IMG/VR virus record: IMGVR_UViG_3300009431_000035 | Span: 1-43,339 of that record | DNA length: 43,339 nt | Origin: a virus | Reading direction: 5' to 3' (one strand) | Shown: positions 1 through 43,339 of the stretch, piece by piece | Position numbering within the stretch: position 1 is the stretch's first letter | How the letters are laid out: each line of letters begins with the position of its first letter | Program-made: the position numbers and the translations under genes | The notes under the pieces: model-generated | Told to the model about the DNA's origin: nothing | Databases searched by the model: none | Seen by the model: only the letters and a program-made list of their open reading frames with translations

Positions 1-683
1 TGCAGGTCGCGGTGGTCGGCGTGGCCGTGGCGGCGCCAGAAGGCGGCGGCGCCTTTGCTGCACAGTCCGCAGCCGGAGAAATACTTGAAGTCGGCCATGT
101 CCCACAGGCGGTCGGCGATGTGTCGCCAGGTGCCGGCCACGTCGGTCAGTTCGGCCATATTTGTTTTGTGGTAGAGGCTGGCGTGACGGCGGCGGTGATG
201 GCGCTTGAGATCCTCGAGGGCGGCGACCAGGTACGGGTGCGGTTGCGTCATCCAGATCAGCAGGCGGACGTCCGGGTCGGCCTGCACGATGTGCCGGCAG
301 ACGTCGTGGTAAGGGATGGCCGGTTCGTTCGGGGCGTAATCGTTGACGTAGCACCAGGACAGGTGCGGCCAGCCCTTGGTCGGGCACTCCGGCATTTCCG
401 GCTTGCTGGTCAGTTTGAAAAGCGGGGCCATCGGCTGGCCGTCCTCCCAGCCGAGGCGGTCCAGGGTCGGGGTGGCCAGGGCGGCGGCGGCTTCGGGGTT
501 GTCGCGGCGCATCCGCTCCAGGTAGCCGTGCTCGACCTGGGCGGCCCGGATGTGGGGGTCATCCATGCGGTGGGCGCCGTGCAGGAAGAGGCCGGGCCCG
601 GTGGCCAGGGTATCCTCGAGGGAGTTCTGGCCGTGGAAGCCGCCGCGCTGGAATACGACCCATCGGTGCCGGGGCTCTGCCAT
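1..683 (-). CDS. Hypothetical protein downstream of the tail fibre (C-terminus cut by window edge)
   Basis: About 227 residues are visible without a stop, so the C-terminus lies outside the window. The ATG at 683 shares its A with the TGA of the upstream tail-fibre gene (TGATG), which implies translational coupling. The protein begins MAEPRHRWVVFQRGGFHGQN and is rich in His, Trp and Arg. Near the visible end is a FSGCGLCSKG stretch with a Cys pair, possibly metal binding. I do not recognise a family. Its place directly after the tail fibre suggests a role at the tail tip, in fibre assembly or in host interaction, but that is inferred from position only. Confidence 0.7.
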   Translation of the reverse strand, partial: MAEPRHRWVVFQRGGFHGQNSLEDTLATGPGLFLHGAHRMDDPHIRAAQVEHGYLERMRRDNPEAAAALATPTLDRLGWEDGQPMAPLFKLTSKPEMPECPTKGWPHLSWCYVNDYAPNEPAIPYHDVCRHIVQADPDVRLLIWMTQPHPYLVAALEDLKRHHRRRHASLYHKTNMAELTDVAGTWRHIADRLWDMADFKYFSGCGLCSKGAAAFWRRHGHADHRDL

Positions 684-1831
684 CAGTCGGTCCTCTTGAT
701 CCAGGCCCGCACGATGTAGGGCGGGCGGTTGTCGGTCTCGGTGTGCTCGAAGGACCCATCCACGAAGCCCTTTGAAGTGCCGCCATAGCCGGGCTCGCTG
801 CCGCTGCCGGTGGTGGTCGGGGTGTGGTCATCGTGATTGTTGCCGCCGTCATCGTCGCCGCCGTGGAGCTTGAAGCCGCCGGTGTCACCCACGTTCGGGT
901 AGTCGCTGCCGCTGCCGTCATCCAGGCCGACGTAGAACTTGCCCTGGTCGACCAGGGTCCAGCCGGCGGGGATGTTGGCCACGGTGCCGCACCAGATGCG
1001 GATGGACTCATCGACCTTGCCGTCGAGCAGGCCCGAGGGCGCCACGAAATCGCCGCCGGCCTCCCGGGCGTAGGAGATCACGTCGGTCTCGCGGACGTTG
1101 GGGTCCTCGCGGCGGCCGTTGCGGGGCAGCCATACCTTGTGCGTCACGGCCGCGATCACGCCGCCGCCGGTTCGGTTGCAGGGGTTGACGTTCACATAGC
1201 AGCCGTTCCCGGTCGGCGTGGCATCGTTGACCCAGGCGGCGTTGGCGGTGTCGGCGCCCGGCGCCTTGCCCCAGAGCGAGCCGCCCTGGGCGGTGCCGCC
1301 GCCGAGGTGGACCACGGCCCACTGGCTGCCGACGCCGGGGGCGGCCCAGAGGATGATGGCGTGGCCGCTGTCGCCCGACTCGAGTTGCGAGGCGTCGGCA
1401 TCCTTGACGTCGGCGTACCGGTGGGCGGTCGCGTGCATGTAGACCTTGCAGACAACGATGCCGCTGACCACGGCCCTGCAGGTTGCTTGATTCTTGGCGG
1501 GCCCGATCATCACGGCGAAGGTGCCGAGGTGGCTGGCCGTGGTCGGCGTGGTGCCGTTGAGGCGTGGGTTATTCTTGAACACGCCGATGTTCTCGGCGGA
1601 CGTGGGGAATACGTCATCGATGCCGAGGACCGAGAAGCGGACCAGGTCGCCGCCGCTGTCATTTTTGATCAGGGCGATGCCGGCCTGGTGGCGGTTCAGG
1701 CCGGCGCGTTCGGCCAGCGTCATCGCGGCCCGCTTGTAGGCGAGGGCGACGTCGCAGAAGGCATTCCAGGCGGCCGCCGGCACGACCAGGGGGGCGCCGG
1801 CCTGCACGTGTTTGAACGGGTCACCGGCCAT
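683..1831 (-). CDS. Tail fibre / tail-collar-type receptor-binding protein
   Basis: 382 residues. The C-terminal part shows the usual order of a phage tail-collar tip: GTVANIPAGWTLVDQGKFYV, a Gly/Asp/His-rich loop, and an ending like NRPPYIVRAWIKR, matching the common 'NLPPYYALAFIMR'-type end of collar domains. The N-terminal half (MAGDPFKHVQAGAPLVV..., with AHRYADVKDADA) resembles a module I recall from Planctomycetota prophages. It is encoded after the tape measure and two distal tail proteins, the normal place for fibre genes. It probably forms the adhesin at the tail tip that contacts the host. The start is the ATG just after the stop of the 1837-2334 gene. The receptor is unknown. Confidence 0.72.
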   Translation of the reverse strand: MAGDPFKHVQAGAPLVVPAAAWNAFCDVALAYKRAAMTLAERAGLNRHQAGIALIKNDSGGDLVRFSVLGIDDVFPTSAENIGVFKNNPRLNGTTPTTASHLGTFAVMIGPAKNQATCRAVVSGIVVCKVYMHATAHRYADVKDADASQLESGDSGHAIILWAAPGVGSQWAVVHLGGGTAQGGSLWGKAPGADTANAAWVNDATPTGNGCYVNVNPCNRTGGGVIAAVTHKVWLPRNGRREDPNVRETDVISYAREAGGDFVAPSGLLDGKVDESIRIWCGTVANIPAGWTLVDQGKFYVGLDDGSGSDYPNVGDTGGFKLHGGDDDGGNNHDDHTPTTTGSGSEPGYGGTSKGFVDGSFEHTETDNRPPYIVRAWIKRTD

Positions 1832-1836
1832 GCGCT

Positions 1837-2334
1837 TTATGCGGCATCTTCCTTCAGGTCAATGTACGCGAAGACACCCTTGGCCAGGGTGCCGCCGCCG
1901 ATCGTGCCGTCGATGTCGACCTCGAGCACGTCGCCGGCGGCCAGGGTGGTGTCGGAGATCGTGCCGGCGACCAGGGCATAGGCGGCATCGCCGTTGTCGA
2001 TTTGAACGGGGGCGCTCAGGACGCTGACGCCGTTTTTCAGCAGGTCGACGTCGACCACGGCGGCGCCAACGTTGGCGACCACGGCGCCGATCTTGAACTC
2101 GAGCAGCGTGCCGGCGGTGCCGACCACGACGTGGGCCACGTGGGTCTCGTCGGCGGCGCTGGTGTCGGATTCCTGGGCGACCACGCAGCGGTGCTGGTGC
2201 TCCAGTTTCGAATAGGCGACGCCAGCAGCGGCGGCGACCATCGCGTCGGTGATGGTGCCGGCGGGGATGTTGGTGGCGCCGAGGAACGTGGCCGTCCCTC
2301 GGAAGACAACGTTGTCCTCATAAGTGGTGGTCAT
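1837..2334 (-). CDS. Distal tail structural protein, unknown family
   Basis: 165 residues, beginning MTTTYEDNVVFRGTATFLGA. The sequence is Ala/Val/Gly/Thr-rich, low in charge and probably all-beta, as is common in virion proteins. One segment reads ITDAMVAAAAGVAYSKLEHQ, a pattern seen in phage baseplate and fibre N-termini. A GAAAGGACA ribosome binding site precedes the ATG. The gene lies between the 291-residue tail protein and the tail fibre, so a distal tail or fibre-connector role is likely. No specific family was recognised. Confidence 0.7.
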   Translation of the reverse strand: MTTTYEDNVVFRGTATFLGATNIPAGTITDAMVAAAAGVAYSKLEHQHRCVVAQESDTSAADETHVAHVVVGTAGTLLEFKIGAVVANVGAAVVDVDLLKNGVSVLSAPVQIDNGDAAYALVAGTISDTTLAAGDVLEVDIDGTIGGGTLAKGVFAYIDLKEDAA

Positions 2335-2351
2335 GCTCGTGTGTCCTTTCG

Positions 2352-3227
2352 TCAGGTGCCGATGCCGATCATGGCGAAGTTGTCGGCTTCGTAGACCTTC
2401 TCGATGTAAACGCCAATGGGCCGCTTGACGATGGCCTTGGCGGTGGTGTCATCGGTCTCCCGGTACCGGACCCAGAAATACTCCCAGCCCTTTTTCGGGA
2501 TGGCCGTGTTGAAGTTCAGCGCGATCAGTTCGGGGGTGCGGATGTCATCGCTGTTCGGGCTGGCGGTGAAGTTGAAGGTAATCTCCCAGTCGGCATCGCC
2601 CCGCTTGCTGCCGGCGGCGTTGAGGAAGAGGCATTCGCCGATGGCGCAGCCCTTGAAGGGGGCGTTATTGGTGGTGCCGGTCAGGGCGAAGAGGCGGCCC
2701 TTATATGTCGGCGTGACGGCGCCGTCGCCGATCCAGTGGGTCTCGCTGAAGCTGTACTGGGGCACGACGATGTCGACGCCCTCGACCGTCATGTCGCCGG
2801 CGCGGCCTCGCACGTTGATGGCGCCCTTGAAGTCGGGCGGGTTGTCGCCGGCGATCCCGTAGGACGCCACGGTGCCGAGGCTCTGCGTGATGTGCTTGGT
2901 GCCGCCGCCGGTGTCGAAGCTGAAGCGGGACTCGCCGGTCTCGGCCTCCTGGGCCTCGGGCATGACGTAGTCGACCTCGACGTCCCACCGGCCGGTGGTG
3001 TTGACGGTGTCGACCTCGATGGGCTCGAGGCGGATTTGGTCGCGGACCAGGGAGTCATAGGTGGTGGCGGTGCTGTTCTCCAGGAGGGTGCGGGCGGTGG
3101 ATTCGCTGCTCGTGCCTTGCAGGACGTAATGCAGGGTCAGTTCCTCGAGCCGGAGTTCTCCGGTCTCGTCGCGCTCCATCCGCTGTTCGCGGCTGTCGAT
3201 CAGTTCTGTCAGTGTCGCTCCGGGCAC
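2352..3227 (-). CDS. Tail protein following the tape measure, distal-tail candidate
   Basis: 291 residues. The start is a GTG at 3227 with a GAGGAG ribosome binding site seven bases upstream, 10 bases after the tape-measure stop; the longer in-frame extension is antisense-like junk. The N-terminus reads MPGATLTELIDSREQRMERD and the remainder is beta-rich with many aromatic residues (KKGWEYFWVRYRETDD). The first gene after the tape measure usually encodes the distal tail protein or tail hub. The position supports that role, but I see no diagnostic motif. Confidence 0.7.
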   Translation of the reverse strand: MPGATLTELIDSREQRMERDETGELRLEELTLHYVLQGTSSESTARTLLENSTATTYDSLVRDQIRLEPIEVDTVNTTGRWDVEVDYVMPEAQEAETGESRFSFDTGGGTKHITQSLGTVASYGIAGDNPPDFKGAINVRGRAGDMTVEGVDIVVPQYSFSETHWIGDGAVTPTYKGRLFALTGTTNNAPFKGCAIGECLFLNAAGSKRGDADWEITFNFTASPNSDDIRTPELIALNFNTAIPKKGWEYFWVRYRETDDTTAKAIVKRPIGVYIEKVYEADNFAMIGIGT

Positions 3228-3237
3228 GGTGTTCTCC

Positions 3238-5769
3238 TCAGGCGAATGTGACCTTGCCCTGGTCGGCCTTCCGCACCAGCTTGCGGGTGTTGGTGGCCGT
3301 GGCCTCGGCGGCCTTCGCGGCGCGTTCGGCGAGGTTCTGGCCGCCGAAGACGCCACGCAGGCCGCCGGCGCTGAAGCTGCCGATGCTGGCCATTTCGGTG
3401 GCCGCCGCGGCGCGGCCGCTGACCAGCTGGCGGCGTAGGGCAAAGACGCGGCGGACCAGGGCTTCGTCCAGGCCCAGTTCCTTGGCCCGGGCCAGGGCGC
3501 GTTGCTCCTCGAGTTCGATGAGGCCCAGTTCCCGATCACGGCCCTTGCGCGTGGCCTGGATTTGCAGCTGGGCGATTTGGTGCTGCAGGTCGGCCTCTTC
3601 GGTGGCGCGTTGTTCGGCCCGGCGTTTCTGCTCTTGGGCGTACCGGGCGGCGTGCTTCTTTCGGATGTTTGCCTCTTCGGCGAACCGGGCCAGGTTCAGC
3701 TTGTTGATGATTTGGTGGTTCTGTTTGGCCCGGGCGATTTCATCGTCATACCGGTTATGCATCAGGGCCAGTTCGCGTTGGCGTTCGTCATCGATTTGCT
3801 GCAGCTTCAGCCGGTGGATGCGGCGGTCCAGGTCGGCGAGTTCCTTGACGGTGGCGATCGCTTCGGCCTTGGCGGCGGCGGCGTCCGTTTTGCCCTTGGC
3901 GATGCGGGCGCTGAGGGCGGCGGGCTTGTCGGTGCCGGCGCCGCTGCGGATGTCGGCCAGCCGCTTGCGCATGCGTTCGGCGTTGCGGACCTGCATTTCG
4001 ATCTTGCCGCTGGTGTCCTCCCACTTGTTGTACAGGTAGCCGGCGCCGATGCCGGCCCCGTAGGCCATGCGCCGTTTACGTTTCAGTTTCTTGATGTTGG
4101 CGTCGATTTCCTCGAGCGCGTTCTCCAGTTCCATGACCTGGTTGGCGCGCATCGCGGCGTTCAGTTTCTTTTGGGCCTCGGCCATCCCGACCAGCTGGCC
4201 GGTGGTCTCCGTCATGCGGATGCCGAGGTCGCCATATTCCTTGTTCAGTTTCTTCGTCAGGTCCAGGGCCTCGCGGCGTTCGGCGTTGCTGAGTTTTTCC
4301 TTGGCGGCCAGCTGCTGCAGGCGCTGCATCCGCTGGCGGTCGATGGCCCGCTGTTTCTCGCCGGCGTCGACCAGGTTCTGCATCGCGTCGCTGGTTCTGT
4401 AAATCCAATCGAGCGCCTTCTTGAAGGCCACGGCCAGCGCCAGCACGGCCACGACGATGGCGGTGATGGCCAGGGCGACCGGGTTGGCCAGCAGCGCGGT
4501 GAAGGCCATCTTCAGAACGCCAACGGCCACGGCCACGCCCTTGATCACGCCAATCAGGGCGCTGAAGACGGCGATCAGTTTGCCGGCGATCAGCAGGCCG
4601 GCGCCGATGGCGGCCACGATGACGGTCCACTTGGCCACGGTGGCGATCATGGCCTTGTTGCGTTTGATGAATAGCGCGACGGCCTTGCCCCAGTCCGTGA
4701 TTTTTTCGGCGGCGGCGGCCAGGTGTTCCCGCATCGCCTCGCCGATGTGGCCGAAGGCGATCACGGCGGCTTGCTTCATTTTTTGCCACTGGTGGGACAG
4801 CGTGTTCGCCATCTTCCGGTAGGCCTCCTCGGTCTTGCCGGCGCGGTCTGCCATGAGTTGGACGTCGCCGCTGAACTCGTCCATTTTCTTGAGGGCCGGC
4901 AGCACGCCACGCAGGGCCCGGATGTTCGGGAATAGCCGGGCGACGGCGTCGGGCGGCAGGTTGGCGATCCGCCTGAAGACGCCCTCGATGCCTTCGGCCT
5001 TCAGCGTGGCGCTGGACAGTTCGAAGCCCAGCCGGCGGGCGTAGGCGGCGGCGTCATCGGTCGGCTTCAGGAACGTGGCGATCGTCCGGTTGATGGCGGT
5101 GATGGCGTTGTCGGTCTGGACGCCGTTGCGGGTCAGCACGGCGATCATCGCCCCGAGTTCCTCGAGGCTGACGCCGGCCACCGAGGCGGTGCTGGCGACC
5201 ATGCCGATCGTCGGGGCCAGTTTTGCGAAGTCAGTCCTGCCCTTCTTGACCACGGCGAACAGCCAGTCGCTCACGTCGGCCGCCTTGTCGGCGCTGAGGT
5301 TGTAACTGTTCAGGATCGTGACGATGGCGTCGGTGGCGGTCGCGGTGTCGGTGAGGCCGGCCTTGGCGGCCTTCACCGAGGCGGCGAGCACGTCAAGGGC
5401 CTTGGCCGGTTCGATGGTGGCGGACAGGATGTCATACAAGCCGCCGGCCAGGGCGTCGGTCGACTCGCCGAACTCGACGGCCATGCGGCGGATGCCGGCT
5501 TTGAAATCCTTCATGTGCCGCTGGGGGTCATCGAGCATCGTCGAGACCTGGGCCATCTGGCGTTCGAAGTCCATGAAGGCCTTGGCGCCGATGGCCAGCG
5601 GGACGGCCGTCAGGGCGGCCATCTTCATCAGGCCGGCGCCGGCGGCGCTGACCGATCGGCCGAAGGCGCGGAGGCGGCGCTGGGCCCGCTTCAGGCCCAC
5701 GGCGGTTTTGTCGAGGGTGCCGAGTTCGACGTATGCCTTGCCGGCTCTGACGGCGGATGGGGCGACCAC
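3238..5769 (-). CDS. Phage tail tape measure protein (TP901 type)
   Basis: 843 residues, GTG start at 5769 behind GGAGG. Residues about 60-330 contain the tape-measure core: FMDFERQMAQVSTMLDDP, later GVSLEELGAMIAVLTRNGV. A long hydrophobic stretch of several membrane-like segments covers roughly residues 370-450 (VALAITAIVVAVLALAVAFK). The last 250 residues are charged coiled coil rich in Arg, Glu and Gln. This protein sets tail length and is ejected with the DNA. By the rule of about 0.15 nm per residue, 843 residues would predict a flexible tail near 125 nm. Its size and domain order fit a siphovirus. Confidence 0.93.
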   Translation of the reverse strand: MVAPSAVRAGKAYVELGTLDKTAVGLKRAQRRLRAFGRSVSAAGAGLMKMAALTAVPLAIGAKAFMDFERQMAQVSTMLDDPQRHMKDFKAGIRRMAVEFGESTDALAGGLYDILSATIEPAKALDVLAASVKAAKAGLTDTATATDAIVTILNSYNLSADKAADVSDWLFAVVKKGRTDFAKLAPTIGMVASTASVAGVSLEELGAMIAVLTRNGVQTDNAITAINRTIATFLKPTDDAAAYARRLGFELSSATLKAEGIEGVFRRIANLPPDAVARLFPNIRALRGVLPALKKMDEFSGDVQLMADRAGKTEEAYRKMANTLSHQWQKMKQAAVIAFGHIGEAMREHLAAAAEKITDWGKAVALFIKRNKAMIATVAKWTVIVAAIGAGLLIAGKLIAVFSALIGVIKGVAVAVGVLKMAFTALLANPVALAITAIVVAVLALAVAFKKALDWIYRTSDAMQNLVDAGEKQRAIDRQRMQRLQQLAAKEKLSNAERREALDLTKKLNKEYGDLGIRMTETTGQLVGMAEAQKKLNAAMRANQVMELENALEEIDANIKKLKRKRRMAYGAGIGAGYLYNKWEDTSGKIEMQVRNAERMRKRLADIRSGAGTDKPAALSARIAKGKTDAAAAKAEAIATVKELADLDRRIHRLKLQQIDDERQRELALMHNRYDDEIARAKQNHQIINKLNLARFAEEANIRKKHAARYAQEQKRRAEQRATEEADLQHQIAQLQIQATRKGRDRELGLIELEEQRALARAKELGLDEALVRRVFALRRQLVSGRAAAATEMASIGSFSAGGLRGVFGGQNLAERAAKAAEATATNTRKLVRKADQGKVTFA

Positions 5770-5772
5770 GGT

Positions 5773-6273
5773 TCAGCCTCCAAACTTCGACCGGGCGGCG
5801 GCCCAAAAGCCGGCGACTCGCGGTTCGACTTTTGCCAGGGCCGGGCCCATGAAGGGTCGGGGCCTGTAGGTCAGGCGGGTGCCGGCGGGCACGCGTTGCC
5901 ATTCGCCGGCGGTGAAGTGGCCGCTGCGGTTGCGGCCTTGCTCGCCACGGATCAGCGTGGTCTTGCGGGTGGTGACGCTGCCGCCGGCCTCGAGGGTCGC
6001 CGGGGCGGTGCCTTCTTTGAACGGGACCGGGCCGACCACCACGGTCTCGGCCATGCGGTCGAAGGCGTAGAAGAGCAGGCGTCGCAGGTGGCCGGCGTGG
6101 CTGCTGGGCGGGCTGCCTGGCTTCGAGATGCTCTTGCGCTTGCGGATCGACCGCCGGGCGGTCATGCGGATGGCGGCGCCGGCGTGGGCGAGGGCCTCCC
6201 GGGTGACGGGGTCCAGGGCGTCGGAAACCGCCTTCGTGTTGAAGAAGGCCATTTTGAATCGCATCGTCACCAT
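5773..6273 (-). CDS. Tail/head-tail completion protein, HK97 gp10-like candidate
   Basis: 166 residues, starting MVTMRFKMAFFNTKAVSDAL. It overlaps the 3' end of the frameshifted upstream gene. The first half has HAGAAIRMTARRSIRKRKS, resembling the basic helix of HK97 gp10-like proteins, which often carry a Ser/Arg-rich 'ARRSI' segment followed by a loop with SKPGSPP. The end is PFMGPALAKVEPRVAGFW, and such endings (RPFMGPAL) are common in this family. Here it sits immediately before the tape measure. The assignment is a pattern-based guess at moderate confidence; coding status is clear. Confidence 0.72.
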   Translation of the reverse strand: MVTMRFKMAFFNTKAVSDALDPVTREALAHAGAAIRMTARRSIRKRKSISKPGSPPSSHAGHLRRLLFYAFDRMAETVVVGPVPFKEGTAPATLEAGGSVTTRKTTLIRGEQGRNRSGHFTAGEWQRVPAGTRLTYRPRPFMGPALAKVEPRVAGFWAAARSKFGG

Positions 6274-6535
6274 TGTCGGGTCAGGGCCTCCGCTGCGGCG
6301 GCCAGCAGCAGCTGGCGGACGGTCTCGAAATCGCAGCCGCTGGCCCAGGCGTCGGCGGCCATGCGGTACTTGGGCGAGTCTCGATGGCCTGCAGCAGGCC
6401 GGCCTGCAGGCTCTTGTCGCCGGCGATCCAGGCGACCAGCAACTCGGGCCAGGTGCACTGGCCCGGGCCCAGGGCGGGGTCGGGCGGCGGCGCGTTCGGC
6501 AGCCGGGCGTCGGGTTGTACGCCAAAGGCGACCAT
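6267..6535 (-). pseudogene. Small tail-region protein interrupted by a one-base frameshift
   Basis: The ATG at 6535 follows a GGGAGACCT ribosome binding site. Frame 1 reads MVAFGVQPDARLPNAPPPDP, continues through TWPELLVAWIAGDKSLQAGL to about 6375, then loses sense (ETRPSTAWPPTP) and stops at 6281. The neighbouring frame takes over at the same point with sensible sequence (SPKYRMAADAWASGCDFETV) and stops at 6267, in the usual overlap with the next gene (ATGGTGA). The join needs one extra base near 6370-6385. I see no slippery heptamer there, so a true deletion or a sequencing error is more likely than programmed frameshifting. The intact product would have about 89 residues. Family unknown. 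Confidence 0.7.
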
Positions 6536-6684
6536 AGGTCTCCCAGCGGGCACACAGCGGCCCACGTTGGGCCCTGGCGGCCAATCGCCGGCCAGGGCGG
6601 TGGTCGGTCGACCAGGCCGCCCGCGGGGCACACGGGCGGCCCTGGCGGCCCGCTGGGGTTTCAGCTGACAAGGGGGCGGCCAGG
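6536..6684. other. GC-rich structured spacer between tail genes
   Basis: 149 bases with no convincing gene. It contains GC-rich inverted repeats around 6575-6605 and CACACGGGCGGCCCTGG at 6630-6646, closely similar to CACACAGGCGGCCCTGG in the spacer at 28198-28214. It also has one copy of the CTTGTCAGC motif on the minus strand (6664-6672) that recurs upstream of other minus-strand genes. No good -10 box follows the motif here. Confidence 0.4.
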
Positions 6685-7068
6685 TCAGCCGGCAGCGCTT
6701 CTGGCGGCCCGCCTGGGGGCGGTGGCGGGCGCCTTCTTTCGGTACACCTTCAGCTGCGTGCCGCGCTTCAGGCGGGCGATGGCCTTGACGGCGGCCTCGC
6801 CGAGAATCTTCCGGGCGGCCTTCAGGTCGGCCCGGATCACCTGCAGGAACTTCCGGCCGGCGATGCGCTTCAGGTCGGCCACGTCGACGGTGGTCTTGTT
6901 CGCGGCGACCAGGTCGGCGCTGTAGGCGGCGCCCTCGGCGGACTTGCCCTTGCGTTTGGCCAGGGCCGTGCGGACGGTTTCGGCCAGGGCCTTTTCGTCG
7001 GCGTTCAGCCGGTGGATGCGGTCGCGTAGTTTGCCGAGGCGGTCGATGTTTTCAGCCAGCGTGGGCAT
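6685..7068 (-). CDS. Hypothetical basic helical protein of the tail operon
   Basis: 127 residues. The start at 7068 is chosen because GGAGACCGC precedes it directly. The N-terminal half is heptad-like (IDRLGKLRDRIHRLNADEKA) and predicts a coiled coil. The middle (VDVADLKRIAGRKFLQVIRA) looks globular and helical, and the C-terminus is Arg/Lys/Ala-rich. It has no signal peptide or membrane segment. It lies among the genes between the tail chaperones and the tape measure, so it could be a minor virion or assembly protein. I do not recognise the family. Confidence 0.7.
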   Translation of the reverse strand: MPTLAENIDRLGKLRDRIHRLNADEKALAETVRTALAKRKGKSAEGAAYSADLVAANKTTVDVADLKRIAGRKFLQVIRADLKAARKILGEAAVKAIARLKRGTQLKVYRKKAPATAPRRAARSAAG

Positions 7069-7081
7069 GCGGTCTCCATTC

Positions 7082-8059
7082 CTATGCGGCGCGCTTCGCG
7101 TCGGTGACGAACTTGCGGGTGTCGGCATCCTGGCCGGACAAGAAGGCCTTGAAGAGTTCGGCGACCGTGGTGGTCTCCTCGCCGATGCGCACGGGCTGCT
7201 GGCCGATGGGCCCGTCCATGAAGGCCTGGGCCTGATTCACGACCTGGCCGCCGCTGCGTCGGCTCGCCTCGAATTCTCGGCGGGCGTTCACCGCGTCTTT
7301 TCCCTTCTTGATGGCCACGGCCACGCCCGGGATGGCGATTCCAAACGACGCCAGGATGGGGGCGAGTTGGCCGTGCCAGAAGTCGGCTTCGTCGACTACC
7401 TTGCCGGCGATGTCGGTCGGGGTGACGGGTCGGTTTGCAGCGGCGGCGGCGGCCACGCCGATTTCGTGTATGCTCGCGGCGACGGCCTGGGCGGCGCGTT
7501 GTTCGGCTTCGCTGACGGACGGGCTGTCGGGAATCTGGACGGTCGCGGCCACGTCGATGCTCGCTCCGGCGTTGGCGGCGATGTCCTCGAGGCGGCGGGC
7601 GACCACCGCCGGTTCCACCGGCCCGGTTGCGGCGCCCATTTCCGTTGCCAGTCCTGTCAGTCGGTCGGCCTGTCCCTGCAGCCCGCGTAGTAGCAGGCCG
7701 GTCTTGGCGCGGTAGGCGTCGACTTGTTTGGTTCGGACTTCCCAGGCGGTGGCGGTTCCCTCGGGTATCAGTGCGTCGATGGGGATTGGCGCCTTGGGTC
7801 GGCCGGCGTCGATTGTGGCATCCATAGTCGAGTCGACGAGGGCGCCGGCCGCCGGCGTCCTGGGCGGCAGGCCGTGCTGCTGGGTTGCGATGGCGACCTT
7901 GTGGGCCACGTCGCGGGCGGCCTTCTGCTCTTCGTTGGGCGCCCACCGGACGCCGGGGAAGGGCCCGCCGCAGCCGGGCACGCCGGCCACGAAGAGGGCG
8001 CCACCGGCGAACATCGCGCCGATCAAAAACGCCATCAGGAGGGTGGTGGTTTTTCGCAT
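7082..8059 (-). CDS. Exported or membrane-anchored protein of the tail operon
   Basis: 325 residues with start at 8059 behind AAAGGACAGAAGCC. The N-terminus (MRKTTTLLMAFLIGAMFAGG) is a clear signal peptide or anchor. It is followed by FVAGVPGCGG, where Cys31 is a weak lipobox match because Pro occupies the -2 position. The body is Ala-rich and helical. A second hydrophobic segment (HGQLAPILASFGIAIPGVAV) lies about three quarters along. A secretory signal is unusual between tail chaperone and tape measure genes. Possible roles include superinfection exclusion, DNA passage through the envelope, or an accessory lipoprotein. No family was recognised. Confidence 0.72.
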   Translation of the reverse strand: MRKTTTLLMAFLIGAMFAGGALFVAGVPGCGGPFPGVRWAPNEEQKAARDVAHKVAIATQQHGLPPRTPAAGALVDSTMDATIDAGRPKAPIPIDALIPEGTATAWEVRTKQVDAYRAKTGLLLRGLQGQADRLTGLATEMGAATGPVEPAVVARRLEDIAANAGASIDVAATVQIPDSPSVSEAEQRAAQAVAASIHEIGVAAAAAANRPVTPTDIAGKVVDEADFWHGQLAPILASFGIAIPGVAVAIKKGKDAVNARREFEASRRSGGQVVNQAQAFMDGPIGQQPVRIGEETTTVAELFKAFLSGQDADTRKFVTDAKRAA

Positions 8060-8373
8060 GGCTTCTGTCCTTTCACGCTCAGCCGCCCCGGTTTGGTGCG
8101 GACGGTTTTGCCGTTGGGCACCAGGCTCTTCAGAATCCGGATGTTGTCGGTTGTCAGCGGGATGCCGGGCGGGCGATCCCGTTCGTAAGGGTTCAGTTGG
8201 GCGGGCCGCACCCAGCGGCCCTTCTTGCCCTTGTGGGCGTTGGCGATCATCGCCATCAGCGAGGACGCCCGGCCCCACTCATGGCGGTCGTGGCCTTCGG
8301 CCATCCAGAACAGCTCGCGGAGCGTGAAGGGCCCGGGGTCGACGCCCACGGCGCCGGCCAGTTCGGCGATCAT
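8035..8373 (-). CDS. Tail assembly chaperone partner (GpT-like position)
   Basis: 112 residues. The ATG at 8373 overlaps the TGA of the preceding chaperone-like gene as ATGA. The sequence reads MIAELAGAVGVDPGPFTLRE, then LFWMAEGHDRHEWGRASSLM and AMIANAHKGKKGR. In siphoviruses two overlapping reading frames upstream of the tape measure encode the tail assembly chaperones. They are often joined by a programmed frameshift, but here only stop-start coupling is visible. The C-terminal quarter is basic (RTKPGRLSVKGQKPC). Assignment is by position plus a fragment of pattern. Confidence 0.7.
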   Translation of the reverse strand: MIAELAGAVGVDPGPFTLRELFWMAEGHDRHEWGRASSLMAMIANAHKGKKGRWVRPAQLNPYERDRPPGIPLTTDNIRILKSLVPNGKTVRTKPGRLSVKGQKPCEKPPPS

Positions 8374-8864
8374 CCGCCAGGGGCCGATGCGGTGGTCGCG
8401 TCGGCCAGCAGCCTCTTCAGTTCCGCTTCCAACTTCTCCGGCGCCAGTTCCTTCGCCAGCAGTTGCTCCATCACGTCGCTGTCCAGGGTCCGGGCCGCCG
8501 CCTCCAGGGTCATCCGCTCCATCGTCCGCACCTTGCCGATGGCCCTCTGGAGCAACTCTCGCCGTCGGCTCGGGAAAAAATCCGCGAGGGCCTCCAGCAT
8601 GGCGGTGGTCGCGTGGTCGATCACGTCGCCCCACATGGCCCGGCCGAACTCCTCATCGGTGATGTTGCGTTCGTCGGCCTGGGGCTTGCAGAGCGCATAG
8701 ATCACGTCGACCAGCAGCACCGGGTCGCCGGCCAGCCGTTGGATCAACTGGGCGTCGGTGGCGCCGACCAGGTCGACGTCGACCATGGCGCGGGTGCGTT
8801 TGGCGGACGTGACGTTGACTTCAATCGACCACGTCCGTTTCTTGTTGTCCTGGAATGTCGGCAT
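8370..8864 (-). CDS. Tail assembly chaperone (GpG-like position)
   Basis: 164 residues, beginning MPTFQDNKKRTWSIEVNVTS. The start at 8864 has a GGAGATCAGGGCA ribosome binding site. The first 40 residues look like a beta strand pair, and the rest is acidic and helical (NITDEEFGRAMWGDVIDHAT). This two-part build fits tail chaperones and small proteins lying between tail tube and tape measure genes. It is followed by an ATGA-coupled second frame. No slippery sequence was found near its stop. The role is to keep the tape measure soluble and recruit tail tube subunits, inferred from synteny. Confidence 0.74.
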   Translation of the reverse strand: MPTFQDNKKRTWSIEVNVTSAKRTRAMVDVDLVGATDAQLIQRLAGDPVLLVDVIYALCKPQADERNITDEEFGRAMWGDVIDHATTAMLEALADFFPSRRRELLQRAIGKVRTMERMTLEAAARTLDSDVMEQLLAKELAPEKLEAELKRLLADATTASAPGG

Positions 8865-9123
8865 TGCCCTGATCTCCCGGGTCGGCGTCATCGCCGGCGT
8901 CGGCTTCGATGTCCTGGGCCTCGGGTGCGCCGAGGTCCAACGGTGGCGGGTCGGTGTCGAGGCTGGCGGCGCGTGGTGTCGCCCGGACGGTGACCGTGAC
9001 GGCCAGGTCGCATCCTGGCGGCGGCGGGCCGGGTGTGCTGACCTGCACGGTCGCGTCGGGCGGCAGTGCGTCGAGGGCCTCGAGCACCGCTCGCCTGGCG
9101 GTGTCTCGTCGTAGGCGGGCCAT
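8821..9123 (-). CDS. Hypothetical small acidic protein
   Basis: 100 residues with ATG at 9123, directly after the tail tube stop (TAG at 9124-9126). The N-terminal third is basic and helical (MARLRRDTARRAVLEALDAL). The C-terminal third is very acidic and Pro-poor (DIEADAGDDADPGDQGNADI), suggesting a disordered tail. It overlaps the start of the next gene by 44 bases. Codon choice fits the neighbours, but the evidence for function is nil. It may be a small assembly factor. Confidence 0.55.
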   Translation of the reverse strand: MARLRRDTARRAVLEALDALPPDATVQVSTPGPPPPGCDLAVTVTVRATPRAASLDTDPPPLDLGAPEAQDIEADAGDDADPGDQGNADIPGQQETDVVD

Positions 9124-9570
9124 CTAGCAGGCGACCTCCCACCACTGGTGGTTGTCCTTCGGCTTCAGCGTCACGCTGTGGGTGACGGCTTCCTCGAGCG
9201 GTTCGCTGCGGGTGAAGTTGATCACCTCGCAGTCGGCCACGAAGCCTTCGGTTCCCACGGTGGTGACGTCGCCGTCCATGACGGCCACGGCCAGGGCGCT
9301 CGAGTTCAGGAAGGCATCGCGGATGGCTTCGCACTGGGCGTCCGAGGGGTCCCAGACCATTTCCAGTTCGATGCTCGCGTCCTTCAGCGCCTGCTGGCTC
9401 GCGCGCCATCCGCTGTTGTCGCGGGCGGTGACGTCGGCCTCGCCGGCCTCCAGGTTCAGCGTCACGTCGCGGGCCTTGTCGACCTCGCTCCAGGACGCGC
9501 CGTTCGGTCCGCCCGCCAGGGGCGTGGTGTCGATGTAAATCTTGCAGTCTTTTCCGAGCTTCTTGGCCAT
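9124..9570 (-). CDS. Major tail tube protein
   Basis: 148 residues with a GAGGAGAAACCG ribosome binding site. The pattern is typical of TP901-1/lambda-V-like tube proteins: short N-terminal Lys-rich start (MAKKLGKDCKIYIDTTPLAG), the phrase WSEVDKARDVTLNLEAGEAD near residues 27-46, a SIELEMVWDP segment and a C-terminal strand (HSVTLKPKDNHQWWE). It polymerises into hexameric rings around the tape measure. A strong hairpin stands just upstream in the mRNA, which may adjust its expression relative to the preceding gene. Confidence 0.82.
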   Translation of the reverse strand: MAKKLGKDCKIYIDTTPLAGGPNGASWSEVDKARDVTLNLEAGEADVTARDNSGWRASQQALKDASIELEMVWDPSDAQCEAIRDAFLNSSALAVAVMDGDVTTVGTEGFVADCEVINFTRSEPLEEAVTHSVTLKPKDNHQWWEVAC

Positions 9571-9618
9571 CGGTTTCTCCTCGCCGGGCGGGGCCCGCCC
9601 GCGGTGCGTCGACGTAAA

Positions 9619-9653
9619 GAGGCCGCACGGCGGTCGGGGCCCCGTGCGGCCTC
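9619..9653. terminator. Strong 12-bp hairpin between virion protein and tail tube genes
   Basis: A perfect inverted repeat, GAGGCCGCACGG (9619-9630) and CCGTGCGGCCTC (9642-9653), with an 11-base loop. In the minus direction the stem is followed by TTTACG, only three T. This could be a weak intrinsic terminator or an attenuator, or an mRNA-stabilising stem that lets the downstream tail tube mRNA persist. The spacer 9571-9714 contains no gene. Confidence 0.55.
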
Positions 9654-9714
9654 GGTGTTCGCTTCGGTCATCTCGCCAGCCTCACGTCAGCCGGCTATGT
9701 CATCAGCCGCCTGC

Positions 9715-11145
9715 TCAGACGGCCACGCTTGCCGCCTGCGGCAGCGCCAGGCTGCGGTCCGCCAGGCGGATTACGAAGTTGGTTGAGCGGCTCTGGCCGC
9801 TGTCGATGTCGTCCTGCTTTGCGGCCGTGTCATAGTATCGATACATATACGCCTTGCAGGTACCGCCGCCGGCGTTATAGGCGACCTGCGGGTAGTAAGC
9901 CGCGCCGGCGTCAATCATGTAGTTCATGTCATCGCTGACGTTGGGAACGTAGATGTCATAGACGACGCGGTTGCTGGCGCCCCAGCACCGCATCCCGGAG
10001 CTTTTGATGGCGCTGACCTTCGAACCGCCGGCGATGTAGGTCGGGCCGTCGTCGCCATAGAACTGAACGACTTTGAGGTCCAGCGGCATCCCGCATAGGA
10101 CGTTATAGAAACCGAACCCATCCATATTGGCCGAGGTCGTGACGGTGTGCTTCACCTGCACGCCGTCGCCGCCGAAGATCAGCTTCCCGGCCAGCGTGCC
10201 CTTCTCCGTCGAGCAGGCGCTCTCGAGGTACGCCTTGGCCGTGGAGATGGTCATCACGACGTAGTCGACCGCGCCGGTCTTCGTGCCGGCCGGGTCGCTG
10301 TTGGTTTCGAGGATGTTCGTCAGCGCGCCGCTGCCGTCCTGGCTCTGCCAGGTGAACGTGGCCGTGTCGATCCCGCGGTGGCTCAGCCCGCCGATGGCGT
10401 TGTTGGCGCTGAAGCTGCCGCCGTCGGCCGCCCAGTACAGGGCCATCTCGAAGCTGGTGGAGACGTAGTCGGACCCCCAGCCGCTGCCGATCAGCACCTC
10501 CTCGGCCTCCCCGTCGGTCCCGTCGTACAGCATGCTGCCGGCCGTGTCGGGGGTGGTGGTGCTGCCCGTGTTGATGAAGTCGATCCCCACCAGCTGGATG
10601 TACTCGGCGTTGTCGGCGTTTTTCTTCACCCGGACCTTGGCCGTGGTCGCGGGCAGGTCCAGCCAGTCCGTGGGGTCGATGTCGGTCACCGCCCCGGTGT
10701 CGGCCGTGACGGTGGCCAGCACGGTGTCGCCGCTGTCGAGGGCCTGCAGGGCCAGCTCGCCGCGGCCGCTGGTGCCCCGGAACCACGCCCGGGCCTTGAT
10801 GGTCGAGCCGTCGGGGGTCATGGTGCCGGGCACGTTGTAGTCGCGGTAGTGGGCGATGGCGTTGGTGGAGATGTAGTCGGCGCACATCACGTCGCCGGCC
10901 GAGGACGTGAACCCGTTGGCCGCGTCGTCATCATCCCAGTGGACCTGGCTGCCGGCGTAGCACTTGCCCCGCAGGCAGCCGGCCAGGGCGAAGTAGGTGT
11001 TGTCGTGGCTGTCGTTGAACTGCTTGGCCGTGCACATCCGCCAGCGAAGCCAGTCACCCACGCCGGTGTCCTGCCAGACGAAGTGGGCGCCGCCGGCGTT
11101 GATGAAGTGCTTGTACCACTCGGCGTAGACCTTGCCAGCCGCCAT
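9715..11145 (-). CDS. Large beta-rich virion protein of unknown family
   Basis: 476 residues, starting MAAGKVYAEWYKHFINAGGA. It is rich in Gly, Thr, Asp and aromatic residues and has low basic content, typical of an extracellular beta-structured virion protein. The second quarter resembles a fibronectin- or carbohydrate-binding-like sandwich (IKARAWFRGTSGRGELALQA), and the rest suggests further beta domains. It lies between connector genes and the tail tube gene, an uncommon place for an adhesin. It could be a head fibre, a neck whisker or an extra tail protein. The start lies two bases past the upstream TGA; no family was recognised. Confidence 0.7.
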   Translation of the reverse strand: MAAGKVYAEWYKHFINAGGAHFVWQDTGVGDWLRWRMCTAKQFNDSHDNTYFALAGCLRGKCYAGSQVHWDDDDAANGFTSSAGDVMCADYISTNAIAHYRDYNVPGTMTPDGSTIKARAWFRGTSGRGELALQALDSGDTVLATVTADTGAVTDIDPTDWLDLPATTAKVRVKKNADNAEYIQLVGIDFINTGSTTTPDTAGSMLYDGTDGEAEEVLIGSGWGSDYVSTSFEMALYWAADGGSFSANNAIGGLSHRGIDTATFTWQSQDGSGALTNILETNSDPAGTKTGAVDYVVMTISTAKAYLESACSTEKGTLAGKLIFGGDGVQVKHTVTTSANMDGFGFYNVLCGMPLDLKVVQFYGDDGPTYIAGGSKVSAIKSSGMRCWGASNRVVYDIYVPNVSDDMNYMIDAGAAYYPQVAYNAGGGTCKAYMYRYYDTAAKQDDIDSGQSRSTNFVIRLADRSLALPQAASVAV

Positions 11146-11146
11146 G

Positions 11147-11557
11147 TCACCAGGCCTCCACGTTGATGTTGCCGCTGGCGGCAGAGGCCAGGACGTAAAG
11201 CTTCGTCGCCCCGTCGGAATCAAGCACGCGGATCAGCGGCTTGCTCGGCGAGCGTTCGGTCATGGTCGCGGTGGGCGCTTCGTTGAGGGACATCTTCGTC
11301 GGCGCCGCGTCATCGTCGAGCCAGGCGTGGACCACGTGCCGCGTCCCTTCCAGGTCGATTTCCTGCTGGGCCCCGGTCAGGGCCACTTGTTTGTTGAAGT
11401 GGCTGTCGGCGTCGATGCCGGCGCCGTCGACGGTCGCCAGCCGGCCGCCGCTGATCAGGTCGGCCAGGGCCTCGATGGAAATGTCGAGGCGGGCGCGCCC
11501 GGTGGTCGGGTCGACGGAGACGTCGGCTCCCATGAGTGCTTTCAAGGTGTCGGCCAT
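11147..11557 (-). CDS. Hypothetical virion-region protein
   Basis: 136 residues, beginning MADTLKALMGADVSVDPTTG, with a GGAGAACTACG ribosome binding site. An amphipathic, charged first half is followed by a beta-like second half (KPLIRVLDSDGATKLYVLAS). It directly precedes the 476-residue virion protein and its stop lies next to that gene's start. The two products may work as a pair, perhaps adapter plus fibre. No motif allows a firm name. Confidence 0.66.
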   Translation of the reverse strand: MADTLKALMGADVSVDPTTGRARLDISIEALADLISGGRLATVDGAGIDADSHFNKQVALTGAQQEIDLEGTRHVVHAWLDDDAAPTKMSLNEAPTATMTERSPSKPLIRVLDSDGATKLYVLASAASGNINVEAW

Positions 11558-11591
11558 CGTAGTTCTCCAGGCGGGCCCCGGGGGCCCGGTG

Positions 11592-12041
11592 TCATTCGAT
11601 GTCGCGGTAGGTCAGCGACAGCACGCTGGTGAACTGTCGCAGGGTCTCTAGGTGCTCGGGCGACCAGATCGGTTCGTTGCTGCTGCCGATCCAGGTGGCG
11701 CCGACCGTGGCCTCGTATTGGCTCAGGTCGCGGCGGTTCATCCACGCGTCGATGTCCTCGACCAGGTTCAGCAGTTCGGCCATCTGCGTGTCGACGTCGT
11801 CGGCCGGGCTGAATTTCTGCTGCACGCCGACGTCGATTACGTAATCGACGCGGTCATCGGCCCTGCCGGCCAGGGTCCGGGCTTTGCTCTTCGGCACCAC
11901 CGTCACCGCCAGGGTGTCGGCATCCTGCAGTTTCGTCTGGACCTCGAATTTGCGCACCGCCGTCACCACCGGCGAAAACGTGCCGGCGTTGATGGCGGCC
12001 ACTACCGCGTCGGCGATTGTCACGCACATCGGGTCGGGCAT
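11592..12041 (-). CDS. Neck/tail terminator-like protein
   Basis: 149 residues, beginning MPDPMCVTIADAVVAAINAG. The predicted order of secondary structure is helix, strand, strand (LAVTVVPKSK), strand (RVDYVIDVGVQQKF), then helix (MAELLNLVEDIDAWMNRRDL) and final strands (TSVLSLTYRDIE). This matches the fold seen in tail terminator and minor tail completion proteins of siphoviruses, which cap the tail and join it to the neck. Context after the connector gene agrees. It is an inferred, not motif-proven, assignment. Confidence 0.68.
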   Translation of the reverse strand: MPDPMCVTIADAVVAAINAGTFSPVVTAVRKFEVQTKLQDADTLAVTVVPKSKARTLAGRADDRVDYVIDVGVQQKFSPADDVDTQMAELLNLVEDIDAWMNRRDLSQYEATVGATWIGSSNEPIWSPEHLETLRQFTSVLSLTYRDIE

Positions 12042-12044
12042 CGG

Positions 12045-12230
12045 TCAGCCTCGAATCAGCACGATCAGCAGGGACGCCACGGCCGTCAGGCCGGCGCCGG
12101 CGGCGGCCAGGGTGATGGCCCAATGCCTGCGCAGGTGTTCCTTGAGGCACGTGTGCAGCCCGTCGACGCGTTCGTCGATGCGGATCAGCAGATCGTGGTC
12201 GGTCAGTTTTTCGGTGGCGTCGCCATTCAT
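12045..12230 (-). CDS. Small XhlA-like single-membrane-segment protein
   Basis: 61 residues. The ATG at 12230 overlaps the stop of the connector-like gene as ATGA. The first half is charged and helical (DHDLLIRIDERVDGLHTCLK) and the second half is one transmembrane segment (ITLAAAGAGLTAVASLLIVL) followed by IRG. This arrangement, a coiled region of the 'RIDERV' type plus a C-terminal membrane helix, is that of XhlA-type haemolysin/holin accessory proteins. Its place between neck genes, away from the lysozyme at 36501, is unusual. It could assist lysis or anchor assembly at the membrane. Confidence 0.66.
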   Translation of the reverse strand: MNGDATEKLTDHDLLIRIDERVDGLHTCLKEHLRRHWAITLAAAGAGLTAVASLLIVLIRG

Positions 12231-12616
12231 GCTTCTGTCACCAGCTTCGTATGCACGCGGTACGTTTTCCGGTACCGGTCGGAATACCTGTAGGGCGGCT
12301 CGTCGGTGTTGGGCGCCATGACCTCATAAGTCAGGGTCTCGCTGCCGACGGTCTCGGTGATCTTGTCGCCTCGGGCAGGTTCGATGGGATCGGCGCCGAT
12401 GGCGGCGATCACCAGGTCGGCCCGGGTGATGAGGAAGTCGCGGGTCTCGACCTGTTCGACGGCGTGGTCGGTGACCACGTCGAAGGTGGTAGATCCCACC
12501 GTGGCGTTGACGGAGACCGAATTCGCCCCGCGGGCGTAGGTCACCGCGTGGCTGAGTTCGGCCTTGCGCTGCGTCTGCAGCCAGTCGCTGCCGGTTTGTA
12601 GCAGGTCGGCTGTCAT
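12227..12616 (-). CDS. Head-tail connector-like protein
   Basis: 129 residues, ATG at 12616, ATGA-coupled to the glycosyltransferase gene. It begins MTADLLQTGSDWLQTQRKAE. A short N-terminal helix (LLQTGSDWLQTQRK) is followed by beta strands (VTYARGANSVSVNATVGSTT) and ends KTYRVHTKLVTEA. This helix-then-barrel form, with the 'GSDWLQ' start, resembles head-closure proteins of Mu/lambda-type phages. It is the first virion gene after the glycan cassette. Assignment is by pattern and position. Confidence 0.68.
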   Translation of the reverse strand: MTADLLQTGSDWLQTQRKAELSHAVTYARGANSVSVNATVGSTTFDVVTDHAVEQVETRDFLITRADLVIAAIGADPIEPARGDKITETVGSETLTYEVMAPNTDEPPYRYSDRYRKTYRVHTKLVTEA

Positions 12617-14259
12617 GCCGCTGTCACCGCCTTCTGGATCAGCCGGGCCAGCACGTGCCCGCTGGCCATTTCGTGGACGTTCCACTGGCGAGCGGCCAGC
12701 CAGTGGAGGTAGTTCGTTACGCGGCCCGGGTCGGGCGCCCAGCCGGCGGCCATCGCCTGGATGTCATCGCGCAGGGTCTCCGGCTGTGCCTGGCGGGCCA
12801 CGCCGGCGCGCAGGTAGAGGGCCGGCCCGTAGGCCAGCACCGGCAGGCCCATGGCCAGGCATTCGTTGCCGGCGTTGCTGTTGATGGTGATGGCGAAGCG
12901 GGCCTGGGCGACGGCGTCGGCCAGGTTGCGGGCGCCGCTGGCCGGCATTTCCCGGGGGACGGCGGTGTGCTTCGCTCGGCGCGGGTGCGGCCTGAAAACC
13001 GGCTGCAGGCCTGCGGGGATGGCCTTGGCGACCGCCTTGATCAGATCGTCGGGGTCGCGCATGGGCGATTCGTCCATCTGGCTGTCGCCGGGCACCTGGC
13101 CGAGGACCAGGACGTTGCCGTTCTGGCGGGCCCGTACCGGTTCCAGGGGTCGGGGCCAGACGGCCTGCAGGCGGGCTGCGCCTTCGGCCGGTGCCGGGCG
13201 ATGCAGCTGATTAGTCCAGCTGGCCCAGTGGAGGATGCCCTGGTGGTCGATCTGGCTATAGGCGCGGCGATCAAAGAACCCGTGCTCCATCACCAGCATG
13301 GGGACGCCGGCGGCTCGGGCGCCGGCGGCGGTCTCCATGTAGAGGGCCTTGCGGCCGTTCCACATCAGGACCAGCTGCGGGTCGATGAAGCAGGGCCAAT
13401 CGCCCGGCTCGGCGACCTGGACGTTGCAGCCCAGGCGTTCGAGGCCGGCGCTCAGGTGTTGGAAGCATTGCTGCTCGTCGAGCCATTGCTGGCGCGTGGC
13501 GACCAGGCCCACGCGCATGCCGTCGAAGGGCGGCGGCGCCTTGTCGCGGTCGGCGTCGATGCCGTCGGCGGCCGGGTCATACGCCGGCAGTTCGGCGCGG
13601 CCGTTCATCCACATGTGCATCACGAAGGGCAATTGCCCGAGGGTCTGGTGGATCAGGTCCCAGAGGACGCTGCGGGGGTCCTCGCCGGCGGCCAGGCGTT
13701 TGAACCGGTGCACGGCGTCGCCGCCGGCGGCGGGGTAGAAGAACGGCCAGCGGAGGACCTGGAAGAGATCGCCTCGCTTGGCGATCAGCTTGGTCATCAA
13801 GGCGGGGCCGAAGGCGTTTTTGCCGGCGCGGACCGTGCTGCCGGCGACCCAGTTGCGGATGAAGGCCCAGGCGGGCTGGCCGGCCTCGCTGGCCAGGCAG
13901 CCGTTGGCGATGTGGAGCAGGCGATTCTTCTGGCCGTGCTGTTCGGTGACCACCAGGCGTTTGCCGTCCAGGCCGTAGGCGGACTCGATGTCGGCGACCG
14001 GGCGGAAGGGCCAATAGTCGACGTCGAAATACCAGCCGCCGAAGCGTTCGATGGCGCTGTACCGCAGCAGGTCGGCCTGCACGACGCGGATGCCCTCGCA
14101 GCGGTCATACATCGGGGCATAATCCGGGTGGAGTACTTCGCGGCCGTGGACGCGGATGTCGTGGTCGGGGTTGAGCCGGCGGAACTCTTCGATGTTGCGG
14201 CGGGCCCAGTCGGGCATGGGCGGGCCGATCCAGACGAAATGTATCAGCTTCGGGATCAT
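12613..14259 (-). CDS. Two-domain glycosyltransferase (GT32-like DXD domain plus Kdo/capsule-transferase-like domain)
   Basis: 548 residues. The start at 14259 has GGAGGT four bases upstream and ATGA overlap with the methyltransferase gene. Residues 1-100 match the sugar-binding DXD family: MIPKLIHFVWIGPPMPDWAR, then ADLLRYSAIERFGGWYFDVD with the DVD metal/nucleotide-sugar site. Residues about 250-540 look like a capsule polysaccharide/Kdo transferase: NVLVLGQVPGDSQM, an FRPHPR motif and INSNAGNECLAMGLPVLAYG. Two transferase folds on one chain suggest successive addition of two sugars. It sits inside the virion operon, so the acceptor may be a virion protein or a host surface glycan. Confidence 0.85.
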   Translation of the reverse strand: MIPKLIHFVWIGPPMPDWARRNIEEFRRLNPDHDIRVHGREVLHPDYAPMYDRCEGIRVVQADLLRYSAIERFGGWYFDVDYWPFRPVADIESAYGLDGKRLVVTEQHGQKNRLLHIANGCLASEAGQPAWAFIRNWVAGSTVRAGKNAFGPALMTKLIAKRGDLFQVLRWPFFYPAAGGDAVHRFKRLAAGEDPRSVLWDLIHQTLGQLPFVMHMWMNGRAELPAYDPAADGIDADRDKAPPPFDGMRVGLVATRQQWLDEQQCFQHLSAGLERLGCNVQVAEPGDWPCFIDPQLVLMWNGRKALYMETAAGARAAGVPMLVMEHGFFDRRAYSQIDHQGILHWASWTNQLHRPAPAEGAARLQAVWPRPLEPVRARQNGNVLVLGQVPGDSQMDESPMRDPDDLIKAVAKAIPAGLQPVFRPHPRRAKHTAVPREMPASGARNLADAVAQARFAITINSNAGNECLAMGLPVLAYGPALYLRAGVARQAQPETLRDDIQAMAAGWAPDPGRVTNYLHWLAARQWNVHEMASGHVLARLIQKAVTAA

Positions 14260-14831
14260 CCATACCTCCGAAACCATACATGGCCGCTGGCCTCCTGGAA
14301 GCCGGCGGGCGCGTAGCCTTGCTCGATGAATTCGGCGATGGCCGCCGTGGCCAGGTTGTCGGCGCCGGGGACGTAGTCGTGGACGGCGATGATGCCGCCC
14401 GGGTTCAGATGCTCCCAGGCCCAGGGCAGGGCGGCCCGGGTCGGGGCGTAGTGGTCGAGATCCACGTGAACGAAGGCCAGGCCGTCCTCGAGGTGGATGC
14501 CCTCGAACACGTCGGGAATCCAGCCCTGCCAAATCCGCACCCAGCCGGCGATCGGTTCGACGGCCGCCTGGACGGGCCCGGTGCCGCCGGCGTCGAGGCC
14601 GCCGGCGGGGAAGAGGCACTTGCCGTCGGGCTCGAGGTCGCGGTCGGTGGGGTCGGGCATGCCTTCGAAGCTGTCGACGGCGTGGGCGACGCGGCCGGAG
14701 AAGCGGGCGGCCAGGGCCAGGGGCACGAAGGTGTGACCGTACCAGACGCCCAGTTCGGCGAAATCGCCGGGGACGCCGGCGGTCTGCCGCACCAGGTGTG
14801 CGATGTGATCGTATCGTGCCCGCGGGTTCAT
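14256..14831 (-). CDS. TylF-like SAM-dependent O-methyltransferase
   Basis: 191 residues, ATG at 14831 in ATGA overlap with the preceding gene. The SAM-binding motif is DFAELGVWYGHT (residues about 23-34), followed by AVDSFEGMPDPTDRD and the acidic metal-binding run FVHVDLDHYAPTRAALPWAW, then NPGGIIAVHDY. These match the TylF/macrocin O-methyltransferase group, which methylates sugar hydroxyls. Its neighbours are a two-domain glycosyltransferase and an MptE-like protein, so a methylated sugar or glycan is the probable product. The family match is strong, the substrate is inferred. Confidence 0.86.
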   Translation of the reverse strand: MNPRARYDHIAHLVRQTAGVPGDFAELGVWYGHTFVPLALAARFSGRVAHAVDSFEGMPDPTDRDLEPDGKCLFPAGGLDAGGTGPVQAAVEPIAGWVRIWQGWIPDVFEGIHLEDGLAFVHVDLDHYAPTRAALPWAWEHLNPGGIIAVHDYVPGADNLATAAIAEFIEQGYAPAGFQEASGHVWFRRYG

Positions 14832-15415
14832 GCCCTGTCTCCGGTGAGGCGTTGGCGGACGGCGGTGCCGCCCGTGATGCGTTCGCGTATGACGTCGACG
14901 CCCTCGATCCGCAGCCAGTTGATCAGCAGCGTCCAGGCGTCGGCTTCGCGGGCCCAACGTTCGGGCTCGCGCTTGTGTCGGTCCAGGCGGGCGCCATCCC
15001 AGTCGGCCGTGCCCTCGAGGTCGCACCCGAGGACGCGGATGTCGGTGGCGCCGAGGTTCCATGCGGCGACCACGGCCACGGTGGCGGACCAGGAGTCCCA
15101 GCCGGTGTTGCGGGGCGGGTGTGCGAGGTCATCCCGCATGACCGAATGGTGCCGGCCGGCTTCGGGCCGTTCGGCCAGCAGCGTCTGCCAGTGCTGCCGG
15201 GCCATGATGATGGCCGGTCGGCCGAGCGGCTGGACGTCGCCGAAACTCTCCGGGTCCCAGATGGACCAGAAGTCGGCCGGCCAGGCGGCGGCCGCCCGGT
15301 TTACCGCGATCACGTGATCGAAGTCTCCCAGGCGGCCGGCCCGCAGTTCTGGCAGGGCGCTGGCCAGGGACGGCCCGGGGCACAGCACCGCTGCGCGTTT
15401 TCCCGGCCTGGCCAT
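14828..15415 (-). CDS. MptE/DUF115-like protein of the glycan cassette
   Basis: 195 residues. The N-terminus carries AAVLCPGPSLASALPEL, a nucleotide-binding-type GPSL motif shared by DUF115/MptE-like proteins and some sialyl- or pseudaminic-type transferases. This is followed by HVIAVNRAAAAWPADFWSIW and NLGATDIRVLGCDLEG, which match the order in that superfamily. The C-terminal part ends in an Arg-rich helix (READAWTLLINWLRIEGVDV). It starts the three-gene glycan cassette, just after the decoration protein gene. It may be a third transferase or handle an activated sugar. The weak start context (no GGAG) suggests low translation. Confidence 0.76.
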   Translation of the reverse strand: MARPGKRAAVLCPGPSLASALPELRAGRLGDFDHVIAVNRAAAAWPADFWSIWDPESFGDVQPLGRPAIIMARQHWQTLLAERPEAGRHHSVMRDDLAHPPRNTGWDSWSATVAVVAAWNLGATDIRVLGCDLEGTADWDGARLDRHKREPERWAREADAWTLLINWLRIEGVDVIRERITGGTAVRQRLTGDRA

Positions 15416-15422
15416 GCGGCGC

Positions 15423-15758
15423 CTACTGGTTCATTCGGACGCGGACCGTGGTGTCGGTGTCCGTCGCGGCGGCGACCGTCTTGCCGATCAGCTTGTTGCT
15501 GCCGGCGGTCTCGGTGGCGACGTCGTTCGTATCGTCCCAGTACACGTTTTTGCCGGCGGCGATGGCGCTGCCGCTTGTCGTGCCCTTGGGGAAGTCGAAG
15601 ACGCCCGAGACGGCCAGGGCGCCGAGGGCGTTGGCGGCGATGTCCTTCTTCGCCACGCCCACCAGTTCGTTCTGGACCACGACGTCGCCGGCCGTCACCG
15701 CCGCTGCGGGGGTGTAGTCGACCGAGATGCCATCGTGGCGGAAGTTCACATTGCTCAT
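15423..15758 (-). CDS. Capsid decoration protein (DUF2190-like)
   Basis: 111 residues with GGAGACCCGC ribosome binding site. The sequence runs MSNVNFRHDGISVDYTPAAA, VTAGDVVVQNELVGVAKKDI, then GALAVSGVFDFPK and ends TTVRVRMNQ. This is the usual pattern of DUF2190-type decoration/cement proteins: 'V.G..V....' barrel strands, 'GVA....A.GE.GALAVSGVF..PK'. They bind the outside of capsids. It follows the capsid gene after a 240-base leader. It is a plausible acceptor for the adjacent glycan cassette, but that is speculation. Confidence 0.82.
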   Translation of the reverse strand: MSNVNFRHDGISVDYTPAAAVTAGDVVVQNELVGVAKKDIAANALGALAVSGVFDFPKGTTSGSAIAAGKNVYWDDTNDVATETAGSNKLIGKTVAAATDTDTTVRVRMNQ

Positions 15759-15998
15759 TGCGGGTCTCCAGTTCGGGCGGCCGCCGTGCCGGTCGCGGAC
15801 TATGGTTGCGCGTCAGATGTTTCCGCTCACGTTCGCAGTAAGCGATTCTTGTTGGCCTATGCTGCTAACGGAGGAGGGTTTGCGCTCCTCTGTGGTTTCC
15901 AGACGAGTTTCCACCAGTCTCTGCGCGCCGGTGCCGCCGGCGGCGCGGTGCCGGCGGCGGGGTTGTCTGCTGCAGCGGGCCGGTCAGGCGGCGCCGGC
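15759..15998. other. Long structured spacer between capsid and decoration genes
   Basis: 240 bases without a convincing gene. Near the capsid stop it holds overlapping GC-rich inverted repeats around 15925-15970 (GCCGGTGCCGCCGGCGGCG on the plus strand). Near 15871-15896 there is a weaker GGAGGA/TCCTC pair. A stable 3' stem could protect capsid mRNA or reduce read-through. No clear promoter was found for the decoration gene. Its base composition is less GC-rich around 15800-15870. Confidence 0.4.
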
Positions 15999-18281
15999 TT
16001 AGGCGCTGCCCTTGCTCTTCAGGCCGCCCCGGTATTCCTGGAGGCTGACGCCGAAGTCGAAATAGCCCCGGAACTGCACGCCCAGGACGTTGAAGTCGGC
16101 GTCGGCCCGCTCCACGACCGGGTTCTGCTGGCCGTTCAGGAACACGACCTCGATGACGGGCATGTCGCCCGGGGCGGCGAGCAGATACCAGGCGGCCGTG
16201 CTGTACCCGGTGATCCCGCTGTTGCTCAGGTACGACGAGCGGACCGGCGTGAAGTTGCCGGCGTGCGGGTTCTTGGTCAGGTACTTCGTGGACGCGGTGG
16301 TGTCACGCAGCTCCACGGACTGGGCCAGCTGGGTCGCCGTCACGATGAGGGCGTTCGGGACCAGGAGAATCTTCGGCGCGATGGCGACGGGGTCGCCGTC
16401 CGGGTCGGTCTGGTCATAAAACGCGGTCTCGGCCGTGGTGAGCGCGTTGACGCTCAGGGCCGTGGCGGCGCCGCTAATGTAGTTCCCGCGGCCGGAGGTG
16501 AAGAAGGACCCGTTGTTCAGGAATGCGGTCCAGAACACGGTGTTCAACTTCAGCGCGGCCCCGCGGCCGATCTTCGTCGGCACGGCCGTCAGCGCGCCGA
16601 GGTCATCGTTGATGATGTCGGTGCGCGTGATGGCGTACATCCGGCCGTAGGTGTCCGCCTGGTTGGTGTAGCTTTCGGACCCGACGGTGCCGTGCTTGAG
16701 CTCGCCGGTCGGCCCGACCTGGTCGAACTCCATATTGCCGGTCAGCCGGTAGCTGGTGACCTGCTTGAAGTCCTTCACCGGGCGGGTGGCGGCGATGGCC
16801 CGCCAGCTGTCCTCGACGGCGTTGAAGCCGGCGAGCAGGGACTTGTTCGCCACGTTGCCGAGGATGCCCGAAAGGCTCAGCGTGCTGAATGCGGCCTGCA
16901 GCCAGGCGGTCGGGTCCTGCTGGTAACGCGGAAGTTCCACGCCGTCGATGGCGGCGGCCATCGCGCAGAACTCCTGGAAGCCCACGCCACGCAGGTTGGC
17001 GGCGGCCTCGAGGGCGGGCTCGCCGCAGATGGCCACGATGCTGTCCTGGGGCATGGCGGCCTGCAGGTAGCCGGTGGCCAGGAGCATCTTGCGGGTGTTG
17101 TCCGCGTCGGCCCCGCCCGGGGTGACCTGGGCGCGTTCGGTGCGGACGTGCTCGAGGACGCTGGCCCGCAGGTCATCGACGGTGATGGTGCCGGCGATGG
17201 CCTGGGCACGTAGTTCCTCGATGCGCTCGCCTTCGAAGCCACGGCAGGTGGCTTCGATCAGGTCGCGGCGCTCGCCTTCGGCCCGGATGCCTTGCTGGAC
17301 CATCGCCTGCACGTCGGGTTCGGTGGCCGCCGGCTCGGCGGGCGACTTCGGTGCGGCGGCGGGTGTGGGCGCCGGCGTCGGCTCGCCGCCATCGGCGGCC
17401 GCGATTTCGGCGTCGTACTGGGCACGCAGGAAGGCCTGGCCTTCCTCCGACATCGTCTCGACGGTGTCGAAGCCCTTTGCCTTCAGCCATTGCTCGAACG
17501 TCATCGGTTTTCTCCTCTGGTCAGGGCTGGCGACGCGTTGCGCGGGGATGGCGGATGCCGCCACTCGGGCGCGGGTCTTGTCGTCGGCAGCGATTGCCAC
17601 GAAGCTGAACTCGCCCAGCGTCGCCTTGCGGGCGATCAGCACCGGGCCTTTCCATGTCTTGCCGTTGGCGGTGGCGTCCTTGCCGGACTCGACGAACTCC
17701 ATCCGTTCCGCACGTGCCCCGACCGAGACCCGCCAGGGGAAGCCGTTCTTCGCGGCGCCCACGACTTCGGCGGCTGCCTCTCCGGTACCGCTGACAAGGC
17801 CTTCGGCCGTGACGCGGTTGTTCGATTTCTCCACCGTGGTGGTGTGGCCCACGACGGCCCGCGGGTCATGCTGCAGCAGGGCGGGCTTCTGTTTTCCGCC
17901 GATCGCCAGGCCGCTGACCTCGATCACGACGGGCCAGTACCAGCCGGCCAGCCGCATCGCCCCACCGGTGTAGGCGAGCATTTTGAACGTCGGCAGTTTC
18001 GGCTTGCCCTCATCGTCGGCGGCCTCCAGGTCGATCACGGCGTCGGCCTCGAGGGCGATGGTGGCCGGGGCGAAATACTTCCACTCCCCATCGTCGGCGT
18101 AGTAGAACGCACCGCCGTCATCGGTGGCGTCCAGTTCACCGGTGCGGAAGTTCAGCCGCTCCGGGTCGACCTGGGGTCGCCCGTGGGCCCGTTCCCACAT
18201 CGCCCGCATGGCGGACATCTGGACGGGGTTCAAGGTGTCGACGTCGATGCCGTTTTTCTCGCACCACTCGGCGAAGTTCAT
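15999..18281 (-). CDS. Prohead protease-major capsid fusion protein
   Basis: 760 residues, ATG at 18281 in ATGA overlap with the portal gene. Residues 1-250 contain a prohead-protease-like domain: LLQHDPRAVVGHT with His138 and FPWRVSVGAR with Ser186, fitting the His/Ser pair of phage maturation proteases. Residues 260-330 are a Gln/Ala/Pro linker or scaffold, and residues about 390-760 are an HK97-fold capsid (AITRTDIINDDLGALTAVPT, FNVLGVQFRGYFDFGVSLQE). Met260 (17504) has its own GAGGAGAAAACCG ribosome binding site, so a separate capsid precursor may also be made. MNFAEWCEKNGIDVDTL at residue 1 resembles MTFEQWLKAKGFDTVETM at residue 260. Confidence 0.87.
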   Translation of the reverse strand: MNFAEWCEKNGIDVDTLNPVQMSAMRAMWERAHGRPQVDPERLNFRTGELDATDDGGAFYYADDGEWKYFAPATIALEADAVIDLEAADDEGKPKLPTFKMLAYTGGAMRLAGWYWPVVIEVSGLAIGGKQKPALLQHDPRAVVGHTTTVEKSNNRVTAEGLVSGTGEAAAEVVGAAKNGFPWRVSVGARAERMEFVESGKDATANGKTWKGPVLIARKATLGEFSFVAIAADDKTRARVAASAIPAQRVASPDQRRKPMTFEQWLKAKGFDTVETMSEEGQAFLRAQYDAEIAAADGGEPTPAPTPAAAPKSPAEPAATEPDVQAMVQQGIRAEGERRDLIEATCRGFEGERIEELRAQAIAGTITVDDLRASVLEHVRTERAQVTPGGADADNTRKMLLATGYLQAAMPQDSIVAICGEPALEAAANLRGVGFQEFCAMAAAIDGVELPRYQQDPTAWLQAAFSTLSLSGILGNVANKSLLAGFNAVEDSWRAIAATRPVKDFKQVTSYRLTGNMEFDQVGPTGELKHGTVGSESYTNQADTYGRMYAITRTDIINDDLGALTAVPTKIGRGAALKLNTVFWTAFLNNGSFFTSGRGNYISGAATALSVNALTTAETAFYDQTDPDGDPVAIAPKILLVPNALIVTATQLAQSVELRDTTASTKYLTKNPHAGNFTPVRSSYLSNSGITGYSTAAWYLLAAPGDMPVIEVVFLNGQQNPVVERADADFNVLGVQFRGYFDFGVSLQEYRGGLKSKGSA

Positions 18282-19759
18282 TTGTCGGTCTCCGGTTCGG
18301 CAGCAGCGGCCGGGGCGGGGGCGGCCTTGTCCCACGGTTGCGGCAGGCCGGCGTCGGCGCGGGCCTGGGCCTCGCGCTGGCGTTGGTCGATTTGGTCCTG
18401 CCAGTCATGGCCGGCTCGAGCGTGGTAGTCGCTCTCGGTGATGATGCCCTTGCCGACCAGGTCGGCCCGGGCGCGCAGCCATCGCGGGTCGATTTCCTCG
18501 CGGGTCGGCCACAGCCAGCCGTGGGGCCAGAAGATGCGTTCGATTTGGCCGAACATCCCGTAGTCGGCCACGCGGACGGCCTCGGTCAGCCAGGCCATGA
18601 AGATGCGGTTGAGGGCGACGGTCTCCAGTTCCGATCGCTGCACGCGTAGGGACTGAAAATAGGTCTGGTGGTCGAGGCGGCCGCTGGCGAAGTTGTAGTC
18701 GCTCGAATCGCCGGCGGCGATGTTGTAGGGCACATCCATGCAGCGGGCGATTTCGGTGATGATGGCCCGTCTGAAGGGCGCGAAGTTTTCGGACGGGTGC
18801 TCGCCCTTCATCTGCGTCGGCTTCCATCCCTCGGGCGCGAACATGATCGTGTTGCGTTCGATTTCCATTGTGACCCAGGGGTCGACCTCGGCGGCCTCGC
18901 CGCCCACGGGCGCTTCGGTCTGCATCACGATCGCCAGGTCGGCGGCGACCTCGGCGGCGTTCAGCGTGGCCAGGGTCAGCCGGCGAAGCTGGGCAAAGAG
19001 CGGCAGGGCGGGCGTCAGGTCCGGGACGCCGCGATGCTGTTCGGGGCGTTCGGGGGTGAACCAGTGAATGACGCGGTGGGCGGCGATGCGATCGTAGGCG
19101 TTGAACGGGTCAGCCGAAATCGTGCGGGCGCCCGGGTGCGACTGCAGCACGTGGTAGGTCTGCGGGTTCCCGTAGGCGTCGAAGACGATCCCATCGATGG
19201 CCTTGTCCTCGGGCTTGCTCAGCATGCCCGTGGACGGCGTGGTGACGCGGTCGGCCTCGATGAGGCGCATGTCCAGTTTGACCGGGCTGTCCAGGCGGCG
19301 GTTCGTCACCAGGACGCCGAAGGCCTCGCCGTCCTGGGCCTTGGCCTTCCGCATCGTGCGGAGCTTCTCGGCCAGGTGGACGGCGTCGCACCACTGCTGC
19401 CAATAGGTTTCGATGCGGCGGGCGACCGCGAGGTCCTCCAGCTGCAGGCGTAGGCGCGGGCCGGTGCCGATCAGGTCGGCGGCCAGGGTGCTGACCAGCC
19501 CGCGGGCGAAGCTGTTATTGGCCACTTCGTATCGGGCCCGCTTGCGGAGGATGGTGCGGACGGACTTGCTGCCGGCGGCGGTGGGGCTGAGCGCGTCGGC
19601 GGCGGCCCAGTGCCGCTTGTTCATGTCGGTGGTCTGCGCCACATCGTAGGTGGCCCGGACGATCGCGGTGCGGCGCTCAGCGATGTCGCTGGCGGTGATG
19701 TGCCGGCGCCGTGGCCGGCGTCGGCGGGCGCCTCGGGTTTTGGCGGCGGCTTTTGCCAT
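18278..19759 (-). CDS. Portal protein (lambda gpB family)
   Basis: 493 residues. The basic N-terminus is followed by NKRHWAAADALSPTAAGSKS, a lambda-type portal start, then RARYEVANNSFARGLVSTLA and LIGTGPRLRL. Middle markers are IEADRVTTP, then AHRVIHWFTPERPEQHRGVP and ALPLFAQLRRLTLATLNAAE. ARCMDVPYNIAAGDSSDYNF ASGR near residue 350 is the most diagnostic block. The portal forms the dodecameric DNA channel and packaging motor docking site. Its ATG shares one base with the gpW-like gene stop (TGATG), and the protease-capsid gene follows with ATGA overlap. Confidence 0.93.
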   Translation of the reverse strand: MAKAAAKTRGARRRRPRRRHITASDIAERRTAIVRATYDVAQTTDMNKRHWAAADALSPTAAGSKSVRTILRKRARYEVANNSFARGLVSTLAADLIGTGPRLRLQLEDLAVARRIETYWQQWCDAVHLAEKLRTMRKAKAQDGEAFGVLVTNRRLDSPVKLDMRLIEADRVTTPSTGMLSKPEDKAIDGIVFDAYGNPQTYHVLQSHPGARTISADPFNAYDRIAAHRVIHWFTPERPEQHRGVPDLTPALPLFAQLRRLTLATLNAAEVAADLAIVMQTEAPVGGEAAEVDPWVTMEIERNTIMFAPEGWKPTQMKGEHPSENFAPFRRAIITEIARCMDVPYNIAAGDSSDYNFASGRLDHQTYFQSLRVQRSELETVALNRIFMAWLTEAVRVADYGMFGQIERIFWPHGWLWPTREEIDPRWLRARADLVGKGIITESDYHARAGHDWQDQIDQRQREAQARADAGLPQPWDKAAPAPAAAAEPETDK

Positions 19760-19974
19760 CAGTCATCGGCGGCAGCGCCGGGCGGGATCAGCCGGCCCAT
19801 GCGAATGCCGAACGTCCGCTTGGTGCTGACGGTGGTGAGTTCCTTCGCGGCCAGGTACCGGTCGGCGGCGATTTGGTCGGGGATGGAATGCTGGCGCACC
19901 ATGACGCCGTCGCCTCGCGCCTCGCGCGGGCCCTGGGCGTTGCTGGTGACGTCGGTCTGCAGGTCGGTGGCCAT
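19759..19974 (-). CDS. gpW-like head-tail joining protein position, small
   Basis: 71 residues with a GGAGACCCGC ribosome binding site. The sequence ends in KRTFGIRMGRLIPPGAAADD and has a central helix SIPDQIAADRYLAAKELTTV. In lambda-like genomes a protein of about 70 residues (gpW) is encoded between terminase and portal. The length and place agree, though sequence similarity to lambda gpW is not obvious. I recall similar short proteins ('ADRYLA..., LVPPG') before portals of other phages. Likely role: head completion. Confidence 0.7.
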   Translation of the reverse strand: MATDLQTDVTSNAQGPREARGDGVMVRQHSIPDQIAADRYLAAKELTTVSTKRTFGIRMGRLIPPGAAADD

Positions 19975-20021
19975 GCGGGTCTCCCGTGGCGTCAAGAGTT
20001 GCGAGCGGGCGTTGCCCGGTG

Positions 20022-20160
20022 CCGCCCCCAGCGGGCCCGGCCCGGCCTCGCGGGCCGGGCGGACGTGTCGAAACAGTAGCCGCCCGGGTGCACGGGCCCG
20101 GGCGGCCGGTTGTCGAGCGATTGTGCGCTGCCAGCACACCGTGGCCACGGAACAATCGCC
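20022..20160. other. Cluster of strong hairpins between packaging genes
   Basis: Within the 208-base spacer 19975-20182 are several perfect inverted repeats. GCCCGGCCC/GGGCCGGGC lies at 20035-20060 (9 bp) and GCCGCCCGGG/CCCGGGCGGC at 20079-20106 (10 bp). GCGATTGT/ACAATCGC at 20117-20124 and 20152-20159 closes a region with two smaller hairpins inside (GTGC...GCAC and the palindrome CCGTGGCCACGG). The last group can fold as a three-way junction. No gene fits here. It could be an RNA element, a processing or transcription-pausing signal, or a packaging-related DNA site. Confidence 0.5.
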
Positions 20161-20182
20161 CGCTCGCATCGTCGCATTTACA

Positions 20183-20587
20183 TCATCGTCGAGGTTCGGC
20201 GGTGTAGCCCCCGGAATCGGGGGTAGTTACACCGGTAGACCCTTGCGCTACGCATGTAGAACCGGCCAGGCCGTAGATCCGCAGGACCACGCGGTAGGTG
20301 TCGCGGGGCAGGCCCCAGAGGGCGACGTCGGCGTGGCCGAAATCATCGCACCCGCGGGTCGTGGCCAGACCCCCCAGCATCGCCGACAGGCCCTCGAGGG
20401 CGCGGCGTATGTACGCCCGGGCCCGGGGGTCGCGGCGGCCGACCAGGCCGTCGGCCAGTTCGTGGATGCTCAGGCCGTTGGGCTCGCAGGGCAGGACCTC
20501 GAGCAGGTCGCGGCTGGCGTCGGGGATTATGTCAGCCAGGGTCGGCCATATCATCTGGCCGATCGGCGTCGGCGGGTTGCTGGTCAT
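20183..20587 (-). CDS. Winged-helix-type DNA-binding protein in packaging module
   Basis: 134 residues, starting MTSNPPTPIGQMIWPTLADI with a GAAAGGCC ribosome binding site. Residues about 35-80 (LPCEPNGLSIHELADGLVGR, then ARAYIRRALEGLSAMLGGLA) look like a winged helix. GLSIHELADGL would form the first part of the helix-turn-helix. It overlaps the zinc-ribbon gene by 56 bases. It may be a regulator or packaging accessory factor; position alone cannot decide. Confidence 0.66.
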   Translation of the reverse strand: MTSNPPTPIGQMIWPTLADIIPDASRDLLEVLPCEPNGLSIHELADGLVGRRDPRARAYIRRALEGLSAMLGGLATTRGCDDFGHADVALWGLPRDTYRVVLRIYGLAGSTCVAQGSTGVTTPDSGGYTAEPRR

Positions 20588-20810
20588 CGGATGGCCTTTC
20601 GATGGTGGTGACGCGCGTGCCGCAGTGGCGGCACTCGCGGCGGCGGCGGATTCCGCCGCGCGTGGCCGGGCGGGTGTACAGGACCCGGAAATGTCCGCAG
20701 CCGCATCGCCGGCAGACGATGCCCTCGGCGTCGGGGGCCACGCCCGGGGTGATGGGCTCGCTGTAGCGCTTCCGATCGCGTTCCATGTGGTAGGTCTCCA
20801 GGGCGCTCAT
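20532..20810 (-). CDS. NrdR/Ogr-like zinc-ribbon protein
   Basis: 92 residues, ATG at 20810 in ATGA overlap with the large terminase. A zinc ribbon occupies residues about 30-68: IVCRRCGCGHFRVLYTRPAT, then RRRRECRHCGTRVTTIER. The spacing CxxC...CxxC and the Arg-rich 'RRRREC' match the N-terminal ribbon of NrdR and the phage transcription activator family Ogr/Delta. An alternative start at 20786 has GGAGACC six bases upstream. The role may be late transcription activation. Confidence 0.76.
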   Translation of the reverse strand: MSALETYHMERDRKRYSEPITPGVAPDAEGIVCRRCGCGHFRVLYTRPATRGGIRRRRECRHCGTRVTTIERPSDDQQPADADRPDDMADPG

Positions 20811-23125
20811 TTGCGCGGGCCTCCGGTGAGGTCGGCCTGGCTGTACCGTTTGCGGCGGCGCTGTTGCTGGGCGTCCATGCCGGGCGTGCGGCAGCCGGCC
20901 ATGGCGCCGGCCACGGCACAGCCGGTGAGGCAGTCCAGCCAGTGGTTGTCGGGCTTCGACGGTCGCAGTTTCCATTCGTGGACGGTGCGGCCCTGCCCGT
21001 AGGTTTCGACCCAGGTCTCGGCGGCGGCGACGTGCTGGGCGATCAGTTCGTGGTCCTTGGGGCTCTTGCCGAAGAGGGTCAGGCAGCCGGGCTCGCCGTC
21101 GGGGGTGCCGATGGCCCGGTGGACGAACGATTTCCAATAGTTGACGTCGACCGCGATGTGGGGGAATTCCTGGGTTCCCTTGACGGTCGGGGTGTACCAG
21201 TGATGTCCGTGCTTCTCGCCGGGCTTGCGGCGGTAGGCGGCCATCGGTTTGTTGCGGGCGCCGATGCCCTGGCCGCGTGACAGTTCCATTGCCGAACCGC
21301 CGGCCTTGTGTTTGACGGCGGCGACCACCTTGGGCTTGTAGCCCATGTCCACCAGCAGCCGCTGGATGCGGCGGACGCCGTGGCCGCCGGCGACCTTCCA
21401 TTCGCGGTGCAGCAGCTGGGAGACGGCGGCCTCGAGGCCGGCCATGATGGCGCCATCGGTGCCGGCGCCCGGGTGGGCGCGTCGGAGCGTGTTGCGGGCG
21501 TTGTGCGTTGTGAACCAGCCACGGCCTTGGTCGGGCCAGGTGCCGTAGTCGATCAGGTACCCGGTGAAGTTCGCCTCCCAGGCGGCCACGGCCCAGAACA
21601 GCACGCGGTCGTGGACGTCGACAAAGGCGGTGACGGCGGTGGCGTCCAGGGGTATCTGCCCGCGGGGTCGGCCGTTGATCTTGGCGGCGACGTTTTCGGG
21701 CGTCAGGACGTCATCGGCCAGTTGCTCCTGCATCGGCTCGTTTTGGTATTCGGCAAAGAACGCCTCTTCATTCCGCAGCTTCAGATTCATCGCATGCTGT
21801 AGGGCGCTGAGTTCCTTGCCCGGGCGGTGGTCATAGAAGTGTTCCCAGGCGACCTTGGCGCCGGCGTCCATCGCGGCGCGGTGCTTGCGGTAATACGCGG
21901 TCGCCTCCTGCCCGCGGCGGCCGGCCTGGATGCTCTGGCGGCGGCGCTCGGCGTATTCGTCCCACAGTTTGGTCTGCTTCGGGAAGGCCTCGACCAGGCG
22001 GGTGCACTGGCTCTGCCAGTCGGGGCTCTTCTCGACGTCCATCAGCCGGTCGGTCAGATCGTCCTGGTATATCTTCGTACAGAGGACCACGCCGGCGATG
22101 TCAATGCCCGGGCCGGCCATGCCCAGGACGTCGCCGTTGATCAGCTCGAGCCGGTATCGGGTCTGCGTTTCGCTGCGGGCCGATTCGCGGGTCTGCGGGT
22201 CATCCAGGAGGACCAGGCCCGGGCGGATGATGTCGCCGTCGGGGCGGGTGTATTGCTGGCCACGGATGTTGCCGGCCTCCAGGCTGGTCGCGGAAAACAC
22301 CGCGCCTCGAGCGGCGCCGCGGTCGAGTCCGCGTTCGGCGAAACTGGCGGGCAGTTGCTCCGGCCAGATCGTCGGGAAGACCACCATGTCGCGTTCCCAT
22401 CGCACGTGGGTCAGGCGGCCGTCGGCGTGCTGCTGCAGCTGGCGCTTGCTCGAGTTCTCCAGGCAGCGCAGCGGGTAGAGGGCCTCGGGGAAGTCGGCGG
22501 CCAGCAGGGCGTTCTCCAGGATGGTCATCTTCATCGGGGCCATGACCAGGCGGCGGGTGTGGGGCTCGCTGGCGGTGACGCAGCTGACGTAGGGGATGCG
22601 GTCGCCCAGCAGGGCCCACTCGGCGGCCGTGCGGGCCAGGGTCGTTTTGCCGGCGCCGCGGTACATGGCGAAGGCGAACAGGCCGCCGTGCAGAATGACG
22701 TCCTGGAGGATGGCGATGGCCCGTAGGTGGTCGGGCGACCAGGGCCAGTGGAATGCCCGCGGGTGGTAGGTCTCGCAGAACAGCCGCAGGTCGGCCAGGG
22801 CCGCTTCGCGGCGGGCCCAATCTTCGACGTCGGGGATCGGGCAGATGTCCTGGGCGGCCTTGGTGGCGGCCCGGCCGGCGGCGGCCTGGCGTTTGCGTTT
22901 CTCGACGTAGTCACCGCCGGCGGGCTTCGGCCGCTCGTGCTCCAGGACCAGCCACCGGACGTACCGCAGCAGGTGTAGGGTCTTAGGCTTGGCGCCGGCG
23001 ACGCGCTGGGCGGCGGCGTCGAGTTGGCGGCGCAGCCGGCTGCGGGTCAGCACGGTACCCAGCGGCGTGCCGTTGACCAGGCGTAGCAGGTCGGTCTGTG
23101 TCAGGGCCTGCAGGTCAGCGGCCAT
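20807..23125 (-). CDS. Phage terminase large subunit
   Basis: 772 residues. The ATPase Walker A is AFAMYRGAGKTTLA (residues 151-164) and Walker B is GLVLLDDPQ (303-311). A nuclease domain follows (LDATAVTAFVDVHDRVLFWA, with Asp in a strand), plus MELSRGQGIGARNKPMAAYR and a final PDNHWLDCLTGCAVAGAMAG, a C-terminal block typical of GpA-type terminases. It cuts concatemers and drives DNA into proheads through the portal. The N-terminal 100 residues are a helical extension, making the protein longer than many relatives. The ATG overlaps the small-terminase-like gene by 11 bases. Confidence 0.93.
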   Translation of the reverse strand: MAADLQALTQTDLLRLVNGTPLGTVLTRSRLRRQLDAAAQRVAGAKPKTLHLLRYVRWLVLEHERPKPAGGDYVEKRKRQAAAGRAATKAAQDICPIPDVEDWARREAALADLRLFCETYHPRAFHWPWSPDHLRAIAILQDVILHGGLFAFAMYRGAGKTTLARTAAEWALLGDRIPYVSCVTASEPHTRRLVMAPMKMTILENALLAADFPEALYPLRCLENSSKRQLQQHADGRLTHVRWERDMVVFPTIWPEQLPASFAERGLDRGAARGAVFSATSLEAGNIRGQQYTRPDGDIIRPGLVLLDDPQTRESARSETQTRYRLELINGDVLGMAGPGIDIAGVVLCTKIYQDDLTDRLMDVEKSPDWQSQCTRLVEAFPKQTKLWDEYAERRRQSIQAGRRGQEATAYYRKHRAAMDAGAKVAWEHFYDHRPGKELSALQHAMNLKLRNEEAFFAEYQNEPMQEQLADDVLTPENVAAKINGRPRGQIPLDATAVTAFVDVHDRVLFWAVAAWEANFTGYLIDYGTWPDQGRGWFTTHNARNTLRRAHPGAGTDGAIMAGLEAAVSQLLHREWKVAGGHGVRRIQRLLVDMGYKPKVVAAVKHKAGGSAMELSRGQGIGARNKPMAAYRRKPGEKHGHHWYTPTVKGTQEFPHIAVDVNYWKSFVHRAIGTPDGEPGCLTLFGKSPKDHELIAQHVAAAETWVETYGQGRTVHEWKLRPSKPDNHWLDCLTGCAVAGAMAGCRTPGMDAQQQRRRKRYSQADLTGGPRK

Positions 23126-23408
23126 CGGCGATTCCCTTGTTCAGCCAGGCGGCGTAGTGGACCAGGTTGATGCGGCCGGCGGGGTCGGCCGGGGCGCCGG
23201 CCTCGAGGTGGCGTTTGATGGCGTCGGCTGGGACCTTCAGCAGCTTGGCGGCCTGGGCGACGGTCAGCCGGGTCGGGTCGGCCGGGCGGGGTTTGCGGGG
23301 CGTGGCCTTCTTGCGCGGCTTCGGCTTCCGCTTGGCGGTGGCCTTCTTGCCGGCGGGCCGGCGACGGGGTTTCTTCCGGGCGGTTTTCTTCGCGCGCGAC
23401 GATGCCAT
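23115..23408 (-). CDS. Small-terminase-like DNA-binding protein
   Basis: 97 residues with GGAGACCCCG ribosome binding site. Residues 1-45 are an extremely basic Lys/Arg/Pro/Ala tail (KKATAKRKPKPRKKATPRKP). Residues 46-90 form a helix-turn-helix: LTVAQAAKLLKVPADAIKRH, then LEAGAPADPAGRINLVHYAA, as in Nu1/excisionase-type winged helices. Directly upstream of the large terminase this is probably the DNA-recognition subunit. The tail may give non-specific DNA binding. Confidence 0.77.
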   Translation of the reverse strand: MASSRAKKTARKKPRRRPAGKKATAKRKPKPRKKATPRKPRPADPTRLTVAQAAKLLKVPADAIKRHLEAGAPADPAGRINLVHYAAWLNKGIADGR

Positions 23409-23478
23409 CGGGGTCTCCGGTGGCGAGCGGACGTGGGCGCGACGTTCGGGCCCGTGCGGCCCGTGGTGTGCGGGGTCT

Positions 23479-23508
23479 ATTCTGTCATATCGACCGCCCC
23501 GCCGGCAA
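23479..23508 (-). promoter_or_regulatory. Candidate sigma70-type promoter for the packaging operon
   Basis: On the minus strand TTGCCG (23508-23503) and CAGAAT (23484-23479) are separated by 18 bases, about 70 bases before the first packaging gene start at 23408. The same CAGAAT -10 with an 18-base spacer occurs in the candidate promoter at 28038-28067. Two of six -35 bases deviate. Confidence 0.4.
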
Positions 23509-23657
23509 GGGTCCAGCGGGCCCGTGACGGCGCCCGGGCGACGGTCGAGATCTCCCGCGCCACGCGAGCGGCGTCACGGCCTCCCATCCTGGCGGCGGTG
23601 GTGTATGCTGGGGCCTGGCCCGGGTCGGCTCAGGCCCGGGCGGAAAGGCGGTTTGAC

Positions 23658-23843
23658 ATGGCGAAGAAGATCTCGCCGGAAACGCAGGACGCCATCGACG
23701 CCCACGCTCGGGCGCTGACCTCGAAGGCGGTTGCCGATCGGGAGGCGCGCGTCGCCGAACTGCTGGCGATGCGCGTGCCCGTGGCCGAAGTCGACGAGTT
23801 CGTGAAGCGGACCGAGGCGTTGGTGCCGAAGGGCCGCCGCTGA
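23658..23843 (+). CDS. Small helical protein, first gene of the plus-strand island
   Basis: 61 residues, ATG at 23658 behind GGAAAGGCGG. The sequence reads MAKKISPETQDAIDAHARAL and TSKAVADREARVAELLAMRV, then VPVAEVDEFVKRTEALVPKG. It is fully helical, charged and without membrane segments. A GCCCGGG/CCCGGGC stem lies directly before the ribosome binding site. It is the only gene of this strand between the packaging genes and the island proper and is followed by a very strong hairpin. Function unknown. Confidence 0.6.
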   Translation: MAKKISPETQDAIDAHARALTSKAVADREARVAELLAMRVPVAEVDEFVKRTEALVPKGRR

Positions 23844-23869
23844 CGTCGCGGTCGGTCTGGGCGCAGGCG

Positions 23870-23900
23870 ACGGGCCCGTCGGCGATGCCGGCGGGCCCGT
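23870..23900 (+). terminator. Very strong hairpin after the 61-residue gene
   Basis: Arms 23871-23883 and 23887-23899 pair over 13 positions with one T-G wobble, the flanking A/T adds a fourteenth pair, and the loop is GAT. Only TT follows, so it is not a classical intrinsic terminator. It could block exonucleases, pause polymerase or be an RNase III site. Confidence 0.45.
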
Positions 23901-23981
23901 TGCGCATCCGGGCCTGGCGGACCGGCGCTGGCGAAGGAGTGACGCCCGACCGGTAGGTCGGGCCGGTCCGCAGCCGGGTCG

Positions 23982-24010
23982 GTTGTAGCATCGGGCGATG
24001 CCGCTGACAA
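23982..24010 (-). promoter_or_regulatory. Candidate minus-strand promoter with TTGTCA / TACAAC
   Basis: TTGTCA (24010-24005) and TACAAC (23987-23982) are spaced by 17 bases, a good sigma70-type match. The spacer contains GCATCGCCCGATGC, a perfect palindrome arms-plus-centre, which could be an operator. It would read leftwards under the plus-strand 61-residue gene towards the packaging operon about 570 bases away. Confidence 0.42.
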
Positions 24011-24276
24011 GCCGTGCTGGCGGCGCCGGCCGGCGTCGGCCCCGGCCGGGCCAGGGGGTCATAAGTGCCCTTCTCAAAAGGGGTTCCCCGCAGATTTCGA
24101 CACTTTTTTTTCGCACACAACTGTCGAACACGCGGGCTGATAGCCTGCAAGTGCCCTAGCCGCAACACTTTAGGACTTCCCATCGTCGGAATCGGCTGTA
24201 ACATGCCACCATGAAGATCGAACTGAACAACGCGGTTGGCGGCGGCGAGGCGGCGGGCCGCGTGGGAGATAAAACC

Positions 24277-24636
24277 ATGTCTGACAACGATCAAGCGTTC
24301 GGGCGGTTCTCGACGGTTCCGGCGGCGTGGGACGGGATGCGGCTGTACGACTGGGGTCAGGCCGGTCTCCGGTCGCAGGGGAATTGCTGGGTTCGGGCCG
24401 AGGGGCGTCGGCCTCGCAAGTCGTTTGACTTCCACGTCGGCACCTGCGAGTTCGAGGTCCTGCCGTGCGGCGGCGACCGCAAGTTCCTGTATCGGGTGAA
24501 GGCCATTGCCGGCAGCGAAATGTGGCCGGTCTACGAGCGGGCCGGGAAGTTCTGGGCGCGTCGCTACTACCTGGTGCCGGCGATGGCCATGCGGATGGCT
24601 CGCGAGCAGGAAGCCGCCCAGGCGGCGGTGGCGTAG
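24277..24636 (+). CDS. Hypothetical protein of the plus-strand island
   Basis: 119 residues from the ATG at 24277, chosen because GGGAGATAAAACC precedes it. An in-frame ATG at 24211 lacks a ribosome binding site. The sequence reads MSDNDQAFGRFSTVPAAWDG, then MRLYDWGQAGLRSQGNCWVR. It has a beta-rich aromatic core (SFDFHVGTCEFEVLPCGG, KFWARRYYLVPAMAMRM) with several Cys. No family is recognised. The gene is followed by a tandem hairpin spacer and two more small genes in the same direction, probably one transcript. Confidence 0.66.
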   Translation: MSDNDQAFGRFSTVPAAWDGMRLYDWGQAGLRSQGNCWVRAEGRRPRKSFDFHVGTCEFEVLPCGGDRKFLYRVKAIAGSEMWPVYERAGKFWARRYYLVPAMAMRMAREQEAAQAAVA

Positions 24637-24701
24637 TGCGGCCGGGGCCCGCACCCGGCCGTCGCCGCTGGCGGCGTCCGGGCCCGGGCCTGGCATAGGG
24701 C
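24636..24701 (+). repeat. Structured intergenic module, copy 1
   Basis: Directly after the stop codon, GTGCGG/CCGCAC (24636-24641, 24649-24654) forms a hairpin. A second pairing follows, CGCCGC/GCGGCG around 24663-24676, then TCCGGGC, CGGGCCTGGCAT (24685-24696) and a third stem CCTGGC/GCCAGG just before the next ribosome binding site. The order of elements matches the spacer at 25270-25333. Confidence 0.5.
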
Positions 24702-24727
24702 CAGGCAGAAATCGAAAGGACAGAACG

Positions 24728-25003
24728 ATGGCGAAGCGCAACAGGCCGGCAACTTACGAGGCGGAACATAAGGGTCGGAAGGTCCGCGTGGCGGTCCCCG
24801 ACGCGGTCGACGAGGGCGAGCTGTTCGCGGGCCTGCAGGACAACCTCAGCCCCGAGGCGGTGGCGGCCATCGCGGCGTACCTGCAGCCGGTGGCCACGAA
24901 CAACGCGGCGGTGAACCGGCAGGTGGCGTGGTTCCGGGATCGGCTGGTCGAGCTGCTTGGGGCCAGCCAGTTCGACGTGCTGTGCAATGACCTCGGTCTC
25001 TAA
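24728..25003 (+). CDS. Hypothetical protein of the plus-strand island
   Basis: 91 residues behind GAAAGGACAGAACG. The sequence reads MAKRNRPATYEAEHKGRKVR, then VAVPDAVDEGELFAGLQDNL and a long helical part VNRQVAWFRDRLVELLGASQ. It has no membrane segment or metal motif. The leader ATCGAAAGGACAGAACG is nearly repeated before the next gene (ATCGGAAAGGGCAGAACG), so the two genes may descend from duplicated cassette units or share translation control. Function unknown. Confidence 0.66.
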   Translation: MAKRNRPATYEAEHKGRKVRVAVPDAVDEGELFAGLQDNLSPEAVAAIAAYLQPVATNNAAVNRQVAWFRDRLVELLGASQFDVLCNDLGL

Positions 25004-25020
25004 TCGGAAAGGGCAGAACG

Positions 25021-25263
25021 ATGGCATCGAATCAGACGGCGACGGGCATGCGGAAGGTGACGGTCAGGTCGGCTCGGGTGTACACGAGGAAGGCGGCGGT
25101 TCAGGACGCGGCGGTCATCCCGGACCGGCTCGCGGAACTGACGCTGTTCGTGCTGGGCATGCACGCGGCCAACGGCGACTTCGGCTGGGTGACCGACATG
25201 GTCGCGGAATTCGAGGCGGGCAACTTCGAGCCGACCGAGGCGCTCTCGGCGGTGGAATTCTGA
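25021..25263 (+). CDS. Hypothetical protein of the plus-strand island
   Basis: 80 residues. The N-terminal third is basic (MRKVTVRSARVYTRKAAVQD). The rest is acidic and helical (ELTLFVLGMHAANGDFGWVT), ending EPTEALSAVEF. It follows the 91-residue gene by 17 bases and has the same type of ribosome binding site. A tandem hairpin spacer comes next. The basic/acidic split suggests a small nucleic-acid or protein-binding factor. No family known to me. Confidence 0.63.
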   Translation: MASNQTATGMRKVTVRSARVYTRKAAVQDAAVIPDRLAELTLFVLGMHAANGDFGWVTDMVAEFEAGNFEPTEALSAVEF

Positions 25264-25269
25264 GCAGTG

Positions 25270-25333
25270 GTGCGGGCGGCCAGGCCCGCACGCGGACGTC
25301 GCCGGCGGCGGCTTCCGCGTCCGGGCCTGGCAT
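25270..25333 (+). repeat. Structured intergenic module, copy 2
   Basis: A perfect hairpin GTGCGGGC (25270-25277) / GCCCGCAC (25284-25291) is followed by a second stem CGCGGA (25291-25296) / TCCGCG (25314-25319), then GTCCGGGCCTGGCAT (25319-25333). The same order is seen at 24636-24696 and, less exactly, at 23870-23918. No poly-T follows. Confidence 0.5.
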
Positions 25334-25363
25334 TCGGTCGGGCCTCAAATTGGGAGACGCATC

Positions 25364-25993
25364 ATGAATGCGAATCAGGTAGTCACTGGCGAGTTGTATC
25401 GGGTCTCGGGTCGGGCTGGCGTGGCCATCGTGCGGCTGACGCGGAAGCGTGACGGCAAGCCCGGCTGGGACGGCATCGACATCGCCACGCGGCGTGGCGT
25501 GACGGTGGCCTCGGCGAAGCGTGTCCTCACCAGGTGCGACCGCAATGGGAAGGCCCTCGAGTCGGCCTTGGCGATCCCCGCCGATCGGGCGAAGCCGGCC
25601 CGCAAGAAGCCGGCGAAGCGTGGGCGGCGTCGGTCGGCCGAGGACCTGGCCGAGGAAATCGCCACGGCGGCCGACGCCAAGACGGCGGGGAAGTCCAAGG
25701 CCAAGGGCGGCCGCAAGGCCAAGGCCAAGCGTCGGAAGGTGGGCATCCTGGACCTGGCGGCGCGGCTGCTGGCCCAGGGCGGCAAGCCGCAGACGCCGGC
25801 CCAGCTGGTGGCCACGGCCCTCGAGCAGAAGCTGTGGTCGACGTCGGGCAAGACGCCGGCGGCCACGCTCTATGCGGCCATCATCCGGGAGATCTCCCGG
25901 GCTGGCGACCAGGCCCGCTTCCGCAAGACGGCGCCGAATACGTTTGAGGCCACCGCCGCCGGGCGGGCCTGGGCGAAGAACCAGGCGGCCTGA
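25364..25993 (+). CDS. HARE-HTH domain protein with basic linker
   Basis: 209 residues with GGGAGACGCATC ribosome binding site. Residues 1-70 form a small domain (MNANQVVTGELYRVSGRAGV, ending with SALAIP). Residues 75-120 are a Lys/Arg/Ala linker (KPARKKPAKRGRRRSAEDLA). Residues about 125-200 match the HARE-HTH winged helix: KVGILDLAARLLAQGGKPQT, then LWSTSGKTPAATLYAAIIRE and RFRKTAPNTFEAT. This domain occurs in chromatin and restriction-related proteins and is thought to bind DNA. As last gene of the island it may regulate the others or sense DNA state. Confidence 0.8.
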   Translation: MNANQVVTGELYRVSGRAGVAIVRLTRKRDGKPGWDGIDIATRRGVTVASAKRVLTRCDRNGKALESALAIPADRAKPARKKPAKRGRRRSAEDLAEEIATAADAKTAGKSKAKGGRKAKAKRRKVGILDLAARLLAQGGKPQTPAQLVATALEQKLWSTSGKTPAATLYAAIIREISRAGDQARFRKTAPNTFEATAAGRAWAKNQAA

Positions 25994-26012
25994 TCGGTGC
26001 CGGCCCTGGACG

Positions 26013-26053
26013 AAGAAGGGTTGCCGCCCTACCGGCGGCGGCCCTTCTTTTTT
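26013..26053 (+). terminator. Intrinsic terminator of the plus-strand island
   Basis: A long stem GAAGGGTTGCCGCC (26015-26028) pairs with GGCGGCGGCCCTTC (26034-26047), with two T-G wobbles and a five-base loop, and is followed by TTTTTT. It ends the plus-strand operon. Its right arm and T-run also encode the KKKGRRR end of the convergent minus-strand gene. Confidence 0.82.
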
Positions 26054-26352
26054 GCGCGCTGGCTGCGGCGGTCGCTGCCGGGTGGCCTGCGCTTCGGCGT
26101 CAGCGTCAGCGGCAGGCCGGCGTCGACCAGGGCCTTGGTCATCGTGGAGTGGCTTTGCTCGATGAAGTCCAGGGCCCGGTCGCTGAACTTGACCAGGTCG
26201 GCGGCGGCCGTCTTGACGGCCTTGGGGTCGGTGCCGTCGGCCAGGTCGCGGGCGGCCTCGCGGACGCCGATGATGCATCCCCGGGCCAGACGGCATTCGG
26301 TCAGGGCTCGGTCGCCCCGGGTCTTGGGCTTGCCGCTCCAGGTGCGTTTCAT
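26029..26352 (-). CDS. Hypothetical basic helical protein after the methyltransferase
   Basis: 107 residues, ATG at 26352 in ATGA overlap with the ParB-methyltransferase gene. It begins MKRTWSGKPKTRGDRALTEC. A helical centre (VREAARDLADGTDPKAVKTA, LVKFSDRALDFIEQSHSTMT) is followed by a very basic tail (RRSQRAKKKGRRR). The basic ends suggest nucleic-acid binding. The last codons lie inside the plus-strand terminator stem. Coupled translation suggests action together with the methyltransferase, for example as an accessory DNA-binding factor. Confidence 0.66.
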   Translation of the reverse strand: MKRTWSGKPKTRGDRALTECRLARGCIIGVREAARDLADGTDPKAVKTAAADLVKFSDRALDFIEQSHSTMTKALVDAGLPLTLTPKRRPPGSDRRSQRAKKKGRRR

Positions 26353-27986
26353 TTCCGACCGCCCTTGCGACGGCGGGCCTTCTTGCCGGCGCCCTTGACG
26401 GCGGCGCGTTTGGCGCCTGTGCCGCGCGTGGTCGGGGCGGCGGCGGCTTTCTTGCGGGGCCGCCGGCGGCGGCGCTTGGGGCCCGCCTGGCGTTCGGCCT
26501 TGCGGCCGGTGAAGGCCTCCCATCGCTGGACGATGACGTCGCAATAGAGCGGGTCGAGTTCCATCAGCCGGGCGTGGCGGCCGGTCTGTTCGCAGCCGAT
26601 CAGGGTTGAGCCGCTGCCGCCGAATAGGTCGAGGACCCGGTCTCCGTGGCGGCTGCTGCAGTGGATCGCCCGCGTGGCCAGTTCGACGGGCTTCTCGGTC
26701 AGGTGGACCATCTTCTGCGGGGTGACCTTGTGAACGCGCCAGACGTCGCTGGGCGGGCCCGACCGCAGCGTGGCGTCGGCGCCCTCGGCCAGGGTCAGTT
26801 CGGTGTGCTTGCCCTCGGGCACGTCGCTGGTGATGTAGATCCGGGCGCCCGTGGGGCCCTCGAGCACCAGGCCCGGGCCGACGTCGGTGGGCTTGTCGCC
26901 GGTCGGGCCCTCGCCGGATCCGGCCGGCGGCGCGACCTGCCAGACGTCCGGGACGTTGTTGAGGCCGAAGGCGAACCAGTGCCCGGCGCCCTCGCGCCAG
27001 CCGTAGACGCACCACTCGTGGTTGCCCATGAAATCCTTCGGGGTCAGGACGGGGTGTTCCTTCACCCAGATCAGGGCTTGGCTGAAGTAGAGGCCGCTCT
27101 CGGCCAGGGCGGCGGGGTAGTTGGCGCAGTTGGCATAGCCGCCCCAGATGTAGAACCCGCGGCCGGGCTCGAGCACCCGGGCCATCTGGCCGAACCATTC
27201 GCGCAGCAGTTTCTCGAACTCGGCCGGCGGCATGAAGTCGTTTTCGAGGGCCCGGTCGCGGGGGCGTAGTTTCCGTGTGGTGCGTTTGCCCTTGTTCAGC
27301 CCGCGGGCCAGGTCGAAGGCCTGGTGGTGGCTGACGCCCTTGCCGCCGAAGCTGGACAGGCCGGCGGCGATGGCGTTGCTGCTGCGGGGCTCGACGCGGA
27401 CGTTATAGGGCGGGTCGGTATTGACCAGCTGCACGGCCTGGCCGTCGACCAGGCGGTCGACGTCGGCGGTGTCGCCGCTGTTGCCGCAGAGCAGCCGGTG
27501 GTCGCCCAGGATGTACAGGTCGCCCGGGGCGGTGGTCGCCTTGTCGGGCGGCTCGGGGATGGCGTCGGGGTCGGTCAGGCCCGTCAGCAGGGCCGGGTCG
27601 AGAAGCGCGTCTAGTTGGCCGGCGGGGAAGCCCAGGGCCTCCAGGTCGAAGTCCACGGCCTGCAATTCGCCCAGTTCGTGGGCCAGCAGTTCCATGTTCC
27701 ATTCGGCGTCCTCGCCGGTGCGGTTGTCGGCGATGCGGTAGGCGCGGGCCTGGTCCGGGGCCAGGTCGGTGGCGATGTGGACGGGCACTTTCTTCAGGCC
27801 CAGTTTGGTGGCGGCCTTCCACCGGGTGTGCCCGACGATGATGACGCCGTCGGCGTCGGCCACGATGGGCTGGCGGAATCCGAACTCGCGGAGGCTGCGG
27901 GCGACCTTGTCGACGGCGTGGTCATTGATGCGGGGGTTGCGTTCGTATGGCTTGAGCCATTCGAGCGGCTTCAGGGCGACTTTCAT
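26349..27986 (-). CDS. ParB-like nuclease / DNA methyltransferase fusion
   Basis: 545 residues with GGAGACCCGCC before the ATG. Residues 1-90 are a ParB/Srx-type domain: NPRIND, IVGHTRWKAATKLGL and ADNRT. The methyltransferase has NTDPPYNV (catalytic DPPY, residues 191-194) first and the SAM site LDLFGGSGST (FGGSGST at 455-461) last, a beta-class order for N6-adenine or N4-cytosine methylation. HLTEKPVELATRAI fits. The C-terminal 50 residues are a Lys/Arg/Ala tail. Such fusions are common in phages and protect DNA from restriction or control packaging. No cognate nuclease is adjacent. Confidence 0.9.
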   Translation of the reverse strand: MKVALKPLEWLKPYERNPRINDHAVDKVARSLREFGFRQPIVADADGVIIVGHTRWKAATKLGLKKVPVHIATDLAPDQARAYRIADNRTGEDAEWNMELLAHELGELQAVDFDLEALGFPAGQLDALLDPALLTGLTDPDAIPEPPDKATTAPGDLYILGDHRLLCGNSGDTADVDRLVDGQAVQLVNTDPPYNVRVEPRSSNAIAAGLSSFGGKGVSHHQAFDLARGLNKGKRTTRKLRPRDRALENDFMPPAEFEKLLREWFGQMARVLEPGRGFYIWGGYANCANYPAALAESGLYFSQALIWVKEHPVLTPKDFMGNHEWCVYGWREGAGHWFAFGLNNVPDVWQVAPPAGSGEGPTGDKPTDVGPGLVLEGPTGARIYITSDVPEGKHTELTLAEGADATLRSGPPSDVWRVHKVTPQKMVHLTEKPVELATRAIHCSSRHGDRVLDLFGGSGSTLIGCEQTGRHARLMELDPLYCDVIVQRWEAFTGRKAERQAGPKRRRRRPRKKAAAAPTTRGTGAKRAAVKGAGKKARRRKGGRK

Positions 27987-28348
27987 GGCGGGTCTCCGCT
28001 GGGGACCCGCGTGGGGCGTGGGCTGGCAGCCAGGGGTATTCTGCCGCGCCGGGGATGCAGCTGACAAGGCCGGGCTTTTCGTCGCCCGGGCCCGGGCTGC
28101 CGGCCTGGCGTTCTGAGGGGTCCCCCGCCGCCACACGTCGCCACACAGGCGACTTCTCGGGGCGGGCGGCCATCCAGGCGGCTTGGGGGCCCCCAGGCCA
28201 CACAGGCGGCCCTGGGGCGAAGCGGCGACATAGGGTGTTCACGCAGGCAGGAAATATAAAGACCGCGTCCGCCCGTTCTCGGCCCGGGGCTCTGCGTCGG
28301 CGACCTTGGGGAGTACCTTTTGCCTTTGCGTCGGCCGGTCCGCGTGCG
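27987..28348. other. Intergenic region upstream of the methyltransferase
   Basis: 362 bases with no convincing gene. It has two hairpins with related ACACAGG-type loops: GTCGCC/GGCGAC at 28137-28153 and CCCCAG...CTGGGG around 28191-28217. CACACAGGCGGCCCTGG at 28198-28214 is shared with the tail spacer near 6630. A promoter candidate lies at 28038-28067. AAATATAAAG near 28253 is the only AT-rich spot. Confidence 0.42.
28038..28067 (-). promoter_or_regulatory. Candidate promoter for the ParB-methyltransferase operon
   Basis: On the minus strand TTGTCA (28067-28062) and CAGAAT (28043-28038) are 18 bases apart. Transcription would begin near 28030, about 45 bases before the start codon at 27986. 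The -35 belongs to the recurring motif CTTGTCAGC-GCATC. Confidence 0.45.
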
Positions 28349-28636
28349 TTACGGGTCGGGTGTGGCGCCTGCCGGCGGCGCTGCGGGCTCATCGTATTCG
28401 TCGAGGGTGTCGCCCTCGCTGAGTCGCAGGCTTTCCTGGGCGGCCATCCGCAGCTCGACGACCACGGCGTTGATCTGCTCGAGCGTCAGGGCTCGCGTGG
28501 TGCCGTGGATGATCGTATTGAGCGGCGTGGCCTCAATGTGGAACGCGGGCGCTGCCAGGCGGCGGTCCAACTCGTGCACGACGTGGATGCGGTCGCTGAG
28601 GACGATTCTTCGGATGGTGAACAGTGATGTGGCCAT
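28349..28636 (-). CDS. Hypothetical protein of the accessory region
   Basis: 95 residues with GGAGACTACGC ribosome binding site. The sequence reads MATSLFTIRRIVLSDRIHVV, then HELDRRLAAPAFHIEATPLN. The last 20 residues are acidic and Pro-rich. A mixed alpha/beta core ends with LEQINAVVVELRMAAQESLR. It is the last gene before the 362-base spacer. No recognised family. Confidence 0.62.
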   Translation of the reverse strand: MATSLFTIRRIVLSDRIHVVHELDRRLAAPAFHIEATPLNTIIHGTTRALTLEQINAVVVELRMAAQESLRLSEGDTLDEYDEPAAPPAGATPDP

Positions 28637-28681
28637 GCGTAGTCTCCAGAACGTTGCTGGTCAGTTGGGCTTCGGCTCATG

Positions 28682-28948
28682 TCAGTTCAGGTGGGCTGGT
28701 GGCGTTCGGCGGCGGCCTCGCAGGACCTCGCGGGCCATCGGCCCGTAGTTGTCGCGGCAGGGGCAGACGCCTCGGCGCTGGGCGTGGGCGATCAGCCGCG
28801 TCATGGCCGTCATCCGGTCGGTGGTGATGGCGTGCGGGTCGGTCTGCTGCACGCGATCAGCGAGCAGCAGGGACGCAGCGACGTCGGCGATGGTCTGCCA
28901 GCTGTGGCCAGGTTCGGTGCGGGGGCGCTTGTTGGCGTGCTTTCCCAT
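28682..28948 (-). CDS. Hypothetical small protein
   Basis: 88 residues from the ATG at 28948, which follows GGAGAAACCGCA. It begins MGKHANKRPRTEPGHSWQTI and continues with ADVAASLLLADRVQQTDPHA. CPCRDNYGPMAREVLRGRRR near the end holds a Cys pair. It overlaps the membrane protein gene by 139 bases in another frame. Codon pattern and ribosome binding site support it. Function unknown. Confidence 0.62.
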   Translation of the reverse strand: MGKHANKRPRTEPGHSWQTIADVAASLLLADRVQQTDPHAITTDRMTAMTRLIAHAQRRGVCPCRDNYGPMAREVLRGRRRTPPAHLN

Positions 28949-29118
28949 TGCGGTTTCTCCCGGGTGCTGCAGGCGAGGATGGCGAAGCCGAGGATGGCCA
29001 TGCAGCCGCCGACGATTAGCCAGGCGGCCAGGTGCTCGCGGTTCGTTAGGAATAGCACCAGCAGGCCCGCCCACATCGTGGCGGCGCCGATGGCCATGCC
29101 GGCGATGGCCCAGGTCAT
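28810..29118 (-). CDS. Small membrane protein with two transmembrane segments
   Basis: 102 residues, ATG at 29118 in ATGA overlap with the Gp37/Gp68 gene. The first 52 residues contain two hydrophobic helices (AIGAATMWAGLLVLFLTN and LAAWLIVGGCMAILGFAILA). The remaining 50, Pro/Ser/Thr-rich, lie in the overlap with the next gene and may be a by-product of that overlap. It could be a holin-like or exclusion protein. The size and topology fit a class II holin, but no lysin is adjacent. Confidence 0.6.
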   Translation of the reverse strand: MTWAIAGMAIGAATMWAGLLVLFLTNREHLAAWLIVGGCMAILGFAILACSTREKPQWESTPTSAPAPNLATAGRPSPTSLRPCCSLIACSRPTRTPSPPTG

Positions 29119-30143
29119 TGGCCTGCCTCCGGCCTGGCGTCGTAGGTCTTACCGTCCAGGCGTCGGCCCGTGCGGCGTCGGCCGATCAGGTACATCGGGG
29201 CCTGTGTGCTGGTGTGGACGTCGGGCTTCACGTTGCCGGCGTTGCCCTCCAGGACCTCGCCATCGTCGCGGTCGACCAGGACCACGCGTGGCGTGCCCTT
29301 GGACGCGTCGGCGTGCGCGTCGCCGGCGTAGGGCGTCCACTCGCCCCAGGCCTTGAAGTGGTAGGCCAGGCCGTGCTCCTCGCAATCATCGCGCAGCTTG
29401 CGGGCCCAGTCGGGGTGCATCGGCCTGGCTTCATCCTTGGGGTCGGCCGTCTCGCCGCCGACGTAGATCCCGGCGAAGCACGAGCCCGTGCCCTTGCACG
29501 CGCTGCAGGCGATGGCGTTCGGGTCGGTCTCATGGTAGCCCGTGCCGTCGCACTCGTAGCACGCCCCCAGCGGCCGGGCCTGGCCGAAGGCTTGGCTGAG
29601 GACCTCGGTGCAGTCGTCGCCGCAGTGGCCGGCGGGCTCGAGGAAATCGACCGGCCCGATCAGCGGTTCGCAACTGGCCACGCGGAAGGCGGCGGGGATG
29701 CGCCTGATCAGCGGCACGCGCCAGCGGGCGTTGGCTTGATTCTCGACGGTGACGCCCAGGCCCACGTTGGCCAGGGGCCAATCGTGCGGCAGGCGGTCCG
29801 GGATGCGCTCGGGGCGCTTGGTCAGCAGGATGTAGGTGTTCCAGGGCGTCTGGCGCATCATCGTCCAGGTGTCCTCGCGCCAGGCGTCGGCCCGCGGGTC
29901 GAAGTAATCGCTCAGCGAGCAGACAAAGACCGTGCGCTGCCCTTCGTCGGGCTTCGGCCATTTCAGCGGCGAGGTGTAGCCGTCGGCGGCCGCCTGGGCG
30001 GGCCCATCGTGGAAGGCGCCGCGGCCGGTCCGCCTGGCCCACCGGGCGGCGTAGCAGTTGAAGCAGCCGGCGCTGCACGGCGTGCAGCCGATCCAGGGGT
30101 TCCACGTGGCGTCGGTCCAGCTGATGTCGGTGGTCAGTCCCAT
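29115..30143 (-). CDS. Phage Gp37/Gp68 (DUF5131) family protein with DnaJ-type zinc insertion
   Basis: 342 residues. The start shows the family signature ISWTDATWNPWIGCTPCSAG with Cys23-x3-Cys27-x2-Cys30, the spacing of a radical-SAM cluster, followed by FVCSLSDYFDP and ILLTKRPERI, all typical of DUF5131. Residues about 190-225 insert ACYECDGTGYHETDP and ACSACKGTG, two CxxCxGTG elements as in DnaJ zinc fingers. The enzyme function of the family is unproven. ATG shares a base with the stop of the upstream gene. Confidence 0.88.
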   Translation of the reverse strand: MGLTTDISWTDATWNPWIGCTPCSAGCFNCYAARWARRTGRGAFHDGPAQAAADGYTSPLKWPKPDEGQRTVFVCSLSDYFDPRADAWREDTWTMMRQTPWNTYILLTKRPERIPDRLPHDWPLANVGLGVTVENQANARWRVPLIRRIPAAFRVASCEPLIGPVDFLEPAGHCGDDCTEVLSQAFGQARPLGACYECDGTGYHETDPNAIACSACKGTGSCFAGIYVGGETADPKDEARPMHPDWARKLRDDCEEHGLAYHFKAWGEWTPYAGDAHADASKGTPRVVLVDRDDGEVLEGNAGNVKPDVHTSTQAPMYLIGRRRTGRRLDGKTYDARPEAGQ

Positions 30144-30355
30144 CACAGCACCTGCCTTAGGTCGACCACGCGGGCCGGCGGTAGCTTCTGGCGCAGCGTG
30201 CGGTCGAATTGGTCGCTGTCGGCGTCGTGGCGGACGGCGATCAGTTGGACGAAGCACTTGCACTCCACGCCTTCGCCCGTGACGCCGTTCCACACGCGGG
30301 CTTCGACGCCGTTGATGTGTGTGATCTGGTCAGTCGCTTCCATCGTGATCTTCAC
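30143..30355 (-). CDS. Conserved small phage protein
   Basis: 70 residues with a GTG start after GGAGACCGACA. The sequence reads MKITMEATDQITHINGVEAR, then VWNGVTGEGVECKCFVQLIA and ends LRQKLPPARVVDLRQVL. I recall close relatives ('ATD.IT.ldGv.vRvW.G') in many unrelated phages, usually without a known role. A beta-rich fold with HDADSDQFDRTL is predicted. It is co-translated with the Gp37/Gp68 gene. Confidence 0.74.
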   Translation of the reverse strand: MKITMEATDQITHINGVEARVWNGVTGEGVECKCFVQLIAVRHDADSDQFDRTLRQKLPPARVVDLRQVL

Positions 30356-30368
30356 TGTCGGTCTCCTT

Positions 30369-31187
30369 TCAGCCTGCCGCCCGCAGGCGTAGTTTCTCGA
30401 AGGCGCCGCCGCCGCACTTGGGGCAGCGGTCGGGTCGCGTTCGCTGGTCGATGTGGTTTCCGCAGCCGGGGCACTCCCATCGCGTGATGGCCGGCCCGAG
30501 CTTCGCCTTGCGGGCGCGGTTCACGCGGTGGCGTTGCTTGGATGCCTTGCTCGAGCCGGCCTTCAGGCGGTCGACGATGGTGGGGTCGCGTTGCTGCTGC
30601 AGCAGGCGGTTCTGGTTTCGGTCGACCATCTGCAGGTTGCTCAGGGCGTCATTCAGCTGATCGCCGTCGCGGTGGATGATCAGCATGCCCTTGGGGATCG
30701 GCCCGTGGGCTTGCTCCCAGACGTGCCTGGCCAGCGGCACCCAGCGGAACCGTGGCGGCCCGTCGTCGCGGACCTTGATCCAGTTGCGGAGCTTCCCGCG
30801 GCGGCGGCTGTTGCGTTGCTTCCTGTCGCGGCGCTGCACGATGGTGCCGACGGGCCGCCAGCGTTTGGCGCCGGCGGCACACAGGTGGCCCTTCTTGAAC
30901 TCGGTAGCCGGCGACATGTGGATGCCCTTGAGGCCCTTCGTCCAGGGCACGTTGCCCTTCTGGAAGCCGCTGGCGGTGCCGCTGATCACGTGCCGGCGAT
31001 GGGCGACGTCGGCGCGTTGGTCCGGCGTGGTGCGGGGATGGATGACGCTGACCAGGGTCGCGTAGGCCACGCGGTAGTCCCGGGCCAGGCCCTCCAGGGT
31101 GACCTCCAGGGCCAGGTACCGGCGGACCAGGTCGTCGGCGTCGGCTTCCAGGGCGGCGCGGTTGCCTCGCGGGCCCACGGTATTCAC
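30369..31187 (-). CDS. HNH endonuclease with N-terminal HTH and C-terminal zinc ribbon
   Basis: 272 residues from a GTG at 31187 in GTGA overlap. Residues about 20-50 (LEVTLEGLARDYRVAYATLV) look like a helix-turn-helix. The HNH core follows: PLARHVWEQAHGPIPKGMLI, then IHRDGDQLNDALSNLQMVDR and NQNRLL, with the His-Asn pair of HNH_3 homing-type nucleases. The C-terminus is a zinc ribbon, WECPGCGNHIDQRTRPDRCP and KCGG. It may be a free-standing homing endonuclease or a packaging/recombination nuclease. Confidence 0.86.
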   Translation of the reverse strand: MNTVGPRGNRAALEADADDLVRRYLALEVTLEGLARDYRVAYATLVSVIHPRTTPDQRADVAHRRHVISGTASGFQKGNVPWTKGLKGIHMSPATEFKKGHLCAAGAKRWRPVGTIVQRRDRKQRNSRRRGKLRNWIKVRDDGPPRFRWVPLARHVWEQAHGPIPKGMLIIHRDGDQLNDALSNLQMVDRNQNRLLQQQRDPTIVDRLKAGSSKASKQRHRVNRARKAKLGPAITRWECPGCGNHIDQRTRPDRCPKCGGGAFEKLRLRAAG

Positions 31188-31450
31188 GGCCGGCCCTCGG
31201 CTTCCCGCCCCGTGCCGGCCAGGCGTGCGGCCAGATCCATCAGGCCGTTGGCCAGGCGTCGCCGCCACGTGCGGCGGGCGCCCGGGCGTTGGGCCTGCTC
31301 GGCCTTGTGGGCCAGCAGCCTCGCCCACAGCCGGGCGTTTTCCGGGGTGATGGCGATGGTCTGGATGGGCCGGCCGAAATCGATGACCACCAGGCCGGCG
31401 CCGATCGCGGCGTTCACCCCCACGTCGATCTGGTCGGGGCGGGGTGTCAT
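31184..31450 (-). CDS. Hypothetical small protein
   Basis: 88 residues, ATGA overlap with the upstream gene. The sequence reads MTPRPDQIDVGVNAAIGAGL, then VVIDFGRPIQTIAITPENAR. The second half is a basic helix (RRTWRRRLANGLMDLAARLA). DFGRPIQTIAITPENARLWA resembles a short beta-hairpin plus helix seen in phage proteins that bind other small proteins. No recognised family. Confidence 0.63.
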   Translation of the reverse strand: MTPRPDQIDVGVNAAIGAGLVVIDFGRPIQTIAITPENARLWARLLAHKAEQAQRPGARRTWRRRLANGLMDLAARLAGTGREAEGRP

Positions 31451-31683
31451 CGCTGGGCCCCCAGGCTGGCTTGCAGGTCGGCCTCGTATCGGGCCTTCCG
31501 TTCCTTGGCGTCGGCCCGCCGTTCCTTGGCGGCGTGGGCATTGGCCTGGGCCCGACAGATGTCATCGTCGGCGTTGGCGATCTCGGCGTCGGCCCCCTTG
31601 ATGAGCATTCGCAACAGGCCGATGTGCTCTTCGGCTTCGGTCTGCGGCGCGTCGGGGTCTGTGGTGGTCCGGTGGCCCTTCAT
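31447..31683 (-). CDS. Coiled-coil small protein
   Basis: 78 residues with GAAGG ribosome binding site. The second two thirds are a charged heptad region (ADAEIANADDDICRAQANAH, AAKERRADAKERKARYEADL), strongly suggesting a coiled coil. It overlaps the next gene as ATGA. It is probably a small oligomeric accessory protein. No family. Confidence 0.62.
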   Translation of the reverse strand: MKGHRTTTDPDAPQTEAEEHIGLLRMLIKGADAEIANADDDICRAQANAHAAKERRADAKERKARYEADLQASLGAQR

Positions 31684-31693
31684 GGCGTGGCCT

Positions 31694-31996
31694 TCAGTAC
31701 GGGCTGCCGAGGGCGTCCAGCCGGCGGGTCAGGGCCACGCGGCGCCAGTCCCCGGTGGCGTTGTGCCGGGCGATCATCAGCAGGGCGATGTCGGTCTCGC
31801 CGGCGATGGCGGCCGTGACGCGGTCGCGCTGGGCGGCCGGCGGATCGATCAGGGCGGCGATCCGCCCGGCGCAGGCGTCGCACAGGACGTCGCCGTTGTC
31901 GGCCGGCCGGCGGCAGATCACGCAGCACTTCTCCGGCGGGCTTTCGGGGAAGAACGGCATCTGCAGTTCGCGTCGGGTTGTTTCCGCGTGCTTCAT
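31694..31996 (-). CDS. Small zinc-ribbon protein
   Basis: 100 residues, ATG at 31996 after GGAGACCCCG and in ATGA overlap. Residues about 20-45 form a zinc ribbon: PPEKCCVICRRPADNGDVLC, then DACAGR. The C-terminal part is helical (IALLMIARHNATGDWRRVAL). It is one of several zinc-binding miniproteins in this region. Role unknown; such ribbons often contact nucleic acids or host RNA polymerase. Confidence 0.68.
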   Translation of the reverse strand: MKHAETTRRELQMPFFPESPPEKCCVICRRPADNGDVLCDACAGRIAALIDPPAAQRDRVTAAIAGETDIALLMIARHNATGDWRRVALTRRLDALGSPY

Positions 31997-32199
31997 CGGG
32001 GTCTCCTTGTTTGCGGCATCTTGTCCAGGCGTCGGATGCATCGCACCGGCGTCACCGTCCGGGTGCCGTCGGCGAATTCGACCATGACGTTGTGCGGGCC
32101 CTGGCGGCGCCAGGTGGCGACCACGCGACAGTGGCGGCCCTTGAGGGCCGGGTCGGTGCAGCGGTCGCCGACCAGGATGCGGTTCAGGTCAGTTGCCAT
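31993..32199 (-). CDS. Small beta-barrel-like protein
   Basis: 68 residues. The sequence reads MATDLNRILVGDRCTDPALK, then GRHCRVVATWRRQGPHNVMV and EFADGTRTVTPVRCIRRLDK. The alternation suggests an SH3/KOW-like barrel with 'GR.C.V', 'VEFADG'. It overlaps the upstream gene by 11 bases. Perhaps a nucleic-acid-binding or adaptor protein. The assignment rests on strand pattern only. Confidence 0.62.
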   Translation of the reverse strand: MATDLNRILVGDRCTDPALKGRHCRVVATWRRQGPHNVMVEFADGTRTVTPVRCIRRLDKMPQTRRPR

Positions 32200-32449
32200 C
32201 GGCGTCGGCCTGCAGGTCGGGCGCGAACGGGCGGTCGACCTCGATGGCGACCGGGGGTTGTGCCGTCCCGTAGATGTACAGCCGCAGGCGGCCTCGCCAG
32301 AGCAGCTGCAAGCGTTCCCGCCAGGTCAGCCGCCAGCAGCTGATAATGGCGTGGGTACCGCAGGGGAAGACGGCCCGCAGCGCGGGCAGGTCTCCGCAGC
32401 CCTGGGCGACGAACGTGCAGTTGGCCTCGGGGAACTTGACGGGGTCCAT
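32189..32449 (-). CDS. Conserved small phage protein
   Basis: 86 residues with an AGGAGGAAGTGAC ribosome binding site. The sequence reads MDPVKFPEANCTFVAQGCGD, ... AIISCWRLTWRERLQLLWRG and RLRLYIYGTAQPPV. The block 'FPEANC..., SCWRLTWRERL.LL..GRL' is one I recall in many unrelated phages and integrative elements, with no known function. Probably cytoplasmic. Confidence 0.74.
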   Translation of the reverse strand: MDPVKFPEANCTFVAQGCGDLPALRAVFPCGTHAIISCWRLTWRERLQLLWRGRLRLYIYGTAQPPVAIEVDRPFAPDLQADADGN

Positions 32450-32450
32450 G

Positions 32451-32762
32451 TCACTTCCTCCTCTTCCTGGGCGCCCGGGCCTTGGCCAGTCGACGTCGGT
32501 ATGCCTTCTGCCTGCAGGCGGCGCTGCAGGTCCTGGCGTTGGGGCGTGTGGCCTCGAAGGGCGAACGGCAGACGCGGCACTTCCGCGTTACGGTCGCCGG
32601 GGGGTGCTGAGGATCCTCAGCGCCACGTTTGGCGGCGTCACGGCAGCGTTTCCGGTAGGCGGCCTGCCGGCATCGCTTGCTGCAGTACTTCCTGCCCCAC
32701 CGGTGGGATGTGCCCTCGGTGCCGCAGGCCTCGCAGGTGTAGTGGTAGCCGTAGCCGTACAC
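32451..32762 (-). CDS. Tandem zinc-finger protein
   Basis: 103 residues from a GTG at 32762 placed after GAGGAGACC. It has two similar metal sites. Site 1 is YTCEACGTEGTSHRWGRKYC followed by SKRCRQAAYRKR. Site 2 is KCRVCRSPFEATRPNARTCS followed by AACRQKAYRRR. Each is CxxC...CxxxCRQ.AYR.R, so the protein probably arose by internal duplication of one ribbon. The basic end (APRKRRK) suggests RNA or DNA binding. Confidence 0.76.
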   Translation of the reverse strand: MYGYGYHYTCEACGTEGTSHRWGRKYCSKRCRQAAYRKRCRDAAKRGAEDPQHPPATVTRKCRVCRSPFEATRPNARTCSAACRQKAYRRRLAKARAPRKRRK

Positions 32763-32764
32763 GA

Positions 32765-33160
32765 TCAGGTCTCCTCTGGCTGGGGGTGCTGGCCGTCGAT
32801 GTGTCGCTGAAGGTTGGCGAAGTGGCGGTTGCAGAACGGACAAACGCCCTTCCGCACGCGATTCTTGAGGCGGGTCAAGTGGCCCGCGGTCGCCCGGCGC
32901 CGGCGTTCGGCGGTCTCGCCTTGCTCCCGGGCGTGCGTGGCCTGGGCTTCGGCCCGGGCCGCTCGGCGTTCGGCGGCGTCGGCCTTCTTTCGCATCCGGT
33001 CGACGTCGCTGTCGCGGTACACGTTGGCGTGGCCGCTGGGGCAGTAGAACGTTGCGCCATCTGCCCGCCGGCGTTGCTTGAAGTCGGCGGGGATGCCGAA
33101 GGTCATCCCGCATTTGGCGCAGGGCAGGTGGTTAAGCGTCAGCAGCACTGTCGTTTCCAT
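32765..33160 (-). CDS. Protein with zinc ribbon, coiled coil and C2H2 finger
   Basis: 131 residues with GGAGACCCCCG ribosome binding site. Residues 12-45 include PCAKCGMTFGIPADFKQRRR and FYCPSGH (metal site). Residues 53-100 are an Arg/Ala/Glu coiled coil (RKKADAAERRAARAEAQATH). Residues 106-126 are VCPFCNRHFANLQRHIDGQH, an excellent C2H2 finger. The gene overlaps the upstream gene by 29 bases. A C2H2 finger in a bacterial phage is rare outside Ros-type regulators; it may bind DNA. Confidence 0.77.
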   Translation of the reverse strand: METTVLLTLNHLPCAKCGMTFGIPADFKQRRRADGATFYCPSGHANVYRDSDVDRMRKKADAAERRAARAEAQATHAREQGETAERRRRATAGHLTRLKNRVRKGVCPFCNRHFANLQRHIDGQHPQPEET

Positions 33161-33824
33161 CGGGGGTCTCCTTTGGCGGCGCGTCGGCGGATGCGTCGGT
33201 GTCCTGGCCGGCGTCCAGGCGGGCCACGCCGGCGTTGTCGGCCTGGTCGACCATCGTGTCGATGGCCTCGCGGATGGCCCAGGCGAAGAGCCCGCCGGGC
33301 TCGACCGTGTCGGCGGGCCAGACGGCGGCGGGGTAGATGGCCTCGATGGCGTGGGCGGCGTTTTCCATCGCCAGGCGCCAGCCCTTCTCGCCGATCGCAA
33401 ACGGCCAGCCGGCGATGCTGACCACCTGCATGGCGAAGGCCCGGTAGAACGGCGGCGGTTCGTCGGGCTCGCGTGGCCAGATGCGGACCAGCAGCGACCC
33501 GTCGGTGATCGCGCCCTCGCGGGGTTTGCGTTGCTCCAGGGGCAGGGCCATGATGTTCGCTTTCGCGTCCAGCACGCCGGCCTCGACGGCGGCGTCCCAG
33601 ACCGCCTGCAGGTGGACCTGGCGGTACGAGGGGGAATCAGACGGTAAATAGACGGCCACCTGGACCATCGCGGCCTTCCACGCGGGGCGCTCGCCGCCGG
33701 TGGTCTCGGCCAGGGTCGCGGCGACCTGCCCGCGGTACTTGGCCAGGGCGATGCGGCCATCGTCGGTCTCGGGGTCGACGTCGGGCGGCAGCGCGGTGTC
33801 CAGCTGCAGCATTTCGTAACTCAT
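33132..33824 (-). CDS. Hypothetical protein of the accessory region
   Basis: 230 residues, ATGA overlap at the start. The sequence reads MSYEMLQLDTALPPDVDPET, then DDGRIALAKYRGQVAATLAE. It is helical with a moderately hydrophobic middle (YRAFAMQVVSIAGWPFAIGE) and an acidic, Pro-rich, probably disordered end (ASADAPPKETPDGNDSAADA). No enzyme motif is visible. The protein has the size of an early adaptor or recombination accessory. I cannot name it. Confidence 0.65.
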   Translation of the reverse strand: MSYEMLQLDTALPPDVDPETDDGRIALAKYRGQVAATLAETTGGERPAWKAAMVQVAVYLPSDSPSYRQVHLQAVWDAAVEAGVLDAKANIMALPLEQRKPREGAITDGSLLVRIWPREPDEPPPFYRAFAMQVVSIAGWPFAIGEKGWRLAMENAAHAIEAIYPAAVWPADTVEPGGLFAWAIREAIDTMVDQADNAGVARLDAGQDTDASADAPPKETPDGNDSAADA

Positions 33825-34051
33825 GGCGTTTTCTCCAGCCAGGTCTCGCCGCCGGAGTAGTGGATGGCGTTGCAGGTCGGGCCCTCGCAGCGTTTGCCGC
33901 TCCCCGCCAGCGACCACACGTGGGCGGTCGAGACGGCGCCGCAGAAGGGGCATTCGATGTCGACGGTGGTGTGACCATTTTGGCGCGGGCAATAGCCGCC
34001 AGCCTTGTGCCGCCGACGTTCGATGTGGTCGAGATTTGGCGGGTTAATCAT
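33821..34051 (-). CDS. Small zinc-ribbon protein
   Basis: 76 residues. The sequence has IECPFCGAVSTAHVWSLAGS, then GKRCEGPTCNAIHYSGGETW, a CxxC...CxxxxC ribbon. The N-terminus is NPPNLDHIERRRHKAGGYCP. The start codon overlaps the upstream gene in ATGATTAA. It is one of at least six zinc miniproteins in this module. Role unknown. Confidence 0.7.
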   Translation of the reverse strand: MINPPNLDHIERRRHKAGGYCPRQNGHTTVDIECPFCGAVSTAHVWSLAGSGKRCEGPTCNAIHYSGGETWLEKTP

Positions 34052-34283
34052 TGTCGGGGTCCTGATCGAACAGCGGCCCTTCGCCGGTGATCTCCTCGCG
34101 GAGGCCCTTGACCGCTAGGTCGCGGGCGCTCTTGGCGTCCTTCAGGGCTTCCTTGCATTCGTCGACTTCGGACTCGCGGGCGGCGACGAGTTTCTCGGCA
34201 CGCCGGATGGCCGCCAGGCGGTCCGCGGCGTAGCGATTGCCTTGTCGGCCCTTCTTCTTCGGGTCAGGCTTGTCCTTGGCCAG
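34044..34283 (-). CDS. Coiled-coil protein with probable CTG start
   Basis: 79 residues if translation starts at CTG 34283. The frame is open upstream, but no ATG/GTG/TTG lies near the ribosome binding site GGAGACC (just before CGCATCCTG). The downstream sequence is clear: AKDKPDPKKKGRQGNRYAAD, RLAAIRRAEKLVAARESEVD, ECKEALKDAKSARDLAVKGL. It is a charged, coiled-coil protein with an acidic end. An ATC start three bases earlier is possible. Function unknown. Confidence 0.6.
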   Translation of the reverse strand: MAKDKPDPKKKGRQGNRYAADRLAAIRRAEKLVAARESEVDECKEALKDAKSARDLAVKGLREEITGEGPLFDQDPDND

Positions 34284-35271
34284 GATGCGGGTCTCCTTCG
34301 CTCTGGTGTTGCCAGGCGATGAACCTGGCGGTGGTCTCGATGACGTCGGCCCTGCAGCTGGCAGGGACCAGCGTGCATTTCTCGGCGGCAGCCTGGCGGT
34401 AGGCATCGCGCTGGGCGTCGGTGAGGGCATCGAAGGCGGCGTGCTGCTGCCGGCGTTGCTCTTCGGTGGCGGCGGCGGCTTCGGCTTCGGTCTGTGCCTG
34501 GCCTTCAGCGCGCCGGCGCTGTTTCTCGGCGACCTGCTGTTTCTCGGCGCGGGCCATGTGCTCGGCGCGGACGGCCCAGGGCCCGAAGGGGAACTTCTCG
34601 CTGCTGCGGCGTCGGGCGGCGGCTAGGCGGTCGGCGTCCAGGGTCAGCCAGGTGGCGGCGTTGCCGTGCTGGCAGTCATCTAGGGCGGCGGCAATCCAGC
34701 CGGCGTGCGGGGATTCGCCGGTGACGGCTTCGAAGGTCTCGCGTAGGCGCTCGAGGGCGGATACCTCGAGCAGGTTTCTCGGGGTCAGGTCCCGACCGCC
34801 ACGGCGGCGTGCGGCGCGCTGTCCAGAAGGCGTGACGTGTGAAGGGGTGACAGGGTGGCACCCCCCGGGGGTGACAGGATGTCCGGGGGGGCCTGCCATC
34901 TTGTCAGGGGTACCCCTGACAGGATGTCCGGGGTTGACGCCGGTAGCGTCGGGCTCGAGCGGCGGCGGCTCGAGGACGGCGTAGCAGGCCGGGCGGCCGA
35001 TGCGTTCGCGGCGTTGGATCAGGCCGGCGGCCTCGAGGCGGCGCAGGCTTCGGTGGACCTGGCGGGCGCTGAGGGCTGTCTTGCGGGCCAGGAAGCGGAC
35101 GGGCGGGGCGATCCAGTAGGCGCCGGCGTTGGCGGCGGTGCGGGGCAGGAAGTCAACCAGGGCGGCCCAGGTGAGCTTGTCGGCCGGCTGCAGGTCGACC
35201 CGGCCGGCGATGTCGCGGTGCAGGGCGAAATACGGCTTGAGACCATCCTTGGTCATCAGCCTGTCGGTCAT
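34264..35271 (-). CDS. Replication-initiator-like winged-helix protein
   Basis: 335 residues, ATG at 35271 in ATGA overlap. Residues about 5-100 make a replication-O/RepA-type winged helix: PYFALHRDIAGRVDLQPADK, then LTWAALVDFLPRTAANAGAY and KTALSARQVHRSLRRLEAAG. A Pro/Gly-rich linker (residues 108-160) leads to a helical C-terminal domain with Arg/Glu coiled-coil (RAEKQQVAEKQRRRAEGQAQ). This build is typical of phage replication initiators that recruit host helicase loaders. No DnaA/iterons were examined by computation. Another regulator is possible. Confidence 0.72.
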   Translation of the reverse strand: MTDRLMTKDGLKPYFALHRDIAGRVDLQPADKLTWAALVDFLPRTAANAGAYWIAPPVRFLARKTALSARQVHRSLRRLEAAGLIQRRERIGRPACYAVLEPPPLEPDATGVNPGHPVRGTPDKMAGPPGHPVTPGGCHPVTPSHVTPSGQRAARRRGGRDLTPRNLLEVSALERLRETFEAVTGESPHAGWIAAALDDCQHGNAATWLTLDADRLAAARRRSSEKFPFGPWAVRAEHMARAEKQQVAEKQRRRAEGQAQTEAEAAAATEEQRRQQHAAFDALTDAQRDAYRQAAAEKCTLVPASCRADVIETTARFIAWQHQSEGDPHPGQGQA

Positions 35272-35861
35272 AGCATCAGCGCTCCTTTGCGGTCGAGGCG
35301 GGTGATCGGCACGCCGGCATCGCAGGCCCGGGCCAGCCGGGCGTAATCGTCGCGGTGGCCGGTGACGTACAGGACCCGCTCGACGCGGAAGACGGCGACG
35401 GCGGCCGGGGTGATGGGCCCGGCCGGGGGAGCGTTGCTGGTGATGAGCCCGCGGGCGTGGGCGACCAGGACGGGCATCTTCGGTCGCGGGGGCACGTGGC
35501 GGGGCCAGTTGCCCAGCGGCCAGTGGACGCCTTCGGTCTCGACGTCGGCCAGCCAGTCGCGGGGCATCGGGTAGTGGCACACCGGCAGCCAGACCAGGCC
35601 GGCCCGGTACCGCACGCCGGCCTCGCGGGCGACGTCCATCAGGCGGTCGCAAAGCGGGCAGGTCGGCCTGCAGGCGGGCCCGAGGCGGCATCGCCCGAGG
35701 GGCAACTCGAGCAGGTCCAGGGCGGTCCACCGCCGGCCGGGTTTGAGGTGCTGCCACAGGCGCGTGCCCTTGGGGATGGGCATCGGCAGCCGCCCGCAGC
35801 TGGGGGTCAGGGCTTTGGCTCGGATGACGAAGTGGCCCGGCTTGTAGACGTGCGGCGTCAC
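35268..35861 (-). CDS. Cys-rich protein of the accessory region
   Basis: 197 residues from a GTG at 35861 in GTGA overlap. The sequence reads MTPHVYKPGHFVIRAKALTP, then LGRCRLGPACRPTCPLCDRL, a cluster of four Cys that could bind zinc. The middle is beta-rich with many Pro and Trp (VHWPLGNWPRHVPPRPKMPV), and a final alpha/beta part reads VERVLYVTGHRDDYARLARA. No enzyme family is recognised. The translation coupling places it in the replication-side operon. Confidence 0.67.
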   Translation of the reverse strand: MTPHVYKPGHFVIRAKALTPSCGRLPMPIPKGTRLWQHLKPGRRWTALDLLELPLGRCRLGPACRPTCPLCDRLMDVAREAGVRYRAGLVWLPVCHYPMPRDWLADVETEGVHWPLGNWPRHVPPRPKMPVLVAHARGLITSNAPPAGPITPAAVAVFRVERVLYVTGHRDDYARLARACDAGVPITRLDRKGALML

Positions 35862-36097
35862 CGGGCGGCCTCCTCGGCGGTGGCATTGCTGGCGGCCCAT
35901 AAGGAGTGGGGCCGCATAAGGCGGCGGGCCTCGGGCATGTCCCAGGTGAAGGCGCAGGACACGTGGACGGCGGCGATGGCGTTGCGGGCCGGCCGGAATG
36001 CCGGTAGTGGCGGGTCGCCCACGAACGCGAGGCGGTCGGTTGGAGTGGCTTTCGTGCGGCGGGGGAAGACACGGATCAGGTCGCCGGGGAGGATCAT
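35858..36097 (-). CDS. Hypothetical small protein
   Basis: 79 residues from the ATG at 36097 in ATGA overlap; the longer ORF in this frame is a shadow upstream. The sequence reads MILPGDLIRVFPRRTKATPT, then DRLAFVGDPPLPAFRPARNA and IAAVHVSCAFTWDMPEARRL. The start is like a short barrel strand pair ('ILPGDLIRVFPR'). No family recognised. Confidence 0.66.
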   Translation of the reverse strand: MILPGDLIRVFPRRTKATPTDRLAFVGDPPLPAFRPARNAIAAVHVSCAFTWDMPEARRLMRPHSLWAASNATAEEAAR

Positions 36098-36504
36098 GGC
36101 CGTCGGTCCTCGGCGAGCAGTCTGCGGGCCAGGTCCGTCAGGGCGTAGACGTGGACGTCGACCTTGCCATCGCTGGCGGCGCTGGGGCGCTTGCCGGAGA
36201 TCTCCACCAGGACCGGCGGCATCCTGAACGCGGGCGTGTCCTTCGGGGCGTTGCCGCGCAGCCGCCATAGGCGGGCGCAGGCCTTGGGCTCGGTCAGGGC
36301 CAGGCGTCGGGGTGCGATGTCGACCAGTTCCTCGCGGGTCTTGGGCCCGAGCATCAGGAGGGTCTCCAGAATCCATCGGGCCTGGCCGGCGGCCTTGGGC
36401 AGGCCCGCGGCGGCGCCGGCCTGTTGGCTTCGGTGGCCGGCTCGCGCGACGGTCATGTCCGGGTCGGTGAACAGCGGCCCGAGTCCGGTGCGGGTGCGGG
36501 TCAT
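36094..36504 (-). CDS. Winged-helix-type protein
   Basis: 136 residues, ATG at 36504 in ATGA overlap with the transglycosylase stop. The sequence reads MTRTRTGLGPLFTDPDMTVA, then a winged helix: ARWILETLLMLGPKTREELV, DIAPRRLALTEPKACARLWR, and PPVLVEISGKRPSAASDGKV plus VHVYALTDLARRLL. Such a domain ('G.KTREEL', 'VLVE..GKR', 'V.VYALT') is typical of phage regulators and DNA-binding accessory proteins. Confidence 0.72.
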   Translation of the reverse strand: MTRTRTGLGPLFTDPDMTVARAGHRSQQAGAAAGLPKAAGQARWILETLLMLGPKTREELVDIAPRRLALTEPKACARLWRLRGNAPKDTPAFRMPPVLVEISGKRPSAASDGKVDVHVYALTDLARRLLAEDRRP

Positions 36505-37178
36505 GGCCGGCCCCCCCTGCCGGGCCGCCTGACGGGATGCCTGCGGGCCGCTGGCCGACATGCGATTGGCAGGCCGGCCTCAACGCGTTGCCAATATGCC
36601 AGTGTGCTGTGGCGCTGGGCGCCGCGGGGTCCGCCGTTCCACGTCCGTGCGCGCTGCTCGGCGGTTGAAGCACCGTAACGTTCCCAGTACCATTGCATTA
36701 TGGTCTCGCAATGGGGGCGCGACCAGACGCGGGCGTCGTAATCCCAATCGACGCCCGCGTGCTCGCAGGCATCCCGCCAGGCGGCCCGGCCGCACTGGTA
36801 GGGTCCCAGGCTTCGGCCGCCGTCGCCGACGGCGCGATCGTCGCCGGCGGACTCGACGGTCCGGATGGCCTGGAACAATTCGGCGAGCGTGGGCTCGCCG
36901 TGGTCGATATAAGTGGCGCGGCGGCCGGCGGGGGGAGACCGGTCGCTCGCGCCGGGTCCGCCCGGGGTTTGGGAGGTCCGGGCGGTGCTCATAGGACGGG
37001 GCGAGGGGCTCGGGGAGTCTGGTTCTCCGAGACGGACGCAGTTCGGTCTCGGCACGCCATCCCGTCGCTCCGCGTGATGAAGGGTTGGCCGGGTTGCATC
37101 GCTGCCGTCGGCATCCTGCCTGTTTGCCACGAGGCGAAGGGCGACCGTGCCCGCGATGCACCCGGCCAGCAGCCACAT
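36501..37178 (-). CDS. Lysozyme-like transglycosylase with N-terminal membrane anchor
   Basis: 225 residues from ATG at 37178. Residues 1-18 are MWLLAGCIAGTVALRLVA, a Gly/Ala-rich hydrophobic signal or signal-arrest-release anchor. A disordered, charged linker follows to residue 90. The catalytic part (residues 95-205) has LFQAIRTVESAGDDRAVGDG with Glu109, GRSLGPYQCGRAAWRDACEH, MQWYWERYGASTA and TWNGGPRGAQ, the order of a transglycosylase fold. An internal Met63 (36992) could give a soluble form. It heads the large minus-strand operon and is the probable endolysin or an ejected wall-opening enzyme. Confidence 0.78.
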   Translation of the reverse strand: MWLLAGCIAGTVALRLVANRQDADGSDATRPTLHHAERRDGVPRPNCVRLGEPDSPSPSPRPMSTARTSQTPGGPGASDRSPPAGRRATYIDHGEPTLAELFQAIRTVESAGDDRAVGDGGRSLGPYQCGRAAWRDACEHAGVDWDYDARVWSRPHCETIMQWYWERYGASTAEQRARTWNGGPRGAQRHSTLAYWQRVEAGLPIACRPAARRHPVRRPGRGGRP

Positions 37179-37231
37179 CTGCAGCCGCCGGTCGCAGCGG
37201 CCGGCGTTACGGAGGGGCAAAACACTTTCGC

Positions 37232-37268
37232 GTCGGCCGGGTCCGTTCGGCCGACGTGGGGGTATAAT
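37232..37268 (+). promoter_or_regulatory. Candidate regulated promoter towards int1
   Basis: A perfect -10 box TATAAT at 37263-37268 is preceded by an inverted repeat GTCGGCC (37232-37238) / GGCCGAC (37249-37255) covering the place of the -35, and no TTGACA-like hexamer is seen. This suits an activator- or repressor-dependent promoter reading rightwards through the att site to the integrase. Confidence 0.4.
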
Positions 37269-37519
37269 GCGACGTGGTTGAACGGAGGTCTCATCTGTCC
37301 CGGTCAGGGACGATCCAGCGTTTTGTTCGAGGTGGAGAACATGGCATGCGCTGCCATCATCGTGAAGAATCGCGCCGCGGGCCCGGGCCTTGGCGCGCGG
37401 GCCCTGCGACGCTGGCGACTCGACCGACGTAGCCGCTGCCAGGCAGGCGTGCGTCAGCCGGTTCGTTTGTCGGGTTCTGGCAGCGGCCTGTCTCATCGCG
37501 GCGGCGATGATAAGGCCAC

Positions 37520-37573
37520 TTTAGAAACACCCCCGGTTTTTGCGGGATGCGGGTTCGAGTCCCGCCCCTCGCA
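37520..37573 (+). other. 3' half of tRNA-Leu(UAG): probable phage attachment-site core
   Basis: The sequence reads as the anticodon loop TTTAGAA (37520-37526, anticodon TAG), anticodon-stem 3' arm ACACC (37527-37531) and a long variable arm CCCG-GTTTTTG-CGGG (37532-37546). The T arm GCGGG-TTCGAGT-CCCGC (37549-37565), acceptor 3' strand CCCTCGC (37566-37572) and discriminator A follow. The bases before the loop (GGCCAC) do not pair with ACACC, so the 5' half is absent. Phage integrases often use tRNA 3' halves as crossover cores, and a tyrosine recombinase starts 255 bases downstream. Confidence 0.82.
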
Positions 37574-37578
37574 TTGCG

Positions 37579-37601
37579 GCGACGGCGTGCGCAGCCGTCG
37601 C
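37579..37601. other. 8-bp hairpin next to the tRNA remnant
   Basis: GCGACGGC (37579-37586) and GCCGTCGC (37594-37601) form a perfect stem with a seven-base loop, five bases after the tRNA 3' end. No T-run follows. It may be the remnant of tRNA processing/termination sequence or an integrase arm site. Confidence 0.45.
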
Positions 37602-37827
37602 GGAAAACAAACGTTACGGGAGACGGGGTTACGCCAAAAAAAACTGAGACACCGTGGTATATTGTCCTTGACGGGTTGGCGGATGGGTGGTGCCAGGAGG
37701 GCTCGCCCGGTGTTCCCATGGGCCGCGCTAATGGAATGCTGCCTTGCGCGCGGCGGGTGGTGCGGGTTGGCTGCGCGGAAGGCCCGGCATCCTGCGCGCG
37801 GTCTGACATGCGGACGGGAGGCGTGCG

Positions 37828-38811
37828 ATGGGTAGCCGGGCACAACGTGACGCCCGGGGCGCGTCGCCCGGCGGGGCAATGTCGCCGATGCTGGAATCGT
37901 CGGCGGCCTTCCTCGGCATGCTCGCGTTGCGGGCAAAGGACAAACAGGTGCGGGCGTCGGCCGCGATAATCCGGCGGTTTGTCTGGACGGCCGGCATCAG
38001 CGAGCCGGGTCAGATCACCGCCGAGGCGGTGGCGGCCTACCTGGGGGAGATGAAGCGTGCGGGCCGGTCACCGAAGACGCTGCACAACCACGCGACCGCC
38101 CTTCGGACGTTCTGTGATTTCCTCGTGCGGGTCAGGCATGTGCTGGCGGCGAATCCGTGCGCGGACGTCCGGTTGCCTGACCTGGAAGAACGGCCGCCGG
38201 TCTGGTTGTCGCAGGGCGAGTTGGCCGTGGCCCTCGACGTCGCCCGGGCAAACGACATCGTCGGCGAGTTGATCATCCCGTTGGCGACCGGTCTGCGGCG
38301 CGGCGAGATGACGCGGCTGCTGTGGGCGGACGTCGACGTGGCCCGGCGGACGCTGCTGGTCTGCAAGAGCAAAGGCAGACGCCCGCGGTCGGTGCCGCTG
38401 TCGGACCTGGCGGTCGAGGCCTTCGAGCTGCAGCACCGGAAAACCGGCGGGTTCAGGTTCGTGTTCCCTGGCCGCACGTGCCGGCGCGACGGCGGCGACT
38501 GGGTCGACCGGCCTCGGGGGCAGAATACCTGGCGGCGTTTGTTCCTTCCCATCCAGGAGGCGTTGCCTAAGCTGCAGGGCCTGGTCGGCACCGGGCGGAT
38601 GTATCACACCTTGAGGCATACGTTTGCGAGCCTGGCCGCCCAGGGGAACGTGAACCTTTACAAGCTGGCCCGGTGGATGGGCCATCGGGACATTCGGACC
38701 ACGGAGATCTACGCGCATCTACGCGACGGGTATGACCGGGACATCGAGCGAGGCTCGGCGTTGGCGCCCGGCGTGCTGTCGGGAAGGAGACGGGAATGTT
38801 CAGACGAATGA
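37828..38811 (+). CDS. int: Tyrosine recombinase / phage integrase (int1)
   Basis: 327 residues with GGGAGGCGTGCG ribosome binding site. The N-terminal core-binding domain (residues about 25-110) contains ITAEAVAAYLGEMKRAGRSP. The catalytic domain has Arg157 in PLATGLRRGEMTRLLW, Lys182 in CKSKGRR, His260 and Arg263 in YHTLRHTFASLA, His286 in MGHRDIR and the nucleophile Tyr295 in TTEIYAHLRD. All catalytic residues are present. It lies 255 bases from a tRNA-Leu 3' half, so it probably recombines attP with a host tRNA-Leu gene. A lipoprotein gene overlaps its end. Confidence 0.94.
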   Translation: MGSRAQRDARGASPGGAMSPMLESSAAFLGMLALRAKDKQVRASAAIIRRFVWTAGISEPGQITAEAVAAYLGEMKRAGRSPKTLHNHATALRTFCDFLVRVRHVLAANPCADVRLPDLEERPPVWLSQGELAVALDVARANDIVGELIIPLATGLRRGEMTRLLWADVDVARRTLLVCKSKGRRPRSVPLSDLAVEAFELQHRKTGGFRFVFPGRTCRRDGGDWVDRPRGQNTWRRLFLPIQEALPKLQGLVGTGRMYHTLRHTFASLAAQGNVNLYKLARWMGHRDIRTTEIYAHLRDGYDRDIERGSALAPGVLSGRRRECSDE

Positions 38812-39146
38812 CGGTGATGGCGATTCTGGCGGTCGGTCTGCTGGGCTGCGAGGTACCGGAGAACGGCGGCAGCAGCCGGCCGCCGGCAGAGCAGGCGGCC
38901 ATTGACGCGGTGAAGGCCACGGTCCGGTCGGAGGTGTGGGTCTCGGACTGGCAGTGCGGCCCGATGTTCGACGGCGGCTTCGGCGTGATGGGCGAAGGCG
39001 ACGGCGCCTACTGGGTAGATCCTGCCGGTAAGGTTTGGGCGGCGAACGGCACGGCGAAGACTTGGTCGCCCGATGTGCCATACGCCAAGGCCGGCGTCGA
39101 CATCGATTCGGTGCATCGGGCGGTGAAAGGCCTGTATCGGGATTGA
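38796..39146 (+). CDS. Small lipoprotein downstream of int1
   Basis: 116 residues, ATG at 38796 behind AAGGAGACGGGA and overlapping the int1 end by 16 bases. MFRRMTVMAILAVGLLGC is a good lipoprotein signal with Cys18 in an LLGC lipobox, followed by an exposed domain (SEVWVSDWQCGPMFDGGFGV, GDGAYWVDPAGKVWAANGTA). The pattern DGAYWVDPAGKVWAANG suggests a beta-sheet domain. Co-transcribed with the integrase, it could be a lysogenic conversion or superinfection-exclusion lipoprotein. Confidence 0.76.
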   Translation: MFRRMTVMAILAVGLLGCEVPENGGSSRPPAEQAAIDAVKATVRSEVWVSDWQCGPMFDGGFGVMGEGDGAYWVDPAGKVWAANGTAKTWSPDVPYAKAGVDIDSVHRAVKGLYRD

Positions 39147-39207
39147 CCCGGGCGGCGGCGTTACGGGGCCCGTGGCGCTGCCGATCGGTGGCGCCACGGC
39201 GGCGGCG

Positions 39208-39372
39208 TCACACCAGGGCGGCGATGGCCCAGGCGGCGGCCAGGCCCAGTTGGGCGACCCAGCAGGCGAGAATCGCCAGGGCCATGCAAACGACCCAGTT
39301 GTGAAGCCACCACCGCCATAGCCGGCGCAGCCGGCGGCGGCGGGCGGGGACGGGTTTGCTGGCAGCGGTCAT
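39208..39372 (-). CDS. 54-residue single-span membrane protein
   Basis: The ATG at 39372 and TGA at 39208-39210 enclose 54 codons. The N-terminus MTAASKPVPARRRRLRRLWR is highly basic. It is followed by WWLHNWVVCMALAILACWVA and QLGLAAAWAIAALV, one or two hydrophobic segments up to the end. The positive-inside rule puts the N-terminus in the cytoplasm. It could be a holin-like, exclusion or small toxin-type protein. It is convergent with the lipoprotein gene. No strong ribosome binding site is visible. Confidence 0.55.
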   Translation of the reverse strand: MTAASKPVPARRRRLRRLWRWWLHNWVVCMALAILACWVAQLGLAAAWAIAALV

Positions 39373-39419
39373 GGGGGCATCCTACCGCAATCGGCCGGCG
39401 ATGTCGACGCGATCTTCCC

Positions 39420-39680
39420 TTAGGACGTGACGGGGTCCGTGCGGGGTCGGTAGGTCAGCGGGCCGCCCGTCCAGGGCTTTTGCTTGCGGCGCCAGCGGCG
39501 GCGCCGCTTCGGCTTGCGGCCGCCGTCGACCAGGATCACCAGGCCGGCGGGTAGCCGCCCGCGGCGGGGGATGCCGGCCAGGCGTTTGATGGCGGCGCGG
39601 GCCTCGATCCGGGTCGCGGCGTGGACCTCGATGGCGCCGGCGGGCAGGCTGCACTGGTATCGGTGGACGCGTTGGGCCAT
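39420..39680 (-). CDS. Hypothetical small basic protein
   Basis: 86 residues. The sequence reads MAQRVHRYQCSLPAGAIEVH, then AATRIEARAAIKRLAGIPRR. A basic C-terminal run GGRKPKRRRRWRRKQKPWTG suggests nucleic-acid binding. A helix AATRIEARAAIKRLAG sits in the middle. It follows the end of the 261-residue gene by 48 bases. No known family. Confidence 0.6.
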   Translation of the reverse strand: MAQRVHRYQCSLPAGAIEVHAATRIEARAAIKRLAGIPRRGRLPAGLVILVDGGRKPKRRRRWRRKQKPWTGGPLTYRPRTDPVTS

Positions 39681-39728
39681 GCCGCTTCTGTCGGTCGCGG
39701 TCTACGCCCTCGGTGAGCGTGGCGGGCG

Positions 39729-40514
39729 CTATACGAGGGCGGGCTCTGGCCGGCGATGCCGCTGACGAGGCGGCCGGGCCACAGGGGGCCTGTGCGGCGT
39801 TTTCTCGGGGTCGGGGCGTGTGTCGGGGCCATCCGGGGCGTGATCGCGTCCCACGCGTGGCCTGGGGCGTGCTGGCCGGCCTTCTGTGCGGTGCTCCACC
39901 GGGTTTTCCGGGTCGGCGACGGCGTGGAACTCCGCCCGGGCGGCGCCGGCTTCGATTTCGGCCAGCTGCAGGGCCTGCTGCAGCCGCTCCTGGGGTGTCG
40001 GCGGGCGGTCCAGGCCCAGGGCCACGCGTTCGGCGTGCTCGCGTTCGGCGTGCTGCATGGCTTCGCTGAAGTTGGCCATCGACCGCTGGGCCTCGCGGAC
40101 GGTCATCAGGCCCACGCGCATGGCCTCCAGGACGCTTTGGGCGAAGTCGGCCAGGCGGCATCCGCCGGCGGCGGCCATGCGGTGTGCGGCGGCGCTGGCC
40201 CTGGACAGGCTGGCCCGGTGGGCCATGCAGTAGCCGGCGGGGAAGGTGCGGGCGCTCAGTCGCAGGCCGGGGTTGGGCATGCCATCGAGGACGCGTCGGA
40301 CTTCGGCCTGGGCCTCGGGGGTCATGCTGGCGTCGAGGGCCTCGGCGTCGAGGGCGTAGGTGGTCTCGGCTTCGACCAGGGTGCAGCGCAGCGGGTCGCC
40401 GGGCTCGCGTCTGATTGTGAAGGCGATTTCGGGGCGGGTCTCCTGGCGGACCTGCAGGGGCGTGAAGTCGACGGGGGCGCCGGCCGGGATCGGTTCTCTG
40501 GCGGTGGCGGTCAT
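39729..40514 (-). CDS. Hypothetical protein between int2 and the accessory genes
   Basis: 261 residues from the ATG at 40514 (a second in-frame ATG at 40523 is possible). The sequence starts MTATAREPIPAGAPVDFTPL, then QVRQETRPEIAFTIRREPGD. A helical middle (RMAAAGGCRLADFAQSVLEA, REAQRSMANFSEAMQHAERE) precedes a Pro/Arg-rich disordered end of about 60 residues. No motif identifies it. It is translated right after int2 and could be an excisionase-like or DNA-binding accessory, but this is only position-based. Confidence 0.66.
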   Translation of the reverse strand: MTATAREPIPAGAPVDFTPLQVRQETRPEIAFTIRREPGDPLRCTLVEAETTYALDAEALDASMTPEAQAEVRRVLDGMPNPGLRLSARTFPAGYCMAHRASLSRASAAAHRMAAAGGCRLADFAQSVLEAMRVGLMTVREAQRSMANFSEAMQHAEREHAERVALGLDRPPTPQERLQQALQLAEIEAGAARAEFHAVADPENPVEHRTEGRPARPRPRVGRDHAPDGPDTRPDPEKTPHRPPVARPPRQRHRRPEPALV

Positions 40515-40524
40515 GGCGATCATC

Positions 40525-41586
40525 CTATCCGAAGCGGCGGGCGGCATCGATGGCCACGGCCCGGTCGAGTTCGGCGTAGGTCTCGGCGACGGCCAGGCTG
40601 TGCTGGCCCAGCAGCGCCCGGGCGGCCTCCAGGCCCAGTTCGCGGCGGATGCGGGTGGCGGCGGTGTGGCGCAGCTGGTTCGGCGACCAGGCGGGGATAA
40701 GCTGCCGGTTTCCGGCCATCTTGCGGTCGCGGTTGGCGCGGTCGATGGCGTATTGCACCGCTCGCCAATAGGACCGGGACGTCCATCGCTGTCCTGGGGG
40801 CCGGCGGCGGCGGCCGACCGATCGGTCGGGGCGGTGGCGGATGCGGCGGGCCAGGCGCCGGCGGCGGTCGCGGCGTTCGCGGGCGGCCAGGGCCGGGGTG
40901 AAGACGGGGGCATCAAGAGCTTTCCCCTTCCGCATGTAGGGGTCGAGGACGGCCTGGGCTTTTGGGCCGATCGGGACGTCGCGGGCCTTGCCGTGGTGGA
41001 GCGTCTTGTGCATCGGTGGGCGGTACATCCAGACCTTGCCGGTGCGGTCGACGTCGACGGCCCGCAGGGCGCAGATCTCGCCCGGCCGCATGCCGGTCAG
41101 TAGCTGCAGGCGGACCATCGCCTGCAGGCTGGCCGGCAGATATGGCAGCGTGGCGTCGACCCAAGTCTCGGCGACCGGTTCGACGGGGTCGGTCTCGCGT
41201 GCCGGCGAGCGGCCGCGGCGCAGGCCCTTGACGCTGGCCAGGGCGGCGTCGGCGCCCGGGGGCACGAGTTCCTCGCTGGCCGCCCAGGTCCAGGCCCGGC
41301 GTATGCGACGGGTCATGGCGTTGACGGTATTGCGGGCCAGCTGGCGGTCGACCAGTTGCTGGCGGATGGCCTTCAGCAGGCGGGGCCCGAGATCTGCGGC
41401 GGGCCGGTCGGCGACCACGTCCAGGGCGGCCAGGGCTCGGCGCATGTTGTCGGCCTCGCCGGTGGGCGTGCCGTCGGGGCGGCGGTAGTACTGCACGGCG
41501 TGCTCGAGGTACCGGGTGACGATCTGACCGATCGTCATTTCTGCCGGCGGCGGGCCCTCGAGCGGAAGATGGGCGCTGTCGGTCAT
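40525..41586 (-). CDS. Second tyrosine recombinase (int2), Planctomycetota type
   Basis: 353 residues with GGAGATCGCC ribosome binding site. The core-binding domain starts TIGQIVTRYLEHAVQYYRRP, which I associate with integrases of Planctomycetota. Catalytic residues: Arg167 in LTGMRPGEICALR, Lys194 in PMHKTLHHGK, Arg306 in NQLRHTAATRI (with Asn303 where His is usual in HxxR), His329 in LGQHS and Tyr337 in ETYAEL. The His-to-Asn change is shared, as far as I recall, by that family, so the enzyme is probably active. Its substrate site is unknown. Confidence 0.9.
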   Translation of the reverse strand: MTDSAHLPLEGPPPAEMTIGQIVTRYLEHAVQYYRRPDGTPTGEADNMRRALAALDVVADRPAADLGPRLLKAIRQQLVDRQLARNTVNAMTRRIRRAWTWAASEELVPPGADAALASVKGLRRGRSPARETDPVEPVAETWVDATLPYLPASLQAMVRLQLLTGMRPGEICALRAVDVDRTGKVWMYRPPMHKTLHHGKARDVPIGPKAQAVLDPYMRKGKALDAPVFTPALAARERRDRRRRLARRIRHRPDRSVGRRRRPPGQRWTSRSYWRAVQYAIDRANRDRKMAGNRQLIPAWSPNQLRHTAATRIRRELGLEAARALLGQHSLAVAETYAELDRAVAIDAARRFG

Positions 41587-41607
41587 GGCGATCTCCTTCG
41601 CGGTCTG

Positions 41608-41636
41608 TTTGTACCATGCGGCCCGGGCCGGCCCAA
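41608..41636 (-). promoter_or_regulatory. Candidate promoter of int2
   Basis: On the minus strand TTGGGC (41636-41631) and TACAAA (41613-41608) are separated by 17 bases, ending 22 bases before the start codon at 41586. The spacer is very GC-rich. A CTGTCAGC motif lies 30 bases further upstream inside the end of the radical SAM gene. Confidence 0.45.
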
Positions 41637-41639
41637 ACG

Positions 41640-42938
41640 CTACGCCGGCCGGCTTGCAGCTGACAGGCGGGCCCGCCAGCGCGTGGCCTCGGCCAGGGTC
41701 ATGTTCGGGTTCCAGAACGCGACGTCCTGGCGGGCGGGGTTGGCACCGACGGTCAGCAGGGCCATGTCCATGTCGGGGCTGATGCGGCCGGCGGCCTCGA
41801 GTTCGGTCCAGGCCGGCGTGCCCGGGTAAGGCACGAACATGAAGAGGCCGCTCTGCCTGAAGGCGGGCCCGGTGTGCTCGCGGATGAAGCGTTCGGTGAT
41901 GGCCAGGTCCTCGGCGACCTCGCCCGGTGTGCCGACGATGAAGCTGGCTCGGACCTGCACGCCGACGTCGGCGGCGGCGGCGATCAGGCGTTCATTGTCG
42001 GTGACGTCCAGGTGGGGTTTGAGGCGTTTGAAGAGGGCCGGGCTGGCGGTCTCCATCCCGATCGCCAGCCATTCCAGGCCCAGGCATTTCTTCATGAGGC
42101 CGATCAGTCGGCGGTCGGGGTTGGCGGCGGACCAGGTGCAGCCGGTGACGCGGAAGGCCCGCGGCGCGCCGCGGTCGATGAGGGCATGGACCAGTTTCTC
42201 GACCCAGGTGGGGTCGGACCCGAAGTGGAGGCCCTGGAAGGTGACGCGCCCGGGCTGCCGACGGCGGTAGTGCTCGGCGACGGCGTCGGCCACGTGGTCG
42301 GGGTCGAAGCGGGAGACGGCCGGGCTTCCGGGCACGCGCCAGGCCCGGCTGGCGCCGCAGAAATAGCAGCAATACGGACAGCCGCGCGTGGCGATGCACT
42401 CGATGTGGCCGGGGCCAACCTCCATGTAGACCGGCAGGTGGCTCTGGTCGGCCAGGCTGAGGCGTGGGCGGTGGGGCCCGCGGACCAGGCTGTGTTTGCC
42501 CCAGATGGCCGTGCCGGCGATGCCGAGGGCGGCGTGGGCGGTCGGGCCCGCGGCGGTGGTCTCGGCGGCGAGGGCCTCGAGGACCTCCACGAATGTCTCC
42601 TCGCCCTCGCCAATGACGCCGATGGCGCCGTCGGGCAGGTGGACGGGGATGCAGGTCAGGTGCGGGCCGCCCATCACCACGGCCTTGCCCGCGGCGATCA
42701 GGCGTTCGGCCAGGGCTCGGGCCGGCGGCCAGGCGCCGGTGACGCTGCTGATCGCGTAGACGTCGGCGTCGCTGGCCTCGAGGTCGGCGGCGGTCCTGCG
42801 ATGCATCAGGTCGACCGGCAGGCCGGCGTGCCTGGCGTGGGCGGCGAGGGATTCGAAGGCGAGATGAGGGACGGCGGCCCAGCGGCTGTCGGCCTCGGTG
42901 TAGCTGCGCCAGCAGGCCAGGCGGATTCTCTTGCTCAT
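41640..42938 (-). CDS. B12-binding-type radical SAM protein
   Basis: 432 residues from the ATG at 42938 with GGAGACCGCC (an upstream in-frame ATG at 43010 lacks it). Residues 1-130 form a cobalamin-binding-like domain (VVMGGPHLTCIPVHLPDGAI, then GVIGEGEETF). Residues 180-200 hold the iron-sulphur site ATRGCPYCCYFCGASRAW, with Cys187, Cys191 and Cys194 in CxxxCxxC. The later part has ASFIVGTPGEVAEDLAITER, typical of radical SAM barrels. It is related to Fe-S oxidoreductases that methylate or rearrange lipids, sugars or antibiotics. The substrate is unknown; a link to the glycan cassette is possible. Confidence 0.9.
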   Translation of the reverse strand: MSKRIRLACWRSYTEADSRWAAVPHLAFESLAAHARHAGLPVDLMHRRTAADLEASDADVYAISSVTGAWPPARALAERLIAAGKAVVMGGPHLTCIPVHLPDGAIGVIGEGEETFVEVLEALAAETTAAGPTAHAALGIAGTAIWGKHSLVRGPHRPRLSLADQSHLPVYMEVGPGHIECIATRGCPYCCYFCGASRAWRVPGSPAVSRFDPDHVADAVAEHYRRRQPGRVTFQGLHFGSDPTWVEKLVHALIDRGAPRAFRVTGCTWSAANPDRRLIGLMKKCLGLEWLAIGMETASPALFKRLKPHLDVTDNERLIAAAADVGVQVRASFIVGTPGEVAEDLAITERFIREHTGPAFRQSGLFMFVPYPGTPAWTELEAAGRISPDMDMALLTVGANPARQDVAFWNPNMTLAEATRWRARLSAASRPA

Positions 42939-43264
42939 GGCGGTCTCCAGGTGCGGCTTGTGTTCTATCGGCGCCGGCGGTACCCGACCCGGGCGCCCGG
43001 TGTCGGCCATCCTACATCGGCGGCTCGTGGTCGGTCGGGCCTTGGGCCTGGTCCTGGCTTGGTGGTCGCTCGGGTGAAGGAGTACTCCTCATCACCGGGG
43101 CGGTGGTTGCCCGGCCCGTTGTCACCTTCCTGGAAGGGGCCGATCGCCAGCGGGCCCGACCGACCACAAGCTAAGTAAGCCTTTTCCCAAGCTCGGGCGC
43201 CGGGGCCTGGAAGACCGGGCGGCGAGGGGTCGACCGCGAACGCAGGCCGCCCCCCCGCCGTTGG
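42939..43264. other. Intergenic region upstream of the radical SAM gene
   Basis: 326 bases without a convincing gene. AT-richer spots are GAAGGAGTACTCCTCATC (43076-43093, containing the palindrome GGAGTACTCC) and CACAAGCTAAGTAAGCCTTT (43165-43184). The palindrome could be an operator. A possible in-frame extension of the radical SAM gene to 43010 is not supported by a ribosome binding site. Confidence 0.4.
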
Positions 43265-43339
43265 TCAGGGCGCCAGGTCCTCGAGGAACGATTCGGCAGC
43301 GACGAGCACGCGGTTCAGATCGGCCGGGGTGACGGCGCT
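43265..43339 (-). CDS. C-terminal fragment of a gene cut by the window edge
   Basis: The frame open to the window edge reads SAVTPADLNRVLVAAESFLE and ends DLAP with TGA at 43265-43267. The 24 residues form a credible amphipathic C-terminal helix. The rest lies outside the window. It is too short for identification, and chance cannot be excluded. Confidence 0.35.
   Translation of the reverse strand, partial: SAVTPADLNRVLVAAESFLEDLAP

Follow-up and report, generated by a model that had tools for sequence, protein, structure and literature searches.

A repeated intercistronic RNA element in a conserved operon of small genes beside the terminase genes of Planctomycetota-type phages

Gene content of the island

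The sequence studied here (the window) is the complete IMG/VR virus record IMGVR_UViG_3300009431_000035, 43,339 bases in length. Genes for the terminase large subunit, portal, head, protease and tape-measure proteins are present in it on the minus strand. An island of small plus-strand genes is enclosed by minus-strand genes, with the terminase genes (20807-23408) on one side and a ParB/DNA-methyltransferase gene (26349-28136) on the other, and the gene calls agree with an earlier note on this DNA, which had described a run of five plus-strand genes opposed to the rest of the phage. The gene at 26349-28136 encodes a fusion of a ParB-N domain with an N6/N4 DNA methyltransferase; the product matches type II methyltransferase models, and the gene adjoins the operon in four close relatives as well. 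Elsewhere in the window, the minus-strand gene at 29115-30293 gave a strong match to PHROG 2045, a family of unknown function, and its product is presumably similar to the Gp37/Gp68 (DUF5131) family. Two separate tyrosine-recombinase domains are encoded on opposite strands, at 38278-38727 (plus) and 40564-41139 (minus).

All five island genes are read from the plus strand. Gene 1 (23658-23843) is an open reading frame of 61 amino acids with GAAAGG 5' of its ATG; no relatives were detected when they were looked for, and it is not clearly a member of the operon. Gene 2 (24277-24636) belongs to an unnamed family and encodes 119 amino acids, or 141 if translation starts at 24211; the alignment of its relatives indicates that 24277 is the more likely start. 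No matches to it were found in a search of bacterial genomes. Gene 3 (24728-25003, 91 amino acids) is kept in about 30 related loci, mostly directly 5' of a HARE-HTH gene, and is predicted to fold into a beta-hairpin and four helices with good confidence (pLDDT 87); the prediction for gene 2 was poor (pLDDT 65), and neither predicted structure had a match in the structure library. For gene 4 (25021-25263, 80 amino acids) a search for relatives was likewise negative.

Gene 5 (25364-25993, 209 amino acids) ends in a HARE-HTH domain (Pfam PF05066, residues 130-194, E = 1.1e-9, 39 bits against a cut-off of 25.9), in accordance with the HARE-HTH protein expected at the island end, as far as the assignment of a domain goes. 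The domain is the same as in other HARE-HTH proteins, but in gene 5 it is combined with an N-terminal region of no named family and with a lysine/alanine-rich, basic linker, and is encoded in a phage operon. Neither a nuclease domain nor a defence context was found for gene 5, and genes 1-4 gave nothing above the cut-off of any curated family. The earlier suggestion of an anti-restriction or defence function was not supported, none of the five proteins exceeding the cut-offs of PADLOC or of the named NCBIfam families. The operon is closed at approximately 26012-26053 (plus) by an intrinsic terminator with a 17-bp stem and a T6 tail (-34.4 kcal/mol, z -3.8), in line with the strong terminator of the earlier note.

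A conserved operon beside the terminase genes

Thirty-two viral loci were retrieved with the terminase large-subunit protein, and locus L041 with the HARE protein. L009, L010, L011 and L041, all close relatives, have a reverse-strand island at the same place, and in three of these four gene 2 and the HARE gene stand at its ends with variable small genes between. Gene 3, the HARE gene and the adjoining genes for methyltransferase and terminase are present in L011 (2300-4900), and gene 2 and the modules described below are absent; its genes are packed, with the stop codon adjoining the Shine-Dalgarno (SD) sequence, and it provides a natural module-free comparison.

A search with the HARE alignment found 268 viral loci, of which 80 were kept, and 237 loci in genomes of bacteria and archaea; among the latter, almost every locus that was retained carried the label Planctomycetota, in many cases Phycisphaerae. 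The terminase large-subunit gene (terL) lies opposite to the HARE gene and divergent from it, 0.35-3.1 kb away, in 72 of the 73 loci where both were seen. The gene families recur in similar order over about 75 loci, ending in the gene 3 family and HARE, with one cluster of this analysis being a mixed single-linkage group. Because the island is found at the same place, opposite to terL and in a recurring gene order, it represents an operon conserved among phages of Planctomycetota type and not a sporadic insert. The same evidence contradicts the earlier view of the island as an independent accessory system (moron), i.e., a sporadic insertion missing from relatives. The viruses that carry the element probably infect Planctomycetes bacteria, and no HARE relative of this kind was found in 50,697 annotated phage records.

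A leader richer in A and T (24060-24210, plus; 55% GC over 24050-24210) is partly kept in relatives. It is the probable promoter region of the operon and possibly a packaging-related site. Its motifs are TTTTTT(T)CGC.CACAACTGTCGAACACG, then CATAAGTG, and a -10-like box (TAACAT, TAATAT or TATTAT) before GGTTGAACGATG. A scan of 23400-26400 for the sigma-70 consensus, which covered the consensus only, gave no promoter match. Counterparts of the leader separate the terminase genes from the operon in L041 (4600-4745) and L010 (3800-3945, minus). Another intergenic or leader sequence, GGAATATTCCGGAATCCGCCTTGCAT..CATGCCCTGATC..GAAAGGAG, was seen in L093 (261-362), L103 (4915-5016) and L121 (4477-4584), and its CATGCCCTGATC part only in L187 (5880-5950); it is conserved in sequence, promoter-like, and lies ahead of small genes in operons of this type. 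In another subgroup (L082, L083, L085, L089, L116 and L118) a terminator-like hairpin, AGCCCGCTCGT.GCGGGCTTCGCTGTTTTTG, is located within the 51-63 nt that precede the HARE gene.

Repeated modules between the genes

Direct comparison of the gap after 24636 with that after 25263 gave 61 nt at 82% ungapped identity. When the gap 25264-25364 was used as the query, the copy at 24633 scored 66.2 bits (5e-14), and the next best match in the 43 kb record 31 bits. Module A (24643-24707, plus) forms a long hairpin, H1, with a 1x1 mismatch and a [4/4] interruption; according to the pairing analysis an alternative short hairpin, H2, can form between 24688-24694 and 24700-24706. Module B (25280-25344, plus) is the top-scoring member of the RNA family, with its H2 between 25323-25331 and 25337-25345. 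The covariance model scored the two modules at 60.2 and 75.5 bits, respectively, and its sole other match in the window was an antisense echo of module B (38.5 bits); the minus-strand operons are thus free of the module, as the earlier note had stated.

A similar module had also been reported after each of the genes ending at 23843, 24636 and 25263. The latter two hold, and the first does not. The sequence after gene 1 (23844-23960, plus) contains a strong, GC-rich hairpin (z -3.7) that has 19 nt at 89% in common with the 3' arm of module B at 25313, and the next gene start is about 250 nt away; with no match to the covariance model and an alternative pairing no better than in shuffles, it was rejected as a third copy. 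The stem reported ahead of gene 1 is no more stable than shuffled sequence (z +0.44) and was likewise rejected as a family member. The established modules in the window are therefore two, not three or four. No module is present in the 17-nt gap between genes 3 and 4, and Rfam 15 gave no matches above the gathering score in the window.

Structure of the element

Each element takes up the space between the stop codon of one gene and the SD of the next, the 5' strand starting 0-15 nt past the stop in the core modules. H1 consists of an 8-bp lower helix, the 1x1 mismatch, a 4-bp helix, the [4/4] interruption and an apical helix. The mismatch is present in all 13 members (CC in seven, AC in five, CA in one), and the interruption, modelled as unpaired, can close partly in single members. 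In the 13-member alignment, which was fitted to the covariance model, 95.9% of the cells of the 17 pairs are paired, two-sided compensatory changes occur at 7 of them, and covariation is 0.342 against 0.178 in shuffled and at most 0.12 in slid alignments. An independent MAFFT alignment of 12 members gave similar values (96.9% of cells paired, two-sided changes at five pairs, covariation 0.307 against 0.165 shuffled). When the partner was slid by one column, H1 pairing fell to about 46%. Exceptions within the H1 pairs are G-U in 24 cells and A-C in 7, with 9 of the 24 G-U cells falling at one pair and independence being limited by the relatedness of the members. This excess of G-U favours a sense-strand RNA rather than DNA or an antisense product.

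In H2 the 3' strand of H1 is paired with the segment just 5' of the SD, in 98.7% of the cells, compared with no more than 60% after sliding. The covariation of H2 is weak (one pair, equalled by 164 of 500 shuffles), and part of its pairing follows from sequence similarity because H1 and H2 share a strand. For several core modules the overlapping arrangement of H1 and H2 is rarer in shuffles, only part of the modules being individually unusual. Pooled over 33 gaps, which were chosen by eye, the overlap score of 182 is marginally above all shuffles (mean 154, maximum 179). H2 is thus considered likely, and a switch between H1 and H2 speculative. Stable hairpins are common because of the very high GC content.

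Distribution of the RNA family

The covariance model, built from 12 sequences, recovered 13 copies in seven viral or planctomycete contigs among about 2.2 Mb searched. Reading of the gaps gave four modules in L010, three in L009, one in L041 and none in L011; L088 and L094 have one module each. L187, a planctomycete MAG contig with a module 5' of a gene 3 homologue, was added by the model and is the sole independent recovery, the other 12 copies being the training set. The informative outcome of this search is consequently the absence of the element elsewhere, the minus-strand operons of the window included: beyond the 13 copies only antisense echoes or matches of at most 27 bits were obtained. 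Every clear copy lies on the coding strand in a gap of the same island, 5' of a downstream SD and ATG, and the copy at 3451-3511 of L009 reaches into the final codons of the gene before it. The copies have structure, strand and location in common, and their presence in related phages is the conservation for which the earlier note had called as a check. Together with the compensatory base changes, it supports the claim made there of repeated processing or regulatory RNA elements.

A collection-wide pattern scan returned the known members and four weak matches (at most 20 bits), which are probably due to chance. The more distant hairpins of L064, L065, L078, L098, L107, L109 and L121 are alike in look, and were not accepted into the family, their alternative-pairing scores individually not exceeding those of shuffles. 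Copies within a genome are on average 83% alike and those of different genomes 70%, with differing, unrelated flanking genes; from these values it is suggested that the element may have been copied or gene-converted inside genomes. It is in one clade that copies of the element separate the operon's cistrons. The operon as such can do without the element, because L011 is module-free and most HARE loci have gaps of only 12-40 nt. In many relatives unrelated simple hairpins are found in the same gaps.

Discussion

Repeated intercistronic hairpins as a kind are already known from T7 and from the ESAS of cluster K mycobacteriophages. The RNA family described here appears to be undescribed so far, since no Rfam match was obtained and no annotated phage was found with a HARE relative of this kind. 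The early RNA of T7 is cut by RNase III at five sites (PMC4858673). Like T7 sites such as R1.1, several irregular hairpins would lie here between cistrons of one polycistronic phage transcript, as suggested by the gene spacing, near the next ribosome-binding site. Where T7-type hairpins are of about 20 bp, irregular and intercistronic, the element has 17 conserved pairs, the 1x1 mismatch and the [4/4] interruption, and occurs in island gaps only. It differs from the T7 sites in being GC-rich, in its second, overlapping hairpin and in belonging to a planctomycete-type phage operon; no sequence relation is claimed, and cleavage here is putative. In Streptomyces, RNase III cuts at the [4/4] loop of the rpsO-pnp intergenic hairpin (PMC10126417), which likewise combines an intercistronic position, a GC-rich organism and a [4/4] internal loop, but is a single chromosomal site, whereas the present element is repeated in a phage.

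The ESAS/SAS of cluster K mycobacteriophages are repeated inverted repeats situated 5' of where translation begins in some of the non-structural genes; their function is unknown and the ESAS consensus varies by subcluster (PMC3203893). The element resembles them as a repeated inverted repeat upstream of translation starts, but is one long gap-filling hairpin, confined to a single operon and with base-pair covariation; no match with two or fewer mismatches was found to the 13-bp ESAS/SAS sequence at the start site, GGGATAGGAGCCC. The PeSL of T4-type phages (PMC4503421) are promoter/stem-loop cassettes, with stem-loops between small accessory genes as here and an early promoter joined to the stem-loop; in contrast to these, the modules lie in a region (23400-26400) without a promoter match in the consensus scan and in an operon of recurring gene order that is not shuffled.

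No module contains a T-run (T4 or longer), and the operon end of the same phage has its T6 terminator. Since the gap-filling elements have no T-runs, attC core or recognisable promoter, processing, insulation or attenuation remain as explanations. RNase III-type intercistronic processing or insulation of the operon mRNA is ranked first, by analogy, because of the cleavage of T7 RNA at five sites and of the Streptomyces hairpin at its [4/4] loop; we regard it as the best mechanism, though tentatively and with somewhat less than even confidence. Against it count the module-free L011 and the short gaps of most HARE loci, the weak covariation of H2, the marginal pooled overlap score and the ease with which stable hairpins arise at such a GC content. 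In the nascent polycistronic mRNA the element would fold into the long imperfect hairpin H1, which a host double-strand RNase (RNase III) may cut near the interruption, or which would at least insulate the cistrons. Planctomycete hosts are generally known to have RNase III. After cutting, the 3' strand of H1 could re-pair with the segment just 5' of the SD to give H2; alternatively, H2 could form when a ribosome reaches the stop codon next to the 5' strand, terminates there and blocks H1. The next cistron would thereby begin with a short stem at its 5' end and keep its ribosome-binding site accessible, and the outcome would be separately translated and separately stable mRNAs for the small proteins, as when RNase III cuts the early mRNA of T7.

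A translational or transcriptional attenuator, in which translation of the upstream gene, a ligand or a protein chooses between H1 and H2, is somewhat unlikely. The closeness of the 5' strand to the upstream stop codon, the ability of the 3' strand to pair both ways in several members and the retention of both alternatives in L041 as helices of 9-10 bp are all consistent with it; however, the SD lies beyond the c strand and is sequestered by neither state, no U-run follows either hairpin, and H2 is short with weak covariation. It is likewise somewhat improbable that the elements are passive stem-loops which stabilise the mRNA or insulate translation as cistron spacers without specific cleavage: the unrelated simple hairpins that fill the same gaps in many relatives indicate that any stable stem might do, but the mismatch and the 3' segment conserved in the clade exceed in specificity what a spacer would require. 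A bolder version of the two-state idea, which we consider distinctly unlikely, is a phage RNA copied between unrelated small genes and uniform per genome, the same strand of which would pair upstream (H1) or downstream (H2), with upstream translation or a phage protein deciding the processing and expression of the next gene.

Explanations at the level of DNA or transcription termination are less probable still. The uniformity of copies within genomes beside unrelated flanking genes, the middle genes that differ between relatives and the tyrosine recombinases encoded by the phage could point to a dispersed DNA repeat serving as a recombination site, with integron attC-like or PeSL-like shuffling of cassettes. 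The attC core motifs RYYYAAC and GTTRRRY are, however, absent from the 14 gaps scanned, the gene order recurs unshuffled over the loci compared, the excess of G-U exceptions points to sense RNA and the region has no promoter match; recombination is therefore very unlikely, and an integron attC site was rejected. The least probable explanation considered is that the modules are weak or Rho-dependent terminators which set graded expression levels across the operon, for in spite of GC-rich stems directly 3' of stop codons, the modules have no T-run in a phage that uses T6 at its operon end, and H1 is far longer than a terminator stem and conserves its mismatch. As intrinsic terminators, with a GC stem and a T-run, the modules were rejected; both features are found at 26012-26053.

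Based on these results, RNase III-type processing or insulation is the reading that we tentatively prefer for the RNA family, which is defined, backed by covariation and carried by phages of a phylum whose phages have seldom been studied. The analysis also brings to light a widespread, functionally uncharacterised operon next to the terminase genes, and the element in it offers a concrete test bed for the separation of small cistrons in a GC-rich phage.
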